The translations under genes and the position numbers were made by a program. A DNA stretch of 64,000 nucleotides, taken from positions 186,001-250,000 of the forward strand of contig CAJTDK010000004.1 of NCBI GenBank assembly GCA_910575105.1, read 5' to 3'. Each line of letters starts with the position of its first letter. The first letter of the stretch is position 1. Below, piece by piece: positions 1 to 64,000 of this stretch. The notes under the pieces are model-generated. The model was not told the DNA's origin. It did no database searches and was given only the letters and a program-made list of their open reading frames with translations. Source of the DNA: Lachnospiraceae bacterium. GTDB taxonomy: Bacteria > Bacillota > Clostridia > Lachnospirales > Lachnospiraceae.

Positions 1-272
1 CACATCATAAAAAATCTTTCCCTGGCAGAGGAACAGCCCTTAAGTGACTTCTCCGCTTTCTTATTATATAGCGAAAGATATTTCAAAGACGCAAAGAGGA
101 TCACATGGTCCAGATCCTCAAAATAGTTGTATAAAGTGGCGTTATTGTATCCGGCTCCGTCGGCAACCTTCCGGAGAGTAACTCCGGCGATCCCTTCTTT
201 ATTCATAATATCCTGCGCTGCTTTGATAAAGTAGGTGAGCATTCTTTTTTTCTTTAATTCCTGATTAGCCAT
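1..272 (-). CDS. TetR/AcrR-type regulator, C-terminal part beyond window edge
   Basis: Only the first 90 residues are in the window; the start ATG lies at 272-270 and the rest runs off the left edge. The visible part is a TetR DNA-binding domain: a helix-turn-helix around residues 27-51 with the typical TLRKVADGAGYNNATLYNYF recognition segment. It is a close paralogue of the next gene on the same strand (448-1110): by hand count 59 of the first 90 residues are identical. TetR proteins repress transcription until a ligand binds their C-terminal domain, which is not visible here, so the ligand and target are unknown. The 175-base gap to the paralogue's stop is AT-rich and probably holds this gene's promoter. 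Confidence 0.85.
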   Translation of the reverse strand, partial: MANQELKKKRMLTYFIKAAQDIMNKEGIAGVTLRKVADGAGYNNATLYNYFEDLDHVILFASLKYLSLYNKKAEKSLKGCSSARERFFMM

Positions 273-447
273 ACCGTTCTTTCCTTTGAAAAATAATTTG
301 CATACTTAATTATTATATCATCAGGATACGGCATGATTCAACAAAAAATAACCAAAAGTGTAAAAATAATATAAAAATAAAATATAATTATGATTACATA
401 ACATACTATGCTTAGAACGCTGATAAAGATTGTTGCAGCAGGATCTT

Positions 448-1110
448 TTACGGACCGGTGTTCAGATGAAGGATAAAGGTTAGATATTGGAGCATCCGGT
501 CAGTATACTGCTGAAGGCTGTCTTTGGCGGCGGATTTTGCAGACAGGCAGTCAGAGAGCAGGTGCTGATAGGCAGAGACGATCAGTTCGTTCATCAGATC
601 AATATTCGCGGTTGTCTGTCCATTTTCCTTAAGCAGAGGCTCAAGCACCAGATAGTTGCGCGTCAGGAGCCGGTAGTCCGAGATGATCGGATAGAGCGAA
701 CTGCTAGAAGCCGCCTGCTCCTCCGGGAAGATGTCATAATACTGCTTACAGATGAGGTCAAGGTCGCTGCTGTGTCTGGTAAAAAATATCTGATGGAAGG
801 CTTCCGGGTATTGGAATGAGATTTTACAGAAAGTATCCCAGGAAATAAAAAAAGTATCTTTGGCAGATCTGCTGCCCTTCAATTGAAGATCAAGCTCCTG
901 ATTATAAATCTGAAGGTATTTTAAAGAGGCAAACAAAATCACATGGTCAAGATCGTCAAAATAATTGTATATCGTTGCAGTATTATATCCGGCGCCGTCA
1001 GCAACCTTTCTCAGGGTGATGCCGGATATCCCTTCTTCCTTCATAATCTCCTGTGCAGAGCGGATAAAATAGGAGAGCATCCGCCTGGTCTTGATTTCCT
1101 TATTGTTCAT
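448..1110 (-). CDS. TetR/AcrR-type transcriptional regulator
   Basis: A 220-residue regulator with an N-terminal TetR helix-turn-helix (TLRKVADGAGYNTATIYNYF near residues 32-51) and a helical C-terminal ligand domain I cannot assign. The start is placed at the ATG at 1110 because AAGGAAC precedes it at good spacing; an upstream in-frame ATG at 1173 would add a hydrophobic, unconserved 21-residue tail. It stands in tandem with a paralogue (1-272), suggesting local gene duplication. No obvious transporter or enzyme lies immediately beside it in the window, so its target may lie to the left of the window or be its own promoter. Confidence 0.85.
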   Translation of the reverse strand: MNNKEIKTRRMLSYFIRSAQEIMKEEGISGITLRKVADGAGYNTATIYNYFDDLDHVILFASLKYLQIYNQELDLQLKGSRSAKDTFFISWDTFCKISFQYPEAFHQIFFTRHSSDLDLICKQYYDIFPEEQAASSSSLYPIISDYRLLTRNYLVLEPLLKENGQTTANIDLMNELIVSAYQHLLSDCLSAKSAAKDSLQQYTDRMLQYLTFILHLNTGP

Positions 1111-1338
1111 GGCAAAGTTCCTTACTTGTTGAATTTCATACAGATTATAGCAAAAAAACATAAAAACCGTCAATATTCCTGGAAAAGATACAAAAATTCC
1201 TGACCCGTGAGAAGTACCGCGAAGGTGTTACTGTTTGGAAGATAAGATAAATAACAGTAGAGGATTAAAGGAAATTGTGGTACAATTTAAGCATATAAGT
1301 GGAAACTGCCGGCATTCATGATTAAAGGAGAGGATTCC

Positions 1339-1770
1339 ATGCGGGAGCGCAGGACAATCGGTTTTTTATTTAAGCAGATCAACAATGTCTATGAGAAGGA
1401 GTTTAACCGCCGGCTTAAGAGCCTGGGGATTACATCCTCCCAGTGTGAGGTGCTGGACTTTCTCCTGCAGAGCGGGCAGGAGGAGGTGACCCAGCGGGAT
1501 ATCGAGCGGGCGCTGAACCTTAAGAATCCGACGGTTACAGGGCTTCTTAAGAGACTGGACGAGAAGGGGTTTATCCTGGCGGTTCCAAGCGGCAGGGATA
1601 AGCGGTGCAAGAATATCTATCTGACAGAAAAGGCCTACGATATCCAGAAGCGGATGGAAAAGGACCGGAAGAAGCTTGATCAGATGCTGACACTCGGGAT
1701 GACAAAAAAGGAGACAGAGTCTCTTCATAAGATGCTGAACAGAGTACTGTATAATATTGCCGAACCATAA
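1339..1770 (+). CDS. MarR-family transcriptional regulator
   Basis: A 143-residue winged-helix protein. The MarR pattern is clear: an N-terminal dimerisation helix, the helix-turn-helix (VTQRDIERALNLKNPTVTGLLKRLDEKGFI, about residues 48-77 in separate helices), and the wing with the basic loop SGRDKRCKNIYLT. The start is the ATG at 1339, seven codons inside the longest frame, because AAAGGAGAGG lies just before it. MarR proteins usually repress small efflux or stress genes in response to phenolic or oxidant ligands; the ligand here cannot be read. An extended -10 (TGGTACAAT, ending 1286) precedes it. The following gene pair has its own promoter, so this may be a single-gene unit. Confidence 0.88.
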   Translation: MRERRTIGFLFKQINNVYEKEFNRRLKSLGITSSQCEVLDFLLQSGQEEVTQRDIERALNLKNPTVTGLLKRLDEKGFILAVPSGRDKRCKNIYLTEKAYDIQKRMEKDRKKLDQMLTLGMTKKETESLHKMLNRVLYNIAEP

Positions 1771-1845
1771 AAGGTCCGGCTTTTTCTATGCCGTAAGCAC
1801 AAGGTATATTTTACCCGGATCAGGAAAATGATAGTAGAAGAGGGA

Positions 1846-1874
1846 TTGTATTTTCAAAATTCCTGTGCTATACT
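1846..1874 (+). promoter_or_regulatory. Promoter of the DUF3793-DUF2325 pair
   Basis: TTGTAT (1846-1851), 17-base spacer, TATACT (1869-1874) with the extended TG motif at 1866-1867. It points into the gene starting at 1931 and is immediately followed by a Fur-box-like palindrome. Confidence 0.7.
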
Positions 1875-1885
1875 ATAAATGCAAA

Positions 1886-1900
1886 TGATAATCATAATCA
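1886..1900 (+). promoter_or_regulatory. Fur-box-like operator
   Basis: TGATAATCATAATCA matches the 7-1-7 Fur consensus (TGATAATnATTATCA) at 14 of 14 specified bases except one. It lies 12 bases downstream of the -10 element, over the expected transcript start, so binding of an iron-loaded Fur-family repressor would block transcription. PerR or Zur boxes are similar, so the metal signal is inferred, not shown. Confidence 0.6.
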
Positions 1901-1930
1901 ATTTCGAAAATAAATCACAGGGAGAAAAAT

Positions 1931-2527
1931 ATGACAGTGGAAGTGCTAACTTATATGGCGGCGGATTCAAACAGGGAGCAAAGGATTGCGTTTGCCCTTG
2001 TGGCACAGTGCGCCCCGTTCCTTAAGGGGATGCGGACGGCCAGCGTCCTGAATATCGAGAAAGGGTGGGTGCGGGATCTGTACAGGATGATAAACGCTAC
2101 GGATATCTCCTGCAGGATCCTGGCTGTGAAAAAGGAGAGCTGCCTTGCGCTGTTTTACCGGGAGGATGAGCTGAAAGAGATGCTTGCCGCACAGGAGATC
2201 CGGCAGTTTTTAAGGGAGCACGGCTATGAGGACGGGGAGCCGTTAAGAGCTGTCACCAGGCTTTCCGCAAGGATGAACCGGTACGCAAAAGGGGAGATTC
2301 CCTTTCCCCATGAGATGGGCGTATTCCTTGGCTATCCCTTAGAGGACGTGAAGGGATTTATCCAAAATGGTGGGAGAGGAAGCCTCTTTACCGGGTACTG
2401 GAAAGTGTACCATGACCCGGAGCGGGCAAGACTGACGTTTCTTGCCTACGACAAGGCGAAGGACAGTGCGGTTAACGAGTTTCTGACCGGGAAAAATATC
2501 CGTGAGATTGCCCGGATGAGTGCATAG
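1931..2527 (+). CDS. DUF3793 family protein
   Basis: A 198-residue soluble protein of the DUF3793 type; function not known. Visible features: a conserved-looking N-terminal block around residues 20-45 (CAPFLKGMRTASVLNI), a central CRILAVKKESCLALFYRE segment, and a C-terminal block with the pattern FPHEMGVFLGYPLEDVKGFI and TGYWKVY, which are typical of this family. No signal peptide or membrane helix. The start has a GGGAG site upstream. It is followed 12 bases later by a DUF2325 gene and both sit behind a Fur-box-like site, so a role linked to iron or redox homeostasis is an inference from context. In related bacteria this family often sits near iron-uptake and flavodoxin genes. Confidence 0.82.
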   Translation: MTVEVLTYMAADSNREQRIAFALVAQCAPFLKGMRTASVLNIEKGWVRDLYRMINATDISCRILAVKKESCLALFYREDELKEMLAAQEIRQFLREHGYEDGEPLRAVTRLSARMNRYAKGEIPFPHEMGVFLGYPLEDVKGFIQNGGRGSLFTGYWKVYHDPERARLTFLAYDKAKDSAVNEFLTGKNIREIARMSA

Positions 2528-2539
2528 GAGGAAGACGGT

Positions 2540-2827
2540 ATGAGTGTTGTGATCATAGGCGGAAATGAGAGGATGGAGCAGCAGTATAAGCAGATCTGTA
2601 AAAAGCACCGGTGCAAGGCAAAGGTATTTACCAGGATGTCCGGAAATCTGAAGACGCAGATCGGACAGCCGGATGTGATCATCCTGTTTACCTCCACGGT
2701 GGCGCATAAGATGGTTAACTGTGCGCTTCAGGAGGCGAAGCGCCACAGCATCCGGGTGGAGCGGACACATTCGAGCAGCGCCAATGCGCTGGAGAACGTG
2801 CTTGAGCGGGTCGGATCGGGATACTGA
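2540..2827 (+). CDS. DUF2325 domain protein
   Basis: A small 95-residue protein of the DUF2325 type. The N-terminus (SVVIIGGNERMEQQYKQICK) and the segment QPDVIILFTSTVAHKMVNCA followed by VERTHSSSANAL are the signature blocks; the fold is expected to resemble a small Rossmann/receiver-like alpha-beta domain. No catalytic function is established. TAGGAGG precedes the ATG, and the gene is 12 bases downstream of the DUF3793 gene, so the two are almost surely co-transcribed from the Fur-box promoter at 1846-1900. The downstream frame at 2827-3105 is not a gene. Confidence 0.82.
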   Translation: MSVVIIGGNERMEQQYKQICKKHRCKAKVFTRMSGNLKTQIGQPDVIILFTSTVAHKMVNCALQEAKRHSIRVERTHSSSANALENVLERVGSGY

Positions 2828-2852
2828 TGGGGTGCCGGCGAAGAAGTAGTGG

Positions 2853-2882
2853 TTGTCATGCCGGCAGCAGTTATGCTATACT
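2853..2882 (+). promoter_or_regulatory. thyA operon promoter
   Basis: TTGTCA (2853-2858), 18-base spacer, TATACT (2877-2882) with an extended -10 TG. It is located in the 129-base gap before thyA and separates the thyA-folA-glycosyltransferase operon from the DUF pair. Confidence 0.6.
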
Positions 2883-2956
2883 GATACCAATTGCCGTATT
2901 ACGAAGAGAAGGCTGCGGCCTGGTTTTGGCCGGATCACACAGGAGGATATCAGTAG

Positions 2957-3805
2957 ATGAGCTATGCAGACAACGTTTTTATCGCTATGTGCCGGGATAT
3001 TATCGCCAACGGGACGGATACCAGAGGAGAGAAGGTGCGCCCGGTGTGGGAGGATGGCACGCCGGCCTATACGGTCAAAAGGTTCGGTGTGGTGAACCGC
3101 TATGACTTAAGCCGGGAGTTTCCGGCGCTTACCCTCAGGCGGACGCCAATCAAGAGCTGTACAGATGAGCTTTTATGGATCTGGCAGAAGAAGTCGAACA
3201 ATGTCAACGACCTTAACAGCCGCATCTGGGACAGTTGGGCGGACGAGAGCGGCTCTATCGGCAAGGCGTACGGATACCAGATGGGCGTGAAGCATGAGTA
3301 CAGGGAAGGGATGTTTGACCAGGTGGACCGGGTGATCTATGATCTGAAGCATAATCCCTACAGCCGCCGCATTATGACCAATATCTATGTACATGAGGAC
3401 CTCCATGAGATGAATCTGTATCCCTGCGCCTACAGCATGACCTTTAATGTATCGAAGAAGCCGGGGCATGACGCTCTGACGCTCAACGGGATATTGAACC
3501 AGCGTTCCAACGACGTACTGACTGCAAACAGCTGGAATGTGTGCCAGTATTCGGTGCTGCTTCACATGCTGGCTCAGGTGTGCGGCATGGAGGCAGGAGA
3601 GCTTGTCCATGTGATCGCGGATGCCCACATCTATGACAGGCATATCCCGCTGATTGAGGAGCTTATCAGCCGGAAACCGTATCCGGCTCCAAAGTTCTGG
3701 CTGAATCCTGAAGTGAAGGATTTTTACGGATTTACGAGGGACGATGTCAGGCTTTCCGACTATGAGTGCCACGAGCAGATAAAAAATATCCCTGTGGCAG
3801 TGTAA
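2957..3805 (+). CDS. thyA: Thymidylate synthase ThyA
   Basis: Converts dUMP to dTMP using methylenetetrahydrofolate, yielding dihydrofolate, which the next gene (folA) recycles. The protein is 282 residues, in the usual range for the ThyA family. The catalytic cysteine is Cys157 in NLYPCAYSMTF; the phosphate-binding arginine lies in the NPYSRRIM block at 133-140 and the nucleotide/folate contact motif is RSNDVLTANSWN near 173-184. The latter is a variant of the common RSNDVFLGLPFN, so this belongs to a divergent ThyA branch, but the active-site residues are intact. AGGAGG precedes the start. Cytoplasmic; first gene of an operon with folA (49-base gap). Confidence 0.95.
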   Translation: MSYADNVFIAMCRDIIANGTDTRGEKVRPVWEDGTPAYTVKRFGVVNRYDLSREFPALTLRRTPIKSCTDELLWIWQKKSNNVNDLNSRIWDSWADESGSIGKAYGYQMGVKHEYREGMFDQVDRVIYDLKHNPYSRRIMTNIYVHEDLHEMNLYPCAYSMTFNVSKKPGHDALTLNGILNQRSNDVLTANSWNVCQYSVLLHMLAQVCGMEAGELVHVIADAHIYDRHIPLIEELISRKPYPAPKFWLNPEVKDFYGFTRDDVRLSDYECHEQIKNIPVAV

Positions 3806-3854
3806 GGTAAAGGGAGAGAATGAGTACAGTTTCGCAGGAAAGGAAGCAGAGTGT

Positions 3855-4355
3855 ATGGATTTAATTGTGGCGGTAGACAGGAACTGGGCGATCGGGAAGG
3901 ACAACCGGATGATGTGGAGTATCCCGGCAGATATGAAGTTTTTCCGGGATACGACTAAGGGAAATGTGGTCATCATGGGAAGGAAGACGCTGGAGAGCTT
4001 TCCGCAGGGGCAGCCGTTAAAGAACCGGGTGAATATCGTTATTACGAAAAAGGCTGATTATCAGGTCAGGGGCGCTGTGATCGTCCATAGTGTGGAGGAA
4101 GCCCTGAGGGAAGCGAAAAAAGAGGCGGAGAAATGCGCAGGAGAGATCTTTGTGATCGGCGGGGAGAGTATTTACCGCGCCATGCTTGGGTACTGTGACA
4201 GGGCCTATGTGACGAAGATCGACCACGCTTATGACGCGGACACGTATTTCCCGGATCTGGATAAGGATGAAGGCTGGGAGATGACAAAGATCAGCGAGGA
4301 GCAGACCTGCTTTGACCTGGAATATTATTTTACAGTTTATGAGAGGGTAAGATGA
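3855..4355 (+). CDS. folA: Dihydrofolate reductase
   Basis: Reduces dihydrofolate to tetrahydrofolate with NADPH, closing the cycle opened by ThyA just upstream. 166 residues, normal for chromosomal DHFR. Diagnostic pieces: LIVAVDRNWAIGKDNRMMW at the N-terminus, the acidic/active-site helix (PADMKFFRDTTKG), VIMGRKTLESF, the NADPH-binding IVIT and IFVIGGESIYR loop, and the C-terminal DLEYYFTVYER. The position that is Asp27 in E. coli is occupied within IPADMKFF, as in other Gram-positive enzymes. The stop overlaps the next start (ATGA), so expression is coupled to the glycosyltransferase that follows. Confidence 0.94.
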   Translation: MDLIVAVDRNWAIGKDNRMMWSIPADMKFFRDTTKGNVVIMGRKTLESFPQGQPLKNRVNIVITKKADYQVRGAVIVHSVEEALREAKKEAEKCAGEIFVIGGESIYRAMLGYCDRAYVTKIDHAYDADTYFPDLDKDEGWEMTKISEEQTCFDLEYYFTVYERVR

Positions 4356-5653
4356 AGATATTAAGTATTACGGCCCAGAAGCCGGACAGTACCGGAAGCG
4401 GCGTGTATCTGGCGGAGCTGGTGAAGGAGTTCGCGGTAATGGGGCATGAGCAGGCGGTGGTTGCAGGAGTGTATGAAGAGGATCAGACGGGATTTGAGGA
4501 AGGCGTCCGGTTCTATCCGGTATATTTTACGGAAGGCCGGAAGGAGTCCCGGGACAGCGGGGCGCGGGGCAGACAGAATGTGCGGGAATGGGGGGACCGG
4601 TCAGCTGCCGGTCCTTCTGGCATGCCTGAAAAGCTCCCTTTTCCCATAGCGGGCATGTCGGATGAGATGCCTTATCCGAGCACCAGATACTGCGAGATGA
4701 CGCCAATGATGGCCGGGCAGTTTAAGGAGGCATTTTTGCATGCGGTCAAAAGAGCCGTGGACGAGCTTGAGCCGGATCTGATCTTATGCCATCACCTTTA
4801 TCTTCTGACGGCGGTTGTGCGGGAGGCATTCCCGGCCTATACGGTCTATGGGTTCTGCCATAATACGGACCTGCGGCAGATGAAAAAGACGGATCTCGAG
4901 CGGGAATTTATCCAAAGGCAGATCCGGAGGCTTGACCGGATATTCGTGCCTCAGCGGGCGCAGGAGGAGGGAGTGCTTGAGGTCTACGGCGTGTCGCCGG
5001 ACAAGATCACGCGTGCTGGTATGGGCTACAACAGCAAGGTGTTTCAACGGACCGGGGATGGCCCGTCAGACGGGACTGTGCGGATAGTATTTGCCGGGAA
5101 GATTGCGGAGAAAAAGGGTGTGATCAGTCTCCTTCGGGCGCTTGCGCACCTAGACTGCGGCGGGGACAGGCTTAAGGTCTTCCTGGCGGGCAGCACAGGC
5201 AATCAGGAGGAGTACAGGGCGATAAAGCGGCTGGCCAGGCAGTGCCCCTATGAGGTTACATTTTTGGGAAGGCTGACCCAGCCGGAGCTTGCAAAGGTCT
5301 ATAACGCATGCGATATCTTTGTACTGCCTTCATTTTTTGAGGGAATTCCGCTGACGGTGATCGAGGCGTTAGCCTGCGGGGACAGAGTGGTCATGACGGA
5401 TCTGCCGGGCGTCAGGGAGTGGCTTGTTGAGACAGCGCCGGGAGCGGATATCCGGTATGTGCCTTTGCCTAAGATGCGCAATACGGACGAGCCGGTGCGG
5501 GAGAGCCTGCCAGAGTTTGAACAGAAGCTTGCAGAGGCGCTTAAAGAGAGCATTGAACAAAAGGAGCTAAGGTATGCGGAGGTGAGCGGCATATCCTGGG
5601 AGAAGATTGCAGAAGAAGTAGTACGTGAAAAAAATACAGGAAGCGGCCGGTGA
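4352..5653 (+). CDS. GT4-type glycosyltransferase
   Basis: A 433-residue retaining GT-B glycosyltransferase. The C-terminal donor-binding half shows IVFAGKIAEKKGVISLLRAL, then FLGRLTQPELAKVYNACDIFVLPSFFEGIPLTVIEALACG, containing the E-x7-E motif of family GT4. The N-terminal half starts with a Rossmann strand (MKILSITAQKPDSTGSGVYLAEL). No membrane segment, so it acts at the cytoplasmic face. A hydrophilic stretch at about residues 62-105 (many Arg, Gly, Pro) looks like a lineage-specific insertion. The sugar and acceptor cannot be told. It overlaps folA by four bases; why a glycosyltransferase rides in a folate/thymidylate operon is unclear. Confidence 0.85.
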   Translation: MKILSITAQKPDSTGSGVYLAELVKEFAVMGHEQAVVAGVYEEDQTGFEEGVRFYPVYFTEGRKESRDSGARGRQNVREWGDRSAAGPSGMPEKLPFPIAGMSDEMPYPSTRYCEMTPMMAGQFKEAFLHAVKRAVDELEPDLILCHHLYLLTAVVREAFPAYTVYGFCHNTDLRQMKKTDLEREFIQRQIRRLDRIFVPQRAQEEGVLEVYGVSPDKITRAGMGYNSKVFQRTGDGPSDGTVRIVFAGKIAEKKGVISLLRALAHLDCGGDRLKVFLAGSTGNQEEYRAIKRLARQCPYEVTFLGRLTQPELAKVYNACDIFVLPSFFEGIPLTVIEALACGDRVVMTDLPGVREWLVETAPGADIRYVPLPKMRNTDEPVRESLPEFEQKLAEALKESIEQKELRYAEVSGISWEKIAEEVVREKNTGSGR

Positions 5654-5727
5654 TAAGGAAAGCCTGAATTCTCTGGTACAGCGAAGGATTAATATTTGTT
5701 GTATAGGATGAGTGTTCAGGCATTTAT

Positions 5728-6639
5728 ATGCAGACCATGTATAAGGTGGCCAGATCCATGCTCCGCTCCGACGAGGATACGGCAGACGCGGAGCAGGATA
5801 CGCTCCTTAGCTGCTGGGAGAAGATGGGGCAGCTTAAGGACTTCCCGGACCTGTCTGTGGAGGATCAGGGCATCGTTGTGACTGCCCGGCAGAGTATCGT
5901 TGACAATTACTACGGGTATCTGGCCTTCAAGGTGGAAGGATATACCAAAGGGAAAGGCAGGGAGCCGGGATTTAACGGGCTTTCGGTCAAGGTGGACGGT
6001 AAAGATGTCTCCTGCACTTATGGAATGTATGACCATGAGGAGGAGGTAGTGGAGGAGGACGGAAGCTTTGAGTATCAGATCATGCTTTATGGAGACGGAG
6101 AAAGGGGTTCTCTTAAGGATAAACAGATCGATACGGAGTTTGCGGATCTTGGCATTGTCACCCAGAAGGCGGGGCATGCAGAAGATGTAGTGAAGGGGAA
6201 ATGGGCATTTTCCTGGAAACTGACCGGGAGCGGCCAGATCTATACGGCGAAGGTCAGCGAAAAGCTCGGCGATATAGGCGCGTCAGTAGTCAAAGCGGAG
6301 GTATCCCCGATCTCCATAAAGGCAGTGTACGATTTCCCGACGAAAACCGTGAAGGAAAAGGCGGTCAATGAGAGCACGGGGGAAGAGTATGAGGCGGATA
6401 TGCTGGCGGAGCCTCCGGCGCTGGCGGGCGTTAAGCTTAAGGACGGGACGCTCGTGACAGACACCCGGGGTGGCACGATGGGCTATACCGACGGGGGAAA
6501 AAGAGCGTACCAGGAATGCTTTGCCATGGGCAGACTCCTTGATGTTGATCAGGTGGAAAGCCTTTTATTCATCCGGAAAACGCCGGAGACAGACAGGAAG
6601 TTTACAGAGGATGACCTGTACGTTGTAAATATCCGTTAA
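5728..6639 (+). CDS. Hybrid ORF: ECF sigma factor fragment joined to DUF4179-type C-terminal part (probable decayed locus)
   Basis: A 303-residue ORF with two unrelated parts. Residues 1-37 (MQTMYKVARSMLRSDEDTAD...LLSCWEKMGQLK) match region 2 of ECF sigma factors. From about residue 38 (FPDLSVEDQGIVVTARQSIVDNYYGYLAFKVEGY...) onward it resembles the extracellular half of DUF4179 proteins, membrane-anchored partners normally encoded just after such sigma genes; the sigma region 4 and the DUF4179 membrane anchor are missing. Upstream, 5623-5706 encodes in another frame IQEAAGDKESLNSLVQR, like a sigma N-terminus, broken by a stop. The simplest reading is an internal deletion that fused the two genes in frame, plus a frameshift near the start. 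Whether it is translated is unknown; it has no good ribosome binding site. Confidence 0.6.
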   Translation: MQTMYKVARSMLRSDEDTADAEQDTLLSCWEKMGQLKDFPDLSVEDQGIVVTARQSIVDNYYGYLAFKVEGYTKGKGREPGFNGLSVKVDGKDVSCTYGMYDHEEEVVEEDGSFEYQIMLYGDGERGSLKDKQIDTEFADLGIVTQKAGHAEDVVKGKWAFSWKLTGSGQIYTAKVSEKLGDIGASVVKAEVSPISIKAVYDFPTKTVKEKAVNESTGEEYEADMLAEPPALAGVKLKDGTLVTDTRGGTMGYTDGGKRAYQECFAMGRLLDVDQVESLLFIRKTPETDRKFTEDDLYVVNIR

Positions 6640-6649
6640 AAATATCCTG

Positions 6650-6679
6650 TTGACAACCAGTGTTTCCATCCACTATAAT
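6650..6679 (+). promoter_or_regulatory. Consensus promoter of the ilvBN T-box leader
   Basis: Perfect TTGACA (6650-6655), 18-base spacer, perfect TATAAT (6674-6679). Transcription would begin near 6686 and run through the T-box leader into ilvB. Confidence 0.85.
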
Positions 6680-6699
6680 AGAATAAATTTATCAGACAA

Positions 6700-7022
6700 A
6701 TGCTATGACAGGGAGGAGTATATAGATACCTGATGCGAAGAGAGGAGACGGAAGGTGCAAGTCTCCGTGAAGGATCTGTAAAAGTAGCCCTTGAGCAGTG
6801 GACCGAACGCACTGAGGATACGGTGTCAGTAGATTTCAACGCAGTCTCAGCGTTAGAGGAGAGCGGTATCGGAGAAGGAGGACTGGATGAGCCGGGGATG
6901 AGGATCCTGGGGAAGCCAGCCGGAGGATTCTCCCGTACCGGATGAGTGCAGGGTTTTTCCCTGAATTTAGGTGGTAACACGGATGATTTATTCGCCCTAA
7001 GCGGTTTCGCTTAGGGCGTTTT
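6700..7022 (+). promoter_or_regulatory. T-box riboswitch leader upstream of ilvB
   Basis: About 320 bases of non-coding leader. It shows the T-box element itself (AGGTGGTAACACGG at 6970-6982, pairing partner for the tRNA acceptor end), followed by an intrinsic terminator (6993-7022), and upstream the AGAGAGGAGA region and long helices expected of stem I. Uncharged tRNA would stabilise the antiterminator and turn on ilvBN. I could not fix the specifier codon with certainty; gene content (acetolactate synthase) points to a branched-chain amino acid (Ile, Val or Leu). Confidence 0.85.
6993..7022 (+). terminator. T-box attenuator terminator
   Basis: Perfect 11-bp stem CGCCCTAAGCG / CGCTTAGGGCG with a four-base loop followed by TTTT, located directly after the T-box sequence. 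It is the switchable terminator of the leader, mutually exclusive with the antiterminator that uses the T-box. Confidence 0.88.
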
Positions 7023-7043
7023 AGGTGTAAGGAGGATGCAGGT

Positions 7044-8765
7044 ATGAAGAAAATCAGCGGGAACAAATTACTGGTAAAGGCTCTCCGCGAGGAGGGCGTG
7101 GACACGATCTTTGGCTATCCGGGAGCGTGTACCATTGACATCAGTGACGAGCTTTACAAGCAGGACTTTACGAAGGTGATCCTGCCCAGGCAGGAGGTCG
7201 CTCTTGTCCATGAGGCGGATGCCTATGCCCGTTCCACGGGGAGGACTGGCGTGTGTCTGGTGACCAGCGGCCCGGGGGCGACCAACCTTGTGACCGGGCT
7301 TGCGACAGCCTATTATGACAGCGTTCCCCTCGTGTGCTTTACCGGACAGGTGGCCAGACACCTGATCGGCAACGATGCCTTCCAGGAGGTAGATATCGTC
7401 GGTATCACAAGAAGCATTACCAAGTACGGCGTGGTGGTGAAAAAGAGGGAGGATCTGGGAAGGATCATCAAAGAGGCGTTCTATATTGCCAGGACAGGCC
7501 GTCCGGGGCCGGTGCTTATCGACCTTCCCAAAGACGTGATGGCGGAGCTTGGAAGCCCGGAGTACCCCCAGGAGGTGAATATCCGGGGGTATAAGCCGAG
7601 CACAGGGGTTCATATCGGGCAGTTAAAGCGTGCCCTTAAGATGCTGGGGAAGGCGAAGCGCCCGCTGTTTCTCGCAGGAGGCGGGGTCATCATCTCCGGC
7701 GCCAGGAGAGAGTTCACAGCCCTTGCAGAGCGGACAAAGGTACCAGTAGTTACGACGGTCATGGGGCGCGGGGCGATTCCCACAGACCACCCTCTTTATA
7801 TCGGGAATCTTGGCATGCACGGCGCCTATGCTTCCAATATGGCGGTGAATGAGTGCGACCTGCTCTTTTCTGTCGGAACCCGGTTCAACGACCGGATTAC
7901 CGGAAAACTTCATTCTTTTGCACCGAAGGCGAAGATCGTCCATATCGATATCGATACGGCGGCGATCTCCAAAAATGTCCAGGTGGATGTGCCGATCGTG
8001 GCGGATGCGAAAGAGGCAGTGGAAAAGATGCTGGAGTACGTAGAAATGGCGGATACGGAGAAATGGCTGGGACAGGTATGCGCATGGAAGGAGGAACATC
8101 CGCTGGTGATGAAGGAAAAGCCGGTGATGACGCCTCAGGATGTGATCGGTGCCATCAACCGTCTGTTTGACGAGGCGGTCATCGTCACGGATGTAGGGCA
8201 GCACCAGATGTTTACCGCACAGTTTGCCGAGATCACGGAAAAGAAGCGGCTGATCATGTCCGGAGGGCTTGGGACTATGGGTTACGGTCTGCCGGGAGCG
8301 ATCGGCGCAAAGATCGGCAATCCGGATACGCCGGTCATCTCTATATCCGGGGACGGCGGTATGCAGATGAATATCCAGGAGCTTGCCACGGCGGTGCTTG
8401 AAGAGCTGCCCATCATCTCCTGTGTGTTCAATAACAACAACCTGGGGATGGTGCGTCAGTGGCAGAAGCTTTTTTACGGGAAGCGTTACTCCATGACCTG
8501 CCTGCGCTCCGGCGCGGCCTGCCGGGGGAAATGCGGCGAGGTGCCGTGCCCGGAATATACGCCGGATTTTGTGAAACTGGCGGAAAGCTACGGGGCAAAG
8601 GGCATACGCATCACGAAGAAGGAAGAGATCGAGCCTGCATTTCTGGAGGCGATGAAGAGTGAGAAGACGCCCTGCATTCTGGAATTTGACATTGACCCGG
8701 AGGATCTGGTCTACCCGATGATCCGCCCGGGAGGGACTCTGGAAGATATGATCATGGACTGTTAA
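7044..8765 (+). CDS. ilvB: Acetolactate synthase, large (catalytic) subunit
   Basis: Catalyses the first common step of Ile/Val/Leu synthesis: pyruvate plus pyruvate or 2-ketobutyrate to acetohydroxy acids, with TPP, Mg2+ and FAD. 573 residues, full length. Visible parts: N-terminal TPP-binding domain with the catalytic Glu in RQEVALVHEADAYAR, FAD domain in the middle, and the C-terminal TPP/Mg motif GDGGMQMNIQELATAV...FNNNNLGMVRQW. Odd feature: after RYSMT comes an insertion with four cysteines (Cys486, 493, 497, 502) where most enzymes have a short acidic loop. It is controlled by the T-box leader and followed 18 bases later by ilvN. Confidence 0.95.
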   Translation: MKKISGNKLLVKALREEGVDTIFGYPGACTIDISDELYKQDFTKVILPRQEVALVHEADAYARSTGRTGVCLVTSGPGATNLVTGLATAYYDSVPLVCFTGQVARHLIGNDAFQEVDIVGITRSITKYGVVVKKREDLGRIIKEAFYIARTGRPGPVLIDLPKDVMAELGSPEYPQEVNIRGYKPSTGVHIGQLKRALKMLGKAKRPLFLAGGGVIISGARREFTALAERTKVPVVTTVMGRGAIPTDHPLYIGNLGMHGAYASNMAVNECDLLFSVGTRFNDRITGKLHSFAPKAKIVHIDIDTAAISKNVQVDVPIVADAKEAVEKMLEYVEMADTEKWLGQVCAWKEEHPLVMKEKPVMTPQDVIGAINRLFDEAVIVTDVGQHQMFTAQFAEITEKKRLIMSGGLGTMGYGLPGAIGAKIGNPDTPVISISGDGGMQMNIQELATAVLEELPIISCVFNNNNLGMVRQWQKLFYGKRYSMTCLRSGAACRGKCGEVPCPEYTPDFVKLAESYGAKGIRITKKEEIEPAFLEAMKSEKTPCILEFDIDPEDLVYPMIRPGGTLEDMIMDC

Positions 8766-8783
8766 GAGAAGGGGGAAGATGAT

Positions 8784-9296
8784 ATGAACGGAAATGGAAT
8801 GAAAAAACGCTGGCTTTCGTTGTATGTGGAGAACCAGGACGGCGTCCTGTCAAAGATCTCCGGATTATTTTCTGGAAAATCCTACAATATCGACAGTCTG
8901 ACAGTGGGGACGACTGAGGATCCGACGATCTCAAGGATGACCATCGCGACAGTCAGCGACGACGAGACCTTTGAGCAGATCAAGAAGCAGCTGAACCGCC
9001 TTGTGGAAGTCATTAAGGTAATCGACTTTACCAACATATTTGTGCGGATGAAGGAGATCATGTACATCAAGGTGAAAAAATGTACGGCGCAGGACAAGGT
9101 GGAATGCTTTCAGATCGCAGAGACGTTCAAGGCGAAGGTCATCGATTACGGGAAAGACAGCCTCCTTCTGGAGTTCGTGCAGACCGCCACGAAGAATGAC
9201 GCGGTGGTGAAGCTGATGAAGGATGAATTTAAGATTATCGAGGTGGTGCGGGGCGGAAGCGTCGGGATCGAATCTATCAGCATGATGGAGAGGTAA
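8784..9296 (+). CDS. ilvN: Acetolactate synthase, small (regulatory) subunit
   Basis: A 170-residue regulatory subunit that activates IlvB and confers valine feedback control. The N-terminal ACT domain is seen in WLSLYVENQDGVLSKISGLFSGKSYNIDSLTVG and the second C-terminal domain follows from about residue 90 (IMYIKVKK...). The length is typical for the clostridial long form. GAAGGGGGAAG precedes the ATG. Overlapping expression with ilvB under the T-box fits subunit stoichiometry. Confidence 0.94.
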   Translation: MNGNGMKKRWLSLYVENQDGVLSKISGLFSGKSYNIDSLTVGTTEDPTISRMTIATVSDDETFEQIKKQLNRLVEVIKVIDFTNIFVRMKEIMYIKVKKCTAQDKVECFQIAETFKAKVIDYGKDSLLLEFVQTATKNDAVVKLMKDEFKIIEVVRGGSVGIESISMMER

Positions 9297-9307
9297 AGCA
9301 TAATACA

Positions 9308-9724
9308 GTGAGAAAGAAAAAGGTTGTTGACTGGATAACAATTAAATTTTTGATCGTGGGCGTGATCAATACGCTGGTGGGGACGGGCGTGATGTTTCTG
9401 TGCTACAATGTAGTTCACACGGGCTACTGGGCTGCTTCGGCAATGAATTACATAATCGGGAGTATCGTTAGCTTTTTTTTGAACAAGTATTTTACGTTTC
9501 AGAGAAAAAGGAGATCTTTTGGCGAGATTATCCGGTTCGCGCTTAATATCACCGTCTGCTATGCGCTGGCGTACGGCATTGCGAAGCCCTGCGTGCATGG
9601 TGTGCTTGGCGGGTATTCTTTGGCGGTGCGGGATAATGCGGCGATGCTCGCGGGGATGTGCCTGTTTGTAGCGTTTAATTATTTCGGGCAGAGGTTCTTT
9701 GTGTTCCGGGAAGAGGGCAGATGA
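9308..9724 (+). CDS. GtrA-like membrane protein
   Basis: A 138-residue integral membrane protein with four predicted helices (about residues 10-30, 40-60, 75-95 and 105-130). The pattern FLIVGVINTLVGTGVMF...NYIIGSIVSFFLNKYFTF and FNYFGQRFFVF is diagnostic of the GtrA/DPMS family, which moves lipid-linked sugars across the membrane or assists glycosyltransferases in cell-surface polysaccharide work. The start is GTG at 9308 with a weak upstream site. It lies 11 bases after ilvN, so it may be read through from the T-box operon, although its function is not obviously linked to amino acids. Confidence 0.85.
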   Translation: MRKKKVVDWITIKFLIVGVINTLVGTGVMFLCYNVVHTGYWAASAMNYIIGSIVSFFLNKYFTFQRKRRSFGEIIRFALNITVCYALAYGIAKPCVHGVLGGYSLAVRDNAAMLAGMCLFVAFNYFGQRFFVFREEGR

Positions 9725-9732
9725 TTTCTTCC

Positions 9733-9760
9733 TGTTGCGGTCACGGAGTGAACGGTAACA
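9733..9760. repeat. GTTGC...GTAAC palindromic repeat, copy 1
   Basis: A 26-28-base near-perfect palindrome (GTTGCGGTCACGG/AGTGAACGGTAAC in two halves) ten bases after the gtrA-like stop. Related copies occur at 33474-33509, 54585-54611 and 61525-61551, all between genes. It lacks a T tract, so it is not a standard terminator. Confidence 0.55.
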
Positions 9761-9796
9761 ACAATAACGAATATTTTCAAAAAACAGAGCACGCTC

Positions 9797-9825
9797 TTGA
9801 TTTTATTTAACGGCAGTATTATAAT
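9797..9825 (+). promoter_or_regulatory. ilvE promoter
   Basis: TTGATT (9797-9802), 17-base spacer, TATAAT (9820-9825), 44 bases before the ilvE start. Shows that ilvE has its own promoter and does not depend on the T-box. Confidence 0.75.
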
Positions 9826-9868
9826 TAAAGTCAGATTTACAGATTATGTATGAACGGAGGAGTTTACG

Positions 9869-10894
9869 ATGGAGAAGAAGAACATTGACTGGTCGGATCT
9901 GGGATTCAGTTATATTGAGACGGATAAAAGATACGTTTCCAATTACAAGGACGGAGCGTGGGATGAGGGTATACTTACCTCCGATTCAAATGTGGTGATC
10001 AACGAGTGTGCATGCGTGCTCCAGTACGCCCAGACATGCTTCGAGGGGCTGAAGGCGTACACGACGGAGGACGGGCGTATCGTGACCTTCCGCCCAGACC
10101 TGAATGCGGAGCGTATGGCGGATACGGCGAAGCGTCTTGAGATGCCGCCGTTTCCGGAGGAGAGATTTGTGGAGGCGGTTAAGCAGGTGGTGCAGGCTAA
10201 TGCGGCGTATGTCCCGCCCTTTGGTTCAGGGGCGACGCTCTACATCCGGCCGTATCTGTTCGGTTCTAATCCGGTCATCGGCGTGAAGCCGGCGGATGAG
10301 TATCAGTTCCGTGTGTTCACGACGCCTGTGGGGCCGTATTTTAAGGGAGGCGCGAAGCCGATTACCATCAGAGTCTGTGATTTTGACCGGGCAGCGCCCC
10401 ACGGGACAGGGCATGTGAAGGCAGGGCTCAACTATGCCATGAGCCTCCATGCTATTGTGGATGCCCATAAGAAGGGGTATGATGAGAATATGTACCTGGA
10501 CGCGGCTACCAGGACTAAGGTTGAAGAGACGGGCGGCGCCAACTTCCTGTTTGTCACAAAGGACGGCAAGGTTGTTACCCCGAAGTCGGATACGATCCTT
10601 CCTTCCATCACAAGGCGCTCCCTGATGTATGTGGCGGAGAAATATCTCGGGCTTACCGTAGAGCAGCGCGAGGTTTATATGGATGAGGTGAAGGACTTTG
10701 CGGAGTGCGGGCTTTGCGGGACGGCAGCAGTCATTTCCCCGGTCGGAAAGGTAGTAGACCACGGGAAGGAGATCTGTTTCCCGAGCGGCATGGACGAGAT
10801 GGGGCCGGTGACAAAGAAGCTGTATGATACACTGACAGGGATCCAGATGGGAAGGATCGAGGCTCCTGAAGGGTGGATCTGCGAGATCTGTTAG
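9869..10894 (+). CDS. ilvE: Branched-chain amino acid aminotransferase
   Basis: A PLP enzyme of fold type IV that interconverts Leu/Ile/Val and their 2-keto acids with 2-oxoglutarate. 341 residues, the longer BCAT type II form. The PLP lysine is Lys184 in GHVKAGLNY; other family blocks are CFEGLKAY, FRPDLNAERM, TLYIRPYLFG, VEETGGANFLFV and the C-terminal CGTAAVISPVG. GGAGG precedes the ATG. Cytoplasmic; completes the pathway begun by ilvBN upstream, but is transcribed from its own promoter at 9797-9825. Confidence 0.95.
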   Translation: MEKKNIDWSDLGFSYIETDKRYVSNYKDGAWDEGILTSDSNVVINECACVLQYAQTCFEGLKAYTTEDGRIVTFRPDLNAERMADTAKRLEMPPFPEERFVEAVKQVVQANAAYVPPFGSGATLYIRPYLFGSNPVIGVKPADEYQFRVFTTPVGPYFKGGAKPITIRVCDFDRAAPHGTGHVKAGLNYAMSLHAIVDAHKKGYDENMYLDAATRTKVEETGGANFLFVTKDGKVVTPKSDTILPSITRRSLMYVAEKYLGLTVEQREVYMDEVKDFAECGLCGTAAVISPVGKVVDHGKEICFPSGMDEMGPVTKKLYDTLTGIQMGRIEAPEGWICEIC

Positions 10895-10988
10895 TATAAC
10901 CTAACTTGATTATGTTGAGTTATACTTTATACTAAGGAAAGGCAGCGCTTAACAGCATAAGTTTTGGCCAATAAGTTTTAGGTAGATG

Positions 10989-11028
10989 AAGGAAGTATTT
11001 CCAGAAAAAGGAGATGCTTCCTTTTTTC
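10989..11028 (+). terminator. Probable terminator after ilvE
   Basis: AAGGAAG (10989-10995) pairs with CTTCCTT (11017-11023), with further weak pairing inside the loop, ending in a run of T (to 11027). A second AT-rich inverted repeat (AGTATAAC...GTTATACT, 10893-10926) lies right at the ilvE stop. Confidence 0.6.
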
Positions 11029-11078
11029 ATTCTTGTCACTTTTTCTGCCTACGGAATAAAAAAAGAAATAAACAGAAT

Positions 11079-11114
11079 ATAACAGTTGACAACAGTGGCA
11101 AACTGTTATATACT
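11079..11114 (+). promoter_or_regulatory. Promoter and palindromic operator of the YtrA-type ABC operon
   Basis: TTGACA (11086-11091), 17-base spacer, TATACT (11109-11114). A perfect 9-base inverted repeat, ATAACAGTT (11079-11087) and AACTGTTAT (11101-11109), straddles the -35 and -10. The placement suits autorepression by the GntR protein encoded 29 bases downstream. Confidence 0.72.
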
Positions 11115-11137
11115 GTTTATAACGAAGGAGGGATAGG

Positions 11138-11509
11138 ATGAAGTTGATTGTCAATCATTCTTCCATGCAGCCGATCTACGAACAGATCGTGGAACAGGTG
11201 AAAGGACAGATCATCAGGGGCATACTGGAAGCGGATACGACGCTGCCGTCGGTGAGGGCTCTGGCGAAGGAGCTTAAGGTCAGCGCTCTGACTGTGAAGA
11301 AAGCCTATGACGCGCTGGAGGCGGAAGGGTTTGTTATCACTGTTCACGGTAAAGGTAGCTTCGTCGCCTTTGCCAATCAGCAGATGATGCTGGAAGAAAA
11401 GAAGAAGGAAGTGGAGGCTGATCTGGAGAATGCCATACGCAAGGGCAGAAGCTGCGGCATGTCAGATCAGGAGATAGAAGAATTATTTCATATTGTTTTG
11501 GAGGAATAA
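11138..11509 (+). CDS. GntR-family regulator, YtrA subfamily
   Basis: A 123-residue regulator with an N-terminal GntR winged helix (IYEQIVEQVKGQIIRGIL...LPSVRALAKELKVSALTVKKAYDALEAEGFVITVHGKGSFVA) and only a short C-terminal dimerisation tail (residues 85-123), which defines the YtrA subfamily. Such proteins repress ABC transporter operons, often induced by cell-envelope antibiotics. It is the first gene of a three-gene set with an ATPase (11514) and a permease (12359). The palindrome over its promoter (11079-11109) is the likely binding site. GAAGGAGGG precedes the ATG. Confidence 0.9.
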   Translation: MKLIVNHSSMQPIYEQIVEQVKGQIIRGILEADTTLPSVRALAKELKVSALTVKKAYDALEAEGFVITVHGKGSFVAFANQQMMLEEKKKEVEADLENAIRKGRSCGMSDQEIEELFHIVLEE

Positions 11510-11513
11510 CGAG

Positions 11514-12362
11514 ATGCTGCGATTAGAGAATGTGAGAAAACAATATAAAGAGTTTGAGATGGATATTACGATGGAGGTAAAGCCAGGCTGCGTGACCGGG
11601 CTGATTGGAAAGAACGGAGCGGGAAAGACTACTGCGTTTAAGGCCGCCCTTGGATTGATCCGGCCGGAGGGCGGGGAGATTACCATACTGGGAAAGCCCC
11701 TTTGCAGGCTCAGTGAAAAGGACAGGGAGAGAACCGGCGTAGTGCTGTCAGATTCAGGATTCAGCGGATACCTGAAGGTAAAGGACCTGACGGCTGTCCT
11801 GAGGAATCTCTACCGCCGGTTTGACGAAGAATACTTTACCGGGAAATGCAAAAGTTTCGGTCTTCCTTTTGACAAGCGGATCAAGGACTTTTCTACCGGC
11901 ATGAAACGGAAGCTTCACGTGGCGGCGGCGCTTTCCCACCAGGCGGATTTGCTCATCATGGATGAACCGACGGCGGGGATGGACGTGATCGCGAGGGAAG
12001 AGCTTTTAGACATGATCCGGGAATACATGGAGACAGAGGGGCGTTCGGTCCTGATCAGCTCCCACATCTCCGGGGATCTGGAGGGGATCTGCGACGACAT
12101 CTATATGATCGACGAAGGGAAGGTGATCCTTCATGAGGATACGGATGTGCTGCTGGATGAATACGGTATACTGAAGATGACCAGGGAGCAGTATGAAGCC
12201 GTAGATAAAAGGTATCTTCTGCGCGATATCAAAGAGGAGTTCGGGTATAGCTGCCTGACAAAGGAGAAGCGGTTTTACATGGAAAATTATCCGGATATGG
12301 TGGTAGAGAAGGGTTCTGTTGACGGTGTGATGACAATGATGATTCGAGGTGAAAAAAGATGA
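11514..12362 (+). CDS. ABC transporter ATP-binding protein
   Basis: A 282-residue ATPase with Walker A GKNGAGKTT (about residues 38-46), the Q-loop region, signature FSTGMKRKLHVAAAL, Walker B LLIMDEPTAGMD and switch His in ISSHISGD. The start is the ATG at 11514, preceded by GGAGGAATAACG; a longer frame begins at 11493 but lacks a start with a ribosome site. The C-terminal 70 residues after the ATPase core are an unassigned extension. It pairs with the permease whose ATG overlaps its stop, and is probably controlled by the YtrA-type regulator upstream. The cargo is unknown; drug or peptide export is typical of this type. Confidence 0.9.
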   Translation: MLRLENVRKQYKEFEMDITMEVKPGCVTGLIGKNGAGKTTAFKAALGLIRPEGGEITILGKPLCRLSEKDRERTGVVLSDSGFSGYLKVKDLTAVLRNLYRRFDEEYFTGKCKSFGLPFDKRIKDFSTGMKRKLHVAAALSHQADLLIMDEPTAGMDVIAREELLDMIREYMETEGRSVLISSHISGDLEGICDDIYMIDEGKVILHEDTDVLLDEYGILKMTREQYEAVDKRYLLRDIKEEFGYSCLTKEKRFYMENYPDMVVEKGSVDGVMTMMIRGEKR

Positions 12363-12994
12363 AGGGATTACTGATCAGAGACTTAAAACTGATGAAGAGA
12401 CAGATTGCTTTTTTTATTCTATTGCCGGTAGTGGGGGCAGTGCTTGTAGCACCCACCGGGGAGATGAGCATGGGATTTGGCTATATTACGGCGATTTCCG
12501 GGCTGCTTGGGGTGACGACGATCAATTATGATTCTTATGACAATGGATTTGCATATCTGTTCGCCCTGCCCATAAGCCGCCGGGGATATGTGAAGGAAAA
12601 ATATATCTTTGCCACGATTTCTTCGGTTGCGGTGATTATGGCTGTCGGGATTTTTATGTGGATACTCATGGCGGCGGTGCATCCGGAAAATGGGTATACC
12701 TTCGTAGAGTTCCTGGGGAATATGGAGGATTCTTATGTGGTCGCACTGACAGCGATGGCATTCATGCTTCCGGTATTCTTAAAGTTCGGGGCGGAAAAAA
12801 GCCGGTTCGTCATCCTGATCATTGCCGGGATACTCATGGGAGTGATGGCAGGCGTCTCCCAGATGGACGTCCTGCATGACATTGAGTTGTTTGGCGGAGG
12901 CTGGATGAGGGTGATCACACCGGTCCTGTGTCTGGTATGGCTTGCCGTATCTTACCTGATCTCTGTCAGGATTATGGAAAAAAAGGAGTTTTAA
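12359..12994 (+). CDS. ABC-2 type transporter permease
   Basis: A 211-residue integral membrane protein with about six hydrophobic segments (residues 15-33, 35-55, 80-105, 117-133, 141-158, 172-195). It is the membrane half of the exporter whose ATPase is encoded just upstream (four-base ATGA overlap). The NYDSYDNGFAYLFALPISRRGYVKEKY segment is typical of bacitracin/lantibiotic-type ABC-2 permeases of the ABC2_membrane_5 kind. The operon ends at a strong bidirectional terminator whose arm begins at the stop codon. Confidence 0.85.
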   Translation: MKGLLIRDLKLMKRQIAFFILLPVVGAVLVAPTGEMSMGFGYITAISGLLGVTTINYDSYDNGFAYLFALPISRRGYVKEKYIFATISSVAVIMAVGIFMWILMAAVHPENGYTFVEFLGNMEDSYVVALTAMAFMLPVFLKFGAEKSRFVILIIAGILMGVMAGVSQMDVLHDIELFGGGWMRVITPVLCLVWLAVSYLISVRIMEKKEF

Positions 12995-13040
12995 AAAGCC
13001 ACCGGACCGGATAGTAAGCTATCCGGTCCGGTGGCTTTTT
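12993..13040. terminator. Bidirectional terminator, coding on the minus strand
   Basis: A perfect 22-bp stem (GCCACCGGACCGGATAG core, flanked by AAAAA and TTTTT) with a TAAG loop lies between the ABC permease and the convergent TetR gene. The right arm (13019-13040) is also the last seven codons of the TetR gene (KSHRTG and stop), so part of the terminator is protein-coding. Confidence 0.92.
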
Positions 13041-13618
13041 ATGATCAGTCTCACTGACCGGTATAAAAAGGGCTTGTACTCTTCGATGGGCAGCGGCTCG
13101 TTGTAAAGGATGGAGTTGTATCCGGCGGAGCCTGCCAGCTCCACGATGGTGAACAGCATGACATCCACGTCTGCGTAAGTATAGGCGTCCTGCTCTACCA
13201 GCCCTAAAAATTTTTCGTAAAATTCCCGACCGCTGCTTTCACCGGTCAGCAGAGTAGAGCGCAGCGCGCCCATCACCAGGTTTTTGGAGATAAAGTTTAA
13301 AAGGGGCTTGTTGTCTACGAGCATACCGATAATATGATTGATGATAAAGATCAGCTCATCCTCCAGTCCGGTAATGCCGGATTTTTCCAGCGCATCGCCC
13401 GCCGCAGCGAAAAGCTCGTTGGTCTTATGGGCGATGAGTTTATTTTTTATATCGTATTTATCCTTAAAATATAAGTAGAAAGTCCCCTTGGCAACCCCTG
13501 CCTTTTCCACGATATCGGAGATGGCCGTGGAGTTGATCCCCTTCGTGGTAAACAGTTCGTAGGCGGTATTAAACAGCGCCTCTTTTTTCTTCTTTTTATT
13601 CTCATCTACTTTTCCCAT
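13019..13618 (-). CDS. TetR-family repressor of the MMPL operon
   Basis: A 199-residue TetR protein: helix-turn-helix at about residues 27-50 (TAISDIVEKAGVAKGTFYLYFKDKYDI) and a ligand domain with a C-terminal AcrR-like helix set. GAAGGGAGC precedes the start at 13618. It is divergent from the MMPL exporter (13811), and the 192-base gap between them carries four copies of a TGACYANNAGTCA palindrome, so it very likely represses the exporter and itself. The inducer is unknown. Its 3' end forms one arm of the terminator at 12993-13040. Confidence 0.9.
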   Translation of the reverse strand: MGKVDENKKKKKEALFNTAYELFTTKGINSTAISDIVEKAGVAKGTFYLYFKDKYDIKNKLIAHKTNELFAAAGDALEKSGITGLEDELIFIINHIIGMLVDNKPLLNFISKNLVMGALRSTLLTGESSGREFYEKFLGLVEQDAYTYADVDVMLFTIVELAGSAGYNSILYNEPLPIEEYKPFLYRSVRLIIKSHRTG

Positions 13619-13688
13619 AAAAACAGCTCCCTTCCGCTGTGAAATCTACATTAAGAACCATAGGTTAATCTGTATTATATTAGTAAAA

Positions 13689-13787
13689 TGACCAAAAGTC
13701 AAATAAATATGACTAAAAGTCAAAAAATATATTGACTAATAGTCATATTTGCGTTATAGTACATTCAGAAAGAATGACCAGTAGTCA
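13689..13787. promoter_or_regulatory. Four-copy TGACYANNAGTCA operator array with the MMPL promoter
   Basis: Four 13-bp palindromes: TGACCAAAAGTCA (13689-13701), TGACTAAAAGTCA (13710-13722), TGACTAATAGTCA (13733-13745) and TGACCAGTAGTCA (13775-13787). Start-to-start distances are 21, 23 and 42 bases, i.e. about two and four helical turns, so they lie on the same DNA face. The MMPL promoter, TTGACT (13732-13737) and TATAGT (13755-13760) with 17 bases between, has its -35 inside copy 3. Binding of the adjacent TetR protein would block it. Confidence 0.85.
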
Positions 13788-13810
13788 TAATAGAAAGGAA
13801 GAATGGTGGA

Positions 13811-15922
13811 ATGAATAAGTTTGGAAAGGCGGTAGTAAGGTGCCGGGTCGTCATTCTGATCACCAGTATATTGCTGCTCGTCCCGGCGGTATTCGGCTAT
13901 ATCCGGACGAGAGTGAATTATGACGTCCTGACCTACCTGCCCAAGGAGATCGAGACGATGCAGGGGCAGGATATCATGATCGAGGATTTCGGCATCGGCG
14001 CGTTTTCTATGCTGATGGTGGACGGGATGGAGCCGAAGGATGTGGCGGCCCTGAAGGCGGAGGTTGAGAAGGTGGAGCATGTAGAGAAGGTGCTGTGGTA
14101 TGATTCCATCGCGGATATCTCCATGCCTCAGAGTATGCTGCCGGATAAGATCTACCAAGTATTTAATTCGGAGAATGGGACGATGATGGCAGTCTTCTTC
14201 GACGAAGGCACATCTTCAGACGGTACGATGGAGGCGATCGGAAAGATCCGTAAGCTGACCGGGAAGCAGTGCTTCTTAAGCGGGATGTCGGCCATCGTTA
14301 CCGATACGAAGGAGCTTTCGGAGCGGGAGACGCCGGTCTATGTGCTGATCGCAGTGATCCTTTCATCTATCGTCCTAGGGGTGACGATGGAATCCTTTGT
14401 GGTTCCGCTGTTGTTCCTGCTAAGTATCGGGATCGCTATTTTGTATAATCTGGGCAGCAATATTGTGTTCGGAGAGATTTCCTATATTACGAAGGCTTTG
14501 GCGGCGGTGCTGCAGCTTGGGGTAACGATGGACTATTCCATCTTCCTGATGCATAGTTATGAAGAGCAGCAGGCAGAATGCGGGGGCGATAAGAAGAAGG
14601 CCATGGCCTGCGCTATCTCCCAGACATTTTCCTCGGTTATCGGAAGCTCGGTCACGACAGTCGCCGGATTTATCGCACTGTGCTTTATGAGCTTTACCCT
14701 TGGAAAGGATATTGGTATTGTCATGGCCAAGGGCGTGGTCTTAGGCGTCATCACCTGTGTGACCATCCTGCCTTCCATGATACTGGTCTGCGATAGATTG
14801 ATCGAGAAGACGAAGCATAAGCCCCTTCTGCCGAATATTAACCGGATCTCCCAGAGGGTGACGAAGCATTATCTGGTATATGTCGTGCTGTTTTTGGTGC
14901 TTCTGTTCCCGGCAGTGTACGGGAATAACCATACGGGTGTCTACTACAATCTGGATGAGACGCTGCCGAAGGATCTGCCGTGCATCATTGCCAATGAAAA
15001 GCTTAAGGAAGATTACGATATGAACACGACCCATATCCTTCTGGTTGACAGCGATGTGCCGTCCTCGGATGTAGGAAAGATGCTGAAGGAAGTCGAGAAG
15101 GTGGACGGGGTGAAATGGGCGCTCGGACTTGACAGCCTTATCGGGCCGGCGGTTCCAGAAAATATGATTCCCAAGTCCGTGACAAAGCTTTTGAAAAATG
15201 ATAAATACCAGATGGTGCTTATCAATTCTATCTATAAGGTGGCGTCGGATGAGGTGAACAGGCAGGTGGATGAGATCAATGAGGTGCTGGACAAATATGA
15301 TGATGGCGCGATGCTTGTCGGGGAAGCGCCGCTGACGAAGGATCTGATCGACATTACGGATACGGATTTTAAGACCGTAAGCTTTGTGTCTATCGGGATC
15401 ATCTTTGTGATCATCTTCCTTTTGTTCCGCTCCATCTCCCTGCCGGTCATCCTGGTGGGAGTCATCGAATTTGCCATATTTGTCAACATGGGGATTCCGT
15501 TTTACACGGGAACTACGCTTCCCTTCGTGGCATCGATCGTGATCGGGACGATTCAGCTTGGAGCCACCGTGGATTACGCCATATTGATGACGACCCGGTA
15601 TAAGCGGGAGAGAAGCCTTGGGGCAGCGAAGTATGAGGCAGTCACTATCGCCCATCAGGCATCGGCGCAGTCCATCATCGTCAGCGCCTTAAGTTTCTTT
15701 GCGGCGACGATCGGAGTCGGAATTTATTCGAATATAGATATGATCAGCTCACTGTGTATCCTGATGGCGAGGGGCGCGATCGTCAGTATGGCGGTTGTAG
15801 TGTTCGTACTGCCGTCCATGTTCATGGTATTTGACCAGGTGATCGTAAAAACAAGCAGTGGATTTTTGCCGAAGAGGCAGCAGAAGAATAAAGCAATAGG
15901 AGGTATGGTTCATGAAAAATAA
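13811..15922 (+). CDS. MMPL/RND-type membrane exporter
   Basis: A 703-residue multi-pass protein of the MMPL branch of the RND superfamily, likely proton-driven export of lipids or hydrophobic drugs. Two repeats are seen: each begins with a membrane helix followed by an extracellular loop (residues 30-170 and 375-510) and then five packed helices, with AVLQLGVTMDYSIFLMHSYEEQ (first) and IGTIQLGATVDYAILMTTRYKRE (second) holding the Asp-Tyr pair typical of the proton relay. The extracellular domains are small, without the coiled coil often found in this family; that part may be supplied by the next protein. The stop overlaps the next gene by 11 bases. Confidence 0.9.
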   Translation: MNKFGKAVVRCRVVILITSILLLVPAVFGYIRTRVNYDVLTYLPKEIETMQGQDIMIEDFGIGAFSMLMVDGMEPKDVAALKAEVEKVEHVEKVLWYDSIADISMPQSMLPDKIYQVFNSENGTMMAVFFDEGTSSDGTMEAIGKIRKLTGKQCFLSGMSAIVTDTKELSERETPVYVLIAVILSSIVLGVTMESFVVPLLFLLSIGIAILYNLGSNIVFGEISYITKALAAVLQLGVTMDYSIFLMHSYEEQQAECGGDKKKAMACAISQTFSSVIGSSVTTVAGFIALCFMSFTLGKDIGIVMAKGVVLGVITCVTILPSMILVCDRLIEKTKHKPLLPNINRISQRVTKHYLVYVVLFLVLLFPAVYGNNHTGVYYNLDETLPKDLPCIIANEKLKEDYDMNTTHILLVDSDVPSSDVGKMLKEVEKVDGVKWALGLDSLIGPAVPENMIPKSVTKLLKNDKYQMVLINSIYKVASDEVNRQVDEINEVLDKYDDGAMLVGEAPLTKDLIDITDTDFKTVSFVSIGIIFVIIFLLFRSISLPVILVGVIEFAIFVNMGIPFYTGTTLPFVASIVIGTIQLGATVDYAILMTTRYKRERSLGAAKYEAVTIAHQASAQSIIVSALSFFAATIGVGIYSNIDMISSLCILMARGAIVSMAVVVFVLPSMFMVFDQVIVKTSSGFLPKRQQKNKAIGGMVHEK

Positions 15923-18251
15923 TCTGGTGAAAAAATTACTGGCAGGATCCCTGGCGCTGGCTGTAGGCGGCGCGGGGCTGACCGGCGTCTGCGGGGATTA
16001 CCGTTATGGCCTGGGCGAGGTACAGGCAGCGGATGAAGAGAAAGCTGCGGATAAAAATGCAGATAAAACAGATAAGGATAAAGAAAAGGCTGCGGATGAA
16101 AAAGCAGGCAAAAAAGCAGATAAGGATATAGAAAAGCTGGAGGAGACGGCCGGCGAGGTGCTAGAGAGTGACAAGACGTCCAAGAAGGAGAAATCCGGGG
16201 ATACGTTCAAGGATGAGTCGGTCTACATCAAAGCGGATCCGTCGGGAAATGTGACAGAGACTACCGTTACCGAGTGGCTCAAGAATCCGGGAAACGGCGA
16301 TGTGGAGGATGAGACCGGACTGAGCGGGATCAAGAATGTCAAGGGTGAGGAATCCTTTTCCCAGGGAGACGGCAGTGAGATCAAGTGGAAGTCTGCGGGA
16401 GAGGATATCTATTACCAGGGAACGTCAGACGGCGCCCTCCCTGTGGCGGTAAAGGTGTCCTACAAGCTTGACGGAAAGCCCATATCGGCAAAGGAGCTTA
16501 ATGGAAAGAGCGGCAAAGTAGAGATCAATATCCGGTATACGAACCATTCCGGGAAGACCGTAAAGATCGGCGGCAAAAAGGTGAAGATGTACACGCCATT
16601 TACCATGGTGACGGCTATGATGCTTTCCACAGACGAATATAAGGATGTGGAGGTGGACAACGGAAGAGTCCTCTCCGACGGAGACAAAAATATCGTCGTC
16701 GGACTTGGCTTTCCGGGACTCCAGGAGAATCTTAACCTCGATGAGTCAGACCTTGACGTTGAGATTCCCGACAGCGTAAGGATCACTGCCCAGGTGACGA
16801 AAGCAAGCGTAAACCCGACCGTTACCGTGGCATCCGCCGAGCTGATGAATGAGTTCAGCGCAGATGATATTGACAGCTTTGATGACTTGGAGCAGTCGTT
16901 AGACGACCTTAAAGACGCGGCAGAGAAGCTTTCAGACGGTTCAAAGGACGCGGCTGACGGGGCGAAGAAGCTTTCAGACGGCTCAAAGGAGCTGAAGGAC
17001 GGGACAAAGAAGCTTAAGAGCGGTTCGGGAGAACTGGCGGACGGCTCGAAGAAGGTAGCTGACGGTGTCAGCACGCTGAATGAAAAGAGCGGGGATCTGA
17101 TCAAGGGTGTCAATTCCCTTGTAGACGGTGTCAATACCTACACCAGCGGCGTAGGAAGCCTGGCAGACGGAAGCAAGCAGGTGGCAGGAGGAGCGAAGCA
17201 GGTAAGCGACGGAGCTGCCGCGTTAAGCAGCAAGGCTCCTGAGCTTGGGGGAAGCGTCAAGCAGCTTAAGGAAGCGGCGTCCGGGGTAAACAGCGCCATA
17301 TCAGCTCTGACAAAGCAGCTTTCCTCCGCGGAGAATGCGGTAAATAAAACTGACGCAGATGTGGAATATACCGGAGATACTGCCGGAAAAGTCGTTGCCA
17401 CAAGAAGCGCTTCTGAGATTGCAGATTCTACCGTAGGTTCTATATCCATCAGCGTGGATCTCTCCGGGATTCCGGAAGAATATCGGGAGGAGGTGCGTTC
17501 CGCGATCCAGAAGGCAGAGGAAGAGGCCAATGCGAAGCTTAGCAGCCAGGCGGAGAGAATTGCGGAAAAAGCGCTGGACAGCACAACAGTTGAGATCACA
17601 AAGGAGCGGACGGCAAAAGCAGTCGTGAATACAGACCGGGCTGAGGACGCCATTAACAGCACGCAGGGCAGCATCGAGCAGTTAAAAGCGACTGCCGCGG
17701 CTCTTGCAGGCGGGATGGAGCAGCTGAATGGTAAAGTAAACGGCGAAGGCGGTCTGACCGATTCTATCAGCGCCCTTTCCCAGGGAGCGGCCACCGTATC
17801 TGAAGGAGCTGCTACGCTGGCCAAGGGAGCCGAGGAGCTAAACAGCAAGAGCAGCCTTCTTACTACCGGCACGAGCGAGCTTAAAAAGGGCGGATCGCAG
17901 CTTGCCAGCGGCGTTAAGAAGCTTGATCAGGGCGCCGGGGCCGTGGCAGACGGCGCGAAGGAGCTTGACAAAGGCGTAAGCCAGCTTGATGATGGTGCGG
18001 GAACCCTGAATAAAGGGACGAATGAATTGGCGGACGGCAATAAAAAGCTGGCAGACGGGATGTCCGAGTTCAAAAAAGAGGGTGTCGATAAGCTGACGGA
18101 AGCCTTCGACGGTGATTTTAAGAAGGTAAAGGACCGGCTTGATGCGATGTCGAAGCTGGGCAAGGAGTATAAATCCTATGCCGGGATAAAGAAGGGCATG
18201 GATGGAAAGACGAAATTTATCATCGAGACAGAAGGCATCGATGAGGAATAA
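15912..18251 (+). CDS. Secreted DG-heptad-repeat protein, probable partner of the MMPL exporter
   Basis: A 779-residue exported protein. A signal peptide covers about residues 1-37 (KKLLAGSLALAVGGAGLTGV...VQA). Residues 38-95 are a charged Lys/Asp/Glu-rich linker; 100-320 a beta-rich domain of unknown type; then two long stretches (about 330-440 and 620-730) of seven-residue repeats with the pattern xLxDGxK, as in YhgE/Pip-type and some MMPL proteins, which form extracellular helices. Between them is a non-repetitive helical region. There is no C-terminal membrane anchor or LPXTG, so it may be released or bind its transporter. RBS AGGAGG lies inside the MMPL gene, so the two are translationally coupled. 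Confidence 0.8.
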   Translation: MKNNLVKKLLAGSLALAVGGAGLTGVCGDYRYGLGEVQAADEEKAADKNADKTDKDKEKAADEKAGKKADKDIEKLEETAGEVLESDKTSKKEKSGDTFKDESVYIKADPSGNVTETTVTEWLKNPGNGDVEDETGLSGIKNVKGEESFSQGDGSEIKWKSAGEDIYYQGTSDGALPVAVKVSYKLDGKPISAKELNGKSGKVEINIRYTNHSGKTVKIGGKKVKMYTPFTMVTAMMLSTDEYKDVEVDNGRVLSDGDKNIVVGLGFPGLQENLNLDESDLDVEIPDSVRITAQVTKASVNPTVTVASAELMNEFSADDIDSFDDLEQSLDDLKDAAEKLSDGSKDAADGAKKLSDGSKELKDGTKKLKSGSGELADGSKKVADGVSTLNEKSGDLIKGVNSLVDGVNTYTSGVGSLADGSKQVAGGAKQVSDGAAALSSKAPELGGSVKQLKEAASGVNSAISALTKQLSSAENAVNKTDADVEYTGDTAGKVVATRSASEIADSTVGSISISVDLSGIPEEYREEVRSAIQKAEEEANAKLSSQAERIAEKALDSTTVEITKERTAKAVVNTDRAEDAINSTQGSIEQLKATAAALAGGMEQLNGKVNGEGGLTDSISALSQGAATVSEGAATLAKGAEELNSKSSLLTTGTSELKKGGSQLASGVKKLDQGAGAVADGAKELDKGVSQLDDGAGTLNKGTNELADGNKKLADGMSEFKKEGVDKLTEAFDGDFKKVKDRLDAMSKLGKEYKSYAGIKKGMDGKTKFIIETEGIDEE

Positions 18252-18262
18252 AGAGGATAGGT

Positions 18263-18301
18263 ATGCAGAAAAGGTCTCCGGTTAGGGGACTTTTTCTGCA
18301 T
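18263..18301. terminator. Terminator between DG-repeat gene and AraC gene
   Basis: ATGCAGAAAAGGTCTCC (18263-18279) pairs with GGGGACTTTTTCTGCAT (18285-18301) with one bulge/mismatch; A-rich on one side and T-rich on the other, so it can serve both convergent genes. Confidence 0.75.
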
Positions 18302-18334
18302 GATATTCATTGCAAGATAACCGCAGGAGCATCC

Positions 18335-19129
18335 TTATCTGCCATCAGTTTTCAGATGGGTTACACCATATAACTCACGGTACCTGCGCGGAGTCATGCC
18401 GGTCAGCGCTTTAAACTGCCTGCCAAAGTGGCTTTGGGATGAGTAGCCCAGGCAGGATGCGATCTCGCTGTAGGAGTGGTCCGAATACATAAGAAGGTTC
18501 TGCGCCCGGCCAAGCTTCTGCTTCCGGATAAATTCAGTGATAGATATTCCCTCGCAGCGATGGAAAAGCTCAGACAGATAGCTGGCGTTTAAAGACAGCG
18601 CTTCTGCGATCTGAGACAGAGACAGTCTTCCGTGCAAATGTGTGATAATATAATCTTTACTTCTCTTTACGTGATAATTCTCCTGCCGGATACCCCCGGC
18701 TTTCTGCGTGCGTTTTATATCCGCTACCATATGGGCGTACTGGTATTTCAAGGCCGTCATCAATTCGTGTACCGTATGGATATCATTGCTTTCTTCTACC
18801 TTCTGGATTAGTGTATCGCTAAGTGAAAATGCGATCTCCGGCATCACGCCGCCGCGGATCGCCGCCCGGCAGGACAGAGTGACGTTTACGATGGCAAGGT
18901 TCTTTGCGTTGCGCAGATCATCCTTCGCGAGCCGTCCGACCTTACCGGGATAATCTTCATCAAGGCTTTTTTGCAGAGAGTCCGGATCCCCCTGTTCTAT
19001 GCCCGTCATCTCCCTAAGCTCCTGATCAAAAGGATTGTGAGTGATCCCGGCTTCCTGATTGGTAAAGAGCAGGTCAGAAAACTGCTTAAAGATATCTCCG
19101 GATATGGCAGGGCGTATAGTCTTTTTCAT
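18335..19129 (-). CDS. AraC-family regulator of the GH30 gene
   Basis: A 264-residue regulator with the AraC double helix-turn-helix at the C-terminus (residues about 160-258: LSLSQIAEALSLNASYLSELFHRCEG...YSEIASCLGYSSQSHFGRQFKALTGMTPRRYR). The N-terminal 150 residues are helical, with no clear cupin, so this is the YSIRK/YesN-like kind rather than a classical sugar sensor. Start at 19129 because GAAAGGAGC precedes it; the longer frame begins at 19159. It is divergent from a GH30 glycosidase (19285), whose promoter has a -10 (TATAAT at about 19242) but no good -35, as expected for an activated promoter. Confidence 0.88.
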   Translation of the reverse strand: MKKTIRPAISGDIFKQFSDLLFTNQEAGITHNPFDQELREMTGIEQGDPDSLQKSLDEDYPGKVGRLAKDDLRNAKNLAIVNVTLSCRAAIRGGVMPEIAFSLSDTLIQKVEESNDIHTVHELMTALKYQYAHMVADIKRTQKAGGIRQENYHVKRSKDYIITHLHGRLSLSQIAEALSLNASYLSELFHRCEGISITEFIRKQKLGRAQNLLMYSDHSYSEIASCLGYSSQSHFGRQFKALTGMTPRRYRELYGVTHLKTDGR

Positions 19130-19284
19130 GATATTCCAGCTCCTTTCTGTCAAGGTCATGAGAAAAGTATACCATAAAAATATACCAAATAAAGTAATAA
19201 AACGCCAAAAAAAGTGATATAAATATGGGCCGCAGGCTACTATAATATGAACAGAATTTAAGAGAAGAAAAGGAGCATGTGCTT

Positions 19285-20628
19285 ATGAAGATGAAATACT
19301 ATACCGATATGCCAGGCGCCGGCTATGATAACAAATTCTGCCAGACAGTGGAGCTGCATGATGATACGGCAGAAGCGGAAAAACAAGTGATCAATCTGTA
19401 TCCGGAACTGACCTATGAGGTTTTTGAGGGCTTTGGGGGAGCTGTGACAGAAGCAGCGGGATATGTATATTCGCTGATGAATGAAGAGCAGAAAAAGCAG
19501 GTGGTCGGGACTTATTTTTCTAAAGATGAGATGAACTACCGGTTAGTCCGTATCCATATGGATAGCTGCGATTTTTGTCTGGACACTTATGAAGCAATGT
19601 CCGATCCGCAGGACGCCGGGCTTCAAAGCTTTACTTTTGAGAGGACGGAGAAATATATTATACCGATGCTGGAGGACATAAAAAGGGTTGCGGAAGATGA
19701 ATTGAAGCTTATGCTGTCGCCATGGTCCCCTCCCGCATTTATGAAGACAAACGGAAGCCGGAAGATGGGCGGAAGGCTGAAGCCTGAATTCCGTCAGATG
19801 TGGGCGGAATATATCTGCAGATATATCCGGGAATTTAAAGACAGGGGTTATGCCGTCCAGAGAATTTCCCTTCAAAATGAACCGAAAGCTGAACAGACTT
19901 GGGATTCCTGCCTGTTCAGTGCGCAAGAAGAAAAAGAGTTTCTCCGGGATTTTATGTATCCGGCTTTGCAGGCTCATGGCTTTGGGGATATCGAAATCTT
20001 TATCTGGGACCATAATAAGGAAAGGCTTTATGAGCGAGTCAGGGATGTGGTAGATGACAGCACCCGCCGTATGGTGGCGGGCGCGGCGTTCCACTGGTAC
20101 AGCGGCGATCATTTTGAGGCAATGGAGCTGGTCCGCCAGCATTATCCGGAGGTGAAGATGATCATGTCGGAAAGCTGTCTGGAATACCGCCTGTTTGATG
20201 AAAAGAATATTGAGGATGTCACCAATAAGCTGTGTCATGAGATCATAGGCGACTTAAATCATGGTATGTGTGCATTTTATGACTGGAACCTGCTGCTTGA
20301 TGAAAAAGGCGGCCCGAACCATGTAGGCAATTACTGTTATGCGCCGTTTTTGTACAATACAAAGACTGGGGAGCTGATACCCCAGAAGATACAACGGCAG
20401 TATTATCATTTTGCACATAATATTATCCCGGGGTCTGTCAGGATTGGGGCTACGAAATATACAGACCAGATCGATGTGGCGGCATATCATACACCGGAGA
20501 ATAAAATTGTGATAATACTTCTGAATAAAAGTGATGAAGTGTTCCCGGTCAATATCCGGATGCAGGGGAAGGCGGCGGAAATCCTTCTTTTGGGAAAAAC
20601 ACTGGCAAGCTGCATAATTGACCTGTAA
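19285..20628 (+). CDS. Glycoside hydrolase family 30 (glucosylceramidase-like) enzyme
   Basis: A 448-residue cytoplasmic (no signal peptide) glycosidase with a TIM barrel plus a C-terminal beta domain. Clan GH-A residues: proton donor Glu199 in LQNEP and nucleophile Glu296 in MSES. Other GH30 marks are the EGFGGAVTEAA start and LMLSPWSPPAFMKTNG. GH30 enzymes act on beta-glucosyl, beta-xylosyl or related bonds; the substrate here cannot be set. The start is ATG 19285, nine bases after AGGAG; GTG at 19279 is too close to that site. Regulated, I infer, by the divergent AraC protein. The gene probably serves uptake of a host or plant glycoside. Confidence 0.86.
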   Translation: MKMKYYTDMPGAGYDNKFCQTVELHDDTAEAEKQVINLYPELTYEVFEGFGGAVTEAAGYVYSLMNEEQKKQVVGTYFSKDEMNYRLVRIHMDSCDFCLDTYEAMSDPQDAGLQSFTFERTEKYIIPMLEDIKRVAEDELKLMLSPWSPPAFMKTNGSRKMGGRLKPEFRQMWAEYICRYIREFKDRGYAVQRISLQNEPKAEQTWDSCLFSAQEEKEFLRDFMYPALQAHGFGDIEIFIWDHNKERLYERVRDVVDDSTRRMVAGAAFHWYSGDHFEAMELVRQHYPEVKMIMSESCLEYRLFDEKNIEDVTNKLCHEIIGDLNHGMCAFYDWNLLLDEKGGPNHVGNYCYAPFLYNTKTGELIPQKIQRQYYHFAHNIIPGSVRIGATKYTDQIDVAAYHTPENKIVIILLNKSDEVFPVNIRMQGKAAEILLLGKTLASCIIDL

Positions 20629-20640
20629 TTTTCCCCTTTC

Positions 20641-20742
20641 GTTTTTTACTTTGGCGGCGGCAGGGCGCCGGGGGGGGGGATTTGGGGGGCAGGAGGATGC
20701 TCAAGGACTGTTGCTGTCTTGCTTTCGTGAGCGGCAACAGGA
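20641..20742. other. G-rich tract and small hairpin after GH30
   Basis: A run of ten G (20670-20679) and a run of six G within a stretch that has five G-tracts, able to form a quadruplex on the plus strand. Just after, CTGTTGC (20708-20714) pairs with GCAACAG (20734-20740) followed by GAAAAAG. No gene is visible here. Confidence 0.4.
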
Positions 20743-20829
20743 AAAAGTCTTAGAGTGGGCAGTTACAAAATTCTTTCCATAGCCGAAAATCTATGTTATC
20801 CTTTTATTACAGATTAAATAGCCAGTATT

Positions 20830-20994
20830 CTAGTACATCGAATATTAAGTAACCAGCCATATCACCGGTCTGATTTTCCAGCTGCTGCGTTAGAGTTTCT
20901 AGTCGTAGCCACCGCTGCGCCGTCGAAAAGCTGCTTTGTATCTGAAAAATTATTCTGCGTGATATAGCCAGATACTTATTTTTCGATGTACTAG
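20830..20994. repeat. MITE-like element with 35-base imperfect inverted ends
   Basis: The ends at 20830-20864 and 20960-20994 both start CTAGTACATCGAA when read inward and match in about 29 of 35 positions. The 95-base interior has no coding sequence and can fold into GC-rich stems. A frame on the minus strand (20807-21133) is open but is not believable as a gene. No transposase lies within. The size and terminal repeats fit a miniature, non-autonomous mobile element or a structured RNA repeat. Confidence 0.6.
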
Positions 20995-21129
20995 ATATCC
21001 ATATACCCGGCATTTCGCCGGGATTTCCAAAAAAGAGTTGAAAGATAAAGAGCAGGAGGGATGCGAAGGTGTAAGTTTCTTTGTTTTTTTCTGTTAAGCT
21101 GCTGTAAATTATGATAAAATAAGGAAGAA

Positions 21130-21809
21130 ACATGTGATTGGAAAACAGAATAAAATACCATTAAGTAAGAAGATTTTTACATCCCGCTTTTTGTTTGATG
21201 AGGTGGTGGGGATCCGGGGACACAACAGGATATACTCAGCATCATATTCGGATCCATTCTGTCTGCATGGATATTTTTGCCGTAGATGAAGAGAAAAACG
21301 TATATAATACAGAGATGCAGGAAAAAAGAAAGACCGATCTGGCCCAAAGAAGCCGGTTTTATCAGTCGATGATCGATAAAGCCTTCTTGATCCAGGGATA
21401 TCGGATTACAATCAGCTGAACCCGTCATATATCATTATGATCACGCTTTTTGCTTTGTTTGGCTATGTGAGATATAGGTGTCAAAGGAACTGGTGGATTT
21501 TCTTCATTATCGGAGCATACCACCGATGAGAATGCAGAAAATGCAGGGAGTGAGCGGATCAGACGTATACATGACCCGGTCTGTAAGGTGAAGCGCAGCG
21601 AGGAGGTAGGAGTAAAACATATGCAGGCTTGGGAAGAAAAATATTATGAAAGGCAAGAGGAAAGGGAAGAAGGAAGAAAAGAGACAAGAGCCGAGATGTT
21701 CAGAGCGCATGTATTAAAGCTGAACAAAAAGGGGATGGATGCGGAGAAGATCGCGGACTTGCTGGAGGAGACTCCGGAAGAAGTCCGCAGGCAGGGTATT
21801 GGAGGATAG
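21130..21809 (+). pseudogene. Decayed PD-(D/E)XK nuclease (Rpn/transposase-type) gene
   Basis: Three fragments in different frames. First, IPLSKKIFTSRFLFDEV near 21152-21200 resembles the family N-terminus. Second, 21240-21420 encodes IRIHSVCMDIFAVDEEKNVY then NTEMQEK, the catalytic core with D...E-x-Q of the PDDEXK_2 family. Third, 21445-21480 encodes LNPSYIIMITLFALFGY after a frameshift, and 21588-21809 encodes the C-terminal RSEEVGVKHMQAWEEKYYER with the EEGRKE tail. In-frame stops and shifts join them, so it is not functional. These genes are multi-copy and mobile in Firmicutes. Confidence 0.78.
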
Positions 21810-21814
21810 GTAAA

Positions 21815-22579
21815 ATGGAGGCATATACCGGTTTTGCTGAGGTTTATGATATATTTATGGACAATGTCCCTTACGCAGAGTGGGCGGACTGCCTTGAAGG
21901 GATACTAAAGGAACGGGGAATTTGTGACGGTCTTGTGCTGGATCTTGGGTGCGGTACGGGGAGCATGACAGAGAGCTTTGCAGCCCGCGGTTACGATATG
22001 ATCGGTGTGGATAACGCGCAGGAGATGCTGGAGATCGCTGTGCAAAAGCGGGAGAAAAGCGGGCACGACATCCTCTATCTTTTGCAGGATATGCGGAATT
22101 TTGAGCTGTACGGGACCGTGCGGGCAGTCCTAAGCGTGTGCGACTGCATCAATTACGTGATGGATGACAAGGAGCTTCTTCAGGTATTCCGTCTGGTGAA
22201 TAATTATCTGGATCCTTCTGGAATCTTTCTTTTTGATTTTAATACCCAGTACAAATATGAACATGTCCTGGGCAGCCGGACATTTGCGGAGAGCAGGGAT
22301 GAGTGCAGTTTTATCTGGGATAACTATTACGACGCGGACAGCAGGGTGAATGAGTATGAACTGACTCTGTTTATTCAGGAGGAAGATCAGGAGGAGCTTT
22401 ACCGCAGATATCAGGAGAGCCATTATCAGAGAGGTTATACATCTGAAGAGATAAAGGCATTGATCGAACAGGCCGGCATGGAATTTCTGGCCGCTTATGA
22501 TGCCTACACACAGGAGCCGGCGAAGGCGTGCAGCGAGCGGATCCTGGCGGTAGCAAAAGAACGGGGAAAGACCTTGTAA
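21815..22579 (+). CDS. Class I SAM-dependent methyltransferase
   Basis: A 254-residue cytoplasmic enzyme. Motif I is VLDLGCGTGSMTESFAARGY (residues about 42-62), motif II GVDNAQEMLEIA, and motif post-II LLQDMRNFELYG; then FDFNTQYKYE and the C-terminal barrel. It belongs to the large Methyltransf_25/ubiE-like group; the substrate (small molecule, lipid or tRNA) cannot be assigned. TGGAGGATAGG lies before the start, within five bases of the preceding pseudogene's end. Following it, 120 bases without a gene lead to hslO. Confidence 0.82.
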   Translation: MEAYTGFAEVYDIFMDNVPYAEWADCLEGILKERGICDGLVLDLGCGTGSMTESFAARGYDMIGVDNAQEMLEIAVQKREKSGHDILYLLQDMRNFELYGTVRAVLSVCDCINYVMDDKELLQVFRLVNNYLDPSGIFLFDFNTQYKYEHVLGSRTFAESRDECSFIWDNYYDADSRVNEYELTLFIQEEDQEELYRRYQESHYQRGYTSEEIKALIEQAGMEFLAAYDAYTQEPAKACSERILAVAKERGKTL

Positions 22580-22699
22580 TATAAGGGAAAACATATTAAA
22601 ATGAAAGCTGGTGCGTCAGGGCTTCGGGGTGTGAAGCGCAGGCTTTGACAGCGCGGACGCAAAAGAGGAAATATATTTTCGGCAGGAAGGAAAAGATCG

Positions 22700-23575
22700 A
22701 TGAAAGATTATATTGTAAGGGCAACGGCAGCGGACAGCCAGGTGCGCGCGTTTGCCATAACAGCAGGGGAGCTTGTGGAAACAGCGAGAAAGCGCCACAA
22801 CACAAGCCCGGTGGCGACGGCTGCCCTCGGGAGGCTTTTGGCCGGCGGCGCCATGATGGGGAGCATGATGAAAAATGATACGGACATGCTTACGGTCAAG
22901 GTGCGGGGAAACGGTCCTCTCGGCGGGATTACCGTCACTGCGGACAGCCATGCCAACGTAAAGGGCTATGTGGAGAACCCGGATGCGATGGTGCCTGCAA
23001 AAAACGGGAAGCTTGATGTAGGCGGAGCCGTGGGCATCGGCATCATGCAGGTGATCAAGGATATGGGGCTAAAGGAGCCTTACGTGGGAGATACGATGCT
23101 TGTGACCAGTGAGATCGCGGAGGACCTTACCTACTATTTTGCAAGCTCTGAGCAGGTGCCGTCATCGGTGGGGCTGGGTGTCCTGATGGAGAAGGACAAC
23201 ACGGTGAAGTGCGCCGGGGGATTTATCATCCAGATGATGCCCTTTGCGAAGGAGGAGACTATCGCACGGATTGAAGAGAACCTCAAGCATGTCACATCCG
23301 TTACGGAGCTTTTGGACAGGGGGTATACGCCGGAAGAGATCTTAAGGGAGCTTCTTGGGAATGTGGGACTTGAGGTTACGGATACTATTCCGGCGAAGTT
23401 CTTCTGTAACTGCTCGAAGGAGCGGGTGGAGAAGGCGGTTGCAAGTATCGGAAGGAAGGATATCCAGGAGATGATCGATGAAGGAAAGGATATCGAGGTA
23501 AAGTGCCATTTCTGCAACAGCGCATATAATTATACGGTAGAGGATTTAAAGAAGATCATAAAGAGAAGCAGATAA
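22700..23575 (+). CDS. hslO: Hsp33 redox-regulated chaperone
   Basis: A holdase that is inactive when reduced and zinc-bound, and activated when oxidation breaks the zinc centre and the C-terminal domain unfolds. 291 residues, full length. N-terminal substrate domain shows MKDYIVRATAADSQVRAFA and GPLGGITVTADSHANVKGYV; the zinc ligands are the cysteine pairs FFCNCSKERV (about 235-237) and CHFC (about 268-271), both intact. GAAGGAAAAG precedes the start. Likely protects cytoplasmic proteins against oxygen or HOCl stress in an anaerobe. Confidence 0.94.
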   Translation: MKDYIVRATAADSQVRAFAITAGELVETARKRHNTSPVATAALGRLLAGGAMMGSMMKNDTDMLTVKVRGNGPLGGITVTADSHANVKGYVENPDAMVPAKNGKLDVGGAVGIGIMQVIKDMGLKEPYVGDTMLVTSEIAEDLTYYFASSEQVPSSVGLGVLMEKDNTVKCAGGFIIQMMPFAKEETIARIEENLKHVTSVTELLDRGYTPEEILRELLGNVGLEVTDTIPAKFFCNCSKERVEKAVASIGRKDIQEMIDEGKDIEVKCHFCNSAYNYTVEDLKKIIKRSR

Positions 23576-23615
23576 CGGATCTGGGTATAAGTTACCGGAG
23601 ATTGGAGGAGAGCCG

Positions 23616-25550
23616 ATGAAAGATGGATTTATAAAGGTGGCGGCGGTGACGCCGGATATACGGGTAGCGGATGTGGATTATAACACGGAACAGATCTGCG
23701 GGCTGATCGGTGAGACGGCCGGAGAGGGGGCAAAGATCGCAGTATTCCCGGAGCTTTGCCTTACCGGGTATACGTGCGGCGATCTATTTACCCAAGACAT
23801 TCTCTTAGCGAAGGCCAGAGAGGGGCTTTTTCAGGTTGCGGCATACACAAAAGGGAAAGATATGCTTGTCTTTGTGGGCGTTCCTCTGGCGGTTAACGGT
23901 GCCCTTTATAATGTGGCTGCCGCGCTGCAGGACGGGGAGATCTTAGGGCTTACGACGAAGACATTTCTCCCGAATTACGGGGAATTTTACGAGATGCGGC
24001 AGTTCAGGGAGGGGCCGTCCTTTGCGGAGGATATCTTGCTTGACGGAAAGGAAGTGCCTTTTGGCCCTCAGCTTTTGTTCGAAGCGGACAATGTGGAAGG
24101 GCTTATCGTGTCGGCGGAGATCTGCGAAGACGTGTGGTCGGCAGTCCCGCCGAGCATCCAGGCGGCAAGAGAGGGAGCTACGATTATCGTCAACTGCTCT
24201 GCCAGCGACGAGACGATCGGAAAGGCGGCTTACCGGAAAAGCCTGATCGAGGGGCAGTCTGCGCGGCTGATCTGCGGATACATTTACGCCAATGCGGGAG
24301 AAGGGGAGTCTACTACAGACCTTGTGTTCGGCGGCCACAATATGATTGCGGAGAACGGTGTTACGCTGGCATCGGGAAAGCGGTTTGAAAATGGTGTGAT
24401 CTATGCGGAGATCGATGTGAAGCGGATATTGAGCGAGAGGCAGAAGAATACGACATTTAAGCCGGCGGACGGCAGGGAGCTTTTGCGGATTTCCTTCCAT
24501 GCAGATGTTGAGGAGACGTCCCTTACCCGGAGCTTCCCTTCGCGGCCCTTTGTACCGGCGGAGGATGGAGAGCGGGAAAGGCGGTGCGAGGAGATACTTA
24601 CGATCCAGGCCATGGGGCTTAAGAAGCGCCTTGCCCACGCCCATGCACAGAGCGCGGTGGTGGGGATATCGGGAGGCCTTGATTCTACACTGGCACTTCT
24701 TGTGACGGCGAAGGCATTTGACCTTCTGGGAATGGACAGAAAGCAGATCATGGCTGTCACGATGCCCTGTTTTGGAACGACGGACCGGACTTACCGCAAT
24801 GCCTGCAAGATGTCAGAAAAGCTTGGGGCGACGCTAAAGGAAGTCCCTATTGCGGATTCGGTGGCGCAGCATTTTAAGGATATCGGACATGATCTGGAGG
24901 ATCACAGCGTTACCTATGAGAATGCCCAGGCGAGGGAGCGCACCCAGGTGATCATGGATATAGCCAACCAGAAGAACGGTATGGTCATCGGAACTGGGGA
25001 TATGTCGGAGCTTGCCCTGGGATGGGCGACTTATAACGGCGACCATATGTCCATGTACGGGGTCAACGGGTCTGTCCCGAAGACGCTGGTGCGGCATCTG
25101 GTGCGTTATTATGCGGATACCTGCCAGGATAAGACGCTTATGGAGGTGCTTTATGATGTGCTTGATACGCCGGTAAGTCCGGAGCTTCTCCCGCCCGAGG
25201 ACGGTGAGATCGCTCAGAAGACGGAGGATCTGGTAGGGCCTTATGAGCTGCATGACTTTTTCCTGTATTATTTCCTGCGGTTCGGCTATGAGCCGGCGAA
25301 GATCTACCGGATCGCGAAGCGGGCATTTGCAGGGGAATATGAGGATGAGACAATCTATAGGTGGCTTCGTACCTTCTGCTTACGGTTCTTCTCCCAGCAG
25401 TTTAAGCGCTCCTGCCTGCCGGACGGGCCGAAGGTGGGGACGGTGGCGCTGTCGCCGAGAGGGGACTGGCGGATGCCCAGCGACGCATGCGTCCGGGCGT
25501 GGATAGATAACCTGGAGAGGGCAGGAGGTAAGAAGGATGGAGACGAATAA
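23616..25550 (+). CDS. nadE: Glutamine-dependent NAD+ synthetase
   Basis: Makes NAD from deamido-NAD using ATP and glutamine. 644 residues: N-terminal nitrilase-type glutaminase (Glu in FPELCLTGYTCGD, Lys in TKTFLPNYGEFYE, nucleophile Cys in SAEICEDVW) and C-terminal synthetase with the P-loop VVGISGGLDSTLALL at about 348-362. The long two-domain form matches that of clostridia and mycobacteria. GGAGGAGAG lies before the start. The last 14 bases overlap the next gene. Confidence 0.95.
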   Translation: MKDGFIKVAAVTPDIRVADVDYNTEQICGLIGETAGEGAKIAVFPELCLTGYTCGDLFTQDILLAKAREGLFQVAAYTKGKDMLVFVGVPLAVNGALYNVAAALQDGEILGLTTKTFLPNYGEFYEMRQFREGPSFAEDILLDGKEVPFGPQLLFEADNVEGLIVSAEICEDVWSAVPPSIQAAREGATIIVNCSASDETIGKAAYRKSLIEGQSARLICGYIYANAGEGESTTDLVFGGHNMIAENGVTLASGKRFENGVIYAEIDVKRILSERQKNTTFKPADGRELLRISFHADVEETSLTRSFPSRPFVPAEDGERERRCEEILTIQAMGLKKRLAHAHAQSAVVGISGGLDSTLALLVTAKAFDLLGMDRKQIMAVTMPCFGTTDRTYRNACKMSEKLGATLKEVPIADSVAQHFKDIGHDLEDHSVTYENAQARERTQVIMDIANQKNGMVIGTGDMSELALGWATYNGDHMSMYGVNGSVPKTLVRHLVRYYADTCQDKTLMEVLYDVLDTPVSPELLPPEDGEIAQKTEDLVGPYELHDFFLYYFLRFGYEPAKIYRIAKRAFAGEYEDETIYRWLRTFCLRFFSQQFKRSCLPDGPKVGTVALSPRGDWRMPSDACVRAWIDNLERAGGKKDGDE

Positions 25551-25950
25551 GCAAAAAGCAGCGGCAAATTTTATGGAAAAGCGGTACAATTGCTGCCAGT
25601 CGGTGGTCTGCACATATGCCGGGCGGTACGGAGCCGGCGAAAAGGATGTGTTCAGGATGACGGAAGGCTTCGGCCTTGGGATGGGCGGCCTTATGGACAC
25701 CTGCGGAGCCGTTACGGGGATGTTTCTTGTCATCGGTCTTTATAACAGCGCCGGAGATATGGAAGACCCGCTGCGTACCAAGATGGATACCTATGAAAAG
25801 ATAAGAAAGGCGGCGGCGCTTTTCAGAGAGAAAAAGGGTTCTGTCTACTGCAGGGACCTGCTGACGCAAAAAGGGCCGCAGCCCCTCCCCTGCTGTGCAG
25901 AATGTGTGGAGACGGCGGTAGAGGTGCTTGGTGAGATGGGGATCGGATAA
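25537..25950 (+). CDS. C_GCAxxG_C_C family redox protein
   Basis: A 137-residue protein with the spaced cysteines of the C_GCAxxG_C_C family: NCCQSVVCTYA, MGGLMDTCGAVTGMFLVIGL, YCRDLL and CCAECVETAVEVL. These cysteines are thought to bind a metal or Fe-S cluster; the role is uncertain, possibly redox. The gene overlaps nadE by 14 bases with AGGAGG inside nadE, so it is translationally coupled. A strong terminator-like hairpin follows at 26001. Confidence 0.85.
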   Translation: METNKQKAAANFMEKRYNCCQSVVCTYAGRYGAGEKDVFRMTEGFGLGMGGLMDTCGAVTGMFLVIGLYNSAGDMEDPLRTKMDTYEKIRKAAALFREKKGSVYCRDLLTQKGPQPLPCCAECVETAVEVLGEMGIG

Positions 25951-26000
25951 CGGACACAGCGGACAAGTGGTTGGTGCCTGCTCTTGATTTTTCAGAATAA

Positions 26001-26044
26001 AAACCTTCAGAAACGGCGGCGGTACGTGCCGGTTCTGAAGGTTT
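26001..26044. terminator. Terminator-like hairpin
   Basis: AAACCTTCAGAAACGGC (26001-26017) pairs with GCCGGTTCTGAAGGTTT (26028-26044) except for one mismatch, preceded by AAAAA and followed by TTTCC; a long stable stem that could stop transcription from the left. Confidence 0.65.
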
Positions 26045-26103
26045 CCGATTTTCAGTGACAAGATAGCAGTCCTGTGTTTATCTCTGCTTTTCTGGTCTTT
26101 GTT

Positions 26104-26138
26104 ATACCGGCTGTCCGATAGTTTTGGACAGCCGGTAT
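26104..26138. repeat. Perfect 13-bp inverted repeat
   Basis: ATACCGGCTGTCC (26104-26116) and GGACAGCCGGTAT (26126-26138) with a nine-base loop, 17 bases from the S1 gene's stop. No U tract on either side, so its use as a terminator is uncertain; it may be an end-processing stem or a transcription stop with rho-like help. Confidence 0.5.
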
Positions 26139-26155
26139 TTACAAAAAACCGGTGC

Positions 26156-26830
26156 TTACAGCTTGATATCCTTGAACAGATCGCCAAGGCTCGTTCCGAT
26201 ATTGCCGGCCTTCGGAATCTCAACCTTTTCTTCCGGCTCTTCTTTTACCTCTTCCAGAGCCTTCATGCTGAGACTGATCTTTCCGTCCTTGATGCCGATT
26301 ACCTTTACGGTAACCTCGTCGCCTACGCTCAGTACATCCTTTGGCAGCTTTACGCGCTTCTGGCTGATCTGCGATACATGCACCAGGCCGGAGAGATGGT
26401 CAGGGAGACGGATGAACGCGCCGTAGTTCTGCAGGGTCTCTACCGTCCCGGTAAGAACCGTTCCCACTTTTACGCTGGCAATCTTTTCCTCACGTTCCTT
26501 TTTCTCTTTTTCCTTCAGAATCTCGCGGGCGGAAAGAACCAGACGGTTCTCGGCCTGATCTGCCTCAATTACTTTTACCTCGATATCCTTTAAGAGGTAG
26601 GATTCCAGATCCTCAATGTAAGAGAGGGATAACCTGGATGCAGGGATGAAACCGCGGATGCCCTCTACCATTGCGATCGCACCGCCGTTCACAATACCTT
26701 CAACCTTTACCGGGAGCACTGTGCCATTTGCCTTATAAGATGCAATCAGGTTCCACGGGTTGGCATCGTCAAAATGCTCCTCAAAATCAGCCATGGTCTG
26801 GGTTTCTTCCTGTAATAACTCTTCACTCAT
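26156..26830 (-). CDS. S1-domain RNA-binding protein
   Basis: A 224-residue protein with two S1 folds: residues about 38-105 (VLPVKVEGIVNGGAIAMVEGIRGFIPASRL) and 120-192 (VGTVLTGTVETLQNYGAFIRLPDHLSGLVHVSQIS...KVIGIKDGKISLSMKALEE). It is shorter than ribosomal protein bS1 and is of the YugI/RpsA-like kind found in clostridia. It may bind mRNA or the ribosome. The start at 26830 has AAAGGAAC upstream. It is divergent from the pyrophosphatase gene; the 167-base gap has an extended -10 (TGCTATACT on the minus strand). Confidence 0.85.
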   Translation of the reverse strand: MSEELLQEETQTMADFEEHFDDANPWNLIASYKANGTVLPVKVEGIVNGGAIAMVEGIRGFIPASRLSLSYIEDLESYLLKDIEVKVIEADQAENRLVLSAREILKEKEKKEREEKIASVKVGTVLTGTVETLQNYGAFIRLPDHLSGLVHVSQISQKRVKLPKDVLSVGDEVTVKVIGIKDGKISLSMKALEEVKEEPEEKVEIPKAGNIGTSLGDLFKDIKL

Positions 26831-26997
26831 TGTACTTTGTTCCTTTCTCATCATTCTAATATCTCTAGTATAGCATATAATCTGTGTATTGTGGGGAGAA
26901 AAAATGAGAAGTAGAAAAAATATAGTTGACTTGGCATGAAAAAAATGGCAATCTAACTATTAGAAACTTTCAAAAAAGGTTTTATAAGGAGATCTAT

Positions 26998-28644
26998 ATG
27001 GGAAAAAAATCGAAGAAAATATATATTGTCGGACATAAAAACCCGGATACAGATTCGATCTGTTCTGCGATCGCTTACGCAGAGCTGAAAAAAAAGGTGA
27101 CCGGCGACGACTACGTGGCGAAGCGGGCAGGGCAGATCAATGAGGAGACGCACTTTGTGCTGAAAAGGTTCAAGGTGGATGCGCCGGGGCTTTTGCAGAA
27201 TGTTAAGCTGCAGGTTAAAGATATGGATATACATAGGATCGACGGGGTAGCGCCTAACCTTTCCATCAGGAATACCTGGGAGAAGATGAAGGAGAACAAT
27301 ATCAAGACGCTTCCTGTGCTGAAGGATGAGGAGCTTGTGGGGGTGATCTCTACCGGGGATATCGCGACTTCCTATATGGAGGTGTACGACAACCGGGAGC
27401 TGTCAAGTGCCAGGACCCAGTATAAGAATATCATCGACACCCTTGACGGGAAGCTGATCAGCGGCAATGAGCACGGGTGTTTTACGACAGGCAAGGTGAC
27501 TGTGGGGGCGTCCAATGACGAGCTGATGAAGGAGTTTATCGAGAAGGATGACCTGGTGATCTTAGGGAACCGTCCGGAAGCCCAGGCCTGCGCGGTCAAT
27601 ATCGACGCGAGCTGCATGGTTGTCTGCCAGGATGCAAAGGTATCGCCGGAGCTGATTAAAAAAGCGGAGGAGCAGAGCATCGTCATTATCAGCACGCCCC
27701 ACGATACCTATACGGTGGCGCGGCTGATCAACCAGAGTATACCAGTTAAGCATTTTATGAGCAAAGGGCCGCTTGTCACCTTTCACATGAATGATTATGT
27801 GGATGATATCAGGGAAGTGATGACGAAGAATAAGTTCCGTGATTTCCCGATCCTTGACCGGCACGGGAGGTTCCGGGGATTTATCTCCAGGCGGCGTTTC
27901 CTGAATGTGAAGAAAAAGCAGGTCATCCTGGTAGACCATAATGAGAAATCCCAGGCGGTTGACGGCATCGAGGAAGCGGATATCGTGGAGATCATCGATC
28001 ATCACAGGCTGGGCAATATTGAGACGATGGGACCAGTATTTTTTCGGAACCAGCCGGTAGGCTGCACGGCGACGATCATTACCCAGATGTATGAAGAGGC
28101 GGGAGTGGAGATACCTTCGGATATCGCTGGACTTCTCTGCTGCGCGATCATATCGGATACCCTTCTTTTCCGCTCGCCCACCTGCACGGCAGTGGATGAG
28201 AAGACGGCGAAGAAGCTTGCGAAGCTTGCCAAGATTGACATGGAAAAGATGTCCATGGAGATGTTCAATGCGGGAAGCAGCCTCAAAGGCAAGAGCGCGG
28301 AGGATATCCTGTTCCAGGATTTCAAGCAGTTTACGGTGAATGATACCGTGTTCGGGGTGGGCCAGATTAATTCCATGAATAAAGAAGAGCTGTCAGAGAT
28401 CAAAGAGATGCTCAGCCCGCATATTCCGAAGGTATTAGAGGGCGGGAAGATGGAGATGATCTACTTTATGCTGACGGATATCTTGAATGAATCGACGGAG
28501 CTTCTGTGCTGCGGCCACGGGGCGAGAGCCAGCATCATCAGCGCCTTTGACCTGCCGGAGGATACGGACCGGATCATCCTTAAGGGCGTGGTATCCAGGA
28601 AGAAGCAGTTGATCCCCACGCTGGTGGCGTCGCTGCAGCAGTAG
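26998..28644 (+). CDS. ppaC: CBS-DRTGG manganese-dependent inorganic pyrophosphatase
   Basis: A family II pyrophosphatase (hydrolyses PPi) with a regulatory insert. 548 residues: N-terminal DHH part starting IYIVGHKNPDTDSICSAIAYA (metal-binding Asp/His), a CBS domain (about 70-125), a DRTGG domain (about 130-240), a second CBS domain (about 245-300), then DHH continued with IIDHHRLGN, LLCCAIISDTLLFRSP and the DHHA2 part. CBS domains bind AMP/ADP (inhibit) or ATP/diadenosine polyphosphates (activate). TAAGGAG precedes the start; upstream in-frame ATG at 26926 would not be used. Single gene divergent from the S1 protein. Confidence 0.93.
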   Translation: MGKKSKKIYIVGHKNPDTDSICSAIAYAELKKKVTGDDYVAKRAGQINEETHFVLKRFKVDAPGLLQNVKLQVKDMDIHRIDGVAPNLSIRNTWEKMKENNIKTLPVLKDEELVGVISTGDIATSYMEVYDNRELSSARTQYKNIIDTLDGKLISGNEHGCFTTGKVTVGASNDELMKEFIEKDDLVILGNRPEAQACAVNIDASCMVVCQDAKVSPELIKKAEEQSIVIISTPHDTYTVARLINQSIPVKHFMSKGPLVTFHMNDYVDDIREVMTKNKFRDFPILDRHGRFRGFISRRRFLNVKKKQVILVDHNEKSQAVDGIEEADIVEIIDHHRLGNIETMGPVFFRNQPVGCTATIITQMYEEAGVEIPSDIAGLLCCAIISDTLLFRSPTCTAVDEKTAKKLAKLAKIDMEKMSMEMFNAGSSLKGKSAEDILFQDFKQFTVNDTVFGVGQINSMNKEELSEIKEMLSPHIPKVLEGGKMEMIYFMLTDILNESTELLCCGHGARASIISAFDLPEDTDRIILKGVVSRKKQLIPTLVASLQQ

Positions 28645-28693
28645 AAGGACATTACTTCAAGATTAATGCAATGATGTATTAGGAGGAAAGATT

Positions 28694-29269
28694 ATGGGAC
28701 GGCAGATCTGGAAGCCGGGAAATATGCTGTATCCGCTCCCGGCGGTGATGGTCAGTACGGCGGATACGAAGGGCAGGGATAATATCATTACCGTGGCGTG
28801 GACAGGGACGGTATGCACAGATCCCGCCATGTTATACATTTCCGTGAGGCCGGAGCGGTATTCCTACCACATGCTCCGGGAGAGCGGGGAGTTCGTGGTG
28901 AACTTAACCACAGAGAGGCTTGCGAAGGCGGCGGACTGGTGCGGCGTGCGCTCCGGGCGGGATACGGATAAATGGAAGGAGATGCGCCTGACGAGAGGAG
29001 AGGCAAAAAAGCTAAAGTATGCGCCGCTGATCATGGAATCTCCGGTGAACCTTGAGTGTAAAGTGACGGAAGTCAGGGAGCTGGGCTCCCACCATATGTT
29101 TCTCGCTCAGGTGTTAGCAGTCCAGGTGGACGAAGCCTACATGAAAAAGAGCGGGAAGTTCGAACTGAATTCTACCGGTCTTATCGCCTATTCCCACGGA
29201 GAATATTTTTCCCTTGGGAAGTCCAAGGGGAGGTTCGGATGGAGCGTAAAAGGGTCGGGAAAACATTAG
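28694..29269 (+). CDS. Flavin reductase (FMN-binding) family protein
   Basis: A 191-residue flavoprotein with the flavin_Reduct fold: NMLYPLPAVMVSTADTKGRDNIITVAWTGTVCTDPAMLYISVRPERYSYHML (the FMN-binding edge in the family) and STGLIAYSHGEYFSLGK near the C-terminus. It may use NAD(P)H to reduce flavin or act as a flavin/heme protein; the partner is unknown. GGAGGAAAG before the start. Its stop codon overlaps the convergent MATE gene's stop by three bases, inside a shared terminator loop. Confidence 0.85.
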   Translation: MGRQIWKPGNMLYPLPAVMVSTADTKGRDNIITVAWTGTVCTDPAMLYISVRPERYSYHMLRESGEFVVNLTTERLAKAADWCGVRSGRDTDKWKEMRLTRGEAKKLKYAPLIMESPVNLECKVTEVRELGSHHMFLAQVLAVQVDEAYMKKSGKFELNSTGLIAYSHGEYFSLGKSKGRFGWSVKGSGKH

Positions 29270-29284
29270 TTTCCCAACCCTTTT
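29248..29284. terminator. Bidirectional terminator holding two stop codons in its loop
   Basis: AAAAGGGTCGGGAAA (29248-29262) pairs with TTTCCCAACCCTTTT (29270-29284) with one mismatch. The seven-base loop (29263-29269) contains the TAG of the flavin reductase (29267-29269) and, on the other strand, the TAA of the MATE gene (29266-29268). T tracts occur on both strands. Confidence 0.88.
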
Positions 29285-30645
29285 ATTTTTTCTTTATAAA
29301 TCCGGATGAACAGAAGCGTACAGAGAATAACCGACACAAGCTCGGCGATAGGGAATGACCACCATACGGCGGACAGCCCGAACAGTCTTGCGGATATGTA
29401 CGCGATCGGCAGGATGACAAAAAGCTGCCTTGCCGCCGATACGATCAGGCTGTAGACGCCATTTCCCATGGCCTGGAAGGTAGAGCTGATGATGATGCTG
29501 TACCCGGCAAGAAGGAAATGCAGGCTGATGATCTTAAGCGCCGGGATTCCGATCGCCAGCATATTATCCGATGCGTTGAACAGCGAGGATAAAAGAATCG
29601 CCGGACAGGTCAGGAAGATAACCATTCCAACAGCCATGATCGACATGGATATGGCGACGCTTAGGCGTATCGTCTGGGTAATGCGGCTTCGCTTCCTTGC
29701 ACCGAAATTGTAGGCGATAATCGGGATCATGCCGTTATTAAGACCGAATACCGGCATGAAGATAAAGCTCTGGAGCTTGAAGTACACGCCGAATACGGCG
29801 GCGGCCGTAGAGGAGAACATCAGCAGGATCTTATTGAAGCCAAAGGTCATGACAGAGCCGATAGACTGCATGATGATGGACGGGATGCCCACCTTGTAGA
29901 TGATGCCGATGGTCTTTTTGTGGGGCCTGAATCCCCGGAAGCTGAGGCTGATCTCCTTATTCCTCGTCTGATTAAAATAAAGAGACATGCATACGGCCAC
30001 GATCTGTCCGGTGACGGTTGCCACGGCGGCTCCCGCTACTTCCATCCGCGGGAATCCGAACAGTCCGAAGATCATGATGGGATCTAGGATAATGTTGATG
30101 ATCGCCCCGGTTCCCTGGGTGATCATGTTGTAAAAGGTCTTTCCGGTGGACTGCATCAGCCGCTCAAAGGTAATCTGCAGGAAAATCCCCGCCGACATGA
30201 CTGTGATGATCCTAAGATACTGGGTGCCGTAGCGGATGATCTCCGGGTTGTCCGTCTGCAGGGAAAAGAAAAGCCCTGCGCCAAGGCCACCGGCTATGGC
30301 AAATACGATACAGCTTACGACCGCTAAAAATACACCGTTTCTTGCGGCGCGGTCGGCGCTTTCAAAATCTTTTTCTCCTAAGTTCCTGGAAAGCAGGGCA
30401 TTGATGCCTACTCCGGTGCCGCTGGATACGGATATCATCAGGGTCTGCGCCGGGAATGCCAAAGATACGGCAGTCAGCGCGTCCTCGCTCAGCTTTGCCA
30501 CGAACATACTGTCAACGATATTATACAAGGCCTGCACCAGCATGGACAGCATCATGGGCAGGGACATAGTGATTAAGAGCTTCGGAACCGGCATGACGCC
30601 CATCTTGTTTTCCGGAGCAGAGATCTGCTTTTGTGTCTCAGACAT
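29266..30645 (-). CDS. MATE-family efflux transporter
   Basis: A 459-residue 12-helix exporter: VPKLLITMSLPMMLSMLVQALYNIVDSMFVAKL at the start is the MATE family signature, with the second bundle starting near residue 240. Sodium- or proton-coupled export of drugs or metabolites; substrate unknown. The start at 30645 has AAAGGAGG at good spacing, which excludes the longer frame. Convergent with the flavin reductase, divergent from the polysaccharide deacetylase (30738). Confidence 0.92.
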   Translation of the reverse strand: MSETQKQISAPENKMGVMPVPKLLITMSLPMMLSMLVQALYNIVDSMFVAKLSEDALTAVSLAFPAQTLMISVSSGTGVGINALLSRNLGEKDFESADRAARNGVFLAVVSCIVFAIAGGLGAGLFFSLQTDNPEIIRYGTQYLRIITVMSAGIFLQITFERLMQSTGKTFYNMITQGTGAIINIILDPIMIFGLFGFPRMEVAGAAVATVTGQIVAVCMSLYFNQTRNKEISLSFRGFRPHKKTIGIIYKVGIPSIIMQSIGSVMTFGFNKILLMFSSTAAAVFGVYFKLQSFIFMPVFGLNNGMIPIIAYNFGARKRSRITQTIRLSVAISMSIMAVGMVIFLTCPAILLSSLFNASDNMLAIGIPALKIISLHFLLAGYSIIISSTFQAMGNGVYSLIVSAARQLFVILPIAYISARLFGLSAVWWSFPIAELVSVILCTLLFIRIYKEKIKGLGN

Positions 30646-30737
30646 GTGAAAACCTCCTTTAAAATATGCATTGGCTATTATATCATTCATATATTTATAA
30701 TGCAACGATTTTATGAAACAGCGAGAGAGGTGTGAAT

Positions 30738-31511
30738 TTGATCAGAGGAAAGAAGGAAGGGCACAGGAGAGAATGGGAGGAGAGGCAGGCCATCCGCTGT
30801 CTGTGCGCCATATTATATCTGTTCTGCATCCTGAACATGACGGGGATATCCTTAAATTTCCGGGCGGAGGAGAAAATGCACTATAACAACGCACAAAAGG
30901 TGAAGGAGGCGGTGTCAGAGAAGGTGGCGGGAGAGACGAAGGAGTATGGCGATATTCCGCCCAAGATCGCGCTTACCTTTGACGACGGCCCTAATGAGGC
31001 ATGCACAGGAAGGCTTCTTAAGGGGTTAAAAAAGCGGAACGTGCGGGCAACATTTTTCGTGATTGGGAAAAATGTGAAGGCCAACCCGAAGCTTACGAAG
31101 CGCATATACGAGGACGGGCACATGATTGGGAACCACACCTACAGTCATATTGATATGAGCAAGGTGTCGGAGGAAAAGGCAGAAAAGGAGCTGAAAAAGA
31201 CCGGGCGGGCGGTCCATGCCATAACCGGGGAATATCCCCAGTACATGCGCCCGCCTTACGGGGTGTGTTCAGAAAAGCTTGAGGAGTCCATGGATATGAT
31301 CGTGGTGCGCTGGACGATAGACCCGCTGGACTGGAAGACGGAGAATACGGATGAAATTGTAAAGAAGGTAGTGACGAAGGCGGAGGAAAATGATATTATT
31401 CTATTACATGACTGTTACAATACTTCTGTGGACGCTGCATTAAAGATCGTCGATATTCTGCAGGAGAAGGGCTATGAGTTTGTGACAGTGGATGAATTGT
31501 TTTTGAATTAG
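30738..31511 (+). CDS. Polysaccharide deacetylase (NodB homology)
   Basis: A membrane-anchored deacetylase (257 residues). One helix at about 18-35 (LCAILYLFCILNMTGISL) anchors the N-terminus, then a linker, then the NodB domain: TFDDGPNE (metal Asp), MIGNHTYSHIDMS (His pair), RPPYGVCSEKLEE, IDPLDWKT and IILLHDCYN. It probably removes acetyl groups from peptidoglycan or other surface glycans outside the cell. The start is unclear: TTG at 30738 has GAGAGAGG seven bases before; GTG at 30732 is one base from that site. Next gene rarA starts 13 bases after. Confidence 0.9.
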   Translation: MIRGKKEGHRREWEERQAIRCLCAILYLFCILNMTGISLNFRAEEKMHYNNAQKVKEAVSEKVAGETKEYGDIPPKIALTFDDGPNEACTGRLLKGLKKRNVRATFFVIGKNVKANPKLTKRIYEDGHMIGNHTYSHIDMSKVSEEKAEKELKKTGRAVHAITGEYPQYMRPPYGVCSEKLEESMDMIVVRWTIDPLDWKTENTDEIVKKVVTKAEENDIILLHDCYNTSVDAALKIVDILQEKGYEFVTVDELFLN

Positions 31512-31524
31512 AGGATGGCAGAAG

Positions 31525-32838
31525 ATGGATTTGTTTGATTATATGCATGAGAAAAATATGGAGAAGGAGGCGCCTCTTGCCTCGAGGCTGCGCCCGTCAA
31601 CGTTAGACGAGGTGGTAGGCCAGCGCCATATTATAGGAAAGGATAAGCTTCTCTACCGGGCTATCCGGGCGGATAAGCTGGGTTCGATCATCCTTTACGG
31701 GCCGCCGGGCACCGGAAAGACGACCCTTGCCCGGGTGATCGCCAATACGACCAGCGCCAGATTTACCCAGATCAATGCGACGGTCGCGGGAAAAAAGGAT
31801 ATGGAAGAGGTGGTGCGTCAGGCGAAGGAAACTCTGGGAATGTACCAGCAAAAGACGATACTGTTCGTGGATGAGATCCACCGGTTCAATAAAGGGCAGC
31901 AGGACTATCTTCTGCCCTTTGTGGAGGACGGGACGCTTACCCTTATCGGGGCGACTACGGAGAATCCATATTTTGAGGTGAACAGGGCGCTGATCTCGCG
32001 CTCTAGCATCTTCGAGCTGTACCCTCTCGGCCGGGAAGATATCAAGACGCTCATCAAGCGGGCGGTCTACGATATGGAAAAGGGTATGGGAAGCTACCGT
32101 GCGGAGATCTACGAAGAGGCATTAGATTTTCTCGCTGACGTTGCGGGAGGCGACGCGCGGAATGCGCTGAATGCGGTGGAGCTTGGCATACTGACGACGG
32201 AGCGGAGCGGGGATGGGAAGATACATCTGACCCTGAAGGTAGCCTCTGAGTGTATCCAGAAAAGGGTGGTCTATTATGATAAGACGGGAGATAACCACTA
32301 CGATACCATATCTGCATTTATCAAGAGCATGAGAGGCTCAGATCCGGATGCGGCGGTGTTCTACCTGGCGAAGATGCTCTATGCGGGGGAGGACATTAAG
32401 TTTATCGCGAGGCGGATCATGATCTGCGCCGCGGAGGATGTGGGGAATGCAGATCCTATGGCGCTCAATGTCGCCGTATCTGCGGCTCAGGCGGTGGAGC
32501 GCATCGGGATGCCGGAAGCACAGATTATCCTGTCCCAGGCGGTGCTTTATGTGGCCACGGCGCCTAAGAGCAACTCGGCGTGCAATGCGGTATTTGCGGC
32601 GATGGAGAGTGTGCGGGCTCATAAGACTTCTGTTCCGGTCCATCTTCAGGATGCTCATTATAAGGGGGCGAAAAATCTCGGAAGGGGGACAGGCTATAGG
32701 TATGCCCACGACTACCCGAACCATTATGTGCGGCAGCAGTATCTGCCGGAGGAGATTGGGGATGCGAAGTTCTACGAGCCGGGGGATAACGGTTATGAGA
32801 AAAAGATAAAGGCGTGGATGGAGTTTATCAGAAAGTAG
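31525..32838 (+). CDS. rarA: RarA (MgsA) replication-recombination AAA+ ATPase
   Basis: A 437-residue replication-fork repair ATPase. Walker [17 protein letters not shown] (about 55-70), Walker [17 protein letters not shown], sensor 1 IGATTENP, sensor 2/arginine-finger segment [14 protein letters not shown], then a C-terminal tetramerisation domain with [25 protein letters not shown] and [10 protein letters not shown]. It acts at stalled forks with SSB. GAGGATGGC before the start; probably in an operon with the deacetylase upstream and the GNAT gene 35 bases downstream. Confidence 0.95.
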
Positions 32839-32873
32839 ATACAGGAAATGTCTTGGATAAAGGAGGAGATAGG

Positions 32874-33356
32874 ATGACAGAAAATGTGACCTTCCGCTAT
32901 GCGCAGAGGAAGGATGTGCCGTTGATCATGGAGTTTGTGAAGGCGCTTGCGGAGTATGAGAAGATGCCAGAGCTAGTGTGTGCTACAGAGGAGCTTATTG
33001 AGGAATGGATGTTTGACAAGGAGCGCGCAGAGGTGCTGTTCTTAATGGTCCTTGGGAAGGAGGCCGGGTTTGCGCTGTTTTTTGAGAGCTTTGCCTCTTA
33101 TCCGGGGAAGGGCGGCATCTATCTGGACGATCTGTATGTGAAACCGGAATACAGAGGAAAGGGATATGGGAAAGCGTTGTTTCAGCGGCTGGCGCAGATT
33201 ACGCGGGAGCGGGGCGGCATGAGGATCGAATGGCTCTGCCTGAAGAGTAATCTGCCGAGTATCGGATTCTACGAGTCTGTGGGCGGAAAGCAGATGGAGA
33301 TGAGCACTACCTTCCGGCTAGAGAATGAGGCACTTGAGAAATTGGCGGAAGAGTAG
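32874..33356 (+). CDS. GNAT-family N-acetyltransferase
   Basis: A 160-residue enzyme of the diamine/spermidine-acetyltransferase-like GNAT type: VTFRYAQRKDVPLIMEFVKALAEYEKMPELV at the N-terminus and the acetyl-CoA loop GIYLDDLYVKPEYRGKGYGKALFQRL, then WLCLKSNLPSIGFYESVG. It uses acetyl-CoA; the acceptor may be a polyamine or amino compound. The start at 32874 has AAGGAGGAG at ideal spacing; the longer frame from 32814 overlaps rarA. Confidence 0.87.
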   Translation: MTENVTFRYAQRKDVPLIMEFVKALAEYEKMPELVCATEELIEEWMFDKERAEVLFLMVLGKEAGFALFFESFASYPGKGGIYLDDLYVKPEYRGKGYGKALFQRLAQITRERGGMRIEWLCLKSNLPSIGFYESVGGKQMEMSTTFRLENEALEKLAEE

Positions 33357-33473
33357 TATAATTGTTATTGTTCATGGGTCAGGAATGCGCACTGGCGGCG
33401 TATTCCGCAAGAACATGATACAGGAGTGAGGGGCGGATTTTGCGCAGCAAAACTCGGAATGCCTCCACGAATC

Positions 33474-33509
33474 GTTGCTATGAGCGGCTCCTGAGCCGTG
33501 AATAGTAAC
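33474..33509. repeat. GTTGC...GTAAC palindromic repeat, longer variant
   Basis: GTTGCTAT at 33474 and ATAGTAAC at 33502-33509 with a GC-rich inner stem (GCGGCTCCTGAGCCG), in the 200-base gap between the GNAT gene and a small ORF. It shares the outer halves with copies at 9734, 54585 and 61525. The left part of this gap (33361-33473) has GTTATTGTTCATGGGTCAGG, which resembles a further degenerate half. Confidence 0.4.
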
Positions 33510-33556
33510 GTACAATTTTACATGTAATGAATACAGAAAACTGGGAGGAAGCAGAG

Positions 33557-33859
33557 ATGAAGATTTACGATACGGTAAACAAGACAGAAACAGAAGTGGA
33601 CGGGACGAAGGGTCTGATCCAGATCATGAAGGACGGACGGCAGGTCGATATCTACCTGAAAGAGAAGAAGTCCGATGAGGACGGTTACATGAGCTGGGAT
33701 GTGGAGCATTGGTCAAGCGTGGACGGGAAACGGTTTATCCGGTGCTATTCTCTGGAGGGAAGAGTTCTCGGGGAGTCTACGGGACATAACATCTATGATC
33801 TTGAGAATGAATTTAAGCCGGAAGATACGGCGATGGTCGCGAAGGTGGAGCTTAGCTAA
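33557..33859 (+). CDS. Small uncharacterised protein, 100 aa
   Basis: I do not recognise this family. 100 residues, acidic and soluble, with beta-strand pattern (MKIYDTVNKTETEVDGTKGLIQIMKDGRQVDIYLKE, then WDVEHWSSVDGKRFIRCYSLEGRVLGE, then YDLENEFKPEDTAMVAKVELS). No signal peptide, helix anchor or cysteines beyond one. Good site AGGAAGCAGAG before the ATG; the longer frame at 33527 has none. It is a single gene followed by a long inverted repeat (33948-33994). Confidence 0.6.
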   Translation: MKIYDTVNKTETEVDGTKGLIQIMKDGRQVDIYLKEKKSDEDGYMSWDVEHWSSVDGKRFIRCYSLEGRVLGESTGHNIYDLENEFKPEDTAMVAKVELS

Positions 33860-33947
33860 GGAGAAGCGACAGGAAAAAGGACATCTTGATCTGGAAGGGC
33901 AGCTTATAGAGTAGTTGAATCAGTTGCATGACTGGCAGTTACACATT

Positions 33948-33994
33948 ATCATTCAGAGAGCGGAAGCACTTTAGGCTGCCGCTCTCTGAATGAT
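33948..33994. terminator. Long perfect inverted repeat between convergent genes
   Basis: ATCATTCAGAGAGCGG (33948-33963) and CCGCTCTCTGAATGAT (33979-33994) form a perfect 16-bp stem with a 15-base loop. No T tract, so classical termination is not certain, but the position between two convergent genes fits. Confidence 0.55.
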
Positions 33995-34031
33995 CTGTCG
34001 CTGCCGGCTGTATCAATTACTTTGGCTGTTG

Positions 34032-35351
34032 TCAGGCAGAGGGGATTATATATCGTTTGCTCATAGCGCTGACAATTCCAAAATAGCTAATATAGAAAAG
34101 GATTATACACGCCCCAAACTCACCAGTTAATTTGAGCAGAATGTTATTCAAAGAAGCCGGCAATGTTAAGTTCATTTTTATATTCAGTAACGGTATGCAC
34201 AACAGTATGATCAATAAAGCCATGATCATTGGAGAGGCCAGTTTAATTGCAATCTGCAGCCTCACAAGACGTTCTAACTGCTTATTGCTTTTTCCCATCC
34301 AGCGCATGATTTGATTGCTTTTTGAATTTTGCCTGATCTCTATCATCTGCTGGAAAGATAATATGGAAAAGTAAATAACCAAAAATACAATACAGATACA
34401 GATTTGTGAAGTTTCCATCCATTGGCGCTTAGTTGCATCAAAAAGTGCTAATTCCGGTTGCGGCATCAACGCTCCAGTTACGAAGGAACATGCTGAAAAT
34501 AAAAAACAGACACAAAAAACAGTATTGATAATAGCAGCCGTTTTGAATCCCGCAGTCATATTTGCCGTGATATACAGGGTATCTTTTTGGTATATTTTCA
34601 CAGATTTCATTCTCCTTTTCGCATATAGCCAGCCAAACGCCCACTTATAAAAGGCAAAGACAGATATGAGAAAAGGTATTGCTGTAAAAGATACAGGATA
34701 AACAATATAAACATCCGGCAAAAAAACAATTCCGCATACGCATCCAATTCCGCATAGAAAACACAAAAAGAAGATAATTCCCCATTTTTTATAGTTCCCT
34801 ATATTTTTTTCGCCTTGATTGCGGTTCCTTTCATATATCAGCTCCCTGATTTGCAGCTTGTTTAAGCGCCTGCTCAGCCGAAAAGAACAAACTGCTTCAA
34901 TACAGCAAAAAAATATAAACGAATAAAACATACTTTTGCCGTAAAGGAATCCGCAATGTATCATCTCATGCGGCTCACAGAAATACCAAGAGCCATAGAT
35001 CGCAAAACCGATTGTTGTTCCCGCCAAATAGCAGAAAAAACTGATCAGTAAGACTTCACATAGAAACAGACGGGTTAATCTCTTTTTTTCCATACCCAGC
35101 AGTAAATAGTTTGCAAATTCCTTTGCCCGCTGCTTTAGCATGAAAGTGTCTATATACCCAACTAGAACTATTTGGATCACTGCTATCAGCAAGGTCAGAG
35201 AAATTACTTGAAAACCAGCTAATCTGCCGATAATGGCTATACAGTTAGATACCTCTATAATTGCCAAAAGGACGGTCATGGCAGCAGCAGACAAAAGATA
35301 ATCGATAAAAGACCGCTTGGCATTACGGATTGACAATTTCAAGTACATCAT
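34032..35351 (-). CDS. FtsX-like ABC transporter permease
   Basis: A 439-residue membrane protein with roughly eight to ten hydrophobic segments and no N-terminal signal peptide; the pattern SIRNAKRSFIDYLLSAAAMTVLLAII and RAKEFANYLLLGMEKKRLTRLFLCEVLLISFFCYLAG is typical of BceB/FtsX-type permeases. It is shorter than a full BceB (about 650) and lacks a clear large extracellular domain. It pairs with the HTH-ABC fusion whose stop overlaps its start by 29 bases. The DNA of both genes is visibly richer in A and T than the neighbours, pointing to transfer. Confidence 0.8.
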   Translation of the reverse strand: MMYLKLSIRNAKRSFIDYLLSAAAMTVLLAIIEVSNCIAIIGRLAGFQVISLTLLIAVIQIVLVGYIDTFMLKQRAKEFANYLLLGMEKKRLTRLFLCEVLLISFFCYLAGTTIGFAIYGSWYFCEPHEMIHCGFLYGKSMFYSFIFFCCIEAVCSFRLSRRLNKLQIRELIYERNRNQGEKNIGNYKKWGIIFFLCFLCGIGCVCGIVFLPDVYIVYPVSFTAIPFLISVFAFYKWAFGWLYAKRRMKSVKIYQKDTLYITANMTAGFKTAAIINTVFCVCFLFSACSFVTGALMPQPELALFDATKRQWMETSQICICIVFLVIYFSILSFQQMIEIRQNSKSNQIMRWMGKSNKQLERLVRLQIAIKLASPMIMALLIILLCIPLLNIKMNLTLPASLNNILLKLTGEFGACIILFYISYFGIVSAMSKRYIIPSA

Positions 35352-36417
35352 GGCTTTCTCCCTCGATCCATTCTATTTTTTTCAAAATGTCTGCAAAAAA
35401 GGTATGCTTGTTTTCCTGTTCCCGGTTTAAAGCTGCTTTTATCTCGCCGTCTTTCATAAACAGTATCCGGTCACAATAGCTGGCTGCCATAACATCATGT
35501 GTGACCATCAATATTGTGGCGTGATATTCTTTGCAAAGCATAGCAAATGTATCTAAAAGCTGTCTGGCAGCATGGGAATCCAGTGCTCCGGTAGGCTCGT
35601 CCGCAAGTATAATGTCTGGATTTACCACAATAGCACGGGCGCAGGCGCAGCGCTGCCGCTGCCCTCCCGATACTTCGTATGGAAATTTATCTAATATTGC
35701 CGAAATATCCAGCTTTTCCGCTAAGCGCTGAATCATTGGGTGAATGCTTTCTTTGGAAACTGCTTTAATTGTTAAAGCAAGCGCAATATTCTCATAGATA
35801 GTCAGAGTTTCAAGCAGATTGTATTCTTGGAAAACAAAACCTAAATGTCTGCGGCGGAATTCTGCTGCAGCTTCCTCTGGGATATCTGCGATATTCTTCC
35901 CGTTAAGCCGTATCGTCCCATTCGTCGGACTGTCTATTGTGGCGATTAAATTAAGCAATGTTGTTTTCCCAGAACCGGAAGCTCCCATGATGCCAACAAA
36001 GCTGCCATGCGGTATCTGGAAGCTTATATCATTTACGGCTAATACAGAATCATGTTCTGTTTTATATAGTTTGGAAACATTTTCAACGTCTAAGACATGC
36101 CGGGGAGTTGTATCACCTTCTTTTAATTCCCATTTATCATGTCCCAACCAATTTGTGATCACGTCCATTAGAACATCATCTGCTTTTTCTTTCAATTTTT
36201 CTTCTGCAATGCACTCACCTGCAAATAGTTCATTCAAAGTAACACCTAAAAGAGTGCATAATGGCATAAACAAAGATAAGTCCGGCATAGACCGCCCGGT
36301 TTCCCATTTTGAGACAGCCTTATCGGTTATTCCCAGTTTTTCTGCTAACTGGCTTTGCGTCCAGCCTTTTGCCTTCCGGCGTTCGGAAATAAAAGCTCCA
36401 ATCCTGATTTGATTCAT
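35323..36417 (-). CDS. HTH-XRE / ABC-ATPase fusion protein
   Basis: A 364-residue protein that joins a regulator to a transporter ATPase. Residues 1-65 are an XRE-type helix-turn-helix (IGAFISERRKAKGWTQSQLAEKLGITDKAVSKWETGRSMP); about 70-105 linker; 107-355 is a MacB/BceA-type ATPase with Walker A MGASGSGKTTLL, signature VSGGQRQRCACARAIV, Walker B IILADEPTGALD and H-loop VTHD. The fused HTH could let the pump's occupancy control its own genes. AT-rich DNA and odd codon use suggest transfer. Divergent or upstream partners are not seen; the next gene on this strand is the unrelated glgB. Confidence 0.85.
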   Translation of the reverse strand: MNQIRIGAFISERRKAKGWTQSQLAEKLGITDKAVSKWETGRSMPDLSLFMPLCTLLGVTLNELFAGECIAEEKLKEKADDVLMDVITNWLGHDKWELKEGDTTPRHVLDVENVSKLYKTEHDSVLAVNDISFQIPHGSFVGIMGASGSGKTTLLNLIATIDSPTNGTIRLNGKNIADIPEEAAAEFRRRHLGFVFQEYNLLETLTIYENIALALTIKAVSKESIHPMIQRLAEKLDISAILDKFPYEVSGGQRQRCACARAIVVNPDIILADEPTGALDSHAARQLLDTFAMLCKEYHATILMVTHDVMAASYCDRILFMKDGEIKAALNREQENKHTFFADILKKIEWIEGESHDVLEIVNP

Positions 36418-36472
36418 TATTCAGCCCTCCTGTTTGCGGTAAATTATATAAATCCGGCATAAAAATGAACAC

Positions 36473-36485
36473 CTACCAACGGTAG
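36473..36485. promoter_or_regulatory. Small palindrome upstream of the HTH-ABC fusion
   Basis: CTACC-AAC-GGTAG, 55 bases before the HTH-ABC start. It may be the site bound by the HTH part of the fusion protein; no clear -10/-35 could be set. Confidence 0.3.
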
Positions 36486-36534
36486 AGTTGGATAAAACAG
36501 GATAGGTCAGCCCGTTTTACCTGAGGGCGTACAG

Positions 36535-38328
36535 CTATCTGACCTGATAGAAAACTGCCGAGTAGGCCGAAAGCGTAAGCAACGCCGTCTCTTTCTTAAG
36601 ATTCACCACAGTCTTTTCTTCATACGGCTTCACCCCGCCGTAGATATCCCTGTCGCTGGCAAGCAGGACCGTCATCTCCTTCCCGTCCGGGACTGTCAGC
36701 GCAAAGTCCTCCTGTTCTTTGTCGGAAAAGTTAAAGACAGCCGCGATCCTTTCCCTTCCGTCTGTGCGTTCAAAGGCATAGATGCACCTTGCTTCCTGGT
36801 GGCAGTCGAGCCAGGTAAAGCCTTTCGGGCTGTAGTCTCCGGCAGAGAGGGCAGGATGTGCCAGGTACAGGGCGTTTAGCTCCTTCATGAACCGGTGGAA
36901 AGAATCATGGTTCGGGTACTTCAGCAGGAACCAGTCCTGCTCCTTCTTTTCGTCCCATTCCCTGAGCTGCCCGATCTCATTTCCCATAAAATTCAGTTTC
37001 TTGCCCGGATGTGCGTACATGTACATATAGAAAGCGCGCGCCTGGGGGAATTTCTCCTCGTAATCCCCGCTCATCTTCTGAAGGATGGTCGCCTTCCCGT
37101 GCACTGTCTCGTCGTGGGAGAGGGGAAGGAGATAGCGGTCATTGTAGTAGTACATCATGGAAAAGGTAAGCTTGTGGTAATTCTCGCTCCGGTATTCCGG
37201 CGCGGTGCGGAAATAGTCCAGCGTGTCATTCATCCAGCCCATATCCCATTTGTAATCGAAGCCCAGCCCTCCCTCGGGCACCGGCTTTGTGACGCCCGGG
37301 TAGGAGGTGGAATCCTCAGCCGCAAGGATGGCGGAAGGATGCATGGCCTTAAGTCCCCGGTTCATCTCCCGGATGAAGTCAACAGCGGTGTTGTTCACAC
37401 CCCGGGCAGGCTCACCCTGCCAGTAGATCATCCGGCTGATGGCGTCCATGCGGATGCCGTCGGCGTGATATTCCGTGAGCCAGTAGTTGGCGGCGGACTG
37501 TAAAAAACATCTCGTCTCCCCGCGGGAATGCATGAAGTTGCAGCTTCCCCACTCGCTGACGCCCACATCCTGATGGGGGTATTCGAAGAGCGCCGTGCCG
37601 TCGTAATTTGCAAGGGCGTACCCGTCTACGGCGAAGTGCACTGACACGAAATCCATAATGATGCCGATCTCATTCTGGTGGCAGGCATCGATAAACTGCA
37701 TAAGCTCTGCGGCTGTCCCGTAGCGGGAGGTGGGACTGAAAAATCCGGTGTTCTGGTATCCCCAGGACTCGTCGCAGGGGTGCTCGGAGAGGGGCATGAT
37801 CTCAATATAATTGTAACCGCATTCTTTCAGATAGGGGATCAGGATATCCGCCAGTTCCGTATAGGAATACCAGTCATCTGCCGCATCGGAGGGCTTTTTA
37901 AAGGAACCGAAGTGCAGCTCATAGATGTTCAGCGGCTTTTCCAGGCAGTCCGTCCGCTTTTTCATCCATTTTTCATCCCGAAACGAATAGACGGACAGGT
38001 CTCTGATGATGGAGGCGCTGTTTGGCCGAAGCTCCATGCCGAATCCGTAAGGGTCACAGTGATCCATAAAGGAGCCGTCCTGCTTATAGATGCGGTACTT
38101 GTACATCTGCCCCGGCTTTGCCGTCTGGGCGTAGCATTCCCAGAAGTTCCCGTCATGGACGCGGTTCATGGTCCACTCTTCCCAGTCGGTAAACTCGCCG
38201 ATCAGGGAGATCATCGCCGCGCCCGGCGCAAAGGTGCGGAAGGTGACGCCCGCAATCGGTTCTACGTGCGCCCCCAGAAATTTGTAGGCGTCAAATATTT
38301 TTCCCGTATAAAATCCATAAAAATCCAT
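36535..38328 (-). CDS. glgB: 1,4-alpha-glucan branching enzyme
   Basis: Forms alpha-1,6 branches in glycogen. 597 residues, starting with a CBM48-type domain (FRTFAPGAAMISLIGEFTDWEEWTMNRVHDGNFWECY) and followed by the GH13 barrel: EIMPLSEHPCDESWGYQNTGFFSPTSRYG, nucleophile Asp in DGIRMDAISRMIY, acid Glu in ILAAEDSTSYPGVT, and LPLSHDETVHG; C-terminal beta domain ends in FYQVR. It is the shorter, clostridial type. The start at 38328 has AGGAGG, which rules out the 57-residue N-terminal extension. It stands alone here; its promoter region shares a nested palindrome with the divergent TetR gene. Confidence 0.93.
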   Translation of the reverse strand: MDFYGFYTGKIFDAYKFLGAHVEPIAGVTFRTFAPGAAMISLIGEFTDWEEWTMNRVHDGNFWECYAQTAKPGQMYKYRIYKQDGSFMDHCDPYGFGMELRPNSASIIRDLSVYSFRDEKWMKKRTDCLEKPLNIYELHFGSFKKPSDAADDWYSYTELADILIPYLKECGYNYIEIMPLSEHPCDESWGYQNTGFFSPTSRYGTAAELMQFIDACHQNEIGIIMDFVSVHFAVDGYALANYDGTALFEYPHQDVGVSEWGSCNFMHSRGETRCFLQSAANYWLTEYHADGIRMDAISRMIYWQGEPARGVNNTAVDFIREMNRGLKAMHPSAILAAEDSTSYPGVTKPVPEGGLGFDYKWDMGWMNDTLDYFRTAPEYRSENYHKLTFSMMYYYNDRYLLPLSHDETVHGKATILQKMSGDYEEKFPQARAFYMYMYAHPGKKLNFMGNEIGQLREWDEKKEQDWFLLKYPNHDSFHRFMKELNALYLAHPALSAGDYSPKGFTWLDCHQEARCIYAFERTDGRERIAAVFNFSDKEQEDFALTVPDGKEMTVLLASDRDIYGGVKPYEEKTVVNLKKETALLTLSAYSAVFYQVR

Positions 38329-38435
38329 CTGTTTATCCTCCTGTAAAAATAACTGGCAGCAGTTGTTTTTCGTTCCTGCTTTGTTTATAATGAAATCTGT
38401 AACATGATTATAAAGGCGAAATAATGATCTGAACA

Positions 38436-38487
38436 CCGACAATTTCCGATAGGAGTCGGATAACCGACGATAGTCGGAAATTGTCGG
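38436..38487. promoter_or_regulatory. Nested palindrome between glgB and the TetR gene
   Basis: Outer arms CCGACAATTTCCGA (38436-38449) and TCGGAAATTGTCGG (38474-38487) are perfect; inside lies GTCGG-ATAA-CCGAC (38455-38468). The pentamer CCGAC/GTCGG occurs four times or more in 52 bases. It lies between divergent glgB and tetR, so it looks like an operator cluster for the TetR protein. A TATAAT for glgB lies about 70 bases before its start. Confidence 0.55.
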
Positions 38488-38626
38488 GCTGAAGGGCAAG
38501 TACAGTGGAAAAAAGCATCTGGAAAATCAGATAATTGATAGGGCCGGCTGATTATTCGATATACAAGTATGCCTGAAAATTATGAAAAGAGCCAGGAAAA
38601 CGGGATAAGGAGAGGAAGATAAGGTT

Positions 38627-39157
38627 ATGGATCTGCGGACCGAGAAGACGGAAAATGCCATTAAGAATGCATTTATACAGCTGCGTGCGAAGAAAGCTCT
38701 GGAGAAGATCACCATTAAAGAGCTGTGTGAGTCGGCACGCATTCACAAATCCACCTTTTACTCCCACTATCAGGACATCTATGAACTGTCGGAGACGATG
38801 GAGACAGAGGTGGTGAAGAACATCACCGGCAGTATCCCGGCGGCCAGCTTTGGTACGTCCAGCCTGGCGCAGGTGACAAGAGAGCTGACCTACGGGTTTG
38901 TGGCCCAGAGCTCCCTCATCAATATCCTGTTTTCCGGGAATGAGAGAAGCCGCCTGGCTTACCGGATCGAGGAGAGCCTAAAGGAGATCATTTTTGAAAA
39001 ATATCCGGAATATAAAGGTGACTTGAGATGGAATATCGTGCTGAGCTACTGCATCCAGGGGGCTTACTGGGCATTCCAGGGAAGCCGGGGGCAGGAGGTC
39101 AATGAGGTGATCAGGATTATCAGTGAGATTACGGAGAGAATGCAGCCCTTGTGCTGA
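38627..39157 (+). CDS. TetR-family regulator
   Basis: A 176-residue regulator with the helix-turn-helix KITIKELCESARIHKSTFYSHYQDIYEL (about residues 27-54) and a helical C-terminal domain of the TetR_C_7/dihydroxyacetone-kinase-regulator-like kind. AGGAAGATAAGG precedes the start. It is divergent from glgB, with a nested palindrome in the gap (38436-38487) as likely operator. An AraC gene follows 61 bases later on the same strand. Confidence 0.85.
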   Translation: MDLRTEKTENAIKNAFIQLRAKKALEKITIKELCESARIHKSTFYSHYQDIYELSETMETEVVKNITGSIPAASFGTSSLAQVTRELTYGFVAQSSLINILFSGNERSRLAYRIEESLKEIIFEKYPEYKGDLRWNIVLSYCIQGAYWAFQGSRGQEVNEVIRIISEITERMQPLC

Positions 39158-39218
39158 AGGGATGTTTTTTTGGGCGCGGATATAGCCAGTGAAGGCTTTG
39201 GGGAGGAAGGAAAGGATT

Positions 39219-40067
39219 ATGAGAGAGAAAGCAGGAGGAGAAAGGCAGGTCATGGTGCGAAGAACCTCGTCAAAGGAGCTGTGTCTCATATCGTGCGGAT
39301 GTGAAGCGGGGACGAAGGACCAGTCCTTCGGGCCTTCGGTGCGGGATTATTATATGATTCATTTCGTGACTGAAGGGGAGGGGCATTATTACCTGGACAG
39401 CAGGCATTACCGGGTCGGCGCCGGGCAGTGCTTTCTCACTATGCCGGGGGTGAGCACTCTTTACCATGCGGAGCCGGAAAATCCGTGGGCTTATATGTGG
39501 ATCTGTATCAGCGGAAGCGCTGTACCGAAGCTTATCGAACAGTGTCGGATGAGCGCGGGGGCTCCGGTGACCGGGCTTACTAAGATAAACCGGATAACCG
39601 GTATCATTGAGGAGATGATGAGATACGATGCGCTCTCCCCGGTAGATGAGTGCCGTCTCCAAAGCGCGCTTTACCGTCTGTTCGCCGAGCTTTTAGAGCA
39701 GCAGAGAGCGGCGTACGGCAGTGCAGAGCAGAGCGGCAACCGCTATGTGGCAAAGGCCGTGGAATATATCGGGGAGCATATATCTGGAGAGCTTTCGGTA
39801 AATGATGTGGCGGGGCACTTGAATGTGAGCCGGAGCCATCTGTACGAGCTGTTCCGCCGGGAAATCGGCGTATCGCCCCAGCAGTTCCTGGCAAATGCAA
39901 GGCTTGCAAATGCCAGAAAGCTTTTGGCCGAGACAGATATATCCATTGCCGATGCCGCCGGCCTTTGCGGTTATAAAAATGTATTTGCATTTTCCCGCGC
40001 CTTCAAGCAGGCCAACGGGATGCCTCCCCGGGATTTCCGGCAGCGCTATTCGATGATGGAAAGATAG
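39219..40067 (+). CDS. AraC-family sugar-responsive regulator
   Basis: A 282-residue regulator: an N-terminal cupin-type sensor (DYYMIHFVTEGEGHYYLDSRHYRVGAGQCFLTMPGVSTLYHAEPENPWAYMWICISG) and the C-terminal AraC double HTH (LSVNDVAGHLNVSRSHLYELFRREIGVSP...ISIADAAGLCGYKNVFAFSRAFKQANGMPPRDFRQ). The N-terminal type is common in galactoside or raffinose regulators such as MsmR. Start 39219 with GGAAGGAAAGG upstream. It converges on a GH36-like alpha-galactosidase gene and overlaps it by 22 bases at the 3' ends; it probably regulates that enzyme. Confidence 0.9.
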   Translation: MREKAGGERQVMVRRTSSKELCLISCGCEAGTKDQSFGPSVRDYYMIHFVTEGEGHYYLDSRHYRVGAGQCFLTMPGVSTLYHAEPENPWAYMWICISGSAVPKLIEQCRMSAGAPVTGLTKINRITGIIEEMMRYDALSPVDECRLQSALYRLFAELLEQQRAAYGSAEQSGNRYVAKAVEYIGEHISGELSVNDVAGHLNVSRSHLYELFRREIGVSPQQFLANARLANARKLLAETDISIADAAGLCGYKNVFAFSRAFKQANGMPPRDFRQRYSMMER

Positions 40068-41680
40068 GGCTGGCTTCTGACGGTCTCTTCGCTGAAGCAG
40101 ACACCGGAGGCTTCATACCAATGATATTCCCGAGAAAGGTTATGCGTCTTGTCCACCCATTTTTCCGGGCAGTCGGTATCCTCCCAGTCGGTGGGGATAA
40201 GGTGGTGGGATTGTGCGGAGGCGACGGTAAGGATCCGGCCAAGCTCTTCGTTTTCTGTGTCTGATAACAGCCCGGGCTTGGCGGATACGAACAGAGGCGT
40301 GCCGCTTTCGGCGAGAAGCTCTGCCCATTGGCGGTTGAACTTCCAGTCGATGGGGCCGTCGATCCCTACGCAGTCTGCGTCTACCTCGTAAAATTTCTTA
40401 TGCTGCGGGAGGCGGAAGGCAAGGGTGTTTATCCCCATGCGGCGGGTCCGTTCCCAGCATTTGCCGCTGGTATCGTCTCCGGTTCGGTTGATGTGCATGT
40501 AACCTGCGCCCAGGTGCCCGATGGTATTGCAGCCGAGAATCAGCGTGTCATATTCCTTGCACACTTCATATATTTTTTCATAGAAAAGCTTGACGACCTC
40601 GGCGCTTGTCAGGGATTCGTCGTAAAAATGCCATCCATTTCCCGTGATCAGCGGATTCATCTCGAAGCCCCATTTGCCGAACAGGTCGAAGGTGGAGAAA
40701 TCGTGCTTGATCAGCGTGTATCCCCATTCGCAGATCCGGCGTACGTCTGCGAGGATATAAGCTAAGGCGTCCGGGTGGGAGGGATCTAAGCATCCGTTGT
40801 GGGAAATGCGCCATTTTTCGGGGATAGAGCTGGCTTCGTTGAGCAGAAGGCGGACCCAGATGCCGGGGCGGGCGCCTTTATCGGCAAGTTTCCTGGCAAG
40901 TCCCTTCATGTCCGGAAATTTTTCATTGCCCTTTGTCCACGGGCCGCCGTTGTACCCGTTCAGGCAGTGCTGCTCCTGCCAGCAGTCGTCGATGACCATG
41001 TAGGGCTTGTTGGATGTCCCTTTGGTCAATTTTAAGATATAATCGCAGTCGGCGAGAATCTCCTCCCCGGAGCTGTCGCCGTAAGCGTAGTACCAGTTGT
41101 TGCTTCCGTATACCGGGTATTTGGGAAGGACAGGGTCTGTGCACATGATACCGCAGAATTCACTTGCTGCCTCGAAGGCGGTGCAGTCTTCCATGCGCGC
41201 TGCAACGACTTCGGCGGCTTTCAGGGTTCGCCCGTTTAACTTCACGCCGTTCCCGCCGCATCTTACATCCATGAACAGCGTGATGCCGGAGGAATCTGTC
41301 TGCCAGAAGCACATGGCCGAGGGGCGTACCTTAACGCCGCAGCAGAAGATATACTGGGCTCCTGCAGCGCAGAAGTACCAGGGCATGAACCGGTTGGCGC
41401 TCATTCCCCGCCATTCCAGGTCTCCGTATCCGCGTTCCCACGCATCACCCAGGAAGCGTACGTTGTCCGGCCACTCGGCCTTCCAGCGAAGCTTCAGCCA
41501 GCGGACGGGAGTATGCCCGGCGGTTACAGAGACGGTGAGCTGCCCGTTTTCCTGTGCGAATCCGGCCTTTACGTCGCCGACGGCTGTCTGGCAGCCGGGG
41601 GAGCTGATCTCGGTGGCGCCGTTGTCTGTACATAGGGTAAGATAAGCCGGAATTCCTAAATGTTCAATTGTTTTTTTCAT
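40046..41680 (-). CDS. GH36-like alpha-galactosidase
   Basis: A 544-residue glycosidase of clan GH-D without signal peptide. N-terminal 180 residues are a beta domain; the TIM barrel has YMVIDDCWQ (231-235 region), the nucleophile Asp327 in LIKHDFSTFDLFG and the acid/base candidate in RTGDDTSGKCW. Low similarity to classical GH36 (about 720 residues) means the substrate may differ from raffinose-type sugars. The start at 41680 has AAAGGAAC. The gene converges with and overlaps the AraC gene; the two together look like a small sugar locus. Confidence 0.82.
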   Translation of the reverse strand: MKKTIEHLGIPAYLTLCTDNGATEISSPGCQTAVGDVKAGFAQENGQLTVSVTAGHTPVRWLKLRWKAEWPDNVRFLGDAWERGYGDLEWRGMSANRFMPWYFCAAGAQYIFCCGVKVRPSAMCFWQTDSSGITLFMDVRCGGNGVKLNGRTLKAAEVVAARMEDCTAFEAASEFCGIMCTDPVLPKYPVYGSNNWYYAYGDSSGEEILADCDYILKLTKGTSNKPYMVIDDCWQEQHCLNGYNGGPWTKGNEKFPDMKGLARKLADKGARPGIWVRLLLNEASSIPEKWRISHNGCLDPSHPDALAYILADVRRICEWGYTLIKHDFSTFDLFGKWGFEMNPLITGNGWHFYDESLTSAEVVKLFYEKIYEVCKEYDTLILGCNTIGHLGAGYMHINRTGDDTSGKCWERTRRMGINTLAFRLPQHKKFYEVDADCVGIDGPIDWKFNRQWAELLAESGTPLFVSAKPGLLSDTENEELGRILTVASAQSHHLIPTDWEDTDCPEKWVDKTHNLSREYHWYEASGVCFSEETVRSQPYLSIIE

Positions 41681-41886
41681 CACTGTATGTTCCTTTCTGC
41701 AGTCTTTATATTTGCATTTGTTCTGCACTGTTGTAACAGAGTATATCCTGCATCGCATAAAATTTCCATGACAGGATGAATTAAAAACATTGCAGGATGT
41801 CTTTAGTTATCGGCTGCGGGTATTGGGTAACTGTTCAGCCTGCGGCGTCATTGTTATGGTATCGGTTCAATCTGGTGATGTTTTCC

Positions 41887-41921
41887 TTGACAAATAGCTA
41901 TGTTGTGATACAATATAGCTA
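41887..41921 (+). promoter_or_regulatory. Promoter with a 27-bp interrupted palindrome
   Basis: TTGACA (41887-41892), 16-base spacer, TACAAT (41909-41914). Over it lies TAGCTAT (41895-41901)...ATAGCTA (41915-41921), with inner TTGT/ACAA halves; 22 of 27 positions are symmetric. The regulator that binds here is not encoded beside it. It reads towards the membrane protein at 42024. Confidence 0.6.
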
Positions 41922-42023
41922 AGAATATTGCAATGCAAGGTAGATGGAGGTTCTGCTGTCCGGCAGGGTATGGAAAGAGATAGAAAGTAAAATTGCGGAT
42001 TTCAGCAGAGAGGAGAATGGTCT

Positions 42024-42722
42024 ATGGGTATTTTCTACAACAATTATCAGAAACTGGTATCTGAAAATAATCAGGAACTGGCGAGGCTTTCGGAATCGAA
42101 CTGGGATATTTTAGGCAGGATGATGAAATACATGGAATCCTTCAGTATCTCTCGCTTTGAGCTGGAGGTGATCAAGAAGGATCTGATTGGTATGGCTGGG
42201 GAGGCACAGCTTGAGGAAAGTACTCTGCTGGACAGGATCGGCATGCCGGAGAAGGAGTTCTGCGACAGGCTGGTGGAAAACGCCGCGAAACGCAGCCCGC
42301 TGGAGCGGATGATTCCCATCATGCGCAATGTCCTGTTCCTCACATTTGGATTTTATACACTTGAATGGCTGATGGAGGGAATACCGGCTGATTTCGGTAT
42401 CACAAACCGGGTACTGCTTATCGCAGGCGTTCTTGCGGCTGTGGATCTGTTTGACATCCGTGCGAGGGGGCGGATCGTCTATCTGGGCAAGTGGAAGAGA
42501 GGACTTTTCAAGGGGATCATTATGCTGGCGTGGGTTGTGATGCTTAATACATGTATTATGTCGGGTCCAACCAGCCTTTTTCCGGGGATTATTCCGGAAA
42601 ACTTTCTGATTATGGGAAAGGGAATAGCGGTATTTGCAGTCCTTCTTATCCTCGCGCTGGCGCTGTTTTTCTGGAATAATTATTTCTGGGACAGATGCTC
42701 ACGGAGATACCAGTGGGAGTAG
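42024..42722 (+). CDS. Uncharacterised membrane protein with helical N-terminal domain
   Basis: I do not recognise the family with confidence. 232 residues: a soluble helical part (1-95, NNYQKLVSENNQELARLSESNWDILGRMMKYMESFSISRFELEVIKKDLIGM) of the kind found in DUF1048/DUF1700 proteins that go with PadR regulators, then about four membrane helices (102-120, 128-145, 163-182, 195-222). GAGAGGAG before the ATG. No PadR gene is beside it, but the promoter has a large palindrome, so the control gene may be elsewhere. Confidence 0.6.
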   Translation: MGIFYNNYQKLVSENNQELARLSESNWDILGRMMKYMESFSISRFELEVIKKDLIGMAGEAQLEESTLLDRIGMPEKEFCDRLVENAAKRSPLERMIPIMRNVLFLTFGFYTLEWLMEGIPADFGITNRVLLIAGVLAAVDLFDIRARGRIVYLGKWKRGLFKGIIMLAWVVMLNTCIMSGPTSLFPGIIPENFLIMGKGIAVFAVLLILALALFFWNNYFWDRCSRRYQWE

Positions 42723-42807
42723 GTGCTGGCGCCTGTTCTGGGATTTTCTTCTTGCGGCAAAGTTTGTGAGAAAATGTAATCGAAAAATTATTTATGTAAA
42801 AAAAGGG

Positions 42808-42836
42808 TTGACATAAAGAACGTTTGTTTGTATAAT
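42808..42836 (+). promoter_or_regulatory. Consensus promoter of the radical-SAM / helicase cassette
   Basis: Perfect TTGACA (42808-42813), 17-base spacer, perfect TATAAT (42831-42836). One LexA-type box lies in the spacer and a second just downstream, so a strong promoter is held by a repressor. Confidence 0.85.
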
Positions 42837-42858
42837 TGGATTATCGAACGAACGTTCT
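42817..42858. promoter_or_regulatory. Two LexA (SOS) boxes
   Basis: AGAACGTTTGTTTG (42817-42830) and CGAACGAACGTTCT (42845-42858). Both follow the Gram-positive LexA/DinR pattern CGAACRNRYGTTYG closely; the second contains a perfect GAAC-N4-GTTC. Start-to-start distance is 28 bases. One covers the promoter spacer, the other the transcript start region. Confidence 0.75.
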
Positions 42859-42987
42859 TTTGCGTTGACTAAAAGGAAAAACTAAATTCTATTTCTTTTG
42901 CGCCGCAGGAGCAGTGCGGTCAGGATGAGGATGGGAGTCCATCCGGGATTAGGACATGTTGGATCAGGTGTTTTGCGGAGGTGTGTG

Positions 42988-44313
42988 ATGAGGATTCAGG
43001 AAGAGATGTCTATATATGATAAACTGAATATTCTGACGGATGCGGCAAAGTATGATGTGGCGTGTACTTCCAGCGGTGTTTCCAGAAAGAACGATGGGAC
43101 TGGCATAGGCAACTGCAAGCTTTCCGGAATATGCCACAGCTTTTCGGCGGACGGCAGATGTATCTCGCTGTTAAAGATATTGTTCACGAATGAGTGCATT
43201 TATGACTGTAAATACTGCATCAACCGGCGGAGCAATGATGTGGTGCGTACCTCTTTTACTCCGGACGAGATCTGCACGCTGATGATGGAGTTTTACCGGA
43301 GGAATTATATTGAAGGACTGTTTTTGAGCTCCGGGGTGCTGAAAAGTCCGGATTATACGATGGAGCTGATCTATGCGGCCTTGTACAGATTAAGGACGAG
43401 ATACAATTTTCAAGGCTATATCCATGTGAAGGCCATCCCGGGAGCCAGCCAGGAGCTGATCCAGAGAGTGGGCTTTCTTACGGACCGGATGAGTGTCAAT
43501 CTGGAGCTTCCTACGGCGGAGAGCTTAAAGCTTCTTGCGCCCCATAAGACGAGGAAGAACATTCTGGCTCCTATGCGCCTTGTGCAGAACCGTATGGCGG
43601 AGAATAAGCAGGAGATCGTTGCTTACCGCAATTCTCCGAGATTTGTCCCGGCGGGGCAGAGCACCCAGATGATCATCGGAGCGACGCCGGAGACGGATTA
43701 TCAGATCATGCAGGTTACGGAATCCCTGTATCGGAAGTTTGAGTTAAAGAGAGTGTTTTACTCTGCATTTGTCCATGTGAATGAGGATTCGAACCTTCCG
43801 GCAAGGACGGATGGGGGACCGCCGCTTTTAAGGGAACACCGGCTCTATCAGGCGGACTGGCTGCTTCGGTATTATCATTTTCAGGCGGATGAGCTGTTGT
43901 CGGAGGAGAACCCGAATTTTAACGTGCTGTTCGACCCGAAGTGTAATTGGGCATTGAAGCACCTGGAGGAGTTCCCGGTGGAAGTGAACCGGGCGGATTA
44001 CAAAAAGCTTCTGCGTGTTCCGGGGATCGGCTACAAGTCGGCGGGGAGGATCGTCAGGGCAAGACGGCTTGGGAATCTGGATTTTCCGGATCTGAAAAAG
44101 ATCGGGGTAGTATTGAAGCGCGCCCTGTATTTTATTACCTGCAGCGGAAGGATGATGTACCCGACGAAGATCGAGGAGGATTACATCACCAGGAATCTTC
44201 TGAATGCCGGTGAGAAGCTTCCGCAGGAGGTGGTGAATATGGGCTACAGGCAGTTGTCTTTGTTCGATGACGTAAGGTTTGACGCGGATAAGGTGATGCA
44301 GGTTAAGGGATAA
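42988..44313 (+). CDS. Putative DNA modification/repair radical SAM protein (TIGR03916 type)
   Basis: A 441-residue radical-SAM enzyme. The 4Fe-4S motif is CX3CX2C: Cys70, Cys74, Cys77 (NECIYDCKYCINRRSND). The next conserved parts are GLFLSSGVLKSPDYTMELIY and GYIHVKAIPGA; near residues 340-360 lies a helix-hairpin-helix (LLRVPGIGYKSAGRIVRAR), a non-specific DNA-binding motif. The family is known as rSAM_link_UDG; its reaction is not known. Start at 42988 with GGAGG; a longer frame at 42898 has no such site. It is the first gene of an SOS-boxed set with the TIGR03915 gene and a nuclease-helicase. Confidence 0.88.
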   Translation: MRIQEEMSIYDKLNILTDAAKYDVACTSSGVSRKNDGTGIGNCKLSGICHSFSADGRCISLLKILFTNECIYDCKYCINRRSNDVVRTSFTPDEICTLMMEFYRRNYIEGLFLSSGVLKSPDYTMELIYAALYRLRTRYNFQGYIHVKAIPGASQELIQRVGFLTDRMSVNLELPTAESLKLLAPHKTRKNILAPMRLVQNRMAENKQEIVAYRNSPRFVPAGQSTQMIIGATPETDYQIMQVTESLYRKFELKRVFYSAFVHVNEDSNLPARTDGGPPLLREHRLYQADWLLRYYHFQADELLSEENPNFNVLFDPKCNWALKHLEEFPVEVNRADYKKLLRVPGIGYKSAGRIVRARRLGNLDFPDLKKIGVVLKRALYFITCSGRMMYPTKIEEDYITRNLLNAGEKLPQEVVNMGYRQLSLFDDVRFDADKVMQVKG

Positions 44314-44381
44314 GAAGTATTGCGGGAGGATATGGTAGAATTTGCCATCGCATTAAGGTCAGGGGAGCGTGTTGAAGTGGT

Positions 44382-45164
44382 ATGAAAACGGTTTATGTAT
44401 GTACGGATTCGGTGACCGGTATATTTTCTGCCGTCCATGATGCGTGGAAGGCGCAGAAGACGGAGGAAGAGTGCGGGATTGCCCTGCGGGGCTTTATGGA
44501 GCAGCAGTTGTTCTGCGATTATGTCGAGGTGGAGGAGACGGAAGGGAAAGCGGCTGCCGTAGAGAACATGATACGCAAGCATATGGGACTTCTGGCTTAT
44601 CATGATCTCTATCAGGCTGCGTTGGCGGCGGACGCAGAAAAAGGGGACGCGGTTCTTGGTACGATGCTTGCGGCGAAGAAGTTAAAGGACAGCAAAAAGA
44701 TTATGGAGCACTTAAGCCATCCAAAGGTGGAGAAGGTGTTTGAACTGAGCCGGAGAGTCGGCAATGAGGCCCACTTTCATGTCGAGTTTATCCGGTTCAG
44801 GGAGCTTGAGAGCGGTATTTTGTATGCGCCGGTCACGCCGAAATGTCAGGTGCTTACCTGTATAGCACCTCATTTTGCAGATCGTTTTCCTCTGGAGAAC
44901 TGGATGATCCATGATAAGACTCACCGTGCTTTTGCCGTACACGAGGCGAGAAAAAAGTGGGTGCTTGTGCAGGAGGCTTACGGCGAGGCGCAAAAAGAGG
45001 AGTACGAGGAGCAGTTTAAGCGGATGTCGGAGAAAGAGATGGAATATGAGACGCTCTTTAAGAGCTTTTGCGAAACGATTGCCATTAAGGAAAGGGAGAA
45101 TCCGGTATGCCAGAGAGGGCATCTCCCGCTCTGGTACCGTCCGAACATGGTAGAGTTCTCGTAG
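44382..45164 (+). CDS. TIGR03915/DUF4130-type DNA repair protein
   Basis: A 260-residue protein with the pattern of the family that is found next to, or fused to, uracil-DNA glycosylase and paired with TIGR03916 radical-SAM enzymes: VYVCTDSVTGIFSAVHDAW at the start, HFHVEFIRFRELESGILYAPVTPKCQVLTCIAPHFADRFPLENWMIHDKTHRAFAVHE in the middle and PLWYRPNMVEF at the end. No membrane segment or known catalytic motif. It starts 68 bases after the radical-SAM gene and must share its promoter. The exact role in repair is not known; damage-induced action is inferred from the LexA boxes. Confidence 0.86.
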   Translation: MKTVYVCTDSVTGIFSAVHDAWKAQKTEEECGIALRGFMEQQLFCDYVEVEETEGKAAAVENMIRKHMGLLAYHDLYQAALAADAEKGDAVLGTMLAAKKLKDSKKIMEHLSHPKVEKVFELSRRVGNEAHFHVEFIRFRELESGILYAPVTPKCQVLTCIAPHFADRFPLENWMIHDKTHRAFAVHEARKKWVLVQEAYGEAQKEEYEEQFKRMSEKEMEYETLFKSFCETIAIKERENPVCQRGHLPLWYRPNMVEFS

Positions 45165-45253
45165 GAAATCTTTTGCGCTGCTTTCATCATGTTCTCACGC
45201 AAGGAGCTGTGTATGGATATTGACAGACGGCCGTATTATCTTTATCATATTTG

Positions 45254-47809
45254 ATGAATAAAGAATTGGACTTGCAGCAGCCGGTACAGGCAGGAAAGGC
45301 GGCAGCCGGGAGGCAGCGCGAGTCAGAGAAAGATGCAGGTATAATAGAGATGGAACAGCCTCTTGTAAAGATTTCCGTGCGTAATCTCGTGGAGTTTATT
45401 ATGCGCGGCGGAGATATTGATAACCGTATGGCAGGTGCAGATAAGGATACGATGCTTCTCGGAGGGAAGATGCACCGCAAGATCCAGAAGCGGATGGGCG
45501 CAGATTATCATGCGGAGGTGGCGCTGAAATACGAGCTGCAGTGCAAAGGCTTTATGCTTATCATTGAGGGCAGGGCAGACGGAGTTATAGAGACGCCGGA
45601 TGGGATCGTGATTGATGAGATCAAGGGTATCCTTAAGGAGCTGGATACGGTAAAGGAGCCTGTCCCTGTGCATCTTGCCCAAGCAAAGTGCTATGCCTTT
45701 ATCTATGCCGGGCAGCACCGTAAAGAGCAGATCGGTGTACAGATGACCTACTGCCATATGGAGACGGAGGACATCAGGCGGTTTCAGTATGTGTATGGAT
45801 TTGAGGAGCTTTCGGCCTGGTTTTTCGAGCTTGCCGGGAAATATGAAAAATGGGCGAGATATCAGATCCTATGGAAGGAAAAGCGGGATGCATCCATCAA
45901 AGCGTTGGAGTTCCCTTTTGGATACCGGGAAGGGCAGAGAGATCTGGTAGCTTCCGTATACAGGACGATTCTGCGCAGGAAGAAGCTCTTTATCCAGGCG
46001 CCGACCGGAGTGGGGAAGACGATGTCTGCCGTATTCCCTGCAGTGAAGGCAGTGGGGGAAGGGCTGGGAGATAAGATCTTTTACCTGACTGCCAAGACGA
46101 TCACGCGGACAGTTGCCTGGCAGGCTTTTGATATCTTAAAGGGGCAGGCGCTGCGGATGAAGATTCTTGTGCTGACTGCCAAGGATAAGATCTGCTTTTG
46201 CGAAGAGACCAACTGCAATCCGGATGGATGTCTCTATGCAAGAGGACATTATGACAGGGTGAATGATGCGGTTTATGAGCTTCTTACCACATCGGATGAG
46301 ATGAGCCGGGAGATTATCGAGGAGCAGGCAAAGAAGTGGCAGGTATGCCCTTATGAGATGAGCCTGGATGTCTCCAACTGGATCGACGCGGTTATCTGTG
46401 ACTATAATTATGTGTTTGATCCGCAGGCCCATCTTCGGAGATTTTTCGGGGAAGGGAATCAGGGGGAATATCTGTTTTTGATCGACGAGGCGCACAACCT
46501 GGTAGAGCGCGGGAGAGAGATGTACAGCGCCAGTATTTATAAAGAGGATTTCCTGAGGATAAAAAAGAGGGTAACAGGAAGGGATGTGAAGCTTACCAAA
46601 AGGCTTGACAACTGTAACCGCCAGCTTCTTGCCATGAAGCGTGAATGCGAGGATTACCGGATTTTGGACAGTGTATCCCATCTGTATCTGAAGCTGATGA
46701 ATCTGATGACAGAGCTGGAGCGGTTCCTGGAAGAGGAGAGAAAGAAGAAAAGCCCTGATGAAGAGATGAGAAAGGAAGTGCTGGATTTTTATTTTGATGT
46801 CCGCAGTTTTTTAAATATTCATGATAAACTGGATGAGAATTATATACTTTATTCGGAGATGGAGGGCAGCGGAAGGTTCAAGGTCCGTCTGTTCTGTGTG
46901 AATCCGTCAAAGAATCTGCAGGAATATCTGGATAAAGGGAACAGTACGGTATATTTTTCGGCCACCCTGCTTCCTATCCATTATTATAAGAAGCTGTTGA
47001 GCGCATCAAAGGATGACTATGCAGTCTATGCCGAGTCTCCCTTTAACACCAGAAAACGCCTTCTGCTTTTGGGGACGGATGTGAGTACGAAGTATTCGAG
47101 GCGCGGGGAGGAGGTGTACCGCAGATATGCGGAGTATCTTTTGGAAACGGCAGGTGCAAGGGCCGGGAATTATATCGCCTTCTTCCCTTCTTACAGATTT
47201 ATGGAGGAGGTATACGAGGCGTTTTTGGAGCTTTTGGATGCCGGGACGTCCGGGATATCCGGATCGGGAGATGCAGAGGAGGCGGCGGGCAGGGAAAAAG
47301 CGTGTGAAAGGCAGGATGGGAAGCTGGGGGTCTCTGTCGATTACGTCATGCAGTCCCAGTATATGACAGAGGAGGCTAGGGAGATTTTCCTTGAGAACTT
47401 CGAAGAGACAAGGGAGAACAGCCTGATGGGCTTCTGTGTGATGGGAGGGATATTTTCCGAGGGGATTGACCTGACCCAGGACAGGCTGATCGGCGCGGTG
47501 ATCATAGGGACGGGTCTTCCGCAGGTATGCAGGGAGCGGGAGCTTTTGAAGGCTTATTTTGATGGTCAGGGGCTTAGGGGATTTGATTATGCCTATCTTT
47601 ATCCGGGGATGAACAAGGTTCTGCAGTCGGCAGGAAGGGTTATCCGTACAGATGAGGACAGAGGAGTTATCCTGCTTCTTGACGAAAGGTTCAGGGACAG
47701 CAGGTGCAAAGAGGTGTTCCCCAGAGAATGGAAGGATGTAAAGCTGTGCCAGGTCAAGACTGCGGCAGGGCTGATCAGGGATTTCTGGGAGAAGGAAAGC
47801 AAAGAATGA
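45254..47809 (+). CDS. XPD/DinG-type Fe-S helicase with N-terminal PD-(D/E)XK nuclease-like domain
   Basis: An 851-residue protein. Residues about 35-200 look like a Cas4/PD-(D/E)XK nuclease domain (GRADGVIETPDGIVIDEIKG, with D...E-x-K). From about 215 it is a superfamily 2 Rad3/DinG helicase: Walker A FIQAPTGVGKTMSAVFP, FeS-type cysteines at about 314-327 and 365 (CFCEETNCNPDGC, QVCPYE), DEAH box LFLIDEAHNLVERG, and C-terminal motifs VYFSATLLP, GIDLTQDRL and QSAGRVIRTDEDRG. The start is uncertain: ATG 45254 has no ribosome site and ATG 45350 is an alternative. It follows the TIGR03915 gene by 89 bases, within the SOS cassette. Confidence 0.88.
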   Translation: MNKELDLQQPVQAGKAAAGRQRESEKDAGIIEMEQPLVKISVRNLVEFIMRGGDIDNRMAGADKDTMLLGGKMHRKIQKRMGADYHAEVALKYELQCKGFMLIIEGRADGVIETPDGIVIDEIKGILKELDTVKEPVPVHLAQAKCYAFIYAGQHRKEQIGVQMTYCHMETEDIRRFQYVYGFEELSAWFFELAGKYEKWARYQILWKEKRDASIKALEFPFGYREGQRDLVASVYRTILRRKKLFIQAPTGVGKTMSAVFPAVKAVGEGLGDKIFYLTAKTITRTVAWQAFDILKGQALRMKILVLTAKDKICFCEETNCNPDGCLYARGHYDRVNDAVYELLTTSDEMSREIIEEQAKKWQVCPYEMSLDVSNWIDAVICDYNYVFDPQAHLRRFFGEGNQGEYLFLIDEAHNLVERGREMYSASIYKEDFLRIKKRVTGRDVKLTKRLDNCNRQLLAMKRECEDYRILDSVSHLYLKLMNLMTELERFLEEERKKKSPDEEMRKEVLDFYFDVRSFLNIHDKLDENYILYSEMEGSGRFKVRLFCVNPSKNLQEYLDKGNSTVYFSATLLPIHYYKKLLSASKDDYAVYAESPFNTRKRLLLLGTDVSTKYSRRGEEVYRRYAEYLLETAGARAGNYIAFFPSYRFMEEVYEAFLELLDAGTSGISGSGDAEEAAGREKACERQDGKLGVSVDYVMQSQYMTEEAREIFLENFEETRENSLMGFCVMGGIFSEGIDLTQDRLIGAVIIGTGLPQVCRERELLKAYFDGQGLRGFDYAYLYPGMNKVLQSAGRVIRTDEDRGVILLLDERFRDSRCKEVFPREWKDVKLCQVKTAAGLIRDFWEKESKE

Positions 47810-47843
47810 TCAGAATATGTGTGGGGATGGGCAAAAGTCTGAT

Positions 47844-47888
47844 CAGGAGGTGTGTGCGCTGACCATAGACCAGCGCATACACCTCCTG
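47844..47888. terminator. Long inverted repeat after the helicase
   Basis: CAGGAGGTGTGTGCGCTG (47844-47861) pairs with CAGCGCATACACCTCCTG (47871-47888) with one G-U pair; loop of nine. It ends the SOS cassette and faces the convergent ABC permease. No T tract. Confidence 0.6.
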
Positions 47889-47952
47889 ACCGCTCCATGA
47901 CTCCATGACCCGTATCATGCAGAAGTTGATTTAGAATTGCTTTCGTATCATC

Positions 47953-48783
47953 TTAGATCAGATTGATCTTTTTGTTCATAATATAGTGTGTCATGATATA
48001 CAGGATAACAGAGGTTCCGGCCATCAGTATGGTGCTGGTCTTCATCACATCTATCATATAGGCGATAAAGTTAAAGTTATCCCCCTCTGATCCGGCAGTT
48101 ATTATCAGACGTGTCTCATTTCCGAAGAGAGCCATGACTACAAGGGACAGAACGGACAGTACGGTAGAGATGGCAAAGTAGGATACCACTGCTCCGAGCA
48201 CACGGTGGCTGGAAAAGAGCTGGCCGAGGGCGACGGAGGCATAGATCATGACTATGCTTGAAATTGAGCCCAGGCAGCTGAATAAGAACAGTACGGTAAG
48301 CGCGGAGGAAAAGGACAGGCCGGCATATTCTCCGGTAGCCCCGAATTCTCTTAATATCTCTGCTTTATGAGATGTCACTGCTGACTGGATATAGGGCGTA
48401 CATAGTACGAGGTAAGTGCACAGGTAGATGACAGACATATTGATAACGGCCCAGATGCTTCCGGCGATCGTTTTCGACAGCAGATGTGTGGCGTTGGTGA
48501 CCGGAAGTGTCCTGGTAAGGTATCCTTCGTCGGTAAACATATTCTTATAAAAGCGGATGCCTGCGAGCAGGTATGTTCCTGTGCTGAGGGCAGTGATGGT
48601 TGTAAAAAACAGGATAAAGAAAAGTATAAATATAAAGTCTACCTGCTTGCTTGAGGACTGCGGGTTGATCCTGCCGGTGACGAACAGTCTCATCAGTATG
48701 GATGCCAGCAGTGCGAAAATGTGCAGGAAAGGCAGAAAGTGGTTTAATGATTTCATGTCATATCTGATCAGTTTCTTTAACAT
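47953..48783 (-). CDS. ABC-2 type transporter permease
   Basis: A 276-residue membrane protein with about six helices, the first at residues 17-36 (FLPFLHIFALLASILMRLF). The pattern of the loop LLAGIRFYKNMFTDEGYLTRTLPVTNATHLLSKTIAG is typical of ABC-2 permeases paired with YtrA-type regulators. It is the third gene of the GntR-ATPase-permease set read on the minus strand and its ATG overlaps the ATPase stop. Cargo unknown. Confidence 0.83.
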   Translation of the reverse strand: MLKKLIRYDMKSLNHFLPFLHIFALLASILMRLFVTGRINPQSSSKQVDFIFILFFILFFTTITALSTGTYLLAGIRFYKNMFTDEGYLTRTLPVTNATHLLSKTIAGSIWAVINMSVIYLCTYLVLCTPYIQSAVTSHKAEILREFGATGEYAGLSFSSALTVLFLFSCLGSISSIVMIYASVALGQLFSSHRVLGAVVSYFAISTVLSVLSLVVMALFGNETRLIITAGSEGDNFNFIAYMIDVMKTSTILMAGTSVILYIMTHYIMNKKINLI

Positions 48784-49478
48784 CTGAATACCTCCCTGAA
48801 CAGGGTGTCTACAGATTTGCCCTGTTCTGTACGAATTTCATCTACGGCTGCATTTAAGACTAGCTGTCCCTGTTTGATAAAAAGTACCCGGTCCAGGATA
48901 TTCTCTATATCATGGATGAGATGAGTAGAGATGAGAATTGCAGCATCTTCATTGTAATTGTTTAAAATGGTGCTTAAGATGTAGTCTCTCGATGCCGGGT
49001 CGACGCCGCCGATCGGCTCATCCAGCACATAAAGGCCGGCGTCCCGGCTCATGACGAGGATGAGCTGTACTTTTTCCTTCGTACCTTTAGAGAGAGTTTT
49101 TAAGCGTGCGTTCGTATCGATCTGCAGATCATCTAACATCCGGTATGCGCGTTCAGAAGAAAAATTATCATAAAAATCGGAAAAATAAGTGATGATCTCT
49201 TTTACCCTCATAGTTTCGTCAAGATATGTCCGTTCCGGCAGATAAGAGACGATTTTTTTTGTCTCAACCCCCGGCGCCATGCCGTTTATGCGGATCTCTC
49301 CGCTTGTGGGGACAAGCACATCGTTGATCAGCTTGATAAATGTGGTCTTTCCGCTTCCGTTAGGACCTAAAAGGCCGATGATCTGACCGCGTTCAAGAGA
49401 GAGATTTAAGTTGTTCAGTGCGCTGTAAATCTTATTGTAACTTTTGGTGAGACCGTAACATTCTAAGATTGGATTCAT
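48777..49478 (-). CDS. ABC transporter ATP-binding protein
   Basis: A 233-residue ATPase: Walker A GLLGPNGSGKTTFIKLI (about residues 37-53), signature LSKGTKEKVQLILVMSRD, Walker B LYVLDEPIGGVDPASRD and H-loop ISTHLIHD. Note the signature begins LSKGT instead of LSGGQ, as is common in this clade. The start at 49478 follows TAAGGAGG; the frame beginning at 49547 lies inside the GntR gene. Functions with the permease downstream; probably controlled by the GntR protein upstream. Confidence 0.9.
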   Translation of the reverse strand: MNPILECYGLTKSYNKIYSALNNLNLSLERGQIIGLLGPNGSGKTTFIKLINDVLVPTSGEIRINGMAPGVETKKIVSYLPERTYLDETMRVKEIITYFSDFYDNFSSERAYRMLDDLQIDTNARLKTLSKGTKEKVQLILVMSRDAGLYVLDEPIGGVDPASRDYILSTILNNYNEDAAILISTHLIHDIENILDRVLFIKQGQLVLNAAVDEIRTEQGKSVDTLFREVFRC

Positions 49479-49479
49479 A

Positions 49480-49848
49480 TTATTCTGCCTCCTTAAGCTG
49501 TTCCTGTGTGAGAGTAAGGATCTCCTCCCTTGAGAAACCAAGTTCATCCATCTTTTCTAAAAAGGCGTGGATATGTTCCTGTGCGAGTTCATTTTTTAGT
49601 TGATTTAGCATCCCTTCATCCTCCGTAATCAGCCGTCCGCTGGTGCGCTTTGCATAGACGATGCCGCTGCGTTCCAGCTCAGATAAGGCCTTCTGCATTG
49701 TGTTGGGGTTAACCGCGGCTTCAAGGGCAAGCTCCCTCACGGACGGCAGTTTGTCTCCGGGGCGGTAAACGCCAGAAACGATGTCTAATTGTATTCTCTC
49801 CATTAGCTGGAGATAGATCGGCCTGTTATTATCCAGATCCCATGGCAT
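49480..49848 (-). CDS. GntR-family regulator, YtrA subfamily
   Basis: A 122-residue regulator with a GntR winged helix (RPIYLQLMERIQLDIVSGVYRPGDKLPSVRELALEAAVNPNTMQKALSELERSGIVYAKRTSGRLI) and a short C-terminal tail of about 45 residues. The start is the ATG at 49848, preceded by GAGAGG; the GTG at 49857 overlaps that site. Two copies of an operator-like repeat (ATTGTA or ACTGTA, 12 bases, TACAAT) lie at 49902-49925 and 50034-50057 upstream. It is not a close sequence match to the similar regulator at 11138, so the two operons are independent. Confidence 0.88.
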   Translation of the reverse strand: MPWDLDNNRPIYLQLMERIQLDIVSGVYRPGDKLPSVRELALEAAVNPNTMQKALSELERSGIVYAKRTSGRLITEDEGMLNQLKNELAQEHIHAFLEKMDELGFSREEILTLTQEQLKEAE

Positions 49849-49901
49849 ATAGTTCACCTCTCTTAATTGTGCAGGCTGCTGTGCATCGAGCAGTGTTCCT
49901 G

Positions 49902-50057
49902 ATTGTATTAATTTGATCGTACAATGATATTATCATGGCACAGACATCCGGGAAAATCAACCTTGATCTGATATCGTGCCTGATCAGCTTAATTAACATG
50001 CGAACACCACCAGATACAAGCGGTATAAATACTACTGTATTAATTAAATAGTACAAT
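49902..50057. promoter_or_regulatory. Two operator-like repeats for the second YtrA operon
   Basis: ATTGTA-N12-TACAAT (49902-49925) and ACTGTA-N12-TACAAT (50034-50057), 132 bases apart, both with a TTAATT core. A third half (ATTGTATTATTGCACAAT) overlaps the second. They are upstream of the GntR gene in a 350-base AT-rich gap that holds no gene. Two distant sites might permit DNA looping. Confidence 0.55.
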
Positions 50058-50124
50058 TGTATTATTGCACAATGAAAGGGGGATGTCAATAAGCAATCGG
50101 AAAAAAGGATGAAAAACGTGCATA

Positions 50125-50178
50125 CAAAAAACTCCGGCCAGAGTTATATTTTCAGAAAAATACAACCTGGGCCGGAGC
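50125..50178 (-). terminator. Terminator of the flavodiiron gene
   Basis: CTCCGGCC (50132-50139) pairs with GGCCGGAG (50170-50177) with a weaker inner stem; on the minus strand the stem is followed by TTTTTTG. It is 22 bases after the flavodiiron stop. Confidence 0.75.
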
Positions 50179-50199
50179 AAAGGATATTCGATGATGAGC

Positions 50200-51990
50200 T
50201 TATTCAATCGGCACAAAATCAGCAGCCCCATGCTTGCACAGCGGGCAGATAAAGTCGTCGGGCAGCTCGTCGCCCTCGTAGATATAACCGCACACCTCGC
50301 ATACGAAGCCTTTCTTGCCCTCGGTCTCTGGCTTCGGCTTCACATTACTCTGGTAATAGTTGTAGGTCATAGTCTCCACGTTGGAGATCACGCGGGCTTC
50401 TGTCACTGTACAGATGAACATGCCGTGTGTGTCAAGATCCACATACTGTTCTACCTTGAGGGACATGAATGCATTGATATATCTTGGCAGGAATACAAGG
50501 CCGTTGTCAGAGCGTAAAGGCTCCCAGCCAGTAAATTTATCAACCGTCCGTCCGCTCTGGAATCCAAAGTTCTGGAATACTTTGAAGGGCGCTTCTGTGG
50601 ACAGGCAGTTTACATTCATGATACCGGACTGCTTGATGACATGGTGCGAATAGTTTGCCTTGTTGATGCAGACAGCAACGCGGTTCGGGCTGTCAGTAAC
50701 CTGAGACACGGTATTGACGATCAGCCCGTTATCCTTCGTGCCGTCATTGGAGGTTACTACATACAGGCCGTAGCCGATCTTAAACAGTGCGGTATAATCG
50801 TGCTTGTTGGCGGTTTCATCGTGCTGTGCCAGATAGTTCTTGCAGAATTCCTCCGCCAGCGCCTCAAGCTGGGCGCTGCTCTCCTCATTGAGCGCAGACT
50901 TGATCGATACAGTAGTCTTGGCAAAGGTAAGGTTCTTGCAGCCCTCCAGCATTTTCTTCATGGTCCTTGCAGCCAGAGGCGCCCAGGAGCCATTTTCAAT
51001 AAGGCCGATCTTCCGGTTCTGGAAATTGCGCTCAGTCAGATGATTGATGAATTCACGCATAAACGGGAAGATGTCTGCATTATAAGTAGTGGTAGCTAAG
51101 ATCAGCTTGCCGTAGCGGAAGGCATCCTCGACAGCTTCGGCCATATCGCAGCGTGCAAGGTCATTGATTACGACCTTGGGGCAGCCTTTGGCGCGTAGCT
51201 TGTCCGCTAACAGCTCGACCGCCTTTTTTGTGTTGCCGTAAACAGAAGTGTAGGCGATCACGATACCGCCGGACTCCACGCCGTAGGAGGACCAGGTGTT
51301 GTACAGGTTGAGGTAATAGCCGAGGTTTTCCGTCAGGACCGGGCCGTGCAGCGGGCAGATGATCCGGATGTCCAGCCCGGAAGCTTTCTTGAGCAGGTTC
51401 TGCACCTGTGCGCCGTATTTGCCTACGATGCCGATATAGTAGCGGCGTGCTTCGCATGCCCAGTCTTCTTCTACGTCCAGCGCCCCGAATTTGCCGAAGC
51501 CGTCAGCGGAGAAAAGAACTTTGTCGTAAGCGTCGTAAGTAACGAGAACCTCCGGCCAGTGCACCATAGGCGCGCCGACGAAAGCAAGCTCATGCTTTCC
51601 GAGGGAAAGGGTGTCGCCCTCTTTTACGACAACCTGAAGGTCCTCAAAGTCAGTTCCGAAGAACTGTCCCATCATGACAAATGCTTTCGTACTGGAGACG
51701 ATCTTTGTGTCAGGATAGACTTTCATGAAATTGGCGATATTCGCGGAGTGGTCAGGCTCCATGTGCTGGATGACCAGATAATCCGGTGTCCTGCCGCCTG
51801 TCACGCTCTGGATATTGTCCAGCCATTCATGGGTGAAGCGGGCGTCAACCGTATCCATAACGGCGATCTTGTCATCCATGATCACATAGGAATTGTATGC
51901 CATACCGTTTTCGACAACATACTGTCCTTCAAATAAATCAATGTCGTGGTCATTAACGCCTACATATTTAATGTCATTCGTAATAATCAT
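50200..51990 (-). CDS. Four-module flavodiiron protein (MBL, flavodoxin, flavin reductase, rubredoxin)
   Basis: A 596-residue oxygen- or NO-reducing flavodiiron protein. Residues 1-245: metallo-beta-lactamase diiron domain with HMEPDHSANI, GAPMVHWPEVLVTY and CPLHGPVL (His/Asp/Glu ligands). About 250-390: flavodoxin with TSVYGNTKKAVELLADKL and TTTYNADIFPFM. About 400-545: flavin-reductase-like domain (GYGLYVVTSNDG...NRVAVCINKANYSHHVIKQSG). About 555-596: rubredoxin with two Cys pairs (CEVCGYIYEGDELPDDFICPLCKHG). This domain order puts electron entry, storage and oxygen reduction in one chain; such enzymes protect anaerobes from O2 or NO. It appears monocistronic with its own terminator. Confidence 0.93.
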   Translation of the reverse strand: MIITNDIKYVGVNDHDIDLFEGQYVVENGMAYNSYVIMDDKIAVMDTVDARFTHEWLDNIQSVTGGRTPDYLVIQHMEPDHSANIANFMKVYPDTKIVSSTKAFVMMGQFFGTDFEDLQVVVKEGDTLSLGKHELAFVGAPMVHWPEVLVTYDAYDKVLFSADGFGKFGALDVEEDWACEARRYYIGIVGKYGAQVQNLLKKASGLDIRIICPLHGPVLTENLGYYLNLYNTWSSYGVESGGIVIAYTSVYGNTKKAVELLADKLRAKGCPKVVINDLARCDMAEAVEDAFRYGKLILATTTYNADIFPFMREFINHLTERNFQNRKIGLIENGSWAPLAARTMKKMLEGCKNLTFAKTTVSIKSALNEESSAQLEALAEEFCKNYLAQHDETANKHDYTALFKIGYGLYVVTSNDGTKDNGLIVNTVSQVTDSPNRVAVCINKANYSHHVIKQSGIMNVNCLSTEAPFKVFQNFGFQSGRTVDKFTGWEPLRSDNGLVFLPRYINAFMSLKVEQYVDLDTHGMFICTVTEARVISNVETMTYNYYQSNVKPKPETEGKKGFVCEVCGYIYEGDELPDDFICPLCKHGAADFVPIE

Positions 51991-52158
51991 CGCATTCGCT
52001 CCTTTGGTTTATAATTTTTCTACTGAGCATTATATCATAATAATTTCCAAATGGTTGTTTTTTATTGAAAAAAATCAAAGATTATTAATATTTTTCCTTC
52101 GGGATATTTAAGAAATGTGCGGTATAATATCCGAAAATCAGAAAAGGAGGAGTGCATA

Positions 52159-52779
52159 ATGGGGAGGTTTATAGAGATTTTCTCGCTGTATGAGCTGGCC
52201 TGCGTTCTGCTGCCGTGCCTTTTGTATGCGGCTTGCCGGCGGGCAAAAGAGCGGAGGGCAGGAAGGAGGATTCCGGGCGTTTATCTTGGGTGGATTTGTG
52301 TTTTTTGGGTGTATCTGTGGATGGTATTCGACGTGACCGGCGTGGGGACGCTTGAGGATATCATGAGGAATATGCCGGATGTTATCATGGGCGGGGTCAA
52401 TCTTGTACCCTTTGACTCCCTGGGCATCGGTCTGGCGCTCAATGTTGTGATGTTCATGCCTTTTGGGTTCCTTCTGCCGCTGATCTTTAAAGACAGCAGG
52501 TCTTTTTGGAAAACGGTATCGGCAGGCGCAGTACTTTCGCTGACGATTGAACTGAGCCAGCTCCTTAATTACCGAACCACAGATGTGGACGATCTAATGG
52601 CGAATACGTGCGGGGCATGTATCGGCTATCTGGTCTGGCATGCCTTTACGAAAATTGCCGGAGAACGACTTTTTGCGGCAGAGGAAAGAAAACGGGAAGC
52701 GCTGCGGTATGTATTTCTGGCTATGGCGGGAGTATTTTTCCTGTATCGTCCGTTGTCGGTCATTAACCGGATGATGTGA
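52159..52779 (+). CDS. VanZ-like family membrane protein
   Basis: A 206-residue protein with about five membrane helices and the VanZ signature: VNLVPFDSLGIGLALNVVMFMPFGFLLPLI followed by GAVLSLTIELSQLLNYRTTDVDDLMANTCGACIGY. VanZ is linked to low-level teicoplanin resistance, but this broad family has other unknown roles. The start at 52159 follows AAGGAGGAG; the frame starting at 52117 is rejected. No van genes are near, so resistance should not be assumed. Confidence 0.85.
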   Translation: MGRFIEIFSLYELACVLLPCLLYAACRRAKERRAGRRIPGVYLGWICVFWVYLWMVFDVTGVGTLEDIMRNMPDVIMGGVNLVPFDSLGIGLALNVVMFMPFGFLLPLIFKDSRSFWKTVSAGAVLSLTIELSQLLNYRTTDVDDLMANTCGACIGYLVWHAFTKIAGERLFAAEERKREALRYVFLAMAGVFFLYRPLSVINRMM

Positions 52780-53070
52780 TTGAAGAATTATACGCAGAGT
52801 ATAGAATGATATATCATTCAATTTTCAGAAAATTCAATCATATTAAGGAAAATGTATTTCAACAGATTGGCGATAAAGTGTTGATATTTTTTGTGCAAAT
52901 TGTATATTTTTGCTAAATATAAAAATGGAAGGAAGAACAGAAAACAAAATAATGACTGAAATTTTGGCTGAAAAATAGGAATAGTTATAGGATTAACAAT
53001 ATTCAAGTGCAAGAAAAATCTTTGCGTTATAGTGATTATGCTGAATAGTGTGTCAATTTAATAACAATCA

Positions 53071-53099
53071 TTGATGTTTAGAAAAAATTAAGATACAAT
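53071..53099 (+). promoter_or_regulatory. Promoter of the AGCS symporter
   Basis: TTGATG (53071-53076), 17-base spacer, TACAAT (53094-53099), in a 385-base AT-rich gap (52780-53164). No other gene, repeat or long hairpin is seen in that gap. Confidence 0.6.
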
Positions 53100-53164
53100 A
53101 AAAGTGATGAAAGTAGATAGTGCATGTACAAAACAAATCAGCAAACAGGAGAAGGGGGAACAAT

Positions 53165-54550
53165 ATGTTAGATACGATTAATAATATCGTTGGAGCGGTT
53201 AATGGTGTTGTATGGGGCTGGCCCATGATCATACTGCTGTTAGGAACACACGTATTCCTGACGATAAGAACAGGCTTTATTCAGAGACATACGATTGCAA
53301 GAGGTATTAAGCTGTCAGTGACAAAGGATCCGGACGCAGAGGGCGAGGTATCCAACTTCGGAGCGCTCACGACGGCCCTGGCGGCGACGATCGGAACTGG
53401 CAACATCATCGGCGTGGGCACGGCGATCGCTATCGGCGGGCCGGGTGCGGTTCTCTGGTGCTGGCTTACCGGTGTATTCGGGATCGCTACGAAGTATGCG
53501 GAGTCCTACATCGCAGTTAAGTACAGGGTTAAGACAGAGGACGGACGTATGCAGGGCGGTGCGATGTATGCATTGGAGCGCGGCCTTAACATGAAGTGGC
53601 TTGGTATGCTGTTTGCCATATTGGCAGGTTTTGCGTCCTTTGGTATCGGCTGTGCGACGCAGGTTAACGCTATCGCTACGGTATGTAAAGAAAACTTCGG
53701 CATCCCGCTCTGGAGCGTAGGCGTTATCGTTGCGATCCTTACGGCGATCGTAATCTTCGGCGGCATTAAGTCTATCGCAAGCGTATGTGAGAAGCTTGTT
53801 CCGTTCATGGCAGTGTTCTATGTGCTTGGATGTATCATTATCCTTGGCATGAACCATGATTTCATCATTCCGGCGATCGTGACGATCTGCAAGCTGGCGT
53901 TTGCTCCGGGAGCAGCGGCAGGCGGACTTGTAGGAACCGGTATTATGATGGCGATCCGTTACGGAGTTGCAAGAGGATTATTCTCTAATGAGTCCGGCCT
54001 TGGTTCCGCTCCGATCGCGGCAGCGGCAGCCCAGACAAGGAACCCGGTACGTCAGGCGCTGGTTTCTTCGACAGGAACCTTCTGGGATACCGTAGTTGTA
54101 TGTGCGATGACAGGTCTTGTACTTGTTTCCACGATTATGAAGAACCCGAATATCAATGCGGACCAGATCGACAACGGCGGCGTACTTACGTCCCTTGCAT
54201 TTGGCCAGATTCCGGTGATCGGACCGGTGATCCTTACATTGGGTATCATTTCCTTTGCTTATTCCACGATTCTTGGATGGGCATATTACGGCGAGCGGTG
54301 CGTAGAGTATTTTGCGGGCAAGATGGGGCTTATCCCTTATCGTATCCTCTATATCGCGGTTGCGGCGATCGCTCCTATAGTGGCTCTTGACCTTGTGTGG
54401 CTTATCGCGGATACGCTGAATGCGTTGATGGCTATACCGAACCTGATTGCGGTGCTGCTGTTGTCGAATATCATGGTTGCAGATACGAAGAAATATATCA
54501 ATAACCTTGACGCGAAGGACGACACTCCGGTGCCGGTAGTTAAGAAGTAG
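53165..54550 (+). CDS. Sodium:alanine (AGCS family) symporter
   Basis: A 461-residue sodium-coupled amino acid importer with about ten to eleven membrane helices. Typical blocks: NFGALTTALAATIGTGNIIGVGTAIAIGGPGAVLWCWLTGVFGIATKYAES (the AGCS signature that binds Na+ and substrate), GGAMYALERGLN, SNESGLGSAPIAAAAAQTRNPVRQALVSS and GWAYYGERCVEYF. The substrate is alanine or glycine by family. The start at 53165 follows GAAGGGGG; the frame starting at 53120 is rejected. A strong terminator follows at 54631. Confidence 0.93.
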   Translation: MLDTINNIVGAVNGVVWGWPMIILLLGTHVFLTIRTGFIQRHTIARGIKLSVTKDPDAEGEVSNFGALTTALAATIGTGNIIGVGTAIAIGGPGAVLWCWLTGVFGIATKYAESYIAVKYRVKTEDGRMQGGAMYALERGLNMKWLGMLFAILAGFASFGIGCATQVNAIATVCKENFGIPLWSVGVIVAILTAIVIFGGIKSIASVCEKLVPFMAVFYVLGCIIILGMNHDFIIPAIVTICKLAFAPGAAAGGLVGTGIMMAIRYGVARGLFSNESGLGSAPIAAAAAQTRNPVRQALVSSTGTFWDTVVVCAMTGLVLVSTIMKNPNINADQIDNGGVLTSLAFGQIPVIGPVILTLGIISFAYSTILGWAYYGERCVEYFAGKMGLIPYRILYIAVAAIAPIVALDLVWLIADTLNALMAIPNLIAVLLLSNIMVADTKKYINNLDAKDDTPVPVVKK

Positions 54551-54584
54551 GGTTGGGATGAGTGGAAAAGTAAATAAAGAAGTA

Positions 54585-54611
54585 ATTGCTGTCCGCGCTG
54601 CGGCCAGTAAC
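54585..54611. repeat. GTTGCTGT...AGTAAC palindromic repeat, copy 3
   Basis: A 27-base segment starting ATTGCTGT and ending CCAGTAAC, with 21 of 27 bases equal to the copy at 61525-61551. Located between the AGCS stop and its terminator. Confidence 0.5.
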
Positions 54612-54630
54612 AGGAAATACTATAGAATTT

Positions 54631-54666
54631 ACACAGAAAAAGAACCGCAAGGTTCTTTTTCTGTGT
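54631..54666 (+). terminator. Terminator after the AGCS symporter
   Basis: A perfect 16-bp stem, ACACAGAAAAAGAACC (54631-54646) and GGTTCTTTTTCTGTGT (54651-54666), with loop GCAA. Likely bidirectional. Confidence 0.88.
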
Positions 54667-54742
54667 GCGTTGACGGGATAAAACAGGGGTGATAAGATGA
54701 AAAAGGACGAAAGATTGAGAAAAAGAAAAGGAGGGACAAAGC

Positions 54743-55258
54743 ATGGCGAAACGGATCGCGAGGTTTGAAAAAGTAAGCTTTGAGCAGTTTATGGAAGGGT
54801 TTTTGGACTGCTTTGGCGAAGCTTCCCTGGAGGAAGTGAAGGAGATATATAGGAAGGTGAAGCTGCCGGCGAGGGCTACAGCAGGCTCGGCCGGGTATGA
54901 TTTTTTTGCTCCGGTGGATCTTGAGCTTGCGCCGGGAGAGACGGTAAAGCTTCCTACCGGGATCCGGGTGTGGATGGAGCCGGACTGGGTGCTTTCCTGT
55001 TATCCCAGGAGCGGGCTTGGCTTCAAATACCGGCTCCAGCTTAACAACACAGTGGGAATTATTGACAGTGATTATTATTATTCTGATAATGAAGGGCATA
55101 TCTTTGCAAAGGTTACGAATGATACAAAAGACGGCAGGACGGTCGCTGTCGGGGCGGGATGCGGATTTATGCAGGGCATTTTTACAGAATATGGAATTAC
55201 GCTGGATGATCATGTGGAAGAGGTCAGGAACGGCGGTTTTGGCAGCACGACGAAGTAG
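54743..55258 (+). CDS. dut: dUTPase
   Basis: Hydrolyses dUTP to dUMP and PPi, limiting uracil in DNA and feeding ThyA. 171 residues with the trimeric dUTPase motifs: RATAGSAGYDFFAP (I), PRSGLGFKYRLQL (II), NTVGIIDSDYYYSDNEGHIF (III), TLDDHVEEVRNGGFGSTTK (V). An N-terminal 35-residue extension (SFEQFMEGFLDCFGEASLEEVKEIY) is additional to the core and of the kind found in clostridial dUTPases. GAAAAGGAGGG precedes the ATG. The germination gene follows after 78 bases and probably has its own promoter. Confidence 0.92.
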   Translation: MAKRIARFEKVSFEQFMEGFLDCFGEASLEEVKEIYRKVKLPARATAGSAGYDFFAPVDLELAPGETVKLPTGIRVWMEPDWVLSCYPRSGLGFKYRLQLNNTVGIIDSDYYYSDNEGHIFAKVTNDTKDGRTVAVGAGCGFMQGIFTEYGITLDDHVEEVRNGGFGSTTK

Positions 55259-55281
55259 GAGGAGGGAATTTTAGCAGGCAT

Positions 55282-55310
55282 ACATATTTTCCGGCAGTCT
55301 GGACACCCTA
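55282..55310 (+). promoter_or_regulatory. Possible sigma-G/F promoter of the germination gene
   Basis: ACATA (55282-55286), 17-base spacer, CACCCTA (55304-55310), weakly matching forespore promoters. It sits before the SpoVAF-like gene, where late-sporulation control is expected. Tentative. Confidence 0.3.
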
Positions 55311-55336
55311 ATGAAAAAATGAGTGGAGGGGTATCT

Positions 55337-56698
55337 ATGCCGGAAATGAAGAAAGTAACAGCTTCAAGAGAAGAGAATACGGCGCATATGAATGAGGTTC
55401 TTCCGGTGAAGGGCAGTTTTGACATTATCCAGAGGGATATATTCATCGGGGGGCGCGCGGCTTCTTTCTATTTTATAGATGGTTTTACGAAGGATGAGAC
55501 GATGCTTAAGATTCTGGATTCGTTTATGAAGGTCGCAGAGGAGGACATGCCTGCGGATGCGGCAACATTTTCCAGGGCATGCATTCCTTATGTGGAGGTG
55601 GACATTATCGGGGATTTTGACCAGGTGCTGAAAAATGTCCTCTCTGGTGTGACCTGTCTTTTCGTGGAGGGTTATGAGGCGTGCATTGCCATCGACTGCC
55701 GCACTTATCCGGCGAGAAGTGTGGAGGAGCCGGACAAGGATAAATCTCTTAGAGGCTCCAGGGACGGGTTTGTGGAGACGATTGTGTTCAATACGGCGCT
55801 GATGAGAAGGAGGATCCGCGACCCACACCTGATCATGGAGATGGCGGAGGTGGGCAGCAGCTCCCGGACGGACGTAGCGATCTGTTTTATGGAGGATAGA
55901 GTGGATGCCGAGCTTCTTCATACGGTGAGAGAGAAGATTTCCGGCATCAGTATCGACGCGCTGCGCATGAACCAGCAGAGCCTTGCGGAATGTCTGTTTA
56001 AGCGGAAATGGTACAATCCGTTCCCGAAGTTTAAGTTTACGGAGCGGCCGGATACGGCGGCGGCGTGTCTTCTTGAAGGGAAGGTGGTCATCCTTGTGGA
56101 TAACTCACCCTCTGCCATGATACTGCCTACGTCCGTTTTTGACATGATCGAGGAGGCTAATGATTATTATTTTCCGACGCTTACCAATGTATACCTGAAG
56201 ATTGCCCGCGGGCTGATCACGGTGATGACGGTGTTTCTGACGCCGGTGTTTCTGCTGTTTATGCAGAATCTGAACTGGCTGCCGGAGATATTCGCGTTCA
56301 TCGCGGTGAAGGATACGGTAAATATCCCGCTGATCTTCCAGCTTCTGATCCTGGAGATCGCCATCGACGGCCTCCGGCTTGCGGCGCTTAATACGCCGAG
56401 TATGCTGAGTACCCCTTTGAGTGTCATCGCCGGCCTGGTCATGGGGGAATTTTCAGTAAAGTCGGGGTGGTTTAATTCAGAGGTTATGCTCTATATGGCC
56501 TTCGTGGCGGTGGCAAATTACACGCAGCCTAACTTCGAGCTTGGCTACGCGCTGAAATTCATGCGGCTGGAGCTTCTGATCCTGACGGCTGTCTTTAACT
56601 GGTGGGGGTTTGCTGCCGGATGTGTGATCATCCTGTGCAGTATCTGCTTTAATAAGACGCTCTCGGGGAGGAACTACCTGAATGTGAAGCTGAATTAA
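55337..56698 (+). CDS. GerA/SpoVAF-family spore germination protein
   Basis: A 453-residue membrane protein of the GerA A-subunit family, closest in layout to SpoVAF. An N-terminal soluble part (SFDIIQRDIFIGGRAASFYFIDGFTKDE...) about 1-265 is followed by VILVDNSPSAMILPTSVFDMIEEANDYYFPTLTNVYLKIAR, then helices at 280-305, 325-350, 365-385 and 395-440. It acts in the spore inner membrane in germination or DPA channel assembly. The start at 55337 has GGAGGGG. Shows the host forms endospores. No gerB/gerC or other spoVA genes are beside it. Confidence 0.9.
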   Translation: MPEMKKVTASREENTAHMNEVLPVKGSFDIIQRDIFIGGRAASFYFIDGFTKDETMLKILDSFMKVAEEDMPADAATFSRACIPYVEVDIIGDFDQVLKNVLSGVTCLFVEGYEACIAIDCRTYPARSVEEPDKDKSLRGSRDGFVETIVFNTALMRRRIRDPHLIMEMAEVGSSSRTDVAICFMEDRVDAELLHTVREKISGISIDALRMNQQSLAECLFKRKWYNPFPKFKFTERPDTAAACLLEGKVVILVDNSPSAMILPTSVFDMIEEANDYYFPTLTNVYLKIARGLITVMTVFLTPVFLLFMQNLNWLPEIFAFIAVKDTVNIPLIFQLLILEIAIDGLRLAALNTPSMLSTPLSVIAGLVMGEFSVKSGWFNSEVMLYMAFVAVANYTQPNFELGYALKFMRLELLILTAVFNWWGFAAGCVIILCSICFNKTLSGRNYLNVKLN

Positions 56699-56797
56699 GG
56701 GGGAAGATACAACGCCTTTTCAGGGCGGGAGAGAACAAGTGCATCGATTTAATGTAAATTTAATAGTTGCTTTCTGTGCAATCTGGTATAGATGTGC

Positions 56798-56803
56798 TAT
56801 ACT
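56798..56803 (+). promoter_or_regulatory. Extended -10 element before the MATE gene
   Basis: TGTGCTATACT (-10 TATACT at 56798-56803) 82 bases before the start; a -35 is not clear. Transcription would include the hairpin at 56813-56851. Confidence 0.45.
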
Positions 56804-56812
56804 TGGTTATAT

Positions 56813-56851
56813 GTCCTTTCGGGCAGGAGCTGACAGCGCCTGCCAAAGGGA
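56813..56851 (+). other. Stable leader hairpin before the MATE gene
   Basis: GTCCTTTCGGGCAGGAGC (56813-56830), loop TGACA, GCGCCTGCCAAAGGGA (56836-56851). A long GC-rich stem with two internal mismatches in the short 5' leader of an efflux gene. No T tract follows, so it is not a terminator. It might be a small riboswitch-like element or mRNA stabiliser; it does not match a class I know. Confidence 0.45.
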
Positions 56852-56884
56852 TACAGTTTTGAACGGAAAGAAGGATTACAGGAT

Positions 56885-58258
56885 ATGCAGGATACGGCTG
56901 TAGAGGAAAAGGGAAGGCAGGATGAACGGCTGGGCAACGCCCCGCTTGGGAGGCTTATGGTGTCGATGGCGCTCCCGGCGGTGGCGGCCCAGCTTATCAA
57001 CATGCTGTATAATATCGTGGACCGGATCTATATCGGACACATTCCCGGACAGGGGGACGTGGCGCTGACGGGAGTGGGCGTGACCTTCCCGATCATTATG
57101 CTGGTGTCCGCCTTCAGTGCATTTGCGGGGATGGGCGGGGCGCCGTTAGCGTCTATTGAGCTGGGAAAGAAGGAGTATGGCAGGGCGGAGAGGATTCTTG
57201 GGAGTTCGGCCGGGCTGATCCTGATCTTTTCTGTGGTGCTTACGCTGGTCTTTTCTTTATTTAAGACACCCATCCTGTATGCGTTCGGAGCCAGCGAAGC
57301 TACCATCGGATATGCAGAAAGCTACATAGGGATCTATCTGGCCGGGACGATCTTCGTGCAGACGGCACTGGGGTTGAATACCTTCATCAGCGGACAGGGG
57401 GCGTCGAAGACGGCTATGCTTTCCGTGCTTATCGGCGCAGTGCTCAATATCTGTCTGGATCCGGTGTTTATCTTTTTATTCGGTATGGGAGTCAGGGGAG
57501 CGGCTCTGGCCACAGTGATCTCACAGGCGGTAAGCGCCGTGTGGGTGGTCCGTTTCCTGACCTCAGAAAAGAGTGTGATCAAGCTTAAAACAGGCAATAT
57601 AAAGCCGGAGGCTGAGACGGTGAAGATGATCGCGGCTCTTGGGATATCGCCTTTTATCATGCAGAGCACAGAGAGTCTGGTAAGTATCACGCTTAATTCC
57701 GGGCTGCAGAAGTACGGCGGCGATCTGTACGTGGGGACGATGGCGATCATGACCAGCGTCATGCAGCTTATTACGATACCGCTGCAGGGGATCACCCAGG
57801 GAGTGCAGCCCATCATCAGCTATAATTACGGCTCGGGGAATAAAAAGAGAGTAAAGAGCGCGTTCCTTAGGATGCTTGCGATTACCTTTACGGGAATGTT
57901 CGTATTCTGCGGGCTTGCAGTGGTCTGCCCGGGTATATACGCGGGTATCTTTACGAACAATAAAGCGCTGACGGAGCTTACGGTGCAGGTGATGCCGACT
58001 TATTTCCTCGGAATGACGCTTTTTGGAATCCAGTCGGCATGTCAGGCTACCTTCATCGCTCTGGGACAGGCGAAGGTGTCTATGTTCATCGCGCTGCTCC
58101 GTAAGGTGATCCTTTTAATCCCGCTTGCCATCATCCTGCCCAGGTTCATGGGCGTTATGGGGATCTACCGGGCAGAGCCGGTGGCGGATGTACTGTCAGT
58201 GCTGACGACGGCGATATTGTTCCTGATCACCGTGAAAAAAATATTTGGCCGGATGTAG
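56885..58258 (+). CDS. MATE-family efflux transporter
   Basis: A 457-residue 12-helix exporter with the signature LMVSMALPAVAAQLINMLYNIVDRIYIGHIPGQGDVALTGVGVTFP at the start and the repeat in the second half (PFIMQSTESLVSITLNSGLQKYGGDLYVGTMAIMTS). It is a different subfamily from the MATE at 29266 (closer to DinF/VcmN-like). An unusual hairpin and an extended -10 lie in the short leader. Substrate unknown. Convergent with a LysR gene. Confidence 0.92.
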   Translation: MQDTAVEEKGRQDERLGNAPLGRLMVSMALPAVAAQLINMLYNIVDRIYIGHIPGQGDVALTGVGVTFPIIMLVSAFSAFAGMGGAPLASIELGKKEYGRAERILGSSAGLILIFSVVLTLVFSLFKTPILYAFGASEATIGYAESYIGIYLAGTIFVQTALGLNTFISGQGASKTAMLSVLIGAVLNICLDPVFIFLFGMGVRGAALATVISQAVSAVWVVRFLTSEKSVIKLKTGNIKPEAETVKMIAALGISPFIMQSTESLVSITLNSGLQKYGGDLYVGTMAIMTSVMQLITIPLQGITQGVQPIISYNYGSGNKKRVKSAFLRMLAITFTGMFVFCGLAVVCPGIYAGIFTNNKALTELTVQVMPTYFLGMTLFGIQSACQATFIALGQAKVSMFIALLRKVILLIPLAIILPRFMGVMGIYRAEPVADVLSVLTTAILFLITVKKIFGRM

Positions 58259-58277
58259 CCGCATGGTTTGGCGGGAT

Positions 58278-59147
58278 TCAGGCGAGCAGGTATTCCTTGG
58301 CGTAGCGGATGAAGATCTTCATGGCAGGCGACCAGTCGTGGGACGGGTGCACGGTCATGCCGAGCTTCCGGTATACGTAAGGAGTTATGGGGCGTACCTC
58401 GAAGTTCCCGGTGCGCCCGCGGATGACAAGCTCCGGCAGGATGCTGATGCCAAGATTATGTTCCACCATGGATAGGATGGAAAAATCGTTGTTCATCGTA
58501 TATTTGATGTCCGGGTGGATGTCGTATTTTTTCAGGATCTGATGGATATCGGTGTTGTATGTGTATTCGCAGATGATGAACGGGGCGTTCTGGAACAGAT
58601 CTAGGGGGATCTCCCTATAGTTTGTGTAAGGGTGGCCCTTAGGCAGGATCGCCAGCATATCATCATTATGCACGGGAATAAAATCTGCAGTCTGGTTCTT
58701 CTGATAGCTGCAGAAGCCGATATCTACTTTATAGTTCAGGACCCAGTCTGCAATCTCGTTCTCATGCCCCTCGATGATCTCGAACAGAATGCCCGGATTG
58801 TTCTTCTGGAACTCCCTTATGATCTTGGGAATCCAGTGGATAGAGCAGCTCGTGTATGTGCCGATCTTAAGGGTGCCGCGCTCTGCGCCTTTCAAAAATG
58901 AGATCTCCTGCTTCAGTGATTCGCTGGAGGCGATCAGGTTGCGGATGGACGGCAGGAGAGAGACCCCTTCGTCGGAGAGGGAGATGCCGTGGTTCGTCTT
59001 ATTGAAGAGAGGAAAGCCGACTTCCCGCTCAAGGTTTTTCATCATTTGTGTGATGCCGGACTGTGTGTAGCCAAGTTCTTCGCCTGCCCTTGTAAAATTT
59101 TCGTATTTTGCTACGGCAAGAAATACGTGCCATTTCTTCAGGTCCAT
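58278..59147 (-). CDS. LysR-family transcriptional regulator
   Basis: A 289-residue LysR protein: helix-turn-helix DLKKWHVFLAVAKYENFTRAGEELGYTQSGITQMMKNLEREVG at the N-terminus and a two-subdomain effector domain (RGTLKIGTYTSCSIHWIPKIIREFQKNNPGILFEIIEGHENEI...). CTAGGAGGG before the ATG at 59147. Its effector is unknown. The divergent neighbour is the B3/B4 protein (59425), 277 bases away; the convergent neighbour is the MATE gene. LysR targets are often divergent, so the B3/B4 gene is the first candidate. Confidence 0.9.
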   Translation of the reverse strand: MDLKKWHVFLAVAKYENFTRAGEELGYTQSGITQMMKNLEREVGFPLFNKTNHGISLSDEGVSLLPSIRNLIASSESLKQEISFLKGAERGTLKIGTYTSCSIHWIPKIIREFQKNNPGILFEIIEGHENEIADWVLNYKVDIGFCSYQKNQTADFIPVHNDDMLAILPKGHPYTNYREIPLDLFQNAPFIICEYTYNTDIHQILKKYDIHPDIKYTMNNDFSILSMVEHNLGISILPELVIRGRTGNFEVRPITPYVYRKLGMTVHPSHDWSPAMKIFIRYAKEYLLA

Positions 59148-59424
59148 ATGATCCCTCCTAGTTTAAGACGTTATCTACTGCTGTTCATATCGGTTTGTGC
59201 ACTTACAGTACCAGCCGCAGGAAAATGATATAACACTTTTTTATATCTTACATTGGATTTGGCCGAAAAACAAGTTTTGTTTGCGAAAAAAATATGTTAT
59301 ACTAGTACAGAATTGCTGTTCGCCCCCGTGGCCGTCAGCGTGCAAGAATCCATTTCAAATCGCTTTTGGTGAAGGGGTTTCCAGAGTGTACAGTAAAATT
59401 TAGTAGAAGAAGGGAAAAGCTGCG

Positions 59425-60093
59425 ATGAAAAAACAGTTGACTATTGATGAGGGGATGAAAAGCCTCTGGCCGGCGGTGAGAGTCGGTTGTTTTCAATATA
59501 AAGTGAAGGTGGAAAAGAAGAACGGGGATATGTGGAGGTATCTTAAGAAAGATATTTTTAAAAAGACGAAGGATGCCATCTTTGATTATGGCGTCAGTGA
59601 CATTCCGAATATCAAGGAGTCCAGAGAGGCATACCGGGCATTCGGGAAGGATCCCAGCCGCTACCGCGTGTCGTCGGAGGCGCTTGTTCGGCGTATCGGT
59701 CAAGGCAAGGGGCTTTATGAGGTGAATACGGTCGTGGATACGAATAATCTGATCTCTATAGAGTCCGGGTTTTCTGTGGGGTCATATGACGCGTACAAGA
59801 TAGCGGATACGCTTGTCTTCCGTGTGGGAAGAGAGGGGGAGACCTATGAGGGTATCGGGAAGGATGCAGTCAATATCGCGAATCTTCCGGTGCTTGCAGA
59901 CAGCAAGGGTGCTGTGGGAAGCTCTACTAGCGATTCGAGACGGGCGATGATCACGGAGGAGACGACGGAGGTTCTGACTCTCATCTATTCATTTTCCGAT
60001 AATGGGGATCTGGAAAAGGCTCTGAAATACGGGAAGGAGTATCTCGAAAGGTATGCGGGAGCGGAGGAAACGGAGTGCTGGATCGCAGAATAG
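59425..60093 (+). CDS. B3/B4 tRNA-editing-like domain protein
   Basis: A 222-residue stand-alone protein of the B3/B4 domain found in phenylalanyl-tRNA synthetase beta chains, where it edits mischarged tRNA. Core: ESREAYRAFGKDPSRYRVSSEALVRRIGQGKGLYEVNTVVDTNNLISIESGFSVGSYD then RREGETYEGIGKD-like segment and NLPVLADSKGAVGSSTSDSRRAMITEETTEVLTLIYSF. The function outside PheT is unknown; some members are linked to cofactor or amino acid binding. AGAAGGG before the ATG. It may be controlled by the divergent LysR protein. Confidence 0.88.
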   Translation: MKKQLTIDEGMKSLWPAVRVGCFQYKVKVEKKNGDMWRYLKKDIFKKTKDAIFDYGVSDIPNIKESREAYRAFGKDPSRYRVSSEALVRRIGQGKGLYEVNTVVDTNNLISIESGFSVGSYDAYKIADTLVFRVGREGETYEGIGKDAVNIANLPVLADSKGAVGSSTSDSRRAMITEETTEVLTLIYSFSDNGDLEKALKYGKEYLERYAGAEETECWIAE

Positions 60094-60115
60094 TAACGGA
60101 AGGTAAAATAAAGTG

Positions 60116-60144
60116 TTGACATTTTACGACTCCTCTATTATACT
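60116..60144 (+). promoter_or_regulatory. infC operon promoter
   Basis: TTGACA (60116-60121), 17-base spacer, TATACT (60139-60144), in the 226-base gap before infC. Confidence 0.82.
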
Positions 60145-60149
60145 ATAGT

Positions 60150-60305
60150 TTGTGTGAAGAAAAAAGAAAGCAGAGTATCCACTCTCACCATAGCACAAGC
60201 GGGTGACTATTGGTCTGATATTGTGTAAGGCAGATTCCGTACAGGGGAGTTTTTATGCAGATATGTAAGTGGGTAGTCGCAAGCTATTCACTTATTTTAT
60301 TTGAT
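60150..60305 (+). promoter_or_regulatory. Ribosomal protein leader of infC-rpmI-rplT (L20-leader-like)
   Basis: About 150 bases between the promoter and the infC start with paired segments (ACTCTCACC...GGGTGACTATTGG, 60180-60216) and a final terminator hairpin. In Firmicutes, free L20 binds the infC leader and causes early termination; the layout here fits that, though the exact RNA class is inferred from position and hairpins. Confidence 0.65.
60267..60302 (+). terminator. Attenuator in the infC leader
   Basis: AAGTGGGTAG (60267-60276) pairs with CTATTCACTT (60284-60293) including two G-U pairs, followed by ATTTTATTT. Likely the conditional terminator of the leader. Confidence 0.65.
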
Positions 60306-60319
60306 GGAGGTGCACGACA

Positions 60320-60826
60320 ATTAGCGATTTAATGATTAACGGGCAGATTAGAGACAAAGAGGTACGTTTGATTGGCGAGAAGGGCGAACAGCTCGGAATT
60401 ATGTCTTCAAAAGAGGCGATGAGGCTGGCGCAGGAGGCGGAGCTGGATCTGGTAAAGGTTGCCCCGAAGGCACAGCCGCCGGTATGTAAGATTATTGACT
60501 ACGGAAAGTACCGCTATGAGCTTGCGAGAAAAGAAAAAGAGGCGAAGAAGAAGCAGAAGACCGTTGAGATTAAGGAAGTGCGTCTTTCACCGAACATCGA
60601 CACGAATGATCTGAATACCAAAGTGAATAATGCCAGGAAATTTATCGGCAAAGGCAACAAGGTAAAGATTACCCTGCGTTTCAGAGGCCGTGAGATGGCA
60701 CATGTACAGCAGAGCAAGCATATCCTGGATGATTTTGCAAAACAGCTCGCGGATATTGCCACAGTTGAGAAACAGCCGAAGCTGGAAGGCAGGAGCATGA
60801 GTATGGTTTTAACTGAAAAACGTTAA
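60320..60826 (+). CDS. infC: Translation initiation factor IF-3 (AUU start)
   Basis: Binds the 30S subunit, controls start-codon choice and prevents early subunit joining. 168 residues when read from ATT at 60320: ISDLMINGQIRDKEVRLIGEKGEQLGIMSSKEAMRLAQEAELDLVKVAPKAQPPVCKIIDYGKYRYE (N domain), then a basic linker and the C domain EIKEVRLSPNIDTNDLNTKVNNARKF. GGAGG lies nine bases before this ATT, but 21 bases before the first ATG (60332), so the AUU codon is the likely start; E. coli infC also starts with AUU, allowing IF-3 to limit its own synthesis. First gene of the infC-rpmI-rplT operon. Confidence 0.9.
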   Translation: MSDLMINGQIRDKEVRLIGEKGEQLGIMSSKEAMRLAQEAELDLVKVAPKAQPPVCKIIDYGKYRYELARKEKEAKKKQKTVEIKEVRLSPNIDTNDLNTKVNNARKFIGKGNKVKITLRFRGREMAHVQQSKHILDDFAKQLADIATVEKQPKLEGRSMSMVLTEKR

Positions 60827-60856
60827 AAATATATACAAATTAAGGAGGAAATCAAC

Positions 60857-61054
60857 ATGCCAAAAATCAAAACAAATAGAGCGGCTGCAAAGCGCTTCAA
60901 AAAGACAGGTACAGGAAAGTTAGTCAGAAATAAAGCTTACAAGAGCCATATCTTAACTAAGAAGTCCACGAAGAGAAAGAGAAATCTCAGGAAACCGACT
61001 GTTACGGATGCAACAAACGTAAAGAATATGAAGAAAGTATTGCCGTACCTGTAA
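60857..61054 (+). CDS. rpmI: Ribosomal protein bL35
   Basis: A 65-residue basic large-subunit ribosomal protein: [44 protein letters not shown] is the family core. AAGGAGG lies before the ATG. Middle gene of infC-rpmI-rplT; its expression is part of L20-controlled operon regulation. Confidence 0.97.
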
Positions 61055-61100
61055 GCTTTTGTTTTCGGAGACGGTAAGAATTTGAAGGAGGATATAAGAG

Positions 61101-61457
61101 ATGGCAAGAATCAAAGGCGGATTAAACGCTAGAAAAAGACATAATAGAACTTTAAAGTTAGCGAAGGGATACAGAGGAGCACGTTCCAAACAGTACAGAG
61201 TTGCAAAGCAGTCTGTGATGAGAGCGCTCACATCTGCATATGCAGGAAGAAAGCAGAGAAAGCGCCAGATGCGTCAGCTCTGGATCGCAAGGATCAACGC
61301 GGCGGCAAGGATGAATGGATTATCATACAGCAGACTGATGCATGGGCTGAAGCTGGCTAATGTTGACATCAACAGAAAGATGCTGGCTGAGATGGCTGTC
61401 AATGACGCAGAAGGATTTACATCTGTTGCAGAGCTTGCAAAGGCTAAGCTCGCATAA
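61101..61457 (+). CDS. rplT: Ribosomal protein bL20
   Basis: A 118-residue 23S rRNA-binding protein needed early in 50S assembly; also the probable repressor of its own operon through the leader. Core blocks: [58 protein letters not shown] then [48 protein letters not shown] before the ATG. Followed by a strong terminator at 61483. Confidence 0.97.
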
Positions 61458-61482
61458 TTGAATAGATAAAGATTTGCACATT

Positions 61483-61512
61483 CAAACTGCCTTTGGGCAG
61501 TTTGTTTTTTCT
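61483..61512 (+). terminator. Terminator of the infC operon
   Basis: CAAACTGCC (61483-61491), loop TTTG, GGCAGTTTG (61496-61504), then TTTTTTCTT. A perfect nine-base stem with U tract. Confidence 0.92.
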
Positions 61513-61516
61513 TGTG

Positions 61517-61558
61517 CCTTAACTGTTGCTGTTCACGCCGTGACCAGTAACCTTAAGG
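61517..61558. repeat. GTTGCTGT...AGTAAC palindromic repeat, copy 4
   Basis: The core (61525-61551) reads GTTGCTGTTCAC-GCC-GTGACCAGTAAC and is flanked by CCTTAA (61517-61522) and TTAAGG (61553-61558), so the palindrome is 42 bases long. It follows directly on the rplT terminator and carries no T tract. Confidence 0.6.
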
Positions 61559-61705
61559 TGCCATTTTTGGAAAAGAGGGGAGAATAAGTGCATTTGCTGT
61601 CAGAATGTGATACAATAAGGGCGGACTGCCAAAGTGGAGGAGGAAGCTTTCGGCACCAGCATACATTTTGATTACAGAAAGTCGGATGAAGGGACAGGAT
61701 GCAGG

Positions 61706-62932
61706 ATGATAAATCGGGATTGGGAAAAATTCGGAGATTCGATCAGAGATACGGTGCAGGACGCCATAGATGCCGGGAACTTTGAAAAGCTGAGCCAGAA
61801 CATTGCGGATACAGTAAACCATGCTATGGATAGTTTTTCGGAAGGCATGAAGAATACGGGGAAGACGGCGCTGCGGGATATAAAGAAGAAGCCGCCAAAG
61901 CTCCCCCGGGTTTACCGCCGGACAACCTCGGTGAAGGTATGGGGATATATCTTTCTGACTGTTGGGGGCGGCCTGGGACTGTTGTTCCTCTTACTTATGG
62001 CATTCGGCATAACTGGAACGCTGTTGGGAGCAGGTACGGCTTTGGGCATCGGCAGCAGGCCGGCAGGAATCATGGCGTCGGTCTGGCTTTTCGGCATCCC
62101 GGGGACCGCCGGAGGGCTGCTGGCCTGGAAAGGCCTTAAGAAGCTAAAAAGAGTGGAGCGGTTCCGGGTATATGTGCGCGCCATTGGCATGCGGGAATAC
62201 TGCAACGTAAAGGAGTTGGCGGAAAAGGCGGGACGAAAGACGGCTCCGGTACTCCGTGACCTAAAATATATGATAAGAAGGAACTGGTTTTTGGAAGGCT
62301 ATCTAGTGGGCGATGAGACATGCCTGATCGTCACGGATTCGATGTACACGAAGTACAGGAGCCTTGAGGATGAGAGACTGCGAACCGAGCGGGAGGAGCA
62401 GGAGAGAAGAAGGCTTGAGAAGACGAAAAAGCGAAAAGAGCAGAAGAGAAGGCAGGAGAAGAAGGATAGGATGGCGCCGGATATCCGCAGGATCATCGAG
62501 GAAGGGGATAATTATATCCGGAGGATCCATGTGTGCAATGATGCGATTACCGGGCGTGAGATCTCGGCAAAGATTTCCCGCATGGAGGTACTGGTGGACC
62601 GGATCTTTGAGCGGGTAGAGCAGAACCCGGAATCGGCGGGGGACATCAGACGGCTGATGGATTATTACCTGCCGACGACGGTGAAGCTTCTGGATGCTTA
62701 TCAGGAGCTTGATGCGCAGCCGGTGCAGGGGGAGAATATCTTATCCTCCAAAAAGGAGATAGAGGGAACGCTGGATACGCTTAACATGGCCTTCGAAAAG
62801 CTTTTGGATGATCTGTTCCAGGAGACGGCGTGGGACGTGTCTTCGGATATATCCGTGCTGCGCACGATACTTGCCCAGGAAGGTCTTACAACAGAGGACT
62901 GGGAAAGAAGAGGACAAGTAGATGTTGACTGA
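61706..62932 (+). CDS. XpaC-like (5-bromo-4-chloroindolyl phosphate hydrolysis family) protein
   Basis: A 408-residue membrane-associated protein. N-terminal amphipathic region (MINRDWEKFGDSIRDTVQDAIDAGNFEKLSQNIADTVNHAM), two or three membrane helices at about 75-135 (VWGYIFLTVGGGLGLLFLLLMAF, PAGIMASVWLFGIPGTAGGLL), a winged-helix-like part, a highly charged Arg/Lys/Glu segment (about 235-275) likely coiled coil, and the C-terminal XpaC domain. It is followed by a TelA-like gene, the usual pairing. The start is placed at 61706 on comparison with family members, since the upstream GTG (61634) has no support. Function uncertain; linked to toxic anion or envelope stress. Confidence 0.82.
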   Translation: MINRDWEKFGDSIRDTVQDAIDAGNFEKLSQNIADTVNHAMDSFSEGMKNTGKTALRDIKKKPPKLPRVYRRTTSVKVWGYIFLTVGGGLGLLFLLLMAFGITGTLLGAGTALGIGSRPAGIMASVWLFGIPGTAGGLLAWKGLKKLKRVERFRVYVRAIGMREYCNVKELAEKAGRKTAPVLRDLKYMIRRNWFLEGYLVGDETCLIVTDSMYTKYRSLEDERLRTEREEQERRRLEKTKKRKEQKRRQEKKDRMAPDIRRIIEEGDNYIRRIHVCNDAITGREISAKISRMEVLVDRIFERVEQNPESAGDIRRLMDYYLPTTVKLLDAYQELDAQPVQGENILSSKKEIEGTLDTLNMAFEKLLDDLFQETAWDVSSDISVLRTILAQEGLTTEDWERRGQVDVD

Positions 62933-62984
62933 AACAGACCGGGAAACGAGATTCGGTAGAATAGATTAAAGGAGAACAGGAAAG

Positions 62985-64000
62985 ATGAATGAGTTTAAGG
63001 AATTTGAGACGGCACCGACGTTGACCCTAGAGCCTTTTGGAGAAGAGAAGGCAGCCGTCCTGAAGCCGGAGGAACCCCCAAAACCCAGGGAGACGTGGGA
63101 TGACAGCGTACTTTCGGAGGAGGAAAGAAGGCAGGTAGAAGCATTTGCCGAGCAGATCGATCTGACTAATTCTTCGGTGATCCTGCAGTACGGTGCGGGA
63201 ACCCAGAAAAAGCTGGCGGACTTTTCGGAATCTGCGCTGGAGAATGTTAAGACAAAGGATCTGGGAGAGGTGGGCGAGCTGCTCTCGGGAGTGGTGAAGG
63301 AGCTTCGGGATTTTGATGAGGAGGAAGAGAAGGGGTTTCTTGGGATTTTCAAAAAATCTTCGAATAAAGTGCAGGCGATGAAGGCGAAATACGCTAAAGC
63401 GGAGACGAACATCAACCATATCTGCCGGGTGCTGGAAAACCACCAGATCCAGCTTCTTAAGGATATCGCGCTTCTTGATAAGATGTACGAGCTGAACCTG
63501 ACTTATTTTAAAGAGCTGTCTATGTATATCATGGCGGGGAAAAAGAAGCTTGAGGAAGTGAGAAGCGTTAAGCTGAGGGAGCTTCTTTCAAAGGCGGAGC
63601 GGACAGGGCTTGCTGAGGATGCCCAGGCGGCGAAGGATCTGGACGCCATGTGCAGCCGCTTTGAGAAAAAGATCCATGACCTGGAGCTGACGCGGACCAT
63701 TTCCCTGCAGACGGCGCCTCAGATCCGTATGGTGCAGAGCAACGATACGCTGATGGCGGAGAAGATCCAGTCTACCATCGTCAATACGATACCCCTCTGG
63801 AAGAGCCAGATGGTGCTTGCCCTTGGTGTGGAGCATTCTGCCAGGGCAGCGCAGGTTCAGCGTGAAGTGACGGATATGACTAATGAGCTTTTGAGGAAAA
63901 ATGCCCAGAAGCTTCAGATGGCGGCAGTGGAGTCTGCGCGGGAATCAGAGCGCGGTATCGTAGAGATCGAGACCTTGAAGCATACTAATGAGACGCTGAT
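62985..64000 (+). CDS. TelA-like toxic anion resistance protein, 3' part beyond window edge
   Basis: A partial gene, 338 residues visible, reading to the edge without a stop. The pattern DLTNSSVILQYGAGTQKKLADFSESALENVKTKDLGEVGELLSGVV, followed by LLDKMYELNLTYFKELSMYIMAGKKKL and TAPQIRMVQSNDTLMAEKIQSTIVNTIPLWKSQMVLALG, is diagnostic of TelA/YceH proteins, linked to tellurite and other anion stress and to membrane stress in Gram-positives. Predicted long helices throughout. GGAGAACAGG before the ATG. It is co-directional with the XpaC-like gene, 52 bases after. Confidence 0.88.
   Translation, partial: MNEFKEFETAPTLTLEPFGEEKAAVLKPEEPPKPRETWDDSVLSEEERRQVEAFAEQIDLTNSSVILQYGAGTQKKLADFSESALENVKTKDLGEVGELLSGVVKELRDFDEEEEKGFLGIFKKSSNKVQAMKAKYAKAETNINHICRVLENHQIQLLKDIALLDKMYELNLTYFKELSMYIMAGKKKLEEVRSVKLRELLSKAERTGLAEDAQAAKDLDAMCSRFEKKIHDLELTRTISLQTAPQIRMVQSNDTLMAEKIQSTIVNTIPLWKSQMVLALGVEHSARAAQVQREVTDMTNELLRKNAQKLQMAAVESARESERGIVEIETLKHTNETL

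Follow-up and report, generated by a model that had tools for sequence, protein, structure and literature searches.

The closest described system is the pair formed by the radical SAM family TIGR03916, which we take to be equivalent to COG4277, and TIGR03915 (DUF4130), a pair linked to uracil-DNA glycosylase (UDG). The accessible part of one study describes an SOS-regulated COG1573-COG4277 operon in Bacteroidetes, Verrucomicrobia and Alphaproteobacteria (PMC8565304), and the available part of another includes a radical SAM protein, vnz_31145, in a table of the LexA regulon of Streptomyces venezuelae (PMC9380542). No statement of a clamp motif or of conserved clostridial LexA boxes on the TIGR03916 pair was found in the portions of the open-licence literature that were accessible. 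Spore photoproduct lyase (SPL, SplB) provides the model for radical SAM chemistry in DNA repair; to our knowledge it has neither a DUF4130 partner nor a helix-hairpin-helix (HhH).

The locus analysed here comes from a Lachnospiraceae bacterium (assembly GCA_910575105.1, contig CAJTDK010000004.1, positions 186,001-250,000 of the forward strand). This whole stretch of 64,000 nt is referred to as the window. The locus occupies 42808-47809 on the forward strand, and consists of a promoter, two LexA boxes, and genes for TIGR03916, TIGR03915/DUF4130 and an XPD/DinG helicase whose N-terminal domain is a nuclease (Table 1). Both proteins of the pair score above the curated cut-offs of their families, and gene order and strand are as in relatives. 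In contrast to the UDG-linked pair, no UdgX is fused or adjacent. Like the COG1573-COG4277 operon, as far as that is described in the accessible text, the window has a COG4277-type gene in a predicted LexA-controlled two-gene operon; the partner there is a UDG, whereas here it is DUF4130 alone, and the boxes are of DinR type (PMC8565304). The likeness to vnz_31145 is limited, in the part of the table available, to the presence of a LexA site at a radical SAM gene (PMC9380542).

An earlier note on this DNA had described a perfect promoter with two LexA/DinR-type boxes, followed by a CX3CX2C radical SAM protein with a HhH, a TIGR03915-type protein and an Fe-S helicase with an N-terminal nuclease motif, with no glycosylase gene beside them. 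All of these features were recovered, the nuclease motif being complete. Three further features lie beyond that description: a second promoter-like site at 45220-45248, the QLSLFD tail and, again in the radical SAM protein, three additional conserved cysteines.

Table 1. Features of the locus, in coordinates of the window.
Feature	Position	Strand	Basis
Sigma-70/A type promoter of the pair, TTGACA-17-TATAAT	42808..42836	+	12/12 match
LexA/DinR box 1, AGAACGTTTGTTTG, inside promoter spacer	42817..42830	+	Same box in same-genus L036
LexA/DinR box 2, CGAACGAACGTTCT, just 3' of the -10	42845..42858	+	Same box in same-genus L036
Radical SAM protein TIGR03916 (rSAM_link_UDG), 441 aa	42988..44313	+	697 bits, cut-off 343.5
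Second cysteine set C26, C49 (H50), C58, candidate auxiliary metal site	43063..43161	+	Conservation
CX3CX2C radical SAM cluster motif, C70, C74, C77	43195..43218	+	Invariant in both alignments
Helix-hairpin-helix DNA-binding motif	43975..44070	+	PF12836, residues 330-361
QLSLFD, predicted beta-sliding-clamp (DnaN) binding motif	44251..44268	+	Consensus QL[S/D]LF
TIGR03915/DUF4130 protein, constant partner, 260 aa	44382..45164	+	227.6 bits, cut-off 112.25
Promoter-like site before helicase, TTGACA-17-TATCAT	45220..45248	+	11/12
EndoDinG: PD-(D/E)XK nuclease and XPD/DinG-type Fe-S helicase	45350..47809	+	Motifs, full-length 9kqh match

The main new finding is the C-terminal QLSLFD sequence of the radical SAM protein, a predicted beta-sliding-clamp motif that fits the consensus QL[S/D]LF given in the accessible text of PMC3716654. 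Two alignments were used, one of 50 proteins (A5) and a wider set of 16, made up of the window protein and 15 relatives. In A5 the Q is found in 50/50 proteins, the S in 47/50 and the F in 48/50, with variable flanks, and Q and L are present in all 16 proteins of the wider set. Of 136 radical SAM ORFs, 108 have the pattern Q[LM][SD][LM]F within their last 60 residues and 132 a looser form of it; the tails that lack even the looser form are L178, L190, L078 and L142. Shuffled tails gave a mean of 0.06 matches and at most 1. Among 1468 other neighbouring ORFs the motif was found in the last 60 residues of none, and anywhere in the sequence of two, one of which we take to be RarA, a replication protein. 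The radical SAM protein carries a QL[S/D]LF-type motif on a variable tail, like the beta-clamp clients UmuC (QLNLF) and Pol II (QLGLF), and is predicted to bind the clamp. We know of no beta-clamp client that is a radical SAM enzyme, nor of any earlier radical SAM enzyme that rides the replication sliding clamp.

The clamp identity of QLSLFD comes from a consensus match, and the same peptide might instead dock DUF4130 or another partner. The Gemmatirosa protein, which ends in QLSLW, would suit such a role, as would the further variable stretch that follows the motif in many Clostridia. However, QLSLF matches QL[S/D]LF exactly, and both the longer forms seen in Acinetobacter and Phocaeicola (QLSLGF and QLILEF) and the position of the motif at the extreme C-terminus in several Proteobacteria follow the pattern of clamp clients. 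A docking peptide is thus unlikely.

The start codon of the radical SAM gene, ATG at 42988, was set by alignment with relatives. C70, C74 and C77 are unchanged in all 50 proteins of A5 and in 16/16 of the wider set. The second set, C26, C49 (with H50) and C58, is invariant in 50/50 and in 15/16, the exception being Gemmatirosa. The HhH profile PF12836 scores 27.4 bits against a cut-off of 27, and a PDB search matched the protein to the ComEA-related structure 2duy (E 0.0013). The CX3CX2C motif implies the same superfamily chemistry as SPL, and a DNA-binding motif under SOS control would also fit a vegetative-cell analogue of that enzyme, one that would directly reverse thymine dimers or pyrimidine lesions of a similar kind. 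Against this, there was no match to the SplB family at E 0.01, and the PDB search, run at E 1, returned no structure of an SPL. Unlike SplB, TIGR03916 has the extra cysteine set, the HhH, the clamp motif and a partner protein. We consider an SPL analogue improbable.

The DUF4130 gene directly follows the radical SAM gene in all 60 fetched family loci and in 78 of 80 named loci, in agreement with the statement of the earlier note that the two families travel together; for L161 and L162 no DUF4130 was found in the 1.2 and 2.7 kb of downstream sequence. The only PDB match of DUF4130 is a ribosomal protein at E 0.061, which was put down to chance, and a ribosomal-protein fold was rejected. Because there is no convincing solved relative, any role assigned to DUF4130 is a guess. 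UdgX binds uracil-DNA and is reported to form covalent crosslinks. Its domain, TIGR03914, is absent from the window DUF4130 protein, which matched TIGR03915 alone; the TIGR03914-DUF4130 fusion scored above cut-off in both proteins scanned (L242 and L243). A genome-wide search for the UDG superfamily gave three matches, all on contigs other than that of the pair, one with the family-1 motif GQDPY and one with a family-4-like AEGPG lacking the KRRIH loop. No DUF4130-UdgX fusion was seen among the three.

The promoter of the pair is the sole 12/12 site among those listed in 41700-48900. LexA-like sites with up to two mismatches number 14 in the 64-kb window against 11.5 expected, which is not above chance. 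The exact pattern CRAACRNRYGTTYK, which was relaxed after sight of the two boxes at the locus, has at least six distinct sites in the whole genome of 4.24 Mb; two of them are at this locus, and another is about 100 bp upstream of lexA. In relatives, 111 of 138 distinct loci have a LexA box in the 300 bp upstream of the pair, compared to 26 of 2601 (1.0%) random windows, and site density is 4.04 per kb upstream of the pair against 0.029 per kb in the background. In the other 27 of the 138 Bacillota loci no box was found within 300 bp upstream.

Sixteen further loci, including contig L197, were scanned for lineage-type boxes (GAACN7GAAC, CTGTN8ACAG and DinR-like sites). GAACN7GAAC is found in nine, namely eight alphaproteobacterial plasmids and one virus-catalogued contig, at a distance from the start of 9-39 bp and in one case 108 bp. 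CTGTN8ACAG is found upstream of the pair in the one betaproteobacterium, and a DinR-like site in Acetoanaerobium. None of these types was found in the remaining five (two Acinetobacter, Gemmatirosa, Phocaeicola and Subdoligranulum). The pair is a predicted member of the LexA/SOS regulon, with a predicted box at its promoter that is kept in relatives.

The third gene lies in an ORF that opens at 45251; its start was inferred from relatives, and residues are numbered from 45254. The solved protein 9kqh matches it over its whole length (E 1.7e-218). The nuclease residues H74, D109, E122 and K124 and the Fe-S cysteines C314, C321, C326 and C365 are invariant in 18/18 aligned proteins. By its sequence motifs this is an EndoDinG. 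It shares with the proteins described in the accessible text of PMC11981726 the N-terminal PD-(D/E)XK nuclease with H, D, E and K, the four-cysteine Fe-S domain and the XPD/DinG core, with no decisive difference. The member assayed is a Bdellovibrio protein, in unpublished data given in that review (PMC11981726).

The earlier note had proposed that the radical enzyme, a helper and the nuclease-helicase form a single damage-induced pathway acting on the same lesion. The helicase is indeed the most conserved neighbour after DUF4130, being near the pair in 45 of 141 loci and on the same strand downstream in 44 of these. In L043, L056, L060 and L085 its conserved start region lies 41-88 bp after the DUF4130 stop. 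No terminator is predicted between the pair and the helicase, so read-through is possible, and the two co-occur weakly across genomes (Fisher p 0.024). However, a helicase match (E 1e-40 or better) is found in 105 of 120 family genomes and the pair in 67, with the helicase in 42 of the 53 genomes that lack the pair. Linkage is confined to loci whose radical SAM protein shares at least 60% identity with that of the window, and is seen in 0/51 loci below this value. The helicase also has its own promoter-like site, with both hexamers and their spacing kept in same-genus L036, and a LexA-like box lies within 300 bp at just 2 of 40 unlinked helicase loci. Nor is it always the third gene, a point raised by the earlier note: it is downstream on the same strand in only 24/60 family and 19/80 named loci, some of which end shortly beyond the pair.

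The order of genes in the linked group includes some that are not evidently related. An HPr-like gene occurs in 21 of the 45 linked loci, and directly upstream of the helicase in 19 of the 40 unlinked ones. An amylase-like gene occurs in 17 of the 45 linked loci and near 2 of the 40 unlinked helicases, and so marks a conserved regional order; it was ruled out as a companion of the helicase. Since genes of this sort share the order, the helicase linkage may reflect shared ancestry. The helicase thus appears to be mostly a neighbour, a largely independent EndoDinG gene rather than a dedicated third partner, and we doubt that the three genes form one pathway. What stands of the earlier proposal is a predicted LexA-controlled radical SAM/TIGR03915 unit tied to DNA repair; the evidence at best weakly favours the helicase as its third member.

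As to possible phage carriage, the pair matched two virus-catalogue contigs and ten phage-collection records. The 240-kb 'Acinetobacter phage MD-2021a' contig, on which glyQ and glyS are neighbours of the pair, is bacterial in appearance, and the longest fecal phage-collection record is an UNVERIFIED, unannotated scaffold. The helicase gave no match in the viral collection. A defence system was rejected: PADLOC at E 0.01 gave no match for the radical SAM or DUF4130 protein. The helicase matches there, strongest to type IV DinG models (best E 2.9e-115) and weak to Cas3, are those that its superfamily would be expected to give.

On the basis of these observations we propose, with a probability of roughly 0.6, that the pair is a radical SAM/DUF4130 enzyme for DNA repair, induced in the SOS response, tethered to the clamp and encoded by a two-gene LexA-repressed operon from which the neighbouring helicase may receive read-through. 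DNA damage would remove LexA from both boxes, and the pair would then be expressed. The [4Fe-4S]/SAM site should generate a 5'-deoxyadenosyl radical, in a protein that also bears the second Cys3(His) set and a HhH DNA-binding motif. QLSLF on the variable tail would allow DnaN to carry the protein to stalled forks or post-replicative gaps. DUF4130 would be the constant subunit, and may hold or process the lesion. The damaged nucleotide would be attacked by hydrogen abstraction, leading either to direct reversal or to conversion for later base excision. In the alphaproteobacterial form DUF4130 is fused to UdgX, so that uracil or AP sites may be further targets of the complex in that group.

An alternative to repair is that the pair serves to make or tolerate mutations, or to modify thymine. 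A figure legend of Aravind and colleagues refers to a 'predicted mutagenesis-related enzyme' (PMC3765255, seen in part), and according to the accessible text of PMC3716654, UmuC is among the DNA polymerases of E. coli that have similar clamp motifs. However, the opening residues of the 40 commonest neighbour clusters, which are unannotated, show no evident polymerase, and the HhH and UdgX fusion would suit lesion handling better. Mutagenesis appears less likely than a clamp-tethered repair enzyme.

More tentatively, and with slightly less than even confidence, this enzyme could be part of a damage-induced, replisome-coupled radical repair machine, in which TIGR03916 sits on the sliding clamp and uses a dedicated second metal site, DUF4130 presents the lesion, UdgX acts as a covalent uracil trap in alpha- and betaproteobacteria, and the lesions acted on lie at forks or gaps, in template that is single-stranded.

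TIGR03916 and TIGR03915 are named families without established chemistry. The conserved clamp-type motif and the lineage-specific LexA boxes make the place and time of action of the enzyme directly testable, namely at DnaN, in replication and after damage. A misleading lead is weakened by the recognition that the helicase is largely an EndoDinG gene in its own right. If true, the proposal would link replication-coupled repair with radical SAM repair, of which spore photoproduct lyase is the known example.

The locus belongs to the known, uncharacterised TIGR03916/DUF4130 pair. Profile matches bear out both identities suggested in the earlier note, namely a TIGR03916 radical SAM protein and a TIGR03915/DUF4130 protein. 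The promoter matches in 12/12 positions and has the two LexA-type boxes described there, and the third ORF has the sequence of an XPD/DinG-like helicase with a nuclease N-terminal. Gene order, boxes and motifs can all be read directly from the locus. The genome is 4.24 Mb, and among the matches listed the radical SAM gene comes closest to named records from a Dorea MAG (88%) and from Faecalicatena contorta (84%), both presumably Lachnospiraceae.

Coordinates of the features discussed (C1, a contig of the same genome; L123, a relative's locus)
Feature	Location	Strand
Whole locus	window 42808-47809	
Radical SAM gene (TIGR03916)	window 42988-44313	+
TIGR03915/DUF4130 gene	window 44382-45164	+
Helicase gene	window 45350-47809	+
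GntR-type regulator, ABC ATPase, membrane protein	window 47953-49857	-
LexA-type box pair (L094-L097)	C1:130543-130587	
LexA-type box pair (L094-L097)	C1:142275-142321	
LexA-like N-terminal domain	C1:146858	
Long DUF4130 ORF	L123:9478-10743	

TIGR03916 is found above cut-off in 67 of 120 sampled family genomes, counting that of the window. Loci were fetched from 60 of the 66 others, six being left out, and in all 60 the DUF4130 gene is adjacent, downstream and on the same strand. In a second collection it follows the radical SAM gene in 78 of 80 named loci; none is seen in L161 and L162, where the sequence runs on for 1.2 and 2.7 kb past the radical SAM gene. Ten DUF4130 residues (L43, R138, F139, P153, F165, R168, I176, R238, P249 and E258) are identical in all 13 proteins of a wider set, window included. 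None is a cysteine, and DUF4130 is therefore probably not a second Fe-S enzyme. The DUF4130 ORF of L123 (422 aa) exceeds the relatives' length, a possible fusion or wrong start. It is worth adding that L038 and six other loci (7/141) have an endonuclease IV-like ORF, which we take to be Nfo, about 5.3 kb past the radical SAM start and mostly on the opposite strand.

One LexA box lies within the promoter spacer and the other right behind the -10. Bound there, LexA would be expected to block polymerase at the pair promoter. A loose count of LexA-type boxes in the window shows no excess over chance, and the argument therefore rests on box position and conservation. A box occurs no more than 600 bp ahead of the matched start in 54/60 family loci, and between -300 and +30 in 58/80 named loci. 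When the two sets and the window are pooled into 138 distinct loci, the stretch from -300 to +10 holds a box in 111, compared with 26 of 2601 random windows of the same loci; the densities are 4.04 sites per kb upstream and 0.029 per kb in random windows. Exact CRAACRNRYGTTYK, a pattern relaxed after the pair-promoter sites had been seen, is present at six distinct sites of the genome among the matches listed, two at the pair promoter and another roughly 100 bp ahead of lexA.

Sixteen further loci comprise 15 plasmid or phage records (two of them Bacillota) and one virus-catalogued contig. Nine carry GAACN7GAAC close to the start (9-39 bp, once 108 bp), a Caballeronia (beta) locus carries CTGTATAAACATACAG upstream, and an Acetoanaerobium locus has an AAACN4GTTC site; GAACN7GAAC and CTGTATAAACATACAG are presumably the LexA boxes typical of alpha- and of beta-/gammaproteobacteria. 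No box of the types sought was found in either Acinetobacter locus or in Gemmatirosa, Phocaeicola or Subdoligranulum. The record named Acinetobacter phage MD-2021a (L244, CAKLQH020000003.1) holds glyQ and glyS with the repair pair, and looks like a bacterial chromosome. We take COG4277 to be TIGR03916. PMC8565304 reports an SOS-controlled COG1573-COG4277 operon in Bacteroidetes, Verrucomicrobia and Alphaproteobacteria; on that reading, the present boxes extend earlier work to Clostridia.

Contig C1 has two more pairs of LexA-type boxes, the two boxes of a pair lying about 30 bp from each other. One precedes an ORF that we name a DEAD/DEAH-type helicase; the other fronts a small cluster with a tubulin/FtsZ-like (presumably TubZ-like) ORF, and an apparently LexA-like domain is encoded nearby. 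The region looks like a damage-controlled mobile element.

In seven alpha-/betaproteobacterial plasmid records the partner is annotated 'UdgX family uracil-DNA binding protein', and both partners scanned (2/2) match the DUF4130-TIGR03914 fusion above cut-off. A pattern search of the 16 further loci found GEQPG in eight partner ORFs, six of them with a KRRIH-like loop. UdgX is known for its crosslinking chemistry. Three UDG-superfamily matches were found in the window's genome, all on other contigs.

The radical SAM protein has a C-terminal region, ...GYRQLSLFDDVRF..., with a predicted motif for binding the beta sliding clamp (DnaN). According to PMC3716654, the clamp-binding consensus is QL[S/D]LF and a C-terminal location is the more usual. 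In an alignment of 50 radical SAM proteins, Q422 is kept in 50, L423 in 38, S424 in 47, L425 in 39 and F426 in 48, with variable flanks on both sides. Q[LM][SD][LM]F is found within the last 60 aa of 108/136 radical SAM ORFs (in shuffled tails the mean is 0.06 and the maximum 1), and 132/136 have a looser form, which is missing only in L178, L190, L078 and L142; these ORFs come from 141 loci (138 distinct), five of which yielded none in the cluster. The strict motif is in 0/131 DUF4130 ORFs, 0/45 helicase ORFs and the last 60 aa of 0/1468 other neighbouring ORFs. Anywhere in the latter it occurs twice (2/1468), once at the N-terminus of an L121 ORF that looks to us like RarA, a replication-linked protein. 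The 16 further loci have tails QLALF, QLSLL, QLSLF, QLSIF, QLALI, QLQLL, QLEMF, QLELF and QLSLW, and the longer QLSLGF and QLILEF; Q and L are kept in 16/16 aligned proteins (15 relatives plus the window, one of two Acinetobacter loci being dropped). Among the matches listed in open-licence literature, no paper joining radical SAM to a clamp-binding motif was found, and the motif and its conservation are new as far as that search shows.

Besides C70-C74-C77, residues C26, C49, H50 and C58 are invariant in the 50 proteins and present in 15/16 of the wider set; they may hold an auxiliary cluster or a zinc ion. The protein without them is the divergent TIGR03916 relative on a Gemmatirosa kalamazoonensis plasmid (L253), whose tail is QLSLW.

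By sequence the helicase belongs with EndoDinG, described in PMC11981726 (section 3.7), and a solved 'DNA 5'-3' helicase' (9kqh) matches its whole length. It is not always the third gene: it follows the pair on the same strand in just 24/60 family and 19/80 named loci, a lower bound as some loci end shortly behind the pair, and in 0/51 loci whose radical SAM protein is less than 60% identical to the window's. Most of the named records with linkage are called Lachnospiraceae, but L125 is called Oscillospiraceae and L143 Bacillus. Helicase matches at E 1e-40 or better occur in 105/120 family genomes, in a few of which the matched stretch lacks the N-terminal domain: 63/67 with the pair above cut-off versus 42/53 without (Fisher p 0.024). 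A LexA-like box lies within 300 bp of the unlinked helicase in 2/40 loci (one box weak; the 40 loci were drawn from 40 of the 105 genomes, two having under 300 bp upstream), and 1/45 linked helicases has its own. TTGACA-17-TATCAT precedes the helicase both here and in L036, a relative of the same genus. Given this wide spread, the few boxes, the partial linkage and the promoter-like site, we read the helicase as an independent gene standing behind the pair in part of the group. The earlier note placed it in one pathway with the pair; distribution speaks for independence. Since it stands behind the pair in many genera, it may still be functionally linked, but the 45 linked loci repeatedly hold HPr-like (21) and amylase-like (17) genes as well. 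An HPr-like gene is directly upstream of the unlinked helicase in 19/40 loci, and the gene for this protein (about 80 aa) lies between DUF4130 and helicase in L032-L035, L038, L041, L045 and others. In the window, the three genes beyond the helicase are all oriented towards it; a regulator resembling the GntR-type one is near the L048 helicase.

We propose that LexA cleavage would release the pair for expression. The radical SAM enzyme would bind DnaN via its tail and DNA via its HhH, DUF4130 may hold or process the lesion, and the 5'-deoxyadenosyl radical would start the chemistry. The predicted clamp motif and its conservation make the function of the TIGR03916/DUF4130 pair directly testable.
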